Assembly: GCF_028290785.1 (NCBI RefSeq)
Contig: NZ_JAQGJD010000381.1
Coordinates: 1 to 41,563, forward strand
Direction of reading: 5' to 3'
Source: Tardiphaga sp.
GTDB lineage: Bacteria; Pseudomonadota; Alphaproteobacteria; Rhizobiales; Xanthobacteraceae
DNA length: 41,563 bases
The position numbers and the translations under genes were made by a program. This document shows positions 1-41,563 of this stretch, piece by piece. Under the pieces are notes generated by a model. The model was not told the DNA's origin and ran no database searches. It saw only the letters and a list, made by a program, of their open reading frames with translations. Each line of letters starts with the position of its first letter. Position 1 is the first letter of the stretch.

Positions 1-2213
1 TGATCGACGAGACCGAGTGGAAGCAGATCTCCGTCGCGATAACCCAGCGCGCGCAATTGCTCGAACGGGTGCTGGGCGATCTCTATGGCGACGGCAAGCT
101 GGTCGCATCGGGCGCGGTGCCTGCTGCGGCGATTGCCGGCAGCCCGGAATATCTGCGCTCGGTGTGCGGCATCAAGCCGCCCGGCGGCAACTATCTGAAT
201 GTCTACGCCGCCGATCTCGGCCGCGGTCCTGACGGGCGCTGGTGGCTGCTGGGCGATCGTACCCAGGCGCCGTCCGGCATGGGCTACGCGCTGGAAAACC
301 GCCTGGTGCTGTCGCGCGCCTTCACCGATCTCTACAAGTCGATGAACGTCGAGCGCGTCGCGCCGTTCTTCGAAGCGTTTCGCGATTCGCTGCGCGCCTC
401 CGCCGATCGCGACGAGCCGCGGATCGGACTGCTGACGCCGGGGCCGTTCAGCGAGACCTATTTCGAACACGCCACGCTGGCGCGCTATCTCGGCTTCCTG
501 CTGGTCGAAGGCGATGATCTCACGGTGTCCGGCGATCGCATTCACATCCGCACCGTGGCCGGCCTGAAACGGCTCGACGTGCTGCTGCGCCGCGTCGATT
601 CCAACTCCCTGGATCCGCTCGAACTCGACGCCTCGTCGCAACTCGGCGTGCCCGGTTTGATCGACGTGCTCAGAAAAAACGGCGTCGTCGTCGCCAACAT
701 GCCGGGCACCGGGGTGATGGAAGCCCGCGCGTTGCTCGGCTTCCTGCCCAGCCTGTGCGAGCGGCTGCTCGGCGAAAAACTCAAGATGCCGCACATCGCC
801 ACCTGGTGGTGCGGCCAGAAGGATGCGCGCGAGGAAGTGCTGGATAGGCTCGATCATTTCGTCATCGAAGGCGCCTATGGCCCGACGGTGCCGGGCTTTC
901 CCGGCGGGCCAGTGCTGCCGTCGCAATTGTCGCCCGCCGAGCGCGAGCGGCTGAAGAAGGCGATCTGCAACCGCGGCATCGATTTTGTCGGCCAGGAACA
1001 GGTCAAGCTCTCCACCACGCCGGTGTGGGACAATGGCCGGCTCGCGCCGCGCCCTTTCGTGCTGCGTGTGTTCGCCGCCGCCACGCCGGACGGCTGGACC
1101 GTGATGCCCGGCGGCTTCTGCCGCATCGCCGATCAGCCCGACGCCCGCGCGGTGTCGATGGGCGCCGGCGCGCGGGCGGCCGATGTGTGGGTCGTCGCCG
1201 ACAAGGCGGTGCCGGCCACCACGCTGTTGCCGGCGGTCGAAACCGTTCGGATCCGTCGCATTGCCGGCTGGGTGCCGAGCCGCGCCGCCGACAACCTGTT
1301 CTGGCTCGGGCGCTATCTCGAACGTGCGGAGTCGACGCTGCGGCTGGTGCGCGCGCTCAGCGTGCCGCAACGCGATCCCGGCAAGGGCGGCGCGACGGCG
1401 CAGCAGTCGGTCGAACGCATCCAGCGGCTGCTCGTGACCTGGGGCGCGACCTCGCTGACTGCGCGCTCACAGCCGGCGAAAATCGCCGCGCAGGCGCTGC
1501 AGGGCGAGGACAAGTTCGGCTCAGCGCTGTCTCTGGTGCGCGCGGCGCAGCGCACCGCGACCTCGTTGCGCGAACGGCTGTCGCCGGACGCCTGGCAGGT
1601 GATCAACGAGATGACCGAGCGTCTCGCGCACGAGGTCGAGGACGACGACGGCGTCGTCAGCGCCGCCGAACTGACATTGCAGGAACTGGCGAGCTTCGCC
1701 GGACTGGCGCAGGAAAACATGAACCGCGCCGCCGGCTGGCGCTTCCTCGAAATGGGCCGCCGCGCCGAACGCGCCATCAACACCACGCGCTTTGCGCGGC
1801 AGTTCGCCTATGACGAAGCTTCGAGCGACGACCTCGACATCCTCTTGACGCTGGTGGATTGCCAGATCACCTATCGCTCGCGTTATCTGGTCGGACCGTT
1901 GCTGGCGCCGGTGCGCGACCTCGTGGTGCTCGATCCCTACAACCCGCGCTCGGTGGCGTTCCAGGTCTCGGCGCTGAACGATCACATCGCCAACCTGCCG
2001 ACGCTGAAAGAGAACGGCCTGATGGAGCGCCCGCAACGGCTGGCCATTGCGCTGCAGTCATCCTTGACCACCGGCGAGGCCTCGGAGTTGCATACCAAGT
2101 CGCTGTTCGCGCTGGAGCAGGACCTGCTCGATCTCTCCGGTTCGATCGGCTCGCATTATTTTCCGCACGGCAGCAGCGCGACGCGGCCGGAAAAACTGAC
2201 GGGGCTGGCGTGA
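1..2213 (+). CDS. Circularly permuted ATP-grasp / alpha-E domain protein (5' partial)
   Basis: The reading frame is open from base 3 (reads IDETEWKQIS...) to the stop at 2211-2213, so the true start lies left of the window and about 737 residues are visible. The N-terminal half resembles the circularly permuted ATP-grasp family (DUF404/DUF407). The second half, from about the WVPSRAADNLFWLGRYLERAE segment (near 1270) onward, is the alpha-helical alpha-E domain (DUF403); both are fused here in one chain. The ATP-grasp part is expected to form amide bonds using ATP, and such proteins have been linked by genome context to a predicted peptide-synthesis or peptide-tagging system; no substrate is established. 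The stop overlaps the next gene, a transglutaminase-like protease that usually accompanies this family, which supports a shared pathway. No signal peptide can be assessed because the start is missing. Family assignment is confident; function is inference. Confidence 0.88.
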   Translation, partial: IDETEWKQISVAITQRAQLLERVLGDLYGDGKLVASGAVPAAAIAGSPEYLRSVCGIKPPGGNYLNVYAADLGRGPDGRWWLLGDRTQAPSGMGYALENRLVLSRAFTDLYKSMNVERVAPFFEAFRDSLRASADRDEPRIGLLTPGPFSETYFEHATLARYLGFLLVEGDDLTVSGDRIHIRTVAGLKRLDVLLRRVDSNSLDPLELDASSQLGVPGLIDVLRKNGVVVANMPGTGVMEARALLGFLPSLCERLLGEKLKMPHIATWWCGQKDAREEVLDRLDHFVIEGAYGPTVPGFPGGPVLPSQLSPAERERLKKAICNRGIDFVGQEQVKLSTTPVWDNGRLAPRPFVLRVFAAATPDGWTVMPGGFCRIADQPDARAVSMGAGARAADVWVVADKAVPATTLLPAVETVRIRRIAGWVPSRAADNLFWLGRYLERAESTLRLVRALSVPQRDPGKGGATAQQSVERIQRLLVTWGATSLTARSQPAKIAAQALQGEDKFGSALSLVRAAQRTATSLRERLSPDAWQVINEMTERLAHEVEDDDGVVSAAELTLQELASFAGLAQENMNRAAGWRFLEMGRRAERAINTTRFARQFAYDEASSDDLDILLTLVDCQITYRSRYLVGPLLAPVRDLVVLDPYNPRSVAFQVSALNDHIANLPTLKENGLMERPQRLAIALQSSLTTGEASELHTKSLFALEQDLLDLSGSIGSHYFPHGSSATRPEKLTGLA

Positions 2214-3088
2214 TCTACGATATTCGCCATGTCACGACCTACACTTACGAGAGCGCGGTGAGCTTCGCGCGCTGCTCGCTGCGGCTTGAGCCCGTGAGCA
2301 GCCCGGGCCAGCAACTGGTGTCGCACAGTGTCGAGATCAGGCCGAGCCCGGCGAGCCGCACGACGCGGACGGACTTCTTCGGGACACCGACCGAAAGCGT
2401 GCTGATCGAGAATCCGCACCGCCTGCTGCGCATCGACAGCAAATCGCGCGTCTATGTGGAGCGCAGCGCACCCGGCCGTGGCGACGACAGCCCGGCGTGG
2501 GAGAGCGTCCGCGAGGCCTCGTTCGATTCCAGCGATCTCAGTTCGGCGTCGCCGATCGGCTACGTCTTTGCGAGTCCGCTGGTGCCGATCCTCGATTCCG
2601 TCACGGCCTACGCGGCGACGAGTTTTTCCGACGGCCGCGGCATTCTCGAAGGCGCCGTCGACCTGATGCATCGCATCCGCACCGAGTTCAAATACGATCC
2701 GAAGGCCACGGTGATCTCGACGCCGCTTCAGGAAGTCCTGGAAAAACGTCACGGCGTCTGCCAGGACTTTGCCCACATCATGATTTCCGGCATGCGCGGG
2801 CTCGGGCTTCCGGCTGCCTATGTCAGCGGTTATCTGCGCACCATTCCGCCGCCCGGCAAGGCGCGTTTGCAGGGCGCCGACGCGACCCATGCCTGGGTCT
2901 CCGTCTGGTGCGGCAAGCGACTGGGCTGGATCGGCTTCGATCCCACCAACGATATTCTCGTGGAGAACGACCATATCATCCTCGCCGTCGGTCGCGACTT
3001 TTCCGATGTCTCGCCGGTGGACGGCGTGATCGTCGGTTCGCGCAAGCAGAAGCTGGCGGTCGCCGTCGATGTATTGCTGGTCGAATGA
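2210..3088 (+). CDS. Transglutaminase-like cysteine protease family protein
   Basis: A 292-residue protein starting at a GTG that overlaps the upstream stop (GTGA), indicating translational coupling. The N-terminal part (YDIRHVTTYTYESAV) matches the bacterial transglutaminase-like N-terminal beta domain. The catalytic triad is visible: Cys184 in HGVCQDFAH, His227 in DATHAWVSVW and Asp244 in GFDPTND. These proteins are thought to hydrolyse or transfer amide bonds rather than act as true transglutaminases. Together with the ATP-grasp/alpha-E protein it forms a recurring gene pair; a third usual member, an Anbu-like proteasome-related peptidase, is not visible but could lie outside the window. 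An upstream in-frame extension exists (to 1859) but would lie wholly within the preceding gene, so the GTG start is preferred. No signal peptide is present, so a cytoplasmic location is likely. Confidence 0.9.
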   Translation: MIYDIRHVTTYTYESAVSFARCSLRLEPVSSPGQQLVSHSVEIRPSPASRTTRTDFFGTPTESVLIENPHRLLRIDSKSRVYVERSAPGRGDDSPAWESVREASFDSSDLSSASPIGYVFASPLVPILDSVTAYAATSFSDGRGILEGAVDLMHRIRTEFKYDPKATVISTPLQEVLEKRHGVCQDFAHIMISGMRGLGLPAAYVSGYLRTIPPPGKARLQGADATHAWVSVWCGKRLGWIGFDPTNDILVENDHIILAVGRDFSDVSPVDGVIVGSRKQKLAVAVDVLLVE

Positions 3089-4278
3089 GCGTCCGCCCGC
3101 ATAACAGCTATGACGTCATCATTCTCGGCGCAGGTGCGGCCGGCCTGATGTGCGCCGGCGTCGCCGGCCAGCGCGGCCGTTCGGTGCTGCTGCTCGAGCA
3201 GGCGAGGGCGCCCGGCGAGAAAATTCGCATCTCCGGCGGCGGGCGCTGCAACTTCACCAACCTGCACACCACGCCGGCGAATTTCCTGTCGGAGAATCCG
3301 CAGTTCTGCAAATCGGCGCTGAAGAGCTTCACGCAGCAGGACTTCATCGCGCTGGTCGATAAATATCGCATCGACTATCACGAGAAGACCCGCGGGCAAT
3401 TGTTCTGCGACGGTTCCTCGCAGCAGATCATCGACATGCTGCTGGCGGAAACCCGTAAGGGCGACGCGCAGATGCGGCTAGGCGTCAGCATCCTCAGCGT
3501 GAACAAAAACGAATCCGGTTTCGTCGTCGCCACCGACCAGGGCGAGTATCGCGGCCAGTCGCTGGTGGTCGCCACCGGCGGGCCGTCGATCCCGAAAATG
3601 GGCGCCAGCGCGTTCGGCTACAAGACCGCGCAGCATTTCGGACTGAAGATGGTCGCGCCGCGCGCCGGCCTGGTGCCGTTGACCTTCGATGTCGGCATGC
3701 TCGCGCAGTTCAAGGATCTCGCCGGCCTCGCCGTCGATGTTGCAGTCAGCGTCGGCAAGACGAAGTTCGAGGAGGCGCTGCTGTTCACCCATCGCGGCCT
3801 GAGCGGGCCCGCGGTGCTGCAGATCTCGTCCTATTGGCGTGATGGCCAGGACGTCGTCATCGACATGGCGCCGGATGTCGATGTGCTCGCCGGCCTGAAA
3901 CAGGCGCGCCGCGAACGTCCGCGCCAGGAACTCGCGACCGTCCTGACCGAACTGCTGCCGAAGCGGCTGGCCCACATGGCGGCTGACCGCGTCGCCGGCC
4001 CGCCGCGGCTGGCGGATTTTTCCGACAAGGTGCTGGCGACGGCGGTCGCCGCCGTGAAGGAATGGCGGGTCCGTCCGAACGGCACCGAAGGCTACCGCAC
4101 GGCCGAAGTTACGCTGGGCGGCGTCGATACCACCGAACTGTCATCGAAGACATTTGAAGCGAAATCGGTGCCGGGGCTGTATTTCATCGGCGAAGTCGTC
4201 GATGTCACCGGCCATCTCGGCGGCTTCAATTTCCAGTGGGCGTGGTCGTCGGGCGTGGCGGCGGGACGTTTTGCATAA
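3085..4278 (+). CDS. HI0933/YhiN-family NAD(P)/FAD-dependent oxidoreductase
   Basis: A 397-residue flavoprotein whose ATG overlaps the transglutaminase stop (ATGA). The N-terminus carries a Rossmann FAD-binding motif (DVIILGAGAAGLMCA) followed by the hallmark ISGGGRCNFTN segment of the HI0933/YhiN family. The middle contains VVATGGPSIPKMG and FTHRGLSGPAVLQ, and the C-terminus contains GLYFIGEVVDVTGHLGGFNFQWAW, where the flavin is enclosed. The reaction of this family is not established. Length is typical (about 390-420). The 4-nt overlap puts it in the same transcript as the two upstream genes, but the family is also widespread outside such clusters, so a functional link is only suggestive. 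Start choice is supported by the overlap; an in-frame upstream extension to 2497 lies inside the neighbouring gene. Confidence 0.92.
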   Translation: MSVRPHNSYDVIILGAGAAGLMCAGVAGQRGRSVLLLEQARAPGEKIRISGGGRCNFTNLHTTPANFLSENPQFCKSALKSFTQQDFIALVDKYRIDYHEKTRGQLFCDGSSQQIIDMLLAETRKGDAQMRLGVSILSVNKNESGFVVATDQGEYRGQSLVVATGGPSIPKMGASAFGYKTAQHFGLKMVAPRAGLVPLTFDVGMLAQFKDLAGLAVDVAVSVGKTKFEEALLFTHRGLSGPAVLQISSYWRDGQDVVIDMAPDVDVLAGLKQARRERPRQELATVLTELLPKRLAHMAADRVAGPPRLADFSDKVLATAVAAVKEWRVRPNGTEGYRTAEVTLGGVDTTELSSKTFEAKSVPGLYFIGEVVDVTGHLGGFNFQWAWSSGVAAGRFA

Positions 4279-4420
4279 TCCGTCGCAGCGCCAATCAGGG
4301 ATTTGTTGCATCCGCTGCGACGTTGAGAGGTAAGATCGTAGGCTTAGGATGTTGCGCCAGGTCAATGTGCGGTATCCCATCGCGTGTTAGAATCGCTCAG
4401 GTCTCGCACTGGGGGTTTTT

Positions 4421-5767
4421 ATGACTAACGCGAATATTTCTGAACGATTGAAGTTCAATCTGATTGATCAAGAAGCCGTTGCGACTCTGCGTGCCGGAAA
4501 ATCGTTCGTGCTGGGCGAACTGCCGCAGATCATGGATCAATTTTACAGCCACATCTCCAAATTTGCAGAGACCAACGCGTTCTTCAAAAGCCGCGATCAG
4601 ATGATGCATGCCAAGAAGATGCAGATCCAGCATTGGACGGTGATCCTCGACGGGCGTTTCGATGACACCTATCAGGCGTCGGTCACGAAGATCGGCCAGG
4701 TGCACAACAAGCTAGGCCTGGAGCCGCGCTGGTACATCGGCGGCTACAACGCCTTGGTTTCCGGGCTGGTCGAAGCGGTCGCGCATCGGATGCCGTTCGG
4801 CCGATTCGATTTCAGTGCAAAGAAGAAGCGTGCCGAGTTGCAGACGGCCATCATCAAGGTGGCGCTGCTCGACATGGATCTAGCGATCTCGGTCTATATT
4901 GAAGAAGGCCGCCGCGATCGCCGTGCGACGCTGGACAAACTGGCCGCAGATTTCGAGAGGACCGTCGGCGGCGTGGTCCGAATCGTCGCTTCGGCTTCCA
5001 ATGAACTGCAGACTGCGGCGCAGAACATGACGGCGTCGGCATGCAGCTCCGTGTCCCAATCGCAGATCGTCGATAAGGCCGCCCGCGACGCAACGCAGGG
5101 TGTTCAGTCTGTCGCCGTGGCCACCGAGCAACTCACCAGTTCCATCAGCGAGATATCCCGACAGGTCAACGAGTCTTCGCGGATCGCCGGCAATGCCGTG
5201 CGGGACGCCGACGAGACCGCGGTGAAAATGAACCGCTTGGCCGAGGGCGCTCAGAAAATCGGAACGGTGGTCGAGTTGATCAACAACATTGCCGCGCAGA
5301 CCAACCTTCTGGCCCTTAATGCCACCATCGAGGCGGCACGTGCTGGCGAGGCCGGCCGCGGCTTTGCGGTGGTGGCGCAGGAGGTCAAGTCGCTGGCCGA
5401 ACAAACCGCCAAAGCAACCGCTGAGATTGCCGAGCAGATTGGCGACATCCAGAGCTCGACTACCGAATCTGTGGCGGCGATCGGTACCATCACCAAGGTT
5501 ATCAATTCGCTCAACGAGATCGCGACGGCAATTTCCGCCGCGGTCGAGGAGCAAGGGGCGGCGACCAACGAGATCTCCCGCAGCGTCCAGGAGGTTGCCA
5601 GGGGCACCGGCGAAGTGTCCTCCAATATCTCCGGCATTACGGCGTCCGCGGGCGAAACCGGGGCCGCAGCGGCCCAGGTGCTGTCGTCGGCGTCGGAACT
5701 GTCGCGTCAGTCAGAGCAACTGCGAAACGAAGTCGATAAATTCCTCGCCACGGTCAAGGCTGCGTAA
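4421..5767 (+). CDS. Globin-coupled sensor methyl-accepting chemotaxis protein
   Basis: A 448-residue chemoreceptor. Residues 1 to about 165 form a protoglobin-type sensor domain; His95 in [19 protein letters not shown] fits the proximal haem-iron ligand of HemAT-like sensors. The rest, from about residue 230, is a methyl-accepting signalling domain with the conserved hairpin tip ([33 protein letters not shown] split over about residues 288-320). No transmembrane segment or signal peptide is visible, so it should be a soluble cytoplasmic receptor sensing O2 or another haem ligand and signalling to CheA/CheW encoded elsewhere. It stands alone: 142 bp separate it from the upstream flavoprotein, and no che genes are nearby. 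A G-rich ribosome-binding stretch lies just before the ATG. The domain call is confident; whether it controls motility or another Che-like pathway is not shown. Confidence 0.93.
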
Positions 5768-5836
5768 CCGTCGCTTCGGTGCTAGCCTGGTCCAAAGCAG
5801 GGCGCAGAATCGTTCGGCGCCGGCTTTGGGGCTGTC

Positions 5837-7219
5837 ATGATCTATCGCCACGCCATTGGAACGCAAACCCACGTCTTTGCCGACCTGCGCGACCTCATGG
5901 CCAAGGCGACGCCGCCGCGCTCCGGCGACCGGTTGGCGGGTCTCGCCGCCGAGACCGCCGAGCAGATGATTGCCGCACGGATGGCGCTGGCCGACGTGCC
6001 GCTGAAGCAATTTTTGTCGGAAACCGTGATTCCCTATGAGGATGACGAAGTCACCCGCCTGATCGTCGATAGCCATGATGCCGCGGCCTTCGCCACCATC
6101 TCGTCGCTCACCGTCGGCGGCTTCCGCGACTGGCTGCTGTCCGATGCCGCCACGCCGGCCGTGCTGCACGAACTCGCCTCGGGCATCACGCCGGAAATGG
6201 CCGCCGCGGTGTCGAAGCTGATGCGCAATCAGGACCTGATCCTGGTGGCCAAGAAGTGCGAGATCATCACGCGCTTCCGCAACACCATCGGGCTGCGCGG
6301 CCGCATGAGCGTACGGCTGCAGCCCAACCATCCGTTCGACGACGTCAGGGGCATCACTGCCTCGGTGCTCGACGGGCTGATGCTCGGCGCCGGCGACGCC
6401 TGCATCGGCATCAACCCGGCGAGCGACGATCCCGCCGTGCTGGGCGGGCTGGTGCGGCTGCTCGACGAGGTGATCACCAAACTGCAGATTCCCACGCAAA
6501 GCTGCGTGCTGACCCATGTCACCACCACCCTCGACCTGATCAACCAGGGATTTCCGGTCGATCTCGTATTCCAGTCGATCGCCGGCACCGAGGAAGCCAA
6601 CCGCAGCTTCGGCATCGATCTCGTGATCTTGGAGGAGGCCTATGAAGCCGGGTTGTCGCTGAAGCGGGGGACGGTCGGCAAGAACGTGATGTATTTCGAA
6701 ACCGGCCAGGGTTCTGCGCTGTCGGCCAATGCCCACCATGGCGTCGATCAGCAGACGGTGGAGGCGCGGGCCTATGGGGTCGCGCGGGCCTTTGCGCCGC
6801 TGCTGGTCAACAGCGTGGTCGGTTTCATCGGCCCGGAATATCTCTACGACGGCAAGGAAATCATCCGCGCCGGGCTGGAGGATCACTTCTGCGGCAAACT
6901 GCTCGGCCTGCCGCTCGGCGTGGACGTCTGTTACACCAACCACGCCGAGGCCGACCAGGACGACATGGACAACCTGCTGACGCTGCTGGCTGCGGCCGGC
7001 GTCAATTTCATCATGGGCGTGCCGGGCGCCGACGACGTGATGCTGAACTACCAGTCCACCTCGTTTCACGACGCGCTGTATGTCCGCGACCTGTTCGGCC
7101 TGAAGCGGGCGCCGGAATTTGACGACTGGCTGCTGCGAGCGGGGCTGGCCGGGCCGGATTTCCGGGTTAAAGCTCACGACGGCTGGCTGCCGGAGCTGGC
7201 ATCGCGCCTGATCGCCTGA
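5837..7219 (+). CDS. eutB: Ethanolamine ammonia-lyase large subunit EutB
   Basis: A 460-residue protein matching EutB over its full length (family about 450-465). EutB holds the TIM-barrel active site that, with EutC and adenosylcobalamin, converts ethanolamine to acetaldehyde and ammonia. Typical stretches include FLSETVIPYEDDEVTRLI, GLRGRMSVRLQPNHP, GAGDACIGINPASDDP and YFETGQGSALSANAHHG. The partner eutC is not adjacent: it begins about 1.8 kb downstream, after hpnP. No eutA reactivase, eutR regulator or microcompartment shell genes are seen, so this looks like the simple cytosolic form of the pathway. The ATG lies 69 bp after the chemoreceptor stop. No specific promoter could be assigned. 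A cobalamin-dependent methylase following directly makes this a cobalamin-using neighbourhood. Confidence 0.95.
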   Translation: MIYRHAIGTQTHVFADLRDLMAKATPPRSGDRLAGLAAETAEQMIAARMALADVPLKQFLSETVIPYEDDEVTRLIVDSHDAAAFATISSLTVGGFRDWLLSDAATPAVLHELASGITPEMAAAVSKLMRNQDLILVAKKCEIITRFRNTIGLRGRMSVRLQPNHPFDDVRGITASVLDGLMLGAGDACIGINPASDDPAVLGGLVRLLDEVITKLQIPTQSCVLTHVTTTLDLINQGFPVDLVFQSIAGTEEANRSFGIDLVILEEAYEAGLSLKRGTVGKNVMYFETGQGSALSANAHHGVDQQTVEARAYGVARAFAPLLVNSVVGFIGPEYLYDGKEIIRAGLEDHFCGKLLGLPLGVDVCYTNHAEADQDDMDNLLTLLAAAGVNFIMGVPGADDVMLNYQSTSFHDALYVRDLFGLKRAPEFDDWLLRAGLAGPDFRVKAHDGWLPELASRLIA

Positions 7220-7364
7220 CGCAAGCCCCGTGTCACATGGTGATGACGACCGACATGTTATGGTCGAGGGCCGTTCACGTGATCGTCACCGTCGCCACAA
7301 TCTTGAAGAATTTGTAGCCCAGCCTTGAACGCCATGATTAGATTGCGTGTCACATCAAGGGAGT

Positions 7365-7389
7365 GGAACCGCTTTATCGCCAGCACGTT
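7365..7389 (+). promoter_or_regulatory. EcfG-type general stress response promoter of hpnP
   Basis: The sequence reads GGAAC (7365-7369), a 16-nt spacer, then CGTT (7386-7389), an exact match to the alphaproteobacterial EcfG consensus GGAAC-N16/17-CGTT. It ends about 60 bp before the hpnP ATG at 7449 and has the correct orientation. EcfG control of hpnP is known from Rhodopseudomonas palustris, where stress induces 2-methylhopanoid synthesis, so the site fits established biology. The transcript may continue into eutC, which starts 19 bp after hpnP ends. Confidence 0.88.
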
Positions 7390-7448
7390 AGCCCGAGCGT
7401 CGAGATTCACCCACACGGGTCTTCCGGCGAATCCACAGAGGAAAATTG

Positions 7449-9029
7449 ATGAGAGCTGAGGGCAGGCAGACGGCACGGCGCATCTTGTGCGTGTTTCCGC
7501 GATACACGTCTTCGTTTGGCACGTTCGAATACGCCTATCCTCTCACCGACGGCGTGCAGGCCTTCATGCCGCCGCAAGGGTTGCTGCTGATCGCGGCGTA
7601 CATGCCGGCGGACTGGGAAGTGCGTTTCATCGACGAGAATATCCGCGCCGCCACGGCGGAAGATTTCCTGTGGGCCGAGGCCGTGTTCGTTAGCGGCATG
7701 CACATCCAGCGCACCCAGATGAACGACATCTGCCACCGCGCCCACGCCTACGACCTGGCGGTGGCGATCGGCGGTCCGTCGGTCAGTTCGTGCCCGGAAT
7801 ACTATCCCGCGTTCGACTATCTGCACTGCGGCGAACTCGGCGACGCCACCGACCGGCTGATCGACATTTTGGCCGCGAATACGGCGCGGCCGGAGCGGCA
7901 GGTGGTGCTGAAGACCGCCGATCGTCTCGACATGACCAAGTTTCCGATTCCCGCCTATGAGCTGGCGGAAATTCCGCGCTATTTCCTGGGCTCGATCCAG
8001 TATTCCTCAGGCTGTCCGTATCAGTGCGAGTTCTGCGACATCCCCGGCCTGTACGGCCGCAATCCGCGCCTGAAGTCGCCGGAGCAGATCACCGCCGAAC
8101 TCGACAAGCTGCTCGAATGCGGCATCATGGGCTCGGTGTATTTCGTCGATGACAATTTCATCGGTAACCGCAAGGCCGCGCTCGACCTGCTGCCGCATCT
8201 GGTGGAATGGCAGAAGAAGACCGGCTACGTGCTGCGGCTGTCCTGCGAGGCTACGCTGAACATCGCCAAGCGCCCGGAAATCCTGGCCTTGATGCGCGAT
8301 TCGCTGTTCGGCACGATCTTCTGCGGCATCGAGACCCCCGATCCCGTCGCGCTCAAGGCGATGAAAAAGGACCACAACATGGTCCTGCCGATCATGGAGT
8401 CGATCGAGGTGCTGAACTCGTTCGGCATGGAGGTGGTGTCCGGGATTATTCTGGGCCTCGACACCGACAGGCCGGAGACCGGGCAGGCGCTGCTCGATTT
8501 CGTCGATGCGTCGAAGATCCCGCTGCTCACGATCAACCTGCTACAGGCGCTGCCGCAGACGCCGCTGTGGGACCGCCTGAAGAAGGCCGACCGTCTCAAC
8601 GAGGAGGAGGGCCGCGATTCCAACGTCGATTTCCTGCTGCCCTACGACGACGTGGTGCGATCGTGGCGGGCCTGCATGGGCAGTGCCTACCAGCCGCAAA
8701 AACTGCTCGACCGCTACGAGTACCAGATTACGCACACCTATCCGAACCGCATCATGCCGCGGACCAAGGAGCAGATGTCCTGGAAGAACATCCGGATGGG
8801 CCTGATCATGCTGCGCAACATCTTCTGGAAGGTCGGCGTGCTCGGCGATTACAAGGCCGCATTCTGGAAGTTCGCGCTGCGCCGCCTGATGCGCGGCGAG
8901 ATCGAATATCTGATCTCGTCGATCATGGTCGCGCAGCACCTGATCATGTTCTCGCGCGACGCCTCGCAGGGCACCACCAGCGCGTCGTACTATTCGATGA
9001 AGATGCCGGACGCCGTTCCGGCGGAATAG
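7449..9029 (+). CDS. hpnP: Hopanoid C-2 methylase HpnP (B12-binding radical SAM)
   Basis: A 526-residue protein. The N-terminal part, up to about residue 145, is a cobalamin-binding-type domain ([33 protein letters not shown]). The radical SAM core begins with [15 protein letters not shown], whose C189-x3-C193-x2-C196 binds the 4Fe-4S cluster; a DUF4070-like C-terminal region follows. It closely resembles HpnP of Rhodopseudomonas, which methylates hopanoids at C-2 using SAM and cobalamin. The start is the ATG at 7449, preceded by a strong AGAGGA ribosome-binding site; a TTG immediately before is less likely. The gene lies between eutB and eutC, about 5 kb from the main hopanoid genes, and has its own EcfG promoter. 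Presence of hpnP predicts that the organism makes 2-methylhopanoids. Confidence 0.95.
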
Positions 9030-9048
9030 CGCGGGCAAAGGCGCCGTC

Positions 9049-9822
9049 ATGACCGACCATAACGACATGACGGCGCCGCGCCGATCCATAGCCGAATTGC
9101 GCGCGCTGACGCCGGCGCGCGTCGGGCTCGGCCGCAGCGGCGCCAGCCTGACCACGGGAGCGTTGCTAGATTTCACCCTCGACCATGCCCGGGCGCGGGA
9201 CGCCGTGCATTCGCCGTTCGACGCAGCGCTGGTCGCGGCCGGACTTGCAGGACTTGGGCTGGAAACCATCGTGGTATCGAGTCAGGCACATGATCGAAGC
9301 GAATATCTGAAACGGCCCGATCTCGGCCGCAAGCTCGATCCCGAATCGCAACATCTGCTGGCGCGTGCGGACGTCGCCCCGTGCGACGTTGCCATCGTGA
9401 TTGGCGACGGCCTGTCGCCCGCCGCGGTCAATGCCCATGCCGCCGACCTCGTCCAGGCGCTGCTGCCGAAACTCGCAGGTCTCACCATCGGTCCTGCCGT
9501 GATCGCCTGCGGCGCACGGGTGGCGCTCGGCGACGAGATCGGCGCGCTGCTGCAGGCGCGAATGACCATCCTGTTGATCGGCGAACGGCCCGGCCTGTCC
9601 GCGCCGCACAGCCTCGGCGCCTACATCACCGCCGATCCGAAGCCGGGCCTGACCGACGCCGACCGCAACTGCGTCTCCAACATTCAGGCTGCCGGGCTCA
9701 GCTATGAGGAGGGCGCCGTCAAGATCGCCTGGCTGGCGCGCGAGGGCCTGTCCCGCGGGATCACTGGCGTGGCGCTGAAGGACGAGAGCGGGTTGAAGCC
9801 GGCAGTCATTGCTCCGCTTTAG
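9049..9822 (+). CDS. eutC: Ethanolamine ammonia-lyase small subunit EutC
   Basis: A 257-residue EutC, the small subunit that with EutB binds adenosylcobalamin and completes ethanolamine ammonia-lyase. Recognisable blocks are [43 protein letters not shown]-like [43 protein letters not shown] and [16 protein letters not shown]. Length fits the family (about 250-300). It starts 19 bp after the hpnP stop, close enough for co-transcription with hpnP, rather than next to eutB as in most organisms. A second in-frame ATG seven codons in is an alternative start. No terminator is obvious before it. The palindromic repeat begins only a few bases after its stop. Confidence 0.94.
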
Positions 9823-9825
9823 GGT

Positions 9826-9943
9826 TCGTCATTGCGAGGAGCCCTTGCGACGAAGCAATCCAGTTCTTCTACGTATGCGGCTTTCTGGATTGCTTCGCTC
9901 AGCGAAATTCGCCTTCGGCGATTTTCGCTGGCTCGCAATGACG
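9826..9943. repeat. Palindromic intergenic repeat, copy 1
   Basis: A long inverted repeat. The left arm starts CGTCATTGCGAGGAGC and runs to GAAGCAATCCAG; the right arm runs from CTGGATTGCTTCG to GCTCGCAATGACG. The same family recurs in opposite orientation at 41422-41510 after alaS. Such elements are dispersed in intergenic DNA of Bradyrhizobium and relatives. It lies just after eutC and could fold as a transcript-end hairpin. Confidence 0.85.
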
Positions 9944-10159
9944 GCTGCGAGGGCACTGTTCCCAGCGGATTTATGGCGCCAAAGCAGCCTGTACCCGGCA
10001 CCCCCGGCTTGCGAGGGGTCATACAGACCTGTTAAACATACCCGCCAAATTTACTGCATGTTTTCAAGGGTTAGTGCTGTTCGGTCCGGCCGATTCCAGC
10101 CTCATTGATGCCCCGGATGCTTGCTAGGCGACGATGCCTTCGACAGGACTGGATAGCTG
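9944..10159. other. Intergenic region upstream of the MMPL gene
   Basis: About 216 bp between the repeat and the MMPL gene. It includes a comparatively AT-rich stretch (10020-10065), a reasonable place for a promoter, but no convincing -35/-10 pair or EcfG match was found. Small open frames here have no recognisable protein features. Confidence 0.5.
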
Positions 10160-12529
10160 ATGCACGATATCAATTCGCACGACGCCGACCTCAGGAAATT
10201 GGGGAAACGGCCCGTCAGCATCGCGTTCGGTCTGGAGCGTATCGGCCTGATCGCCGTCAAGGCGCCGGTAGTGTCGTGCCTGATCCTGCTGGCGCTGGTG
10301 ATCGCCGCGATCTTCGGCATCCAGCGCATCAAGATCGACGATTCCCTCAGCCAGCTGTTCCGCTCAAATTCCAAGGAATACCGCCAGTACGAGGAGGTCA
10401 CCAAACGCTTCCCGTCGAGCGAGTTCGACGTGCTGGTGGTGGTCGAAGGCAAGACGCTGCTGGAACGCCAGAACCTCGAAAAGGTCCGCGACCTCGTCAC
10501 CGACCTGCAACTGGTGGATGGCGTGCGCGGCCTGATCTCGCTGTTTTCGGCGCGCCAGGCGCCGGCGCCCGGCAAGTTGCCGGCGGCGTTGTTTCCCTCC
10601 GAACTGCCGGAAGGCGCGGCCTATGACAGCTTCATCCAGACGGTAAAGAGCAACGAGATCATCCGCGGCAAGCTTCTGTCCGACGACGGCACGCTGGCGC
10701 TGATCGTGCTGTCGCTCGATCCCGCCGTGGTCAGCAACAACAAGCTGACCAAGGCGGTCGGCGATATCCGCAAGATCATGAACGACGATCTCGCCGACTC
10801 CAACCTGACCAAGCAGTTGTCCGGCGTGCCGGTGATGCAGCTCGAGATCCGCAACGCGGTGGAAAGGGACGGGCTGATCTACAACGTGGCGGGCATTCTC
10901 GCCGGCTGCCTGATCGCGATCATCTTCTTCCGCAAGGTCTCGTTCATGATCGTCGCGGCGTTTCCGCCGCTGCTGGCGATCCTGTTGGCGCTCGGCGCGC
11001 TCGGCTGGGCCGGCTTCAGCCTCAACATGTTCCTCAACGTGATGACGCCGCTGATCATGGTGATCAGCTTCTCGGACTCGATGCAGCTCACCTTCGCCGC
11101 GCGCGACCGGCTGATCGCCGGGGAGGACAAGTACTCGGCATTCAAGAATGCCGTCCTGGTTGTCGGCCCGGCCTGCGTGCTGACTCACGCGACCGCGGGC
11201 ATTTCGTTCCTGGCGCTGCAGTTCTCCGACTCCGACCTGATCCGCGCCTTCGGCGAGGCCGGTCTCGCTGCGACCGCCATTGCGCTAGTTGCGGTGTTGT
11301 CGCTGGTACCGGTGTTCGGCGTGCTGCTGGTGCGCAACGAGAAGGCATTCTCCGCCAAATTCCAGGCGGCCGACTCCGGCGTCACCGCGCTGCGCGCGTT
11401 CTGCTACTGGATCGCCGTGCGCATGGTCGGCCGTCCCGGGCTGTTCAGCCTGATCTCTGTCATTCTCGTCGGCGGCCTTGCGGTGGTCTACGCCAACCTG
11501 GAGCCGCGCTATCGTCTGGCCGATCAGGTGCCGGACAAGGAGCAGGCGGTGGCCGCCTCGGGTCGCCTTGACGCCAAGCTGACCGGTGCCAATCCGATCG
11601 ACGTGCTGATCGAATTCCCCAAGGGGCAGGACCTGTATTCGCCGGAAACGCTCGCGACTATCGCCGACGTGCATTCGCTGGTCGAGAAGTCGGCCGGCGT
11701 CGGCAATGTCTGGTCGCTGGAGACGCTGCGCCGCTGGCTCGCCGAGAAGGCGGGCAGTAACGACGTCGCGACGCTGAAGGAATATGTCAGCGTGATCCCC
11801 GAACATCTGGTGCGCCGCTTCATATCGGCCGACCAGATGGCGGTGGTGGTGTCCGGTCGCGTGCCGGATCTCGATTCCAGCGCGATCCTGCCGGTGGTCG
11901 ACAAGCTCGATGGCCTGCTCAACGAAGTCCGCACCAAGCATCCCGGCTATGAAATCGCGGTGACCGGCCTGTCGGCCATCGCTGCGCGTAACTCCGCCGG
12001 CATGATCGAAAAGCTCAACCACGGCCTGACCATCGAATTCGGCCTGGTGGCGATCTTCATCGGCCTCGCCTTCCGCTCCTGGGTGGTGATGTTGGCCTGC
12101 ATTCTGCCGGGCATCTTTCCGGTGGTGCTGTCAGGCTTCGTGCTGTGGCTGCTCGGCGAGGGCCTGCAATTCGCCAGCGTGGTCGCGCTGACGGTGTCGT
12201 TCGGCCTCGGCCTCAGCGCCACCATTCACTTCCTCAACCGCCTGCGGCTGGAAGATACGCCGGGCACCGATCCCGCCATCGCGGTGGAACGCGCCACGGT
12301 GCTGGTCGGTCCGGCGCTGATCCTGACCACGGTGGTGCTGGCCTGCGGTCTCGTCGTGACCGTATTCTCCGACCTGCCGTCGCTGCGGCTGTTCGGATGG
12401 CTCAGCGCCTTCGCCATGGTGGCGGCGCTGTTCGCCGATCTGTTCATCCTGCGCCCGACCGCGATGTGGCTGATCAACCTGCAGCAGAAGATCAGCGGCA
12501 GCTCGGTGCTGGCCAAGCCGGCTGAGTAG
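10160..12529 (+). CDS. MMPL/RND-superfamily membrane protein
   Basis: A 789-residue membrane protein with the duplicated RND plan: a first membrane helix at about residues 35-52, a large periplasmic loop, a helix bundle at about 240-395, another single helix near 430-447, a second loop, then a final helix bundle at about 630-775. It resembles MMPL/sterol-sensing-domain-like transporters and is a distant relative of HpnN, encoded 10 kb downstream. No adaptor or outer-membrane channel gene is adjacent. By family it could export a lipid or hydrophobic compound; proximity to the hopanoid operon suggests, but does not prove, a lipid cargo. The ATG at 10160 is chosen because it precedes a cytoplasmic N-terminus and the first helix. 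It converges with the minus-strand gene at 12566. Confidence 0.85.
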   Translation: MHDINSHDADLRKLGKRPVSIAFGLERIGLIAVKAPVVSCLILLALVIAAIFGIQRIKIDDSLSQLFRSNSKEYRQYEEVTKRFPSSEFDVLVVVEGKTLLERQNLEKVRDLVTDLQLVDGVRGLISLFSARQAPAPGKLPAALFPSELPEGAAYDSFIQTVKSNEIIRGKLLSDDGTLALIVLSLDPAVVSNNKLTKAVGDIRKIMNDDLADSNLTKQLSGVPVMQLEIRNAVERDGLIYNVAGILAGCLIAIIFFRKVSFMIVAAFPPLLAILLALGALGWAGFSLNMFLNVMTPLIMVISFSDSMQLTFAARDRLIAGEDKYSAFKNAVLVVGPACVLTHATAGISFLALQFSDSDLIRAFGEAGLAATAIALVAVLSLVPVFGVLLVRNEKAFSAKFQAADSGVTALRAFCYWIAVRMVGRPGLFSLISVILVGGLAVVYANLEPRYRLADQVPDKEQAVAASGRLDAKLTGANPIDVLIEFPKGQDLYSPETLATIADVHSLVEKSAGVGNVWSLETLRRWLAEKAGSNDVATLKEYVSVIPEHLVRRFISADQMAVVVSGRVPDLDSSAILPVVDKLDGLLNEVRTKHPGYEIAVTGLSAIAARNSAGMIEKLNHGLTIEFGLVAIFIGLAFRSWVVMLACILPGIFPVVLSGFVLWLLGEGLQFASVVALTVSFGLGLSATIHFLNRLRLEDTPGTDPAIAVERATVLVGPALILTTVVLACGLVVTVFSDLPSLRLFGWLSAFAMVAALFADLFILRPTAMWLINLQQKISGSSVLAKPAE

Positions 12530-12532
12530 GGC

Positions 12533-12552
12533 TCGTTGCCCCGGGGAAACGA
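12533..12552. terminator. Possible hairpin between convergent genes
   Basis: An almost perfect 20-bp palindrome, with a CCCCGGGG centre flanked by TCGTT and AACGA, sits in the 36-bp gap between the MMPL stop and the stop of the minus-strand gene. It has essentially no loop and no T-tract, so a terminator role is only a suggestion. Confidence 0.3.
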
Positions 12553-12565
12553 GGACGCAAGGCTC

Positions 12566-13063
12566 TCAGCCCCTGACCATGCTGATCTGCACGGCGCGGA
12601 TTTCGCCCTTGGAATTGATCGACACCGACTGCTTGTTGCCGCGGGTCGTCAGGGAGATGGTGGCGGCGAAGCCGGCGGCTTCGACGAAGACGTCGATCTG
12701 GCCGCCCCCGGCGCGGCCGTTCAGGTTGCCGTAAATGCCGCGGCTGGCTTCGCTCCAGCTACCGGAGACGTTGTTGCCATTGCTGGTGACGTTGCTGCTG
12801 AGATCGAATTTGTAGCTGTCGCTGGCGCAGCGCAGCGTCTGCGCCAGGGCATTGCTGCCATCCACCTTGTAGGTGGCGCGGCAACGGATGCGCTCGGACG
12901 AGCCGTCCGACAGCGAGACCGTTCCGGTGCCGTTCCACGAGCCGTCAAATCCCGCGAACGGGCCGGATTGGGCGTGGCTGGCGGATACCGAAAGCATCAA
13001 AATTGCGCCCACGCCGGCGGCTTTGATCGCGTGACCCAATACATTCGCACCGAGCAAATTCAT
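12566..13063 (-). CDS. Hypothetical secreted protein
   Basis: A 165-residue protein that I do not recognise by name. The start is placed at the ATG (13061-13063) because it begins a clear Sec signal peptide (AAGVGAILMLSVSASHAQS, cleavage expected after about residue 32). The mature part is glycine-, serine- and threonine-rich and looks beta-stranded: FDGSWNGTGTVSL, a Cys in RIRCRATYKV and another in LRCASDSYKF that could pair, then NVSGSWSEASRGIYGNLNG. A longer in-frame extension to 13261 would put 66 unrelated residues before the signal peptide and is rejected. The protein is probably periplasmic or exported. Its stop converges with the MMPL gene. No functional link to hopanoids is evident. 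Confidence 0.72.
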   Translation of the reverse strand: MNLLGANVLGHAIKAAGVGAILMLSVSASHAQSGPFAGFDGSWNGTGTVSLSDGSSERIRCRATYKVDGSNALAQTLRCASDSYKFDLSSNVTSNGNNVSGSWSEASRGIYGNLNGRAGGGQIDVFVEAAGFAATISLTTRGNKQSVSINSKGEIRAVQISMVRG

Positions 13064-13508
13064 GTGACTTTTCCCGCAAATGGCGCCGTTAGATCGGTGC
13101 GCCGCATCGAAGTTTAAGTGTCGCTGCATGACTTTAGGTTCATCAGAATTAAGCATCTCCCGGCGGATTTGAAGTACCCCGCAACCGGCGCCGGCCAGTA
13201 AAGTTCCATGATCACCCGGCGGCCCTTCGAAGCAATGCGAATTCGGCGGGGGCAGGTGCACTGACCGGCATAGCTATTTAAAATCAGCATCTTCCCGGAA
13301 CGCTTTGAGCTCTCGGGGATTTTCCGACTGGCGCGATCTGGCCGAATATGGGTGCTCTTGAAGCCGGTGAATTGCTGTGTCTGGTTTGCATCCCTCGACG
13401 CTAATCCGCTGAATACCCTCAAGATAACGGCTGATCGGCGATGCGAACGTTTCTGTTTATGCTATGCAGCATCCGGGCTGAACTCTGTCACCACACTGAA
13501 GGAAGACA
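13064..13508. other. Divergent intergenic region, 445 bp
   Basis: Separates the two divergently transcribed secreted-protein genes and probably holds promoters for both. It is less GC-rich than the genes. No consensus -35/-10 pair, EcfG motif or RNA structure could be assigned. A 102-codon minus-strand open frame inside (13114-13422) lacks signal, domain or coding character and is not called. An AAGGAAG ribosome-binding site for the plus-strand gene lies at its right end. Confidence 0.5.
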
Positions 13509-13742
13509 ATGCGTAAATTTTTCTTGGTACTGTCCGTGCTCTCCGTTTCGGCCTCCACGGGCGCGTTGGCCCAGCAGCGCGGCGGCACCGATGCGGAGCA
13601 GAAGGCCTGCACCCGCGACGTTCAGAAGTTTTGCCGGCCGCTGATGGACCAGGGCGATCTCGTCATCCTGTCCTGCCTCAAGGAAAATCGCCCCAAGCTG
13701 TCGAAGCCCTGCAACGAAGTGCTGGTCAGCCACGGTCAGTAA
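13509..13742 (+). CDS. Small secreted cysteine-rich repeat protein
   Basis: A 77-residue protein with a typical Sec signal peptide (MRKFFLVLSVLSVSASTGALAQ, cleavage near residue 22). The mature part of about 55 residues holds four cysteines in the order KACTRDVQKFC, LSCLKEN, KPCNEV, a spacing like one unit of the cysteine-rich GLG1-type repeat found in many rhizobial secreted proteins; two disulfides are likely. An AAGGAAG ribosome-binding site precedes the ATG by about 6 nt. Its role is unknown. It lies about 200 bp upstream of hpnC on the same strand, but the gap contains a possible promoter, so it need not be part of the hopanoid operon. Confidence 0.75.
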   Translation: MRKFFLVLSVLSVSASTGALAQQRGGTDAEQKACTRDVQKFCRPLMDQGDLVILSCLKENRPKLSKPCNEVLVSHGQ

Positions 13743-13834
13743 GCTTCGTCCGAAGCAATACGGATTGCCCGTTGGGGTGCGCCAAACGGCGATCCGGCCT
13801 GATTTGGCCGGACCGATAAATCGACATATTGGCA

Positions 13835-13864
13835 TTGGTTTAGCGCGAGGATTTCCCCTATATG
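13835..13864 (+). promoter_or_regulatory. Candidate housekeeping promoter upstream of hpnC
   Basis: TTGGTT (13835-13840), an 18-nt spacer and TATATG (13859-13864) lie about 85 bp before the hpnC start. The match is modest, but the position fits a promoter for the hpnCDE-shc-hpnG operon. No EcfG-type motif occurs here, unlike hpnP. Confidence 0.3.
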
Positions 13865-13949
13865 GGGGCTCGCGACCGACCCGCCGCCGGTATTCCGGCA
13901 CATGGCGAGGTTCGGACCCATATGTTCCAACCCAACGTAGCCAGTCCTG

Positions 13950-14828
13950 ATGACCCCTGCGAGCGACTTGCGATCTGGCAAGACCCACAAGGACGAGAAC
14001 TTCCCGGTTGCGTCGTGGGTCATTCACCCACGCCACCGGGCGTTGATCCTTGCCTTCTATAATTTCGTCCGTACCGCCGACGACATCGCCGACCATGCCT
14101 CGCTGGATGACGCCGCGAAACTTGCACTGCTCGACGAGCTGGAGGCCGATCTGCTGGGGCAGGGCAACGGCCAGCCCGAGGCGGTGGCGCTGCGTTCCGC
14201 GCTCGCCGCGCGCGCGATGCCGCCGCGCCATGCGCTCGATGTGCTCACCGCGTTCCGCATGGACGTCACCAAGCGGCGCTATGCGGACTGGGACGAACTC
14301 ATCCATTACTGTTCATTCTCCGCGATGCCGGTGGGACGCTTCATGCTTGACGTGCACGGCGAGAGCCAAGCCACCTGGCCGGCCTCGGACGCACTCTGCG
14401 CGGCGCTGCAGATCAACAACCACCTGCAGGATTGCGGCGACGACTACCGCGCCCTCGACCGCGTCTACATCCCCAGCGAAACGCTGGCGCGGCACGGCGC
14501 CTCCATCGAGGACATCAAACTGTCCACGTCCACGCCTGCGCTGCGCGCCTGTTTCCGCGAGTTGGCTGCCAAAACCGAGACGCTGATGGTCGAAAGTGAA
14601 TCCCTGGTGGGCCATGTCGCCGACGTCCGGCTCGGCTGCGAGATTTCGGTGATCCAGACCTTTTCCTGGCAGATCCTCAAGCTGTTGAAAGCCCGCGATC
14701 CACTCAGTGAAAACGTGCATCTGTCGAAGCCGGCAATGGCTGGCTTTGCACTGGTCGGCCTGGCCGGCGGCCTGTGGCGTCGTGCCACCGGCAGCGCGCC
14801 GCTGTCCCGTTCGACGCCGGGCGCATGA
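13950..14828 (+). CDS. hpnC: Hydroxysqualene synthase HpnC
   Basis: A 292-residue squalene/phytoene synthase-family protein. The N-terminus carries the HpnC-typical DENFPVAS segment. The first Asp-rich motif is YNFVRTADDIADHA and the second lies around LQDCGDDYRALDRVYIP. In the HpnCDE route, HpnC converts presqualene diphosphate to hydroxysqualene. It is the first gene of a tightly packed operon (hpnC-hpnD-hpnE-shc-hpnG), and its stop overlaps the hpnD start (ATGA). The C-terminal about 30 residues are low in conservation. The ATG at 13950 gives a normal N-terminus just before the conserved block; it lacks a strong ribosome-binding site. Earlier ATG codons near 13922 are in a different frame. 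Confidence 0.94.
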   Translation: MTPASDLRSGKTHKDENFPVASWVIHPRHRALILAFYNFVRTADDIADHASLDDAAKLALLDELEADLLGQGNGQPEAVALRSALAARAMPPRHALDVLTAFRMDVTKRRYADWDELIHYCSFSAMPVGRFMLDVHGESQATWPASDALCAALQINNHLQDCGDDYRALDRVYIPSETLARHGASIEDIKLSTSTPALRACFRELAAKTETLMVESESLVGHVADVRLGCEISVIQTFSWQILKLLKARDPLSENVHLSKPAMAGFALVGLAGGLWRRATGSAPLSRSTPGA

Positions 14829-15667
14829 ACCAGATGAACACCGAACCGCACACCAGCGAGGCTCAGGGCATCGCAGTCGGCAGCTCGTTCTACGCGGCGA
14901 TGCGGATCCTGCCGCGCGCCCAGCGCGACGCCATGTTCCAGATCTATAGCTTCTGCCGCCAAGTCGATGACATCGCCGATTCCGACGGCCCGCGTGACGT
15001 CAGGCTCGCCGCGTTGCAGCAGTGGCGCGTGGACATCGACGCGCTCTATGCCGGCCATCCGCCGGCGCGGGTGCGCGACTATGTGGCGCCGATCGCGCAG
15101 TTCGGCATGCGCCGCGAGGATTTCATCGCCGTTATCGATGGCATGGAAATGGATGTGCCCGCCGACATCCGCGCGCCCGACGACGCGACGCTTGATCTGT
15201 ATTGCGATCGCGTCGCCAGCGCCGTGGGCCGGCTGTCAGTAAAAGTGTTCGGCCTGCCGGACGACGACGGCATCCTGCTGGCGCATCATCTCGGCCGCGC
15301 GCTGCAGCTCACCAACATCCTGCGCGATATCGACGAAGACGCCGGCATCGGCCGTCTCTATCTGCCGCGCGAAATGCTGTTTCATGCCGGCATCACCTCC
15401 AGCGATCCGGACGTGGTGATCGCCAGCCCGGCGCTGCCGAAGGTCTGCGCGCCGCTGGTGCTGCGGGCGCGGGCGCATTTCAAGAAGTCCGACGAGATCA
15501 TGAAGCGCAACAAGCGTCGCAACGTGCGCGCGCCGCGCATCATGTCGAAATACTACGGCAGGATTCTCGAACTGCTGGTCAAGCGCGGCTTTGCGCTGCC
15601 GCGCGATCCGGTTCGTCTCGGCAAGGCGTCGAAGATGGCCATCCTGCTGCGATACGCGATCATCTGA
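14825..15667 (+). CDS. hpnD: Presqualene diphosphate synthase HpnD
   Basis: A 280-residue squalene synthase-like enzyme. It contains SFYAAMRILPRAQRDAMF, the first Asp-rich motif (YSFCRQVDDIADSD) and the second (NILRDIDEDAGIGRLYLPRE), both needed for Mg-diphosphate binding. HpnD condenses two farnesyl diphosphates to presqualene diphosphate, the substrate for HpnC. The ATG at 14825 overlaps the hpnC stop; a second ATG three codons later is also possible. The upstream extension to 14774 lies in hpnC and is rejected. The C-terminus ends in a basic KRGFALPRDPVRLGKASK segment. The tandem paralogous pair hpnC/hpnD in one operon with hpnE is the standard bacterial three-enzyme squalene route. Confidence 0.95.
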   Translation: MNQMNTEPHTSEAQGIAVGSSFYAAMRILPRAQRDAMFQIYSFCRQVDDIADSDGPRDVRLAALQQWRVDIDALYAGHPPARVRDYVAPIAQFGMRREDFIAVIDGMEMDVPADIRAPDDATLDLYCDRVASAVGRLSVKVFGLPDDDGILLAHHLGRALQLTNILRDIDEDAGIGRLYLPREMLFHAGITSSDPDVVIASPALPKVCAPLVLRARAHFKKSDEIMKRNKRRNVRAPRIMSKYYGRILELLVKRGFALPRDPVRLGKASKMAILLRYAII

Positions 15668-16923
15668 TGCAGAACACAGCCCACATCATCGGTGCCGGAA
15701 TTTCCGGCCTCGCCGCCGCGGTACGGCTCGCCAATGCCGGTTTCCAGGTCCACGTCCACGAGGCCACGCAGCAGGCCGGCGGCCGCTGCAGGTCCTATTT
15801 CGACGCGCAGACTCAACTGGTCATCGACAACGGCAACCATCTGCTGCTGTCCGGCAATCGCCACGCGATCGCCTACGCCAAATCGATCGGCACCGAAGCC
15901 GGCCTCGTCGGTCCGGCGCGCGCGCAGTTTCCGTTCGTTGATATCAAGACCGGCAAGCGCTGGCAGCTCGATCTCGGCAACGGCCGCATTCCGACCTGGC
16001 TGTTCGACAAGAATCGCCGCGTCCCCGACACGTCCGTCAGCGACTACCTCGCGCTGGCGCCGCTGATCTGGTCGTCGCCCAACCGGCTGGTCGGCGATGC
16101 CATCCCCTGCGAGGGCGTACTCTACGACCGGCTGGTGCAGCCGCTGCTGCTGGCCGCTCTCAACGTCGATCCGCCGGAAGGCTCCGCGGGCCTCGCCGGC
16201 GCGATCGTGCGCGAGACTCTGCTCGCCGGCGGCCATGCCTGCCGCCCGCTGATCGCGCGCGACGGCCTCAGCGCCGTGCTGGTCGAGCCCGCCATCGAGC
16301 TGTTGCGCGCGAAGGGCGCCGGCATTCATTTCGGCCACGAACTGCGCAGCTACACCATGGCCGGCGATCGCGTCGGCACGCTGCACTTCGGCGCCGAGGA
16401 CACCATTGCGCTTGGCGCGGAAGACGTAGTGGTGATGGCGGTGCCGCCGCGCGCGGCCACGTCGATGCTGCCCGGCCTGAAAGCACCGACGAAATTCCGT
16501 GCCATCGTCAATGCGCATTTTCGTTTCGATCCGCCTGCGGGTTTGCCCGACCTGACGGGCGTGGTCGGCGGTTTGATCGAATGGCTGTTTGCGTTTCCGC
16601 AGCGACTCTCGATCACCATCAGCGGCGCCGATCGCCTGATCGACGTGCCGCGCGAACAATTGGCGCAGCAGATCTGGGACGACATTTGCAAAGTCGCTGA
16701 TATCACTGCCGAGTTGCCGCCGTGGCAGATCGTGCGCGAACGCCGCGCCACCTTCGAGGCTACGCCGGGACAGAACGCGCTGCGGCCTGGCCCGGTCACC
16801 AAGTTCAAGAACCTGTTCCTGGCCGGCGACTGGACGGATACCGGATTGCCCGCCACCATCGAAGGCTCGGTGCGCTCCGGCGACCGCGCCGCGGATCTCG
16901 TGCTGGCGATGCGGCCGGCGTGA
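15667..16923 (+). CDS. hpnE: Hydroxysqualene dehydroxylase HpnE
   Basis: A 418-residue FAD-dependent amine-oxidase-fold protein. The N-terminal dinucleotide motif is HIIGAGISGLAAAVRLANAG, and the C-terminal flavin-contact segment is LFLAGDWTDTGLPATIEGS. HpnE reductively removes the hydroxyl of hydroxysqualene to give squalene, finishing the pathway begun by HpnD and HpnC. The ATG at 15667-15669 shares one base with the hpnD stop (TGATG), so the genes are translationally coupled. In-frame sequence upstream to 15202 is inside hpnD and is not part of the gene. Length is typical (about 415-430). A 33-bp gap follows before shc. Confidence 0.95.
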   Translation: MQNTAHIIGAGISGLAAAVRLANAGFQVHVHEATQQAGGRCRSYFDAQTQLVIDNGNHLLLSGNRHAIAYAKSIGTEAGLVGPARAQFPFVDIKTGKRWQLDLGNGRIPTWLFDKNRRVPDTSVSDYLALAPLIWSSPNRLVGDAIPCEGVLYDRLVQPLLLAALNVDPPEGSAGLAGAIVRETLLAGGHACRPLIARDGLSAVLVEPAIELLRAKGAGIHFGHELRSYTMAGDRVGTLHFGAEDTIALGAEDVVVMAVPPRAATSMLPGLKAPTKFRAIVNAHFRFDPPAGLPDLTGVVGGLIEWLFAFPQRLSITISGADRLIDVPREQLAQQIWDDICKVADITAELPPWQIVRERRATFEATPGQNALRPGPVTKFKNLFLAGDWTDTGLPATIEGSVRSGDRAADLVLAMRPA

Positions 16924-16956
16924 CGGCGAGATGTTTTTGACGACGAGTACATCAAC

Positions 16957-18930
16957 ATGTCCAACGCGACGCTACTAGACACTGCCGAGGCCACCGTCGA
17001 CAAAGCGGCGCTCGAAAAGAGCATCGGCTCGGCGCGCAACAGCTTGCTCGGATTCCGGCAGTCGGACGGCCACTGGGTGTTCGAACTTGAGGCCGATGGC
17101 ACCATTCCGTCCGAATATGTCCTGCTGCGGCACTACCTCGGCGAGCCCGTCGATGCGGTGTTGGAAGGCAAGATCACCGCCTATCTGCTGCGCACCCAGG
17201 GCAGCCATGGCGGCTGGGCGCTGGTCCAGGATGGTGCGTTCGACATGAGCGCCAGCGTGAAGGCGTATTTTGCGCTGAAGATGATGGGCGCCTCTGTCGA
17301 TGCTCCGCACATGGTGCGCGCCCGCGAGGCGATCCGCTCGCGCGGTGGCGCCATCCACAGCAACGTCTTCACGCGGTTCATGCTGTCGATGTTTGGCGTG
17401 CTGACCTGGAACAGCGTGCCGGTGCTGCCGGTCGAGATCATGCTGCTGCCGCTGTGGTTTCCGTTCCATCTCAACAAGATGTCGTATTGGGCGCGCACCA
17501 CCATCGTGCCACTGATGGTACTGGCGGCGCTCAAGCCGCGCGCGCAGAATCCAAGCGGCGTCGGCATCGACGAACTGTTCCTGCAGGATCCGCGCAGCAT
17601 CGGCCGCACCGCCCGCGCGCCGCATCAGAGCCGCGCGATGTTTGCGTTCTTCACCGGCATCGACATGCTGCTGCGCGTCGCCGAGCCGTATTTTCCGAAG
17701 CGCCTGCGGGCGCACGCGATCGCCAAGGCGGTGGCCTTTGTCGAGGAGCGCCTGAACGGCGAAGATGGTCTCGGCGCGATCTATCCGCCAATGGCCAATA
17801 CCGTGATGATGTACGAGGTGCTCGGGTTTCCCGCCGACTACCCGCCGCGCGCGATCACCCGCCGGGGAATCGACAAGCTTCTGGTGATCGGCGAGGTCGA
17901 AGCCTACTGCCAGCCTTGCGTGTCGCCGGTGTGGGACACCGCGCTGACGGCGCATGCGCTGCTCGAGACCGGCGGCGACGAGGCGTTCGGTCCGGCCAAG
18001 CAGGGGCTGGACTGGCTGCTGACCAAGCAGGTGCTGGACGTCAAGGGCGACTGGGCGGTGAAGCGGCCCGACCTGCGGCCCGGCGGCTGGGCGTTCCAAT
18101 ACAACAACGCGTACTATCCCGATCTCGACGACACCGCGGTGGTGGTGATGGCGATGGACCGGGCGCGGCGCCAGACCGGCGGCAAGGAATACGACGTCGC
18201 CATCGACCGCGGCCGCGAGTGGATCGAGGGCATGCAAAGCCGCGACGGCGGCTTCGCGGCGTTCGACGTCGATAATCTCGAATATTACCTCAACAACATC
18301 CCGTTCTCGGACCACGGTGCGCTGCTCGATCCGCCGACCGAGGATGTCACGGCGCGCTGTGTGTCGATGCTGGCGCAGCTTGGCGAGACCATCCAGACCA
18401 GCAAGCCGATGGCCGACGGCGTCGAATACCTGCGCCGCACTCAGCTTGCCGAAGGCTCCTGGTACGGCCGCTGGGGCCTGAATTACATCTACGGCACATG
18501 GTCGGTGCTCTGCGCCCTCAACGCCGCCGGGATCGATCACCAGGACCCGATGATGCGCAAGGCCGTGGCCTGGCTGGAATCGGTGCAGAATGCCGACGGC
18601 GGCTGGGGCGAGGATGCGGTCAGCTACCGACTCGATTACAAGGGTTATCAGGCAGCTCCCACCACGGCCTCGCAAACGGCATGGGCCTTGCTTGCCTTGA
18701 TGGCGGCGGGCGAGGTCGATAATCCCGCTGTCGCTCGCGGAATGCGGTACCTGATGGACACACAGACCGAAAAAGGGTTGTGGGATGAGGCCCGTTACAC
18801 GGCCACCGGCTTTCCCCGGGTGTTTTATTTGCGTTATCATGGCTATGCGAAGTTCTTCCCGCTCTGGGCGATGGCCCGGTTCCGCAATTTGAAGAGCACG
18901 AACAGCAAGACGGTAGGGGTCGGGATGTGA
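16957..18930 (+). CDS. shc: Squalene-hopene cyclase
   Basis: A 657-residue triterpene cyclase (also called HpnF), of normal family length. The catalytic acid motif DLDD lies at residues 389-392 within YYPDLDDTAVVV. Several QW-type repeats are visible, such as GGWALVQDGAFD-like blocks near the N-terminus, GSWYGRWG near residue 495 and NADGGWGED near residue 546. It is a membrane-associated enzyme that folds squalene to hopene/hopanol in one step. The ATG at 16957 follows a 33-bp gap after hpnE with no strong ribosome-binding site. The 3' end (GGGATGTGA) contains a GTG overlapping the stop that probably starts hpnG. All residues expected around the DXDD motif appear intact. Confidence 0.96.
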   Translation: MSNATLLDTAEATVDKAALEKSIGSARNSLLGFRQSDGHWVFELEADGTIPSEYVLLRHYLGEPVDAVLEGKITAYLLRTQGSHGGWALVQDGAFDMSASVKAYFALKMMGASVDAPHMVRAREAIRSRGGAIHSNVFTRFMLSMFGVLTWNSVPVLPVEIMLLPLWFPFHLNKMSYWARTTIVPLMVLAALKPRAQNPSGVGIDELFLQDPRSIGRTARAPHQSRAMFAFFTGIDMLLRVAEPYFPKRLRAHAIAKAVAFVEERLNGEDGLGAIYPPMANTVMMYEVLGFPADYPPRAITRRGIDKLLVIGEVEAYCQPCVSPVWDTALTAHALLETGGDEAFGPAKQGLDWLLTKQVLDVKGDWAVKRPDLRPGGWAFQYNNAYYPDLDDTAVVVMAMDRARRQTGGKEYDVAIDRGREWIEGMQSRDGGFAAFDVDNLEYYLNNIPFSDHGALLDPPTEDVTARCVSMLAQLGETIQTSKPMADGVEYLRRTQLAEGSWYGRWGLNYIYGTWSVLCALNAAGIDHQDPMMRKAVAWLESVQNADGGWGEDAVSYRLDYKGYQAAPTTASQTAWALLALMAAGEVDNPAVARGMRYLMDTQTEKGLWDEARYTATGFPRVFYLRYHGYAKFFPLWAMARFRNLKSTNSKTVGVGM

Positions 18931-19661
18931 TTTTGGGGGCTGGTGGGATTGAGACCGTGGGCGCTTCGATGGACCCGCGGCCGGTACTGATCGTGACCGG
19001 ATTGGTTCAGGAAGCAAAGATTGCCGCCGGACCCGGAATGACCGTCATCTGCAGCTCCAGCGATCCCGCGCAACTGCGCGTGCTGCTGGCCAGCTTCGAT
19101 CCCTCTACCATCCGCGGCGTCGTCAGCTTCGGCGTCGCCGGCGGCCTCGATCCCCAGTTGAAATCAGGCGACGTCGTGGTCGCCACCGAAGTGATGTCCG
19201 GCGACACCTGCTGGCGGGCTGCCGAAGCCCTGAGCGAAGAGCTGATCGCCGGCGCGGGCGTCGGGCGCCGCCAGGTGTTTCGCGGCGGCATCGCCGGCGT
19301 GGAGAAGGTCGTCACCGGGCAAGTCGGCAAGGCCGCGCTGCGCTCCGGGACGGGTGCTGCCGCCGTCGATATGGAAAGCCACATCGCCGCTGCGTTTGCT
19401 GCCGAGGCCGGCCTTCCGTTCGCCGCGCTGCGCGTGGTCAGCGATCCGGCCAGCCGTGCGCTGCCGGAACTGGCAACCTCCGCCATCAAGCCGAACGGCG
19501 ATATCGATTTGCGCAAGGTGATGCGCGGCATCGCCCGCAATCCGCTGGTGATCCGCGCGTTGGTGTCCACCGGCCGCGACTTCAACCGCGCGCTGCGCAG
19601 CCTGCGCGACTGCCGCAGCTTCTTTCTCGGCCAGACCAGCATCGTCGCCGCGGAAGTCTGA
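18927..19661 (+). CDS. hpnG: Adenosylhopane nucleosidase/phosphorylase HpnG
   Basis: A 244-residue member of the purine nucleoside phosphorylase/nucleosidase fold. FGVAGGLDPQL and AAVDMESHIAAAFA match the fold's phosphate/base and ribose-binding regions. In Rhodopseudomonas, HpnG removes adenine from adenosylhopane, allowing formation of ribosylhopane and bacteriohopanetetrol. The start is uncertain: a GTG (18927) overlaps the shc stop and has a good upstream GGTAGGGG sequence, whereas an ATG at 18969 would give a 230-residue protein beginning MDPRPVLIVTGL. The GTG is reported because of the coupling. It is the last gene of the plus-strand operon and ends about 85 bp before a bidirectional terminator shared with hpnH. 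Confidence 0.92.
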   Translation: MILGAGGIETVGASMDPRPVLIVTGLVQEAKIAAGPGMTVICSSSDPAQLRVLLASFDPSTIRGVVSFGVAGGLDPQLKSGDVVVATEVMSGDTCWRAAEALSEELIAGAGVGRRQVFRGGIAGVEKVVTGQVGKAALRSGTGAAAVDMESHIAAAFAAEAGLPFAALRVVSDPASRALPELATSAIKPNGDIDLRKVMRGIARNPLVIRALVSTGRDFNRALRSLRDCRSFFLGQTSIVAAEV

Positions 19662-19749
19662 GTCGGAGCCGGCGAGCTCCCGTTTCTCACAACACACGAC
19701 GTTCTTGTCCCGGACGCCGGGGCAAATTCTGAGGGCGCCATCTAATAAA

Positions 19750-19777
19750 AAAGGGCGCGACTTGCATCGCGCCCTTT
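19750..19777. terminator. Bidirectional hairpin terminator between hpnG and hpnH
   Basis: AAAGGGCGCGA (19750-19760), a six-base loop, then TCGCGCCCTTT (19767-19777) form a perfect 11-bp stem with A-rich sequence on the left (from 19745) and Ts at the right of the stem. It lies between the convergent ends of hpnG (19661) and hpnH (19799), so it can stop transcripts from both sides. Confidence 0.8.
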
Positions 19778-19798
19778 CGCATTCGTATCCGACGCAGC

Positions 19799-20959
<1,161 letters not shown>

Positions 20960-20998
20960 TTCAAGTTTCTTTCTGCGTATTGTCGTCAAGAAGTTGGA

Positions 20999-21973
20999 TC
21001 AAACCGCGGACAGTTCTGTCAGTTCGGCGGGTAGCCTGAATTCAATATTCTCTTCGCGCCCGGGCAAAACCGAAACCGCAACCGGTCCGATCCGCCGCAA
21101 GGCCTCAATGACGTCGTCAACGAGCACTTCCGGCGCGGATGCACCAGCCGTGACCCCGACCGCTCTGGCATCCTTCAGCCATTCCGGATTTAGCTCGCTG
21201 CCGTCGGCGATCAGGTAACTGGGAACACCGACCTCGGTGCCGATCTCGCGCAACCTATTGGAGTTCGAACTGTTGGTCGCTCCGACCACCAGGATGACAT
21301 CCACGAGCTTGCTCATGTCTCTTACCGCAGATTGGCGGTTTTGTGTCGCATAGCAGATATCCCGGATGTCCGGACCCTGAATATCGTTAAATCGCCGTTC
21401 CAGGGCCAGAATGATGTCCCGTGTGTCATCCACGCTCAGGGTCGTCTGGGTGATGTAGGCGACCGGTACGTCGGCGGACAGGGTCAGCCGGGCCACATCG
21501 GCCACGTTCTGGACCAGATGCACCGGTCCCGGCACCTGTCCCATGGTACCGACCACCTCGGGATGGCCGGCGTGGCCGATCAGGATCAGGGTGCGGCCCC
21601 GGGCCATGTAGCGCTTGCCCTGGTTATGCACCTTGGTGACCAGCGGGCAGGTGGCGTTGAGCACCGGCAGGCCGCGGCCGGCGGCCTCGTCCTCGATGAT
21701 TTTGGCGACGCCATGGGCGCTGAAGACCGTGATGGCATCGGGCGGCACTTCGGAAAGTTCCTCGACGAAAATCGCGCCCTTGGCTTTCAGGGTTTCGACA
21801 ACGTACTTGTTGTGCACGATCTCGTGCCGCACATAGACCGGCGCGCCGTATTTATCGAGCGCGCGCTCAACGATCTCGATGGCGCGGACCACGCCGGCGC
21901 AGAAGCCGCGCGGCTGGGCCAGAAGCACTTCCAGGGGACGCTGACTAGGCACGGTGCACTGAGTCCTGTTCAA
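20999..21973 (-). CDS. ispH: 4-hydroxy-3-methylbut-2-enyl diphosphate reductase IspH
   Basis: A 324-residue IspH/LytB enzyme, the last step of the MEP pathway, making IPP and DMAPP. The three cluster cysteines are visible: Cys25 in [14 protein letters not shown], one in [11 protein letters not shown], and one in [20 protein letters not shown] and SNSNRLREI are further family blocks. The open frame begins with a TTG at 21971-21973 preceded by GAGGA about six bases away; a GTG seven codons later is an alternative. It is followed by hpnH after 39 bp, so isoprenoid precursor supply and hopanoid side-chain addition are probably co-transcribed. A second ispH copy may exist elsewhere in the genome, but this cannot be seen. 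Confidence 0.95.
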
Positions 21974-22341
21974 TAAGTCCTCTACGATTCCGACTAGTCA
22001 TTAAATCTGTACCATTGTCAGGGACATATCCAGCCCGCTGCGGTATTTGGCCGGTTCTGTGTGACAAAAATCACTCAGTGTGCAATCAAGCGCGTATGAG
22101 CGCTTTGCGACGTGGAATGCCAAGGTCAATACAATTTACGGTATATTGAAACTGGGCCAAACAACGCCGAGAAACCTCACCTGTTCGTCACTTTAACGCC
22201 CCTCGAACCACGTATATCAGGCTCTACGGAGCATGTTTTATGCCATTTCTTCGCAGTTTTGAAGAAGACATGATTCGACTGAAATAGAATGGGTGGGGAA
22301 CCACCGTCTTCGCGCGCCCCGTCTGAATAGAAAGAAAAAGT
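21974..22341. other. Divergent promoter region of ispH-hpnH and hpnN, 368 bp
   Basis: A comparatively AT-rich intergenic region that must contain the promoters for ispH-hpnH (minus) and hpnN (plus). A weak plus-strand candidate is TTGCGA (22105-22110) with TACAAT (22130-22135), spaced 19 nt; this is not strong. A short inverted repeat, TTCTTC (22247-22252) and GAAGAA (22261-22266), lies nearer hpnN. No EcfG consensus was found on either strand. No convincing small gene was seen. Confidence 0.45.
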
Positions 22342-24930
22342 GTGCTGACCAGTTTCGTCGTTTCCATTGTGAAAGCTTGCACCCGGTTTCCGTATCAGAC
22401 GGTCGTGATTGCGCTGCTGCTGGCGATCGGATCGGGCTATTACACCGCCAAGAATTTCGGCATCAACACCGACATCAACAAGCTGATCTCGCCGGATCTG
22501 GACTGGCGCAAGCGCGACATCGCCTTTGACAAGGCGTTCGACCAGGAACGCTTGATCCTGGCCGTGGTGGAGGCGCCGACGCCGGAATTCGCGAATGCCG
22601 CGGCCAACGCGCTGGAAGCCAAATTGGCGCCCAACAAGAAGGACTTCGACTCGGTTCGCCGGCTTGGCGCGGGCGAGTTCTTCGAGAAGAACGGCCTGCT
22701 GTTCCTGCCGACTGCCGAAGTCGCGCAGATGACCGGCCAGTTCCAGGCGGGAGCGCCCCTGATTGAGATCATGGCCGGCGATCCCAGCCTGCGCGGCCTG
22801 ACCGGCGCGCTCGAAACCGGCCTGACCGGCGTCCGCCGCGGCCAGTTGCCGCTCGACAGCACCGCCAAGACCTTCGGCACGGTCGCCGAGACCATCGAAA
22901 ACGTGCTCAAGACCGGCACCGGAACATTCTCCTGGCGCGGGCTGGTTGGCGACACCCCGCTGACCGATACCGACCGACGCGGCTTCCTCGAGATCAAGCC
23001 GATCCTCGACTTCCAGGCGCTGGAACCCGGCAAGACCGCCACCGACGCGATCCGCCAGGCGGCCGTCGATCTGAACATCGCCGGCGAATATGGCGCCCGG
23101 GTCCGGCTCACCGGACCGGTGCCGATCGCCAACGAGGAGTTCGCCACGGTAGCGGATGGGGCAGCGGTCAACGGCATCGTGACGGTCCTGATCGTGCTGC
23201 TGATCCTGTGGATGGCGCTGCACTCCGCCAAGATCATCTTCGCGGTCTTCGTCACCCTGTTCGTAGGTCTGATCATCACGACGGCGGTCGGCCTGATGAT
23301 GGTGGGGTCGATGAACCTGCTGTCGATCGCCTTCGCGGTACTGTTCGTCGGCCTCGGCGTCGATTTCGGCATTCAGTTCAGCGTGCGTTATCGCTCGGAG
23401 CGCTACAAGAGCGGCGACCTGCGGGCCTCGCTGATCAAGGCCGCCGAATATTCGGCAATCCCGCTGTCGCTGGCCGCGCTGGCCACCGCAGCCGGCTTCT
23501 TGTCGTTCTTGCCCACCGATTACAAGGGGGTCTCCGAACTGGGCAAGATCGCCGGCGCCGGCATGATGATCGCGTTCTTCACCAGCATCACCGTGCTGCC
23601 GGCGCTGCTCGACCTGCTCAATCCCGCCGGCGAGAAGGAAGCACTGGGCTATGCCTTCCTGGCACCGCTGGATCACTTCCTCGAGGATCAGCGCTACTGG
23701 ATCATCGGCGGAACGTTGGCGCTGACCATCGCCGGTCTGCCGCTGCTGTATTTCCTCAAATTCGATTTCAATCCGATCAACCTGCGCAATCCGAAGGTGG
23801 AGTCGATCGCGACCTTCCTGGATCTGCGCAAGGATCCCAACACCGGCGCCAACGCCGTCAATGTGATGGCGCCCAACGAAGCCGCCGCCAAACAGGTCGA
23901 AGAGCGCCTGGCCAAGGTTCCGGAAGTCGCGCGCACGATCTCGCTCGACAGCTTCGTGCCCGAGGATCAGCCGGCCAAATTGAAGCTGATCCAGGATGGC
24001 GCGAAAATTCTCGGACCCGCGCTCAACCCCGATTCGGTCGATCAGGCACCGACCGATGCGGAGAACGTGACCTCGTTGAAGGACTCCGCTGCGAGCCTGC
24101 GCAAGATCGCCGGGACTCAGACGGGGCCAGGCGCGGTCTCTGCCAAGCGTCTCGCCGACGCGCTGCAGAAGACCGCCGAGGCCAGTCAGCCGGTACGCGA
24201 CAAGGTGCAGGCGACCTTCGTGGTGCCGCTGCAGATCGCCTTTGCCCAGCTGCGTAACCTGCTGCAGGCGGCGCCGGTCAGCCTGCAGACGTTGCCGCCG
24301 GATATGGTCAATTCGTGGAAGACCAAGGACGGCCAGATTCGCGTCGAAGTGCAGCCGAAGGGCGACCCGAACGACAACGATACGCTGCGCAAGTTCGCCG
24401 GCGCCGTGCTGGCGTCGGAGCCGCTGGCGGTGGGTGGGCCGATCTCGATCCTGAAGTCGGGCGACACCATCGTCACCGCCTTCATCCATGCCGGAATCTG
24501 GGCACTGCTGTCGATCTCGCTGCTGCTGTGGCTGGCCTTGCGCCGCGTCAGCGACGTGCTGCTGACCATCGTCCCCTTGCTGGTTGCGGGCACGGTGACG
24601 CTGGAGATCTGCGTGCTGATCGGTCTGCCGCTGAACTTTGCCAACATCATCGCGCTGCCGCTGCTGCTCGGCGTCGGCGTGGCGTTCAAGATCTATTATG
24701 TGACGGCGTGGCGCGCCGGCCATACCAACCTGCTGCAGTCGGCGCTGACCCGGGCGATCTTCTTCAGCGCGCTGACCACCGCCACCGCCTTCGGCAGCCT
24801 GTGGCTGTCGAACCACCCGGGCACCGCGAGCATGGGCAAGTTGCTCGCGTTGTCCTTCGTGGTGACGCTGGCGGCGGTGCTGCTGTTCCAGCCCGCTTTG
24901 ATGGGCAAACCGCGCGAGGCCGGGGAGTAG
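22342..24930 (+). CDS. hpnN: Hopanoid-associated RND transporter HpnN
   Basis: An 862-residue RND/MMPL-type transporter matching HpnN, which in Rhodopseudomonas is needed to move hopanoids to the outer membrane. The chain has a first helix at about residues 17-34, a periplasmic loop, a helix bundle from about 275 to 420 (including GLGVDFGIQFSVRYRSE), a single helix near 455-473, a second loop and a final bundle at about 720-855. The start is a GTG at 22342 followed by a short cytoplasmic N-terminus; the upstream sequence is purine-rich (AAAGAAAAAG), which may serve as a ribosome-binding site. It stands alone on its strand, with the DUF2147 gene convergent on the other strand 33 bp downstream. 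Confidence 0.93.
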   Translation: MLTSFVVSIVKACTRFPYQTVVIALLLAIGSGYYTAKNFGINTDINKLISPDLDWRKRDIAFDKAFDQERLILAVVEAPTPEFANAAANALEAKLAPNKKDFDSVRRLGAGEFFEKNGLLFLPTAEVAQMTGQFQAGAPLIEIMAGDPSLRGLTGALETGLTGVRRGQLPLDSTAKTFGTVAETIENVLKTGTGTFSWRGLVGDTPLTDTDRRGFLEIKPILDFQALEPGKTATDAIRQAAVDLNIAGEYGARVRLTGPVPIANEEFATVADGAAVNGIVTVLIVLLILWMALHSAKIIFAVFVTLFVGLIITTAVGLMMVGSMNLLSIAFAVLFVGLGVDFGIQFSVRYRSERYKSGDLRASLIKAAEYSAIPLSLAALATAAGFLSFLPTDYKGVSELGKIAGAGMMIAFFTSITVLPALLDLLNPAGEKEALGYAFLAPLDHFLEDQRYWIIGGTLALTIAGLPLLYFLKFDFNPINLRNPKVESIATFLDLRKDPNTGANAVNVMAPNEAAAKQVEERLAKVPEVARTISLDSFVPEDQPAKLKLIQDGAKILGPALNPDSVDQAPTDAENVTSLKDSAASLRKIAGTQTGPGAVSAKRLADALQKTAEASQPVRDKVQATFVVPLQIAFAQLRNLLQAAPVSLQTLPPDMVNSWKTKDGQIRVEVQPKGDPNDNDTLRKFAGAVLASEPLAVGGPISILKSGDTIVTAFIHAGIWALLSISLLLWLALRRVSDVLLTIVPLLVAGTVTLEICVLIGLPLNFANIIALPLLLGVGVAFKIYYVTAWRAGHTNLLQSALTRAIFFSALTTATAFGSLWLSNHPGTASMGKLLALSFVVTLAAVLLFQPALMGKPREAGE

Positions 24931-24963
24931 ACCGGCGTCGCGTTGCCGAGGGCGTCCTTCGAT

Positions 24964-25722
24964 TTAGTGCGCGGGGACGGGGCGCGCGATCTCAGGGAGC
25001 AGGCAGATATCGCCGACCGGATCGGCGGCGGGCTGTGCGCCGGCTGCCATCTTCTGACCGCCCGGGGCGGGCGCCTTGGGAGCTGCGGCAGCCTTAGGCG
25101 CGCCTGCAGGAGGGGCGGGCGCCGGGGCAGCAACCGGAGCCGACGTCTGCGTCGGAGCGCTGCCGGGAGCGGTCTTCGGCGCTGTCCCGGTGAGGCGTGC
25201 GACAATACCGGGTTTTGCCGGTACCGCCGCAGGGCCCTTGGCGAGGCTGTTGGACGGGCTTGATGGAATCGGCGGCCCGACCCGGGTCCAGGTCTCGCCG
25301 CCGCACAGGAAGCCGAGCACGCAGCCCTGGATTTCCAACTCGTCCGGCGTATCGCCAAGCGCGATGGTCGATTTGTACATCTTGCCGTCCTTGGCGTTGT
25401 AGACCTGACCGGCCCACTTCTCGCCCTTGGCATCCTTCTTCATATCGATCAGAATCGGCATGCCCAGGGTGGGCCGGGTCCGCTTCGAGACGTCGGGATT
25501 GTTCTTGTCGAGGCCGCCCGGGGTCTTCTCCCACACCACGGCACCCCACATGCTGCCGTTGCATTCGGCGACGCGGATATTAGCTACTGCATCGGCGACC
25601 TTCCAGTCGCCCGTCGGGTCTGCCGCAAAAGCGGGCGTCGCGCCTCCCAAAATTGCTCCTGCCGAAACGACAATTCCGCAATAAATAAGATTTCGCGTGG
25701 TAATGCTTGCGCGCTGCAACAT
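24964..25722 (-). CDS. DUF2147-family secreted protein with Ala/Pro-rich tail
   Basis: A 252-residue protein with a signal peptide (up to about residue 33, ending PAFAADP). The DUF2147 domain follows at about residues 35-150, with DPTGDWKVADAVANIRVAEC, GAVVWEK and QGCVLGFLCGGETWTRV; three cysteines (in VAECNG, QGCVLG, FLCGGE) could form a disulfide. The remaining C-terminal part is strongly Ala/Pro/Lys-rich and low in complexity (APAPAPPAGAPKAAAAPK-like), then ends DPVGDICLLPEIARPVPAH. The protein is probably periplasmic, with the tail acting as a spacer or wall-reaching segment. It lies between hpnN and hpnO, convergent with hpnN and divergent from hpnO across 100 bp. Its function is unknown; the position suggests, without proof, a part in hopanoid handling. 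Confidence 0.85.
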   Translation of the reverse strand: MLQRASITTRNLIYCGIVVSAGAILGGATPAFAADPTGDWKVADAVANIRVAECNGSMWGAVVWEKTPGGLDKNNPDVSKRTRPTLGMPILIDMKKDAKGEKWAGQVYNAKDGKMYKSTIALGDTPDELEIQGCVLGFLCGGETWTRVGPPIPSSPSNSLAKGPAAVPAKPGIVARLTGTAPKTAPGSAPTQTSAPVAAPAPAPPAGAPKAAAAPKAPAPGGQKMAAGAQPAADPVGDICLLPEIARPVPAH

Positions 25723-25822
25723 GCTTAGGACCTATGCTCAAGTAGTGATATGCGGCAATGTCAAATCGCCGCATTGAAGGTTTCCAGTTGACGAAGCGAC
25801 CATCAACCGACGTAAGTATCTC

Positions 25823-27214
25823 ATGCTATATCCGAATCTAGACGTTTCCGAGATGTTTGTTGAACGGCAGGCGCAGCGCGGTGCGATGCATACCCGTCAT
25901 CTCAACGAACAACTCGTTCGAGTTCTCAAGACCATTGGTTACGACGTGGGCTTCCAGCGCGGTGTCGGACAGTATCTGTTCGACCGCGACGGCGCCCGCT
26001 ACCTCGATCTACTAAGCGGATTTGGCGTTTTTGCGATTGGCCGGAACCATCCGGTATTGCGGACCGCGCTGAAGAGCGTCCTCGACGCCGACATGGCCAA
26101 TCTGGTGCAGATGGATGTGTCCACGCTCGCCGGCATTTTGGCCGAGCGGCTGTTGGAGCACGTTCCCTATCTGGACAAGGTGTTTTTTGCCAATTCCGGT
26201 GCCGAAACCGTCGAAGCGGCGATGAAATTTGCCCGCAATGCCACCGGGCGCAACGAGATCCTGTATTGCGACCACGCCTATCATGGCCTGTCGTACGGCG
26301 CGCTGTCGCTGACCGACGATTCGAATTTCCGCGGCGGCTTCGGCTCGCTGCTGCCGGGCTGCAACTCGGTTCCGTTCGACGACCTCGCGGCGCTCGAAAA
26401 GGCGCTTTCCACCCGGCAGGTCGCCGCCTTCATCGTCGAGCCGATCCAGGGCAAGGGCGTCAATATTCCCTCCGACGACTTCCTGCCGGGCGCGGCGGCG
26501 TTGTGCCGCAAATACGGCACGCTGTTCATTGCCGACGAAATCCAGACCGGCCTTGGCCGCACCGGGAAGTTCCTGGCGGTTGAACACTGGAATGTCGAGC
26601 CGGACATGGTGCTGATCGCCAAGGCGCTGTCCGGCGGCCACGTGCCGGTCGGCGCGCTGCTGACCCGCAAGAGCATCTTCGACAAGATTTTCAACCGCAT
26701 GGATCGCTCGCTGGTGCATGGATCGACGTTCGGCAAGAACGATCTGGCCATGGCCGCGGGAATCGCCACGCTCGAGGTAATGAAGCACGAGAAGCTGGTG
26801 GAGAATTCCGCCAGGCGCGGCGCGGAGATTCAGCTTGCGCTGAAGAGCATGATTCCCGGCTTCGAGCTGCTCAAGGAAGTCCGCGGCAAGGGCCTGATGA
26901 TCGGCATCGAATTCGGCCCGCCGAAATCGCTGCGCCTGAAGGCCTCCTGGAACATTCTGGAATCGGCCAACAAGGGTCTGTTCTGCCAGCTGATCACCGT
27001 GCCGCTGTTCAAGGAACAGAAGATCCTGACCCAGGTTTCGGGCCACGGCAGCCACACCATCAAGCTGCTGCCGCCGCTGACGATCACCGAAGAAGACGGC
27101 AAGTGGATCGAGAACTCGTTCCGCACCGTGATCGCCGACAGCCACCGCGTCCCCGGCGCGATCTGGTCGCTCGGCAAGACGCTGGTCGATAACGCCGTTC
27201 GGAAATCGGCCTGA
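25823..27214 (+). CDS. hpnO: Hopanoid aminotransferase HpnO
   Basis: A 463-residue class III, PLP-dependent aminotransferase. The cofactor lysine is Lys267 in LIAKALSGGHVPVGALL; other family blocks are FFANSGAETVEAAMKFAR, FIVEPIQGKGVN and FIADEIQTGLGRTG. In Rhodopseudomonas, HpnO is needed to make aminobacteriohopanetriol, by amination of the ribose-derived side chain after HpnH/HpnG. The ATG at 25823 gives a normal N-terminus (MLYPNLDVSEMF). It shares a 100-bp upstream region with the divergent DUF2147 gene, and its stop is only 4 bp from the convergent anti-sigma gene, marking the right edge of the hopanoid locus. The general fold is certain; the specific hopanoid role rests on similarity and context. 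Confidence 0.92.
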   Translation: MLYPNLDVSEMFVERQAQRGAMHTRHLNEQLVRVLKTIGYDVGFQRGVGQYLFDRDGARYLDLLSGFGVFAIGRNHPVLRTALKSVLDADMANLVQMDVSTLAGILAERLLEHVPYLDKVFFANSGAETVEAAMKFARNATGRNEILYCDHAYHGLSYGALSLTDDSNFRGGFGSLLPGCNSVPFDDLAALEKALSTRQVAAFIVEPIQGKGVNIPSDDFLPGAAALCRKYGTLFIADEIQTGLGRTGKFLAVEHWNVEPDMVLIAKALSGGHVPVGALLTRKSIFDKIFNRMDRSLVHGSTFGKNDLAMAAGIATLEVMKHEKLVENSARRGAEIQLALKSMIPGFELLKEVRGKGLMIGIEFGPPKSLRLKASWNILESANKGLFCQLITVPLFKEQKILTQVSGHGSHTIKLLPPLTITEEDGKWIENSFRTVIADSHRVPGAIWSLGKTLVDNAVRKSA

Positions 27215-27218
27215 GGCG

Positions 27219-27971
27219 TCAGCCCACCCGCATCGCGGTCTCGAATTTGTTGCCGAAGTCGGCGAGCTCGTCCGCGCTGAGATCGCTGACCGCCCAGTAG
27301 CTCAGCCCGCGCGCGCTCCAGCGCCGGATGTTGAAGCCCTGCACCGTCTCGATGGTGGCTGTACGTGGCTCGACATTGGCCGTCTGGGCGACGAACAGAT
27401 TGATCACGTGGGTGCGGCGCCGGTAGACGATGGCGCCGATGGCGCGCCCATCGATGGTGTCGAGCCGCCCGCCGATCAGCGTGAAGCCCTGCGCCGTCAG
27501 ATCGACCACCGGCGGCGCCACGTCGAGCCGGCCGTTGAACCACGGCTTTACCGTGTGCTGATCGGTCGACAGCACGTCGGTCAGGTGTCCCGCCTGCAGC
27601 GAGCGCAGGTGCGCCGAGACGACGTCAGACATGATGCGCTGCTCATCGGCACGACGCAGCACGATCGCGACAACGCCAGTGGCGGCCAGCGCCGAAACCG
27701 CCGACCCCATCGCGAAACCTTTCAACACGGCACGCCGGCTGGGCGTATGGGTGGACGGCAAAGCCGCCTCGACACGCTGCCGCAGATGCGCCGGCGCGGT
27801 GAAGTGAAGGTCGCTGTCGGCCATCGCCTGGCCCATTGCGCGATAGTCCTTCAGCAGCGCGGCGCAGCGCGGGCAGCCCGCGATATGCTCCTCGACCTCG
27901 CGGGCATGGCCGGCGTCGAGTTCGCCGTCGAGCAACGCGTGCAGCAGGATTTCCGCCTCGTCGCAGGTCAT
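27219..27971 (-). CDS. Zinc-finger anti-sigma factor, membrane anchored
   Basis: A 250-residue protein. The N-terminus (MTCDEAEILLHALLDGELDAGHAREVEEHIAGCPRC, written across residues 1-36) is a ZAS zinc-binding anti-sigma domain with the H-x3-C-x2-C motif (HIAGCPRC). A single membrane helix follows at about residues 100-117 (MGSAVSALAATGVVAIVL), and the C-terminal about 130 residues are outside the cytoplasm. The ATG at 27969-27971 overlaps the sigma factor stop (ATGA), a typical sigma/anti-sigma pairing. The anti-sigma binds its ECF partner and releases it upon a signal that the outer domain may detect. The outer domain resembles periplasmic anti-sigma sensor regions with no clear ligand site. 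An in-frame extension to 27998 is rejected because of the overlap. Confidence 0.9.
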   Translation of the reverse strand: MTCDEAEILLHALLDGELDAGHAREVEEHIAGCPRCAALLKDYRAMGQAMADSDLHFTAPAHLRQRVEAALPSTHTPSRRAVLKGFAMGSAVSALAATGVVAIVLRRADEQRIMSDVVSAHLRSLQAGHLTDVLSTDQHTVKPWFNGRLDVAPPVVDLTAQGFTLIGGRLDTIDGRAIGAIVYRRRTHVINLFVAQTANVEPRTATIETVQGFNIRRWSARGLSYWAVSDLSADELADFGNKFETAMRVG

Positions 27972-28531
27972 TTCGAATGCTCCTCTTCGGCCATCCACGC
28001 GGCCCGCAGCATGGCCCGCGCCCGCGCCAGGCGCGACATCACGGTGCCTACGGGCGCACCGACGATCTCGGCGATCTCGCGGTAGGACAGGTTCTGGATT
28101 TCACGCAGCACGAGGGTTTCCCGGAACGGCTCGGCGAGGGCATCGACCAGGCGCCGGATCGCCGTGGCATCGCGTCGCTGCAGCAACTGGGCCTCGGGCG
28201 ACGCCTGGGTCTCGTGCCAGATCGGAGCAACGTCATCCGCCTGGCCTGCGGAATCGTCGATTGTTGAAACGGGTGAATTCACACGACGTGCAAACTCGGC
28301 GTGGCAGACATTGCGCAGAATCGAAAACAGCCATGGCTTCATCGCCGCGCCGCGGTAGCTGTCGAAATGCTTCAGCGCGCGCAGGTAGCATTCCTGTACG
28401 GCGTCCTCGGCATCGCTTTGGTCGCGCAGCAGGTAGCGCGCCAGCGTGTAGACGTCATCGAGATAGGGCAGCGCGGCGTCGCGAAACCGCCGCGTCCTCT
28501 CGGGATCTTCGTCTGGCGCATGCGACGGCAT
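27968..28531 (-). CDS. ECF-family RNA polymerase sigma factor
   Basis: A 187-residue sigma-70 family ECF sigma factor. Region 2 is visible as LARYLLRDQSDAEDAVQECYLRALKHFDSYRG with WLFSILRN, and region 4 as LAEPFRETLVLREIQNLSYREIAEIVGAPVGTVMSRLARAR. The start is placed at the ATG at 28529-28531 (MPSHAPDEDPER), nine bases after an AGAGG ribosome-binding site; the longer frame to 28618 adds an unlikely N-terminus. It sits between a cupredoxin gene and its anti-sigma gene on the same strand. Known members of such clusters respond to redox or metal stress, but the signal here is not shown. This is not EcfG, which is usually next to phyR/nepR. Confidence 0.93.
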   Translation of the reverse strand: MPSHAPDEDPERTRRFRDAALPYLDDVYTLARYLLRDQSDAEDAVQECYLRALKHFDSYRGAAMKPWLFSILRNVCHAEFARRVNSPVSTIDDSAGQADDVAPIWHETQASPEAQLLQRRDATAIRRLVDALAEPFRETLVLREIQNLSYREIAEIVGAPVGTVMSRLARARAMLRAAWMAEEEHSK

Positions 28532-28610
28532 CGACGAGCCTCTGGTGACCGACGTCCGGCGGCTGGCGGGCCAACTGCCGGACATCGCTGTGATGCCTTG
28601 GTTTCGGTCG

Positions 28611-28940
28611 CTACTCAACCTTGATCATCCCCGTCATGTGCGGATGCAGCGAGCAAAAATATTTGTAGTCGCCCGCTGCCGTGAAGGTGAACGCAAAGCT
28701 GTCGTCGGTATCGAGCGCCTTTGACTTGAACTTGCCGGCCGAGACCACGGTATGCGGGATGTCGTCCTGGTTTTTCCAGGTCACGGTGGTGCCCACCTTG
28801 ACCTTCAGTTCGGCCGGCGAGAACGTGAAATTGTCGATCGTCACGGTGACGTCTTCGCAGCGCGCCGCCGTGATCTGTGACGCCATCACTGCCGCCATGG
28901 CGAGCCGGACGCCGATCGTGCGCAGGGAGTTCAACATCAT
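28611..28940 (-). CDS. Small cupredoxin (type 1 copper protein)
   Basis: A 109-residue protein with a signal peptide (MMLNSLRTIG... to about residue 27) and a plastocyanin/amicyanin-like copper domain. The expected type 1 copper ligands are all visible: His63 in DDIPHTVV, Cys96, His99 and Met102 in FCSLHPHM. The first start is the ATG at 28938-28940, with an adjacent ATG next to it, and a GAGGA ribosome-binding site about 10 bp upstream. It lies 11 bp downstream of the metallophosphoesterase gene on the same strand and upstream of the sigma factor, so it is likely part of one transcript. It should be a periplasmic electron carrier or copper sensor; no redox partner is encoded nearby. Confidence 0.9.
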   Translation of the reverse strand: MMLNSLRTIGVRLAMAAVMASQITAARCEDVTVTIDNFTFSPAELKVKVGTTVTWKNQDDIPHTVVSAGKFKSKALDTDDSFAFTFTAAGDYKYFCSLHPHMTGMIKVE

Positions 28941-28951
28941 GAGTGGTGTCC

Positions 28952-29902
28952 TCAGCCCTGCAACGGGGTGTCGATGATGGCGAGGCTCTCGGTACCTGGC
29001 TTGAACACGATGCTGGCGGTGCCGAGCAGCGTGCGCAACTTGTCGTCCGCGACCTTCATCGGGCCGGGTGAGGGCGCGGTGCCCGGCGCTGGCTGCGGAA
29101 ACGCGGTGGAGCGCGCGGTGTGAAAGGTGACGTTGCCCTCGACCTTCTGCATCACCTGGTGGATATGACCGTTCAGCACGGTGACCGAACCAAATCCCTT
29201 CATCATATCCAGTGCGCGGGCGCCATCTTCGGTGCCCCAGCCCCAGGTCGGATACACCGACCACAGCGGGATATGCGCGAACACCACGATCGGCATCGAT
29301 TTCGAGCGGCCGCGCAGATCGTCCTCCAGCCAGGCCAACTGTTCGGCGCCGAGATTGCCGAGTCCACCGGCCTTGAGGTCGACCACGTTGACGAGGCCGA
29401 TGAAGTGCACGCCGCTGGCGTCGAAGGAGTACCAGCCGGCGCCCTTGCTGCCGCGGCCGTAGCGCTCCCTGTAGAGCTTCACTTCCTCGTCGATCATGTC
29501 GTGTTCGCCGGGCACATAATGCACGTCGAGCCGGGCCTGCGAGATGATGCGGTCGGCATCGTCGAATTCGGAGGCCTTCGAGAGATGGCTGATATCGCCG
29601 GTATGGATCATGAAGGACGGCTTGACCGGGATCGCCTTGATGCGGCCGATCGCCTCTTCCAGCGTCCCCAGCGCATTGGGATTGGCGGGCTTGTCGAAGC
29701 CGACATGGCTGTCGCTGATCTGCAGGAAGGTCAGCCCGGCGGGCTCTGCCGCCTGGGCCGAACCGACCAGGCCCAGCGAACGCGGCACGCCGCCGGAAAT
29801 GGTCCACAGCACGCCGGTGCCGGCCCAGGTCATGCACTCCAGCACCTTGCGGCGGCTCAGGCGGGGGTCGTCGTCATGATGGTCGTGATCGAATGCACTC
29901 AT
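28952..29902 (-). CDS. Tat-exported metallophosphoesterase
   Basis: A 316-residue calcineurin-like metallophosphoesterase. The N-terminus carries a twin-arginine signal (SRRKVLECMTWAG) after a His/Asp-rich stretch (DHDHHDDD), so it is probably exported folded, with metal bound. Metal-site motifs are D64-x-H66 (SDSHVGF), GD103ISH, GEH134D in place of the usual GNH(D/E), AHIPLW and NGHIHQV. The Asn-to-Glu change in the third motif is unusual for this fold and may alter metal choice. The substrate is unknown. An 8-nt-spaced GGGAGAT ribosome-binding site supports the ATG. First gene of the metallophosphoesterase/cupredoxin/sigma/anti-sigma operon. Confidence 0.9.
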   Translation of the reverse strand: MSAFDHDHHDDDPRLSRRKVLECMTWAGTGVLWTISGGVPRSLGLVGSAQAAEPAGLTFLQISDSHVGFDKPANPNALGTLEEAIGRIKAIPVKPSFMIHTGDISHLSKASEFDDADRIISQARLDVHYVPGEHDMIDEEVKLYRERYGRGSKGAGWYSFDASGVHFIGLVNVVDLKAGGLGNLGAEQLAWLEDDLRGRSKSMPIVVFAHIPLWSVYPTWGWGTEDGARALDMMKGFGSVTVLNGHIHQVMQKVEGNVTFHTARSTAFPQPAPGTAPSPGPMKVADDKLRTLLGTASIVFKPGTESLAIIDTPLQG

Positions 29903-29941
29903 CGCAATCTCCCTGCACCCTGCATTGGGTGACGGGGACTG

Positions 29942-29968
29942 GATCGGGCCAAGCGGCGGTTTATTCCC
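29942..29968 (-). promoter_or_regulatory. Candidate ECF-type promoter of the metallophosphoesterase operon
   Basis: On the minus strand GGGAATAA (29968-29961) is followed after 14 nt by CGATC (29946-29942), about 40 bp before the start at 29902. GGAATAA-like -35 and CG-rich -10 elements are typical of ECF sigma promoters, so the operon may be autoregulated. The match is short and unproven. Confidence 0.3.
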
Positions 29969-29979
29969 GGATTTGGCGC

Positions 29980-31599
29980 TTATCGCGAATCCGTGATGAT
30001 CATCGATGCGCCCTTTTCCGCGATCATCGCGGTGGGCGTGTTGGTATTGCCCGACGTGATGGTCGGCATCACCGAGGCATCGACGACGCGTAGCCCGGCA
30101 ATTCCGTAAAATCGCAGCCGCTCATCGACCACCGCCATCGGGTCGGAGGCCGTGCCCATCTTGGCCGTACCGACCGGATGGAAAATCGTGGTGCCGATAT
30201 CGCCGGCCGCCTTCGCGAGCGACACCGCGTCGTCGCCGACCGATGGCCCCGGCAAATATTCCTCCGGGTGATAGGCGGCCAGCGCCTGCTGCTGCATCAG
30301 TTTTCGCGTGGTGCGGATCGCATCGGCGGCAACCTGGCGGTCCTCATCGGTGGATAGATAATGCGGCGCGATTTCGGGGGCTTCCTCCGGCTTTCCTGAG
30401 CGTGTGCGGATCGTGCCGCGCGAGGTCGGCTGCAGGTTGCAGGCGCTGACGGTGATGGCCGGGAAGCGGTGCAGCGGATCGCCGAACTTGTCGAGCGACA
30501 GCGGCTGCACGTGAAACTGGATGTTGGCGCGTTCGCGATGCGGGTCCGAGCGGGTGAAGATGCCCAGTTGCGACGGCGCCATGGTCAGCGGCCCCCTGCG
30601 GCGCAATGCGTAGTCGATTCCCATCCAGCCCCGCCGCAGTAGCGAGTGATAGGTCTCGTTCAGCGTGCGCACGCCGGACACCTTATAGATCGCGCGCTGC
30701 TGCAGGTGGTCCTGCAGGTTGCGGCCGACGCCCGGGCGGTCCAGCGTGACGTCGATGCCGGCCTGCGCCAGCCACTCCGCCGGACCGATGCCGGAACGCT
30801 GCAGCAGATGCGGCGAGCCGATGGCGCCGGCGCACAGCACGACTTCCCCCCTAGCGCGCGCTTCGACAACCTCACCGTTCTGCGAAAAGCGCACGCCGAC
30901 GGCGCGGCCTTGCTCGATGATCAGGCGATCGACCATCACGTTGGTTTCGAGCCGCAGGTTGGCGCGGTGCAGCACCGGCTTCAGAAAGCCGCGCGCGGAC
31001 GACCAGCGCCGGCCGCGCTTCTGGTTGACGTGGAAATAGCCGATGCCCTCGTTGTCGCCGGTGTTGAAATCATCGGTCCGGCGGATGCCCATTTCGGCGG
31101 CGGCATCGCCGACCGCGTCGAGCACCGGCCACGACAGCCGTGGCGCCTCGATGCGCCAGCCGCCGCTGCTGCCGTGATGCTCGCTGGCGCCGAGGAAATG
31201 ATCTTCCAGGTTCTTGAAGGCCGGCAGCACGTCGTCATAGCCCCAGCCGGCTAGGCCGAGCTGGCGCCAGTGGTCGTAGTCGGCGGCCTGGCCGCGCATC
31301 GAGATCATGGCGTTGATGGCCGAGGAGCCGCCGATCACCTTGCCGCGCGGGTAGGCCAGTGAACGACCGTTGAGGCCGGGCTCCGGTTCGGTGCGGAACA
31401 TCCAGTCGGAACGCGGATTGCCGATCGCGAACAGGTAGCCGACCGGGATGTGAAACCAGATCCAGTTGTCATTGCCGCCGGCTTCCAGCAGCAGTACGCG
31501 CTTGCCGGAATCGGCAGACAACCGGTTGGCGACGATGCAGCCCGCAGTGCCGGCGCCCACCACGATATAGTCGAAATCCCCCTCGAGCCGTGTCGCCAT
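29980..31599 (-). CDS. GMC-family oxidoreductase (choline dehydrogenase-like)
   Basis: A 539-residue FAD-linked GMC oxidoreductase. The N-terminal FAD motif is DYIVVGAGTAGCIVANRLS, the GMC signature 1 appears as GGSSAINAMISMRGQAADYDHW, and the second signature lies near CAGAIGSPHLLQRSGIGP. The C-terminal active-site region has FHPVGTAKMG with its catalytic His and SGNTNTPTAMIAEKGA. It should oxidise an alcohol; the substrate cannot be told from sequence, and the betaine aldehyde dehydrogenase expected for choline use is not nearby. The start is the ATG at 31599 with GGTGGAAC just before. Despite sharing a strand with the metallophosphoesterase operon, a 77-bp gap and a possible promoter separate them. 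No signal peptide is visible. Confidence 0.92.
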   Translation of the reverse strand: MATRLEGDFDYIVVGAGTAGCIVANRLSADSGKRVLLLEAGGNDNWIWFHIPVGYLFAIGNPRSDWMFRTEPEPGLNGRSLAYPRGKVIGGSSAINAMISMRGQAADYDHWRQLGLAGWGYDDVLPAFKNLEDHFLGASEHHGSSGGWRIEAPRLSWPVLDAVGDAAAEMGIRRTDDFNTGDNEGIGYFHVNQKRGRRWSSARGFLKPVLHRANLRLETNVMVDRLIIEQGRAVGVRFSQNGEVVEARARGEVVLCAGAIGSPHLLQRSGIGPAEWLAQAGIDVTLDRPGVGRNLQDHLQQRAIYKVSGVRTLNETYHSLLRRGWMGIDYALRRRGPLTMAPSQLGIFTRSDPHRERANIQFHVQPLSLDKFGDPLHRFPAITVSACNLQPTSRGTIRTRSGKPEEAPEIAPHYLSTDEDRQVAADAIRTTRKLMQQQALAAYHPEEYLPGPSVGDDAVSLAKAAGDIGTTIFHPVGTAKMGTASDPMAVVDERLRFYGIAGLRVVDASVMPTITSGNTNTPTAMIAEKGASMIITDSR

Positions 31600-31760
31600 C
31601 GTTCCACCGCCTTATTCGCGGTCTCAACGCCGCGCCGCAACGCTCTAGCGGCGCGGCGGCGCGCTGTACAGCCATGGCCGCCCGGTTGGGCGGCTGGCAC
31701 GCGGCGTGCTAGACAGAAGCCACCATCCATCCACCATTCCCCACCATTCGAGACTGATCC

Positions 31761-32930
31761 ATGCCCATCATCAATCGCGTCGCCGATCTGCAACCGGACA
31801 TTCAGGCCTGGCGCCGGGACCTGCATGCCCATCCGGAGGTGATGTATGACGTGCACCGCACCGCGGCCTTCGTGGCGGAACAGTTGCGCGCGTTCGGTTG
31901 CGACGAGGTTGCGACAGGGCTGGGGCAGACCGGCGTGGTCGGCGTCATCAAGGGCCGCAAGCCGGGCGGCAACGGCGGCGTGATCGGCCTGCGCGCCGAC
32001 ATGGACGCGCTGCCCATCGAAGAGGCGACCAACCTGCCATATGCCTCGAAAACCCCCGGTAAGATGCACGCCTGCGGCCATGACGGCCACACCGCGATGC
32101 TGCTCGGCGCCGCGCAATATCTCGCCGAGACCCGCAATTTCGCTGGCGACGCCGTGGTGATTTTCCAGCCGGCCGAGGAGGGCGGCGCCGGCGCGCTCGC
32201 CATGATCAATGACGGCCTGATGGATCGCTTCAAGATCGAGCAGGTCTACGGCATGCACAACGGCCCCGGCATCCCGGTCGGCTCGTTCGCGATCCGGCAG
32301 GGCCCGATCATGGCGGCGATGGACCGCATCAGCATCCAGATCGAAGGCGTCGGCGGCCACGCCGCTTATCCGCACAAAACCATCGATCCGGTCCTGGCCG
32401 GGTCGCAACTGGTGGTGGCGCTGCAGGGAATCGTGTCGCGCTCCGTCAATCCGCTGGAATCCGCGGTGCTGTCGATGTGCGAGTTCCATGCCGGCCACGC
32501 CAGCAATGTCATCCCGGCCTCCGCCGAATTGAAGGGCACCGTACGCTCGCTGAAGGCCGAGGTGCGCGACCTGATGGAGAAGCGCATGAACGAGGTCTGC
32601 GCCGGTGTCGCCCAGCAGACCGGCGCCAAGATCACGCTCGATTACGACCGCGGCTACCCGGTCGTGGTCAACCACCCCGCGCAGACCGAACTGGCGGTAC
32701 GCGTCGCCGGCGAGATCGCAGGCGCGACCAACGTCAACACCGACATGATCCCGATCATGGGGGCCGAGGATTTTGCCTATATGCTGGAAGCGCGTCCCGG
32801 CGCTTTCATTTTCTGCGGCAACGGCGACAGCGCCGGACTGCATCACCCCGCCTATAACTTCAACGACGACGCCATCGTGTTCGGCACGTCCTACTGGGTG
32901 AAGCTCGTGGAGACCACGCTGGCGGCCTGA
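31761..32930 (+). CDS. M20-family amidohydrolase (hippurate hydrolase-like)
   Basis: A 389-residue M20D amidohydrolase similar to hippurate hydrolase/N-acyl-amino acid hydrolase. Metal-site and catalytic blocks are visible: LHAHPEVMYD, GLRADMDALPIEE, MHACGHDGHTAMLLGAA, FQPAEEGGAGA, and GAEDFAYML near the C-terminus. The lid domain contains GVGGHAAYPHKTIDPV. It cleaves amide bonds of N-acyl amino acids, exact substrate unknown. The gene is divergent from the GMC oxidoreductase across 161 bp, which must hold both promoters, though none stood out. Cytoplasmic; no signal peptide. It ends about 130 bp before the DUF892 gene, which has its own promoter. Confidence 0.94.
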   Translation: MPIINRVADLQPDIQAWRRDLHAHPEVMYDVHRTAAFVAEQLRAFGCDEVATGLGQTGVVGVIKGRKPGGNGGVIGLRADMDALPIEEATNLPYASKTPGKMHACGHDGHTAMLLGAAQYLAETRNFAGDAVVIFQPAEEGGAGALAMINDGLMDRFKIEQVYGMHNGPGIPVGSFAIRQGPIMAAMDRISIQIEGVGGHAAYPHKTIDPVLAGSQLVVALQGIVSRSVNPLESAVLSMCEFHAGHASNVIPASAELKGTVRSLKAEVRDLMEKRMNEVCAGVAQQTGAKITLDYDRGYPVVVNHPAQTELAVRVAGEIAGATNVNTDMIPIMGAEDFAYMLEARPGAFIFCGNGDSAGLHHPAYNFNDDAIVFGTSYWVKLVETTLAA

Positions 32931-32997
32931 GAACCAGCGCATCTGTCCGTGCGGCGACTCTGCGGAGTCGATATTTCCGGTTGCTATCACAAGACCG

Positions 32998-33022
32998 GGA
33001 ACAAGGTTTGGCACATCACGTT
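32998..33022 (+). promoter_or_regulatory. EcfG-type general stress response promoter of the DUF892 gene
   Basis: GGAAC (32998-33002), a 16-nt spacer and CGTT (33019-33022) give an exact EcfG consensus about 40 bp upstream of the ATG at 33064, in the right direction. It has the same spacing as the hpnP promoter. DUF892/YciF proteins are common members of the general stress regulon, which fits. Confidence 0.88.
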
Positions 33023-33063
33023 GGAGGAGCGGGAAACAACCCCTACCTTCAACGGAGTGTGTC

Positions 33064-33561
33064 ATGGCTACCAAGGATAAAGACCTCAACGACCTCTTTC
33101 TCGATACGCTCAAGGACATCTACTTCGCCGAGAAGCAGATCCTGAAGGCGCTGCCGAAGATGGCGAAGGCCGCCACTTCCGACAAGCTGCGCGCCGCGTT
33201 CGAGAAGCATGGAGGCGAAACCGAAGGTCAGGTCGAACGCCTCGAGCAGATTTTCGAATTGCTCGGCAAGCCGGCGCGCGGCAAGACCTGCGATGCCATC
33301 ATGGGCATCCTCGACGAGGGCAAGGAAATCATGGACGAGTACAAGGGCACCAACGCGCTGGACGCCGGACTGCTCGCCGCGGCGCAGGCCGTGGAACACT
33401 ATGAGATCTCGCGCTACGGCACGCTGAAGACCTGGGCCAACGAACTCGGCATGAAGGACGCGGTGCGCTTGCTTGACGAGACGCTGAAGCAGGAAAAGAC
33501 CACCGACGAGTCGCTGACGAAACTGGCGGAGACCGCCGTTAATCTGGCCGCGGCGGCCTAA
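33064..33561 (+). CDS. DUF892/YciF-like ferritin-fold stress protein
   Basis: A 165-residue all-helical protein of the YciE/YciF (DUF892) family, related to ferritin-like diiron proteins. Family hallmarks are LFLDTLKDIYFAEKQILKALPKMA at the N-terminus, EKHGGETEGQVERLEQIFE, and AAAQAVEHYEISRYGTLKTWA, which carry Glu and His residues positioned for a dimetal site. Function is not firmly known; members are induced by osmotic, oxidative and stationary stress. A GGAG ribosome-binding site lies just upstream of the ATG, and an EcfG promoter about 40 bp away indicates general stress control. It converges with gcvP across 201 bp, filled by a palindromic element. Confidence 0.92.
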   Translation: MATKDKDLNDLFLDTLKDIYFAEKQILKALPKMAKAATSDKLRAAFEKHGGETEGQVERLEQIFELLGKPARGKTCDAIMGILDEGKEIMDEYKGTNALDAGLLAAAQAVEHYEISRYGTLKTWANELGMKDAVRLLDETLKQEKTTDESLTKLAETAVNLAAAA

Positions 33562-33623
33562 GGCTGAAGTCGGGATATGGCGTCGCTGATTCGAAGTCAG
33601 CGGCACGGCTCCGATCTCTCCGC

Positions 33624-33742
33624 GTCGTCCCCGCGAAAGCGGGGACCCATAACCGCTGTAGATTCTAAAAGAACGCTGTGGATTCCACAGCGTTCTTTCC
33701 TCTGAGACGGAGGGTATGGGTCCCCGCGTTCGCGGGGATGAC
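33624..33742. repeat. Nested palindromic repeat between DUF892 gene and gcvP
   Basis: The outer arms are GTCGTCCCCGCGAAAGCG plus GGGACCCATA (33624-33651) and its near-perfect reverse complement at 33715-33742 (two mismatches in 28). Inside lies a second perfect inverted repeat with 15-bp arms, 33668-33682 and 33684-33698, around a single T. It lies between two convergent genes, so it may end both transcripts, and it looks like a dispersed intergenic repeat. Confidence 0.8.
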
Positions 33743-33762
33743 TCGGGGAGAGGCCTGCGCTA

Positions 33763-36630
33763 CTACTCCGCAGCCTCCGCGTAATCTTCCATCGGCGGAC
33801 ACGAGCACACCAGGTTGCGGTCACCGTAAACGTTATCGACGCGGCCGACCGGGCACCAGTACTTGTCGGTGCGCGATGTCCCGGCCGGGAAACAGCCTTC
33901 CGCGCGGGTGTATGCCCGCGCCCAACTGTCATCCGCGATGTCGTGTACCGTATGCGGCGCGTGGCGCAGCGGCGAGGCTTCCACCTTCCACCGGCCGCTC
34001 TCGATCTCCGCGATCTCTTTCCGGATCGCGATCATCGCATCGCAGAAGCGATCGATCTCGTCTTTGGATTCCGATTCCGTCGGCTCGATCATCAGCGTGC
34101 CCACCACCGGGAAACTCATGGTCGGCGCGTGGAAGCCATAGTCGATCAGCCGCTTGGCGATATCATCCACCGTCACGCCCGCAGACGTCTTCAGCGCGCG
34201 GGGATCGACGATGCACTCATGGGCGACGCGGCCCTTTTCATTGCGATACAGCACCGGGAAATGCGGATGCAGCCGCGTGGCAATGTAATTCGCATTGAGG
34301 ATCGCGATCTCGGTGGCCGAAGTCAGGCCGGCGCCGCCCATCATCAGGATGTAGATGTAGGAGATCGTCAGGATCGACGCCGAGCCATAGGGCGCTGCCG
34401 ATACCGGACCGACCGCCGCGTGGCCATCGGCCGCAGGATGGCCGGGCAGGAAGGAGGCGAGATGCGCCTTGACGCCGATCGGTCCCATGCCCGGTCCGCC
34501 GCCGCCATGCGGAATGCAGAACGTCTTGTGCAGGTTGAGATGGCTGACATCGGCGCCGTAGTCGCCGGGGCGCGACAGCCCGACCTGCGCATTCATGTTG
34601 GCGCCGTCGAGATAGACCTGGCCGCCATGGCCATGGACGATCTCGCAGATATCGCGAATGTGCTCCTCGAACACGCCATGGGTCGAGGGATAGGTGATCA
34701 TGATGGCGGCGAGGTTGGCCGAATGCTTCTCGGCCTTGGCGCGAAGGTCGTTCACATCGACGTCGCCGCGCTTGTCGCAGGCGACCACCACCACATCCAT
34801 GCCGACCATGCTGGCCGAGGCCGGATTGGTGCCGTGCGCGGAAGAGGGGATCAGGCAGATGGTGCGGTGGCTTTCACCGCGCGCGGCGTGATAGCCGCGG
34901 ATCGCCAGGAGACCGGCATATTCGCCCTGCGCGCCGGAATTCGGCTGCAGCGACACCGCATCATAGCCGGTGATGTCGCACAGCCATTTTTCCAGCGTCT
35001 TGAATAGCTGATGATAGCCGGCGGCCTGTTCAGCAGGCACGAACGGGTGCAGGCTGCCGAAGCCCGGCCAGGTCAGCGGGATCATCTCGGTGGTGGCATT
35101 AAGCTTCATGGTGCAGGAGCCCAGCGGAATCATCGCGCGGTCGAGCGCCAGATCGCGGTCGCTGAGCTTGCGCATGTAGCGCAGCAGTTCGGTTTCGGAG
35201 CGGTGGGCGTGGAACACCGCGTTGGTGAGAAACGGCGTCTTGCGTTTCAGCGCCGCGGGCAGGGCGTCATTCACGCCGTGCGCGATGTCAGCGTAAGCGA
35301 GCGTGCCGCCGAAGGCGCGCCACAGCGCTTCCACCGTCGCATCCGTGGTGGTCTCGTCGAGGGCGATCCCCAATTCGCCATTACCGATCCGCAGGTTAAT
35401 CTTCTCGTTCAGCGCGCGGGCGACAATGTCGTTCTGCTTGTCGCCGACGTTCAGCGTGATGGTATCGAAGAACGTGTCGCTGGTGGGCGCGAAGCCGAGC
35501 TTCTTCAGGCCGGCTGCCAGCACCAGCGCGCGCCGATGCGTGGTGCGCGCGATGTGCGTGAGGCCTTCGGGGCCGTGATACACCGCATACATCGAGGCGA
35601 TCACTGCCAGCAGCACCTGCGCGGTGCAGATGTTCGAGGTCGCCTTTTCGCGGCGGATGTGCTGTTCGCGGGTCTGCAGCGCCAGGCGATAGGCGGGCTC
35701 GCCGCGGGAATCGATGGAGAGGCCGACGAGCCGGCCGGGCATCAGGCGCTTCACCGCATCGCGCACCGCCATGTAGGCGGCGTGCGGGCCGCCATAGCCC
35801 ATCGGCACGCCAAAGCGCTGGGCCGAACCGATGGCGATATCGGCGCCGAGTTCGCCGGGCGAGGCCAGCAGCGTCAGCGCCAGCAGGTCGGCGGCGACGA
35901 TCGCCAGCCCGCCCTTGGCATGCAGCGAGGCGGCAGCCGCGCGGAAATCGCGCACCACGCCGGTCGTGCCGGGATATTGCAGCAGCGCACCGAACACGTC
36001 GGCGCCTTCGAGTTCGGTGAGCGGGTCACCGACCACCAGCGTCCAGCCCAGCGGCTCGCCGCGGGTGCGCAGCACCGCCAGCGTCTGCGGATGCACTTCA
36101 TGATCGACGAAGAAGGATTTGGTTTTCGCTGTCGAGGCGCGCTCGGCCAGCGCCATCGCTTCCGCGGCGGCGGTGGCCTCATCGAGCAACGAGGCATTGG
36201 CGACGTCGAGCCCGGTGAGATCGCAGATCATGGTCTGGAAGTTGAACAAGGCCTCCAGCCGGCCCTGGCTGATCTCGGGCTGGTACGGCGTGTAGGCCGT
36301 GTACCACGCCGGATTCTCCAGGATGTTGCGCTGGATCACCGCGGGCAGGATGGTGCCGGAATAGCCCTGGCCGATCAGCGAGGTGAACACCTGGTTCTGC
36401 GCCGCCATCTCGGTCATGTGCGCCAGCGCTTCGGTCTCGCTCAGCGGGCGGCCGAGATCGAGCGGCGCGCTCTGCCGGATCGAGGCGGGCAGCGTCTCGC
36501 CCATCAGTGCCGACAGCGATTTTGCGCCCACGGTCTCCAGCATCGCGGCGATGTCGGACGGCGAGGGCCCGATGTGGCGGCGGACGAAATCGGTGGCGAC
36601 GTCGGCGGCGGGCTTGCTGCTCAGGGTCAT
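33763..36630 (-). CDS. gcvP: Glycine dehydrogenase (P-protein of glycine cleavage) GcvP
   Basis: A 955-residue full-length, single-chain P-protein, as in most proteobacteria. The PLP lysine is Lys702 in HLNLHKTF, followed by the glycine-rich stretch [12 protein letters not shown]. GcvP decarboxylates glycine and passes the aminomethyl group to the lipoyl arm of GcvH. The ATG at 36630 has a GAGGAAC ribosome-binding site. It is last in gcvT-gcvH-gcvP, with a 117-bp gap after gcvH taken up by a palindromic repeat, so its expression may be partly uncoupled by that structure. Convergent with the DUF892 gene. The upstream tandem riboswitch should control the whole operon. Both halves look intact. 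Confidence 0.97.
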
Positions 36631-36659
36631 TTGTTGTTCCTCGAACGATAATTTAGAAG

Positions 36660-36744
36660 CTCGTCATGGCCGGCCCTGTGCCGGGCCATCCACGTTCTCG
36701 CGCGCCATCGTGGATGGCCGGGACAAGCCCGGCCATGACGGCGA
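36660..36744. repeat. Palindromic repeat between gcvH and gcvP
   Basis: Left arm TCGTCATGGCCGGCCCTG... to CATCCACG (36661-36694) and right arm CGTGGATGGCCGGG... to CCATGACG (36709-36740) form a long imperfect inverted repeat with a 14-bp centre. It is a different family from the other repeats here. It is transcribed within the gcv operon and may form a stable RNA hairpin that affects gcvP expression or mRNA stability. Confidence 0.8.
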
Positions 36745-36747
36745 GAA

Positions 36748-37113
36748 CTACGCCGTATGGGTCTTGTACGCTTCAGCATCCATCAACCCGTCGAGCTCGC
36801 TCTTGTCGGCTATCTTGATCTTGAAGAACCAGGCTTTGCTTTCGGCATCGGAATTCACCAGCGCCGGCTCGGCGGCCAGCGCCTCGTTGATCTCCACGAC
36901 TTCGCCGGTGATGGGCGCGTAGACGTCGGACGCCGCCTTGACGGATTCCACCACGGCGGCGGCTTCGGCCTTCTTCAGCGCGCGGCCGACCTTCGGCAGT
37001 TCGACGAACACGACGTCGCCGAGCTGCGACTGCGCGTAGTCGGTGATCCCCACGGTGACGACGTCGCCGTCGATATCAAGCCATTCGTGGTCTTCGGTGA
37101 ACAAGGTGGTCAT
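36748..37113 (-). CDS. gcvH: Glycine cleavage system H protein GcvH
   Basis: A 121-residue lipoyl-carrier protein. Lys59 in VESVKAASD is the lipoylation site. The rest ([22 protein letters not shown]-like N-terminus, [13 protein letters not shown]) matches GcvH over the whole length. It shuttles the aminomethyl intermediate between GcvP, GcvT and the L-protein. It starts 9 bp after gcvT, with a GAGGAATTGAT ribosome-binding stretch, so the two are certainly one operon. Confidence 0.97.
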
Positions 37114-37122
37114 ATCAATTCC

Positions 37123-38268
37123 TCAACGCTTGTAGCTGTGGGGGACGAAGGGCATGGGCGAGACGCGCATCGGCAGGCGCTGGCCGCGCAATTCGGCGAA
37201 AACGATGGTGCCATCGGCGGCGTGATCAGTGGGCAGGTAGCCCATCGCCAGCGGTCCGCCGAGGCTGGGACCGAACCCGCCGGAGGTGACGCTGCCGATC
37301 GAGTTGGTGGAGGTGGTGTCCGTAAACAGCAACGCGCCTTCGCGCACCGGCGCGCGGCCTTCCGGCTGCAGTCCGATGCGCTTGCGCGGCGCGCCATGAT
37401 CGAGCTGCGCGAGGATTTTCTCGGCACCGAGGAAGCCACCGGCGCGGGCCCCGCCGCTGCGGCGGCTCTTCTGGATCGACCAGCTCAGCCCGGCTTCCAC
37501 CGGCGTGGTGGTGGTGTCGATATCGTGGCCGTAGAGACAAAGTCCGGCTTCGAGCCGCAGGCTATCGCGCGCGCCGAGCCCGATAGCGCCGACGCCGGCT
37601 TCGAGCAGCGCACCGGCCAGTGCCTCGGCCCGATCGGCCGGCACCGAAATCTCATAGCCGTCCTCGCCGGTATAGCCGGAGCGCGACACGAAGCAGGCGA
37701 TGCCATGCACCTGATGCGATCCGGCATCCATGAAGCGCATCTCGGGCGCCTCGGGGCAGAACGCCGCCAGGATTTCGGCCGCCTTCGGCCCCTGCAGCGC
37801 GATCAGCGCGCGGTCGGGCAGGGTCTCGATAACGCAGGTGTCGGACAGATACGCGCGCAGATGCGCCTCGTCGGCGTCCTTGCAGGCGGCGTTGACCACC
37901 AGGAACAAATGGTCGCCGAAATTTGCCACCATCAGGTCGTCGAGAATGCCGCCGGCCGCGCTGGTGAACTGGGCGTAGCGCTGCCGGCCCGGCGGCAACG
38001 CGAGGATGTCCTGCGGCACCAGTCTCTCAAGCGCCAGCGCGGCGTCCTCGACCTTGCCGGACTTTGCCCGCAACGTCATCTGGCCCATATGCGAGACGTC
38101 GAACAGGCCGGCACCGGTGCGGGTCTGCAGGTGCTCCTTGAGCACACCGGCGGCGTATTGCACCGGCATGTCGTAGCCGGCGAATGGCACCATCTTGCCA
38201 CCTCGGGCAAGGTGCAGGGCATGCAGCGGGGTTTTTTTCAAAGTTGAAGCGATATCGGGCGCAAGCAT
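37123..38268 (-). CDS. gcvT: Glycine cleavage system T protein (aminomethyltransferase) GcvT
   Basis: A 381-residue aminomethyltransferase. Typical blocks are LHALHLARGGKMVPFAGYDMPVQY, GLFDVSHMGQMTL, QDILALPPGRQRYAQF, SRSGYTGEDGYEI and SVTSGGFGPSLGGPLAMGY. It transfers the methylene group from H-protein to tetrahydrofolate, releasing ammonia. The start is placed at the ATG at 38268 (MLAPDIAS), following GAGGA. The open frame continues to 38325, but that part overlaps the riboswitch leader, so it is not translated. First gene of the operon; the adjacent tandem glycine riboswitch links expression to glycine level. The L-protein (lpd) is not in the window. Confidence 0.95.
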   Translation of the reverse strand: MLAPDIASTLKKTPLHALHLARGGKMVPFAGYDMPVQYAAGVLKEHLQTRTGAGLFDVSHMGQMTLRAKSGKVEDAALALERLVPQDILALPPGRQRYAQFTSAAGGILDDLMVANFGDHLFLVVNAACKDADEAHLRAYLSDTCVIETLPDRALIALQGPKAAEILAAFCPEAPEMRFMDAGSHQVHGIACFVSRSGYTGEDGYEISVPADRAEALAGALLEAGVGAIGLGARDSLRLEAGLCLYGHDIDTTTTPVEAGLSWSIQKSRRSGGARAGGFLGAEKILAQLDHGAPRKRIGLQPEGRAPVREGALLFTDTTSTNSIGSVTSGGFGPSLGGPLAMGYLPTDHAADGTIVFAELRGQRLPMRVSPMPFVPHSYKR

Positions 38269-38284
38269 GCTGACGGGTCCTCGC

Positions 38285-38311
38285 GGTTCCCCGGGACCAT
38301 CCCGAAAAACC
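38285..38311 (-). promoter_or_regulatory. Candidate expression-platform hairpin in gcvT leader
   Basis: On the minus strand GGTTTTTCGGGA and TCCCGGGGAACC can pair over 12 bp (three G-U pairs) around a TGG loop. It lies between the second glycine aptamer and the gcvT ribosome-binding site, where a switching element is expected. How it works is not shown. Confidence 0.4.
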
Positions 38312-38321
38312 AGCCAAAGCC

Positions 38322-38500
38322 CCATCTGTCGCTGTGCCTGAGAGTATTATCCCGTCGGCGGACGCCACGGCCCGTTCGGGCTCAGCGCGTCTCTTTCCAG
38401 ATGCTAACGCGTCACGCGGTCCGTTTGCCTGAGAGTTTCCGGGGCGGTTGCTCCTTCGGCGCCGGCCTCGCTCAAAGATGAACTTGGCCGATCTCTCCCG
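38322..38500 (-). ncRNA. Tandem glycine riboswitch upstream of gcvT
   Basis: Two glycine aptamers lie in series on the minus strand. The first (about 38499-38418) has GGGAGAGA, then the core GCCGAAGGAGCAACC and ACTCTCAGGCAAACGGACC. The second (about 38400-38322) has CTGGAAAGAGAC, then GCCGACGGGATAATACTCTCAGGCAC. These are the conserved parts of the Rfam glycine riboswitch. The leader ends about 54 nt before gcvT. Glycine binding is expected to switch on the cleavage operon. Confidence 0.93.
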
Positions 38501-38525
38501 ACGTGACGTCACTCAACGAGCCAGA

Positions 38526-38554
38526 GGAAACCACGCCCGCCCCAAATCTGTCAA
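38526..38554 (-). promoter_or_regulatory. Candidate promoter of the gcv operon
   Basis: On the minus strand TTGACA (38554-38549) is a perfect -35 element; 17 nt on is GTTTCC (38531-38526), a poor -10. The predicted start would fall about 20 nt before the riboswitch begins, a good fit for the leader. Confidence 0.4.
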
Positions 38555-38738
38555 CGTGGCCACGACCGCCATCCACGGCCCTGTGCTGCCGCGGCAAGCC
38601 CATGATCTGGCTACATGTTCTCCCTGCACGCTTTCTGGACAGCGCCAGCCCCCTTGTCTAAAAGCGTTCGGCTGGGAAATGGCGTTCCGGGCGCGCTTTG
38701 GGGCGCTGGTGGACGATTTTGGTGCGATTGGGACTGAT

Positions 38739-41414
38739 ATGAGCGGCGTCAACGAGATCAGGTCGGCATTTCTGAATTACTTTGCGGCCAACGGCCACGA
38801 GATCGTGTCGTCGTCGCCGCTGGTGCCGCGCAACGACCCGACGCTGATGTTTACCAACGCCGGCATGGTGCAGTTCAAGAACGTTTTCACCGGACTGGAA
38901 AAGCGTCCCTACCAGCGCGCCACCACCTCGCAAAAATGCGTCCGCGCCGGCGGCAAGCACAACGACCTCGACAACGTCGGCTACACCGCGCGGCACCACA
39001 CCTTCTTCGAGATGCTCGGCAATTTTTCGTTCGGCGATTACTTCAAGGAACGCGCCATCGAGCTGGCCTGGAACCTGATCACCAAGGAATACGGCCTCGC
39101 CAAGGACCGCCTGCTGGTCACCGTCTATTCCGAGGACGACGAAGCGTTCAACCTGTGGAAGAAGATCGGCCTGCCGGATTCCAAGATTATTCGGATCCCG
39201 ACCTCCGACAATTTCTGGCAGATGGGCGACACCGGCCCGTGCGGCCCGTGTTCGGAAATCTTCTTCGACCATGGCGACAAGATTCCCGGCGGCCCTCCCG
39301 GCTCGCTTGATGAAGACGGCGACCGCTTCATCGAGATCTGGAATCTCGTTTTCATGCAGTTCGACCAGCTCGCGCCGGGCAACCGCATCTCGCTGCCGAA
39401 GCCGTCGATCGACACCGGCATGGGGTTGGAACGCGTCGCCGCGGTGCTGCAGGGCAAGCACGACAATTACGACATCGACCTGTTCGTCTCGCTGATCCGC
39501 GCCATCGCCGAACTGACCGGCGCCGACCCGCACGGCCCGATGAAGGCGTCGCTGCGCGTCATCGCCGACCACCTGCGCGCATCCTCATTCCTGATTGCGG
39601 ACGGCGTGCTGCCGTCGAATGAAGGCCGCGGCTACGTGCTGCGCCGGATCATGCGCCGCGCCATGCGCCACGGGCAGTTGCTCGGCGCCAAGGAGCCGCT
39701 GATGTGGCGGCTGGTTTGGGCTCTGGTCCGCGAGATGGGCCAGGCCTATCCCGAACTGGTGCGCGCGGAATCGCTCATCGAAGAGACGCTGCGTCTGGAA
39801 GAAACCCGCTTCCGCAAGACGCTGGACCGCGGCCTCGGCATTCTCGACGACAAGAGCGCGACCCTTAAAAAGGGCGACATGTTCGACGGTGAGACGGCGT
39901 TCACGCTGTATGATACTTTCGGCTTCCCGCTTGATCTGACGCAGGATGCGCTGCGCAACCGCGGCATCTCGGTGGACATCGCGTCGTTCACCGACGCGAT
40001 GGAGAAGCAGAAGGCCAAGGCGCGCGCGGCGCGCTTCTCGTCCGGCGAGACCGCGACTGAGGCGGTCTGGTTCGAGCTGCGCGAAAAGCTCGGTGCCACG
40101 GAATTCCTCGGCTACGAGACCGAGACCGCCGAAGGCGTGGTCGGCGCGCTGGTCAAGGACGGCGCCGAAGTATCCGTGCTGAAGACCGGCGAGTCCGGCG
40201 CTATCGTCTTCAACCAGACGCCGTTCTATGCGGAGTCCGGTGGCCAGGTCGGCGATACCGGCGTGATCACCGGCGACGGCGTGACTTTCCGCGTCACCGA
40301 AACCCAGAAGCGCGCCGGCGACCTGTTCGTGCATATCGGCACGGTGGAAGAGGGCACGCTGAAGCTCGGCGCACCGCTGGCGCTGAACGTCGATCACGCC
40401 AGGCGCTCGTCGATCCGCGCGCATCACTCTGCGACCCATCTGCTGCACGAGGCGCTGCGCCAGGTGCTCGGCGATCACATCGCCCAACGCGGCTCGTTGG
40501 TCGCGCCGGATCGCCTGCGCTTCGACTTCGTGCATCAGAAGCCGATCACCGCGGACGAACTGCGCCGCGTCGAGGACATCGCCAACGACATCGTGCTGGA
40601 GAACGACGAAGTCACCACCCGGCTGATGGGCGTCGATGACGCCCGCGATGCCGGTGCGCGTGCGCTGTTCGGCGAGAAGTACGGCGACGAGGTTCGCGTC
40701 GTGTCGATGGGCAAGACGGCGCGCGAGAGCGGCAGTAACGCGCTTGGCTGGTCGGTCGAACTGTGCGGCGGCACCCATGTGCGCCGCACCGGCGACATCG
40801 GTATGATCTCGGTCACATCGGAAAGCGCGGTGTCGTCCGGCGTGCGCCGTATCGAGGCGCTGACCGGCAACCACGCCCGCCATCATGCCAACGAGACGAT
40901 GCAGCTCGCCAAGACCGCGGCCGGTGAACTCCGCACCACGCTGGAAGACATGCCGGCGCGCATCGCGGCGTTGATGGAAGAGCGCAAGAAGCTCGAGCGC
41001 GATCTCTCGGAAGCGCGCAAGCGTCTCGCGATGGGCGGCGGTGCTGCGGCAGGCGCGGCCGATGCGGGTCCGGTCGGCGTGCGCGAGGTCTCCGGCGTCA
41101 AGCTGATGGCGCGCGCGGTGGAGGGGATCGAGATCAAGGATCTCAAGAGCCTGGTCGATCAGGGTAAGAAGGAACTTGGCTCCGGCGTGGTGGCGCTGAT
41201 CGCCACCAGCGAGGATGGCAAGGCCAGTGTCGTGGTCGGCGTGACGTCGGATCTGGTGACGCGTTTCTCGGCGGTTGACCTCGTGCGAAAAGCCTCCGAA
41301 GTGCTCGGCGGCAAGGGCGGCGGCGGCAAGCCCGACATGGCGCAGGCCGGTGGTCCGGACGGCGCGAAGGCGGGCGAGGCGCTGGCGGCGATCGAAGCAG
41401 CGATGGGCGGCTGA
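38739..41414 (+). CDS. alaS: Alanine--tRNA ligase AlaS
   Basis: An 891-residue alanyl-tRNA synthetase, full length. The class II catalytic core begins [21 protein letters not shown] and [20 protein letters not shown]. The editing-domain zinc site is HHSATH (His563/567 region) with CGGTH (Cys676, His680), as in other AlaRS. The C-terminal oligomerisation domain holds a Gly/Ala linker ([12 protein letters not shown]) and ends [13 protein letters not shown]. The ATG at 38739 is preferred; a longer frame starts at 38448 but runs through the antisense side of the gcv riboswitch and promoter. Divergent from gcvT, with 238 bp between this start and the riboswitch. No ribosome-binding site of note precedes the ATG. 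Confidence 0.97.
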
Positions 41415-41421
41415 TCGTTCT

Positions 41422-41510
41422 CCGTCATTGCGAGCGAAGCGAAGCAATCCAGAAATCCCAAGCTCCGAAAAACTGGATTGCTTCGTCGCAACGGCTCCTC
41501 GCAATGACGA
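41422..41510. repeat. Palindromic intergenic repeat, copy 2
   Basis: Left arm CGTCATTGCGAGCGAAGC... to GAAGCAATCCAG and right arm CTGGATTGCTTCGTCG... to CTCGCAATGACG. It is the same family as 9826-9943 but in the opposite orientation: its right arm matches the reverse complement of the left arm of copy 1. It follows the alaS stop by a few bases and lies between convergent genes. Confidence 0.85.
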
Positions 41511-41520
41511 AGCGTGTACC

Positions 41521-41563
41521 TTAGCTCTTGCGTAAGAACACGTAGTCCGCCGAGTAGGGCTCG
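41521..41563 (-). CDS. 3' end of an unidentified gene (partial)
   Basis: On the minus strand the sequence entering the window reads EPYSADYVFLRKS and then a TAA stop at 41523-41521. The frame has no stop before the edge and looks like a protein C-terminus. Only 13 residues are visible, so no family can be assigned. It would converge with alaS across the repeat. Confidence 0.5.
   Translation of the reverse strand, partial: EPYSADYVFLRKS

Follow-up and report, generated by a model that had tools for sequence, protein, structure and literature searches.

EcfG control of hpnP in described systems

The 2-methylhopanes serve as molecular fossils, and the knowledge of hpnP regulation apparently comes from Rhodopseudomonas palustris. 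In R. palustris TIE-1, EcfG upregulates hpnP, as stated in PMC4676935, and the first-pass annotation of the present DNA was right to call such control known in Rhodopseudomonas. The regulation of hpnP in R. palustris was also treated as a stress-responsive pathway in PMC4337730. Furthermore, the EcfG1 promoter of Rhizobium etli was given as GGAAC-N16-CGTT (PMC3892343), and the EcfG promoter of Methylobacterium extorquens as GAAC-N16,17-C/GGTT (PMC4814048). In addition, Bradyrhizobium makes 2-methylhopanoids, according to PMC4676935.

Here, a stretch of 41,563 nt from Tardiphaga sp. (the window) was analyzed; the nearest named relatives of its genome are Tardiphaga. The motif and spacing found before hpnP in the window are identical to those of R. 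etli. It was considered highly probable that positions 7365-7389 are a working EcfG promoter of hpnP, as part of a whole account that includes the loss of this site in Bradyrhizobium and a second conserved element as a separate input.

The hpnP locus and its predicted EcfG promoter

The features of the locus were as follows.

5837-7219, forward strand: eutB, ethanolamine ammonia-lyase large subunit, upstream of hpnP (NF011649, 704.5 bits, cut-off 554)
7365-7369, forward strand: -35 element GGAAC, part of the predicted EcfG promoter of hpnP
7386-7389, forward strand: -10 element CGTT, whose first two bases differ among relatives
7395-7399, forward strand: expected transcription start, about 7 nt past the -10 element, predicted from promoter geometry
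7449-9029, forward strand: hpnP, predicted hopanoid C-2 methylase of 526 residues (radical SAM PF04055, DUF4070 PF13282)
9049-9822, forward strand: eutC, small subunit, 19 nt past the hpnP stop (NF003971, 306.1 bits, cut-off 230)
10160-12529, forward strand: MMPL/RND transporter gene, which follows hpnP even in loci that lack eutBC

The NCBIfam scan of the hpnP product gave no model above its cut-off. The gene was named from the 73% identity of its product to Rhodopseudomonas homologues lying in the same neighbourhood; radical SAM and DUF4070 domains, this similarity and the common neighbourhood all agreed with HpnP. The product probably adds a methyl group to hopanoid lipids. Among 64 named loci with enough flanking sequence, eutB, eutC and the MMPL gene surrounded hpnP in 53, and the MMPL gene alone was found in 11. 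In loci L010 and L017 (genomes G005 and G006), eutC followed hpnP, but a search of 1500 nt upstream found no eutB, and the order eutB-hpnP-eutC was thus broken there. Ethanolamine ammonia-lyase is a cobalamin-dependent enzyme. HpnP is cobalamin-dependent as well, as stated in PMC4676935.

The first-pass annotation had placed GGAAC-N16-CGTT about 60 bp before the hpnP ATG, and the motif was found exactly there, at 7365-7389 on the forward strand, with a spacer of 16 nt (7370-7385) and 59 nt between the end of CGTT and the ATG at 7449. As expected of an EcfG promoter, GGAAC and a CGTT-like -10 element 16-17 nt apart stood shortly before a gene. The leader of an hpnP mRNA from the predicted start would be about 50 nt. 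No terminator-like site was found at 7150-7500, between eutB and hpnP, so read-through from eutB is possible. With its position between eutB and eutC, the predicted promoter may also drive eutC; from the arrangement of the genes, EcfG would be expected to transcribe hpnP-eutC without eutB, the two genes being presumably co-transcribed.

The EcfG system and reference promoters in the genus

The profile search revealed three neighbouring genes in the genome, coding for PhyR, NepR and an ECF sigma factor.

PhyR: NF006623, 368.5 bits, cut-off 240
NepR: PF18557, above cut-off
ECF sigma factor next to PhyR/NepR: NF009192, 388 bits, cut-off 307, a model named just "RNA polymerase sigma factor"

The name EcfG for this sigma factor was taken from its PhyR-NepR neighbourhood. 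The presumed nepR promoter, GGAAC-N16-NNTT at -92 to -96, was present in 17 of 18 nepR loci (L119 and L144-L160), from 17 of 18 genomes of the genus, as expected of EcfG autoregulation. The single locus without the site, L155, begins 53 bases from a contig edge. The -10 forms at the 17 sites were CATT in 10, AATT in 5 and CGTT in 2, so that 15 of 17 were looser than the usual CGTT.

Moreover, the window contained a second exact copy of the motif, missed in the first-pass annotation, which served as an internal control.

32998-33022, forward strand: GGAAC-N16-CGTT, 41 nt before a DUF892 gene (33064-33561)

GGAAC-N16-CGTT preceded all 13 DUF892 loci of at least 87% identity, the window's own included. 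The other 17 of the 30 DUF892 loci, more distant paralogues, had the looser GGAAC-N15-18-NNTT in 15 cases and none in 2. The same motif was thus seen at the presumed operon of EcfG itself (nepR, with a looser -10) and at a stress-type gene, and the -10 variants at these sites place those before hpnP largely within the range of presumed EcfG promoters.

Several ECF groups use GGAAC-like -35 elements. The hpnP promoter might accordingly be real and used by another ECF sigma factor, for which 10 Sigma70_r2 matches were counted in the genome and one candidate lies in the window.

27222-28618, reverse strand: adjacent ECF sigma and zinc-finger anti-sigma genes (Sigma70_r2/r4 and zf-HC2 proteins; sigma gene at 27971-28618)

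This pair adjoins an hpnO-like aminotransferase gene, and genes for a cupredoxin, a metallophosphatase and a GMC oxidoreductase lie upstream. By eye, no promoter motif was recognised at 31560-31800, the putative operon head of this other sigma factor, where the sole GGAAC adjoins the start codon. Use by another sigma factor was judged improbable, as the recurrence of the motif before nepR fits EcfG autoregulation.

Chance level of the motif

The bare letters of the motif are no rarity. The window had 2 matches to GGAAC-N15-18-CGTT against 1.12 expected, and 32 of 100 shuffles reached 2. Such numbers would allow the hpnP motif to be a chance match to a short pattern. With a scoring matrix trained on 27 sites before nepR and DUF892 genes, the hpnP site scored 15.4, a value reached in 0.9% of 3000 stretches of 300 nt drawn at random from the window and from 12 syntenic regions.

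The whole-genome motif scan called for in the first-pass annotation gave 67 matches to GGAAC-N16-CGTT, and its controls disagreed. The backward pattern, which has another base composition, gave 73. The N19-30 spacings gave 372 matches, or 31 per spacing; among the 100 of these 372 that were listed, 47 fell on the four codon-phase spacings, corresponding to about 44 per in-phase spacing. Compared with this, the excess of the 67 matches is modest (Poisson 0.0006, by extrapolation from the 100 of 372 matches listed). GGAAC-N16-CATT had 38 matches against 1 for its backward pattern. The genome-wide excess is therefore modest or nil, depending on the control. In a crude intergenic check of 30 of the 67 matches, 10 lay inside an ORF passing the filter and 20 gave no clear verdict. 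The whole-genome count as a proof of a regulon was rejected as weak, because the backward controls differ in composition and codon phase inflates N16. Recurrence at orthologous places was relied on instead.

Recurrence of the EcfG site before hpnP in relatives

GGAAC-N16/17-NNTT was present in 18 of 18 distinct Tardiphaga hpnP upstream regions, at -71 to -115. The N17 spacer occurred in L025 alone, and each of the 17 N16 regions had one match within 200 nt. The unguided alignment put GGAAC at one place in 17 of 18 rows, with L025 two columns off. The last four bases were CGTT in 9 regions, AGTT in 3, CATT in 2, TGTT in 2, GATT in 1 and GGTT in 1; the two nearest relatives, L010 and L011, with HpnP proteins 96 and 95% identical, carried GATT and CATT. 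The exactness stressed in the first-pass annotation is thus true of the window and carries little weight, as only 9 of 18 sites end in CGTT. The per-column conservation over 17 rows was 100% at GGAAC and TT (by construction, since the rows were picked by that very pattern), 78% in the spacer and 63% in the flanks. The Tardiphaga relatives include L043, although it is titled Bradyrhizobium sp. NFR13.

A larger collection comprised 97 hpnP loci with identities of 70% or more, reduced to 88 distinct upstream regions. Its scan covered the best 80 of 287 relatives, a part of the group, to which the following counts are limited. The regions were sorted into long and short leaders by the distance of the second element (described below) from the ATG. 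GGAAC-N15-17-NNTT was found at -130 to -45 in 32 of 32 long leaders, every time downstream of the second element, and in 0 of 48 short leaders, 43 of which were titled Bradyrhizobium. Two of the 48 short leaders had a match near -190, inside the end of eutB, and GAAC-N16,17-C/GGTT was found in none of the 48. Where the second element was unrecognised, 2 of 8 regions had the site. Over 260 nt, the opposite strand gave 2 of 32 long and 1 of 48 short leaders, and the backward pattern gave the same numbers. Recurrence in 32 of 32 long leaders indicates that something keeps the site, and, set against 2 of 32 in both controls, it makes a chance match exceedingly improbable. The position and recurrence are clearly far beyond chance, and it is this recurrence at orthologous hpnP positions that raises the predicted promoter above it.

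The site also occurred before hpnP in Nitrobacter, Rhodopseudomonas and others. The family sample held 149 genomes, of which 71 had an HpnP match at E ≤ 1e-100; 62 of 64 non-Tardiphaga hpnP regions were examined, G033 and G155 being left out because the match begins late. The search spanned about -200 to -30, with positions off by up to about 25 nt where the match starts a few residues in. Eight genera had the site in all of their 29 regions (g18 2/2, g20 1/1, g32 6/6, g38 5/5, g40 6/6, g52 6/6, g57 2/2 and g58 1/1). It was seen in 0 of 6 regions of g37 and in 3 of 27 across eleven other genera, and the reverse-strand control gave 2 of 62.

This recurrence across genera, the presence of PhyR, NepR and the ECF sigma factor, and the motif shared with nepR and a stress-type gene support the EcfG-type promoter that the first-pass annotation had proposed. 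That account had passed over the eutB-hpnP-eutC setting and the second element.

A second conserved element upstream of the EcfG site

7294-7345, forward strand: second element GCCACAATCTTGAAGAATTTGTAGCCCAGCC...TGATTAGATT, starting 71 nt upstream of GGAAC

The second element is an hpnP-specific cis element that perhaps ends in an extended -10 (TGATTAGAT). In the collection described above (best 80 of 287 relatives), 89 of 97 loci matched a regular expression for the element, 71 to 219 nt upstream of the ATG. The genome of the window has one copy of CCACAATNTTGAAGAATTTGT when up to 3 mismatches are allowed, namely the one in this element. In the 149 family genomes, GYCACAATNTTGARGAA had 16 matches, 15 of which started 74 to 221 nt before hpnP, and the backward control had 0. 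The sole match away from hpnP (G118:C8:123786-123802, reverse strand) came from a genome in which no HpnP match reached 1e-100. Furthermore, the element was present in L046, L053, L056, L062 and L096, where eutB was not found upstream, which assigns it to hpnP. Within the family sample, matches to the expression came from g18, g20, g32, g37, g52 and g58 and none from g38, g40, g57 and more distant HpnP, so the wider distribution is that of the EcfG site.

A search of 7000-7700 at E up to 1 gave no Rfam match, and no sigma-70 consensus promoter was found at 7150-7500. A structured RNA or a coding segment was also considered and rejected, as no conserved pairing and no coding pattern were seen by eye and several rows had TAG stops. 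The best guess would be that a dedicated regulator binds here and that the element includes an extended -10.

The main hpnP promoter could lie in this element, or transcription could come from eutB by read-through, with the EcfG site adding little. In favour of this, the element was recognisable in 48 of 54 distinct regions without an EcfG site (best 80 of 287 relatives) and is hpnP-specific. However, EcfG control of hpnP has been published for R. palustris, the EcfG site stands without a match to the element's expression in g38, g40 and g57, and no long leader within the best 80 of 287 relatives lacked the site. A minor role for the EcfG site was therefore regarded as unlikely, though deserving more weight than the use of another sigma factor.

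Other hopanoid genes

In the 300 nt before the starts, no notable match was observed for hpnC (p 0.76), shc (0.45), hpnN (0.46) and hpnO (0.12) of the window. There were weak imperfect matches before ispH (CGAAC-N16-CGTT at -214, p 0.049) and before hpnH (GGAAG-N16-CATT at -142, p 0.028, which falls within the gene upstream). The absence claimed in the first-pass annotation before hpnC, ispH and hpnN thus holds for the exact motif in 300 upstream nt each.

hpnN: NF052374, 1331 bits, cut-off 1100

In 7 of 12 Tardiphaga relatives, GGAAC-N16-CATT was found 59 nt before the aligned hpnN start (G001, G002, G004, G008, G009, G013 and G016; loci L195-L200 and L202). This form is the one at 10 of 17 nepR sites. 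The site is missing in the window, whose row of the alignment has a gap there. As the seven sites fall in few lineages, they hint at, and do not prove, a place of hopanoid transport in the stress regulon of a part of the genus. Of the earlier interpretation, then, the EcfG-type promoter was supported, and the proposal that methylation alone is the stress-controlled step was roughly right for the hopanoid genes of the window and was not supported for the genus, given these hpnN sites.

Elsewhere in the window, a glycine riboswitch (RF00504, 62.6 bits) was detected at 38407-38511 on the reverse strand, which also carries the glycine cleavage P-protein gene. It overlaps the 5' end of a long alaS ORF call.

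Evolutionary history of the site

In the tree of 72 HpnP proteins, the site label required 6 changes (bootstrap 6-7) against 23.9 for shuffles; the label came from a pattern met by chance in a few percent of regions (perhaps including L284 and L285), and N17 spacers made several rows count as site-bearing. Inside the site-bearing clade, the rows without the site were 19, mostly Bradyrhizobium, plus two groups of 3 rows. The rest of the clade (Tardiphaga, Nitrobacter, Rhodopseudomonas and relatives) had it. With midpoint rooting and a support of 92/77 at the fork joining Bradyrhizobium to its sister group, the simplest reading of the tree is that the site was lost twice or more, and the site was probably ancestral in the HpnP clade including Rhodopseudomonas. 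This distribution suggests that EcfG control of hpnP is old, kept in several genera and absent from Bradyrhizobium. Since Bradyrhizobium lacks the EcfG site and retains the second element, 2-methylhopanoids may be a stress product in some of their producers but not in all.

A bolder view is put forward tentatively, with somewhat less than an even chance of being right. According to it, GCCACAATNTTGAAGAATTT..GCCCAGC..TGNTTANATT would serve as promoter and binding site for a regulator dedicated to hpnP as its sole target and so far undescribed. The two modules would be exchangeable, the EcfG one being older and lost at least twice in Bradyrhizobium lineages, and the hpnP-only module would make the 2-methylhopanoids of Bradyrhizobium independent of the general stress response. 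If this were true, the reading of the 2-methylhopane biomarker would split by lineage. The second element and the missing Bradyrhizobium site were not described in the literature searched, which left most subscription papers uncovered, so their novelty is unproven.

Proposed regulation and comparison with known systems

For the preferred account, a working EcfG promoter before hpnP, the following course is proposed. Under stress, PhyR would take up NepR and EcfG would be freed. The EcfG-RNA polymerase would bind GGAAC and CGTT and start about 50 nt before hpnP. HpnP would be raised, giving more 2-methylhopanoids, and eutC would probably be raised too, by read-through. The second element would act as an input of its own, most probably a regulator site that carries its own promoter, and hpnP should depend mainly on it where the EcfG site is gone.

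Compared with the described systems, the presumed nepR promoter of Tardiphaga, with CATT or AATT in 15 of 17 sites, is looser than the published consensus of R. etli or M. extorquens. The closest case is that of R. palustris, with the same gene under the same sigma system; it is a Rhodopseudomonas case, and the window is from Tardiphaga. Two Rhodopseudomonas loci were compared. They have the gene order eutB-hpnP-eutC, as in the window, and carry GGAAC-N16-GATT (L093) and GGAAC-N16-GGTT (L117) before hpnP. The Rhodopseudomonas sites lie at -129 and -125, whereas that of the window is nearer to the ATG, at -84, and ends in CGTT.
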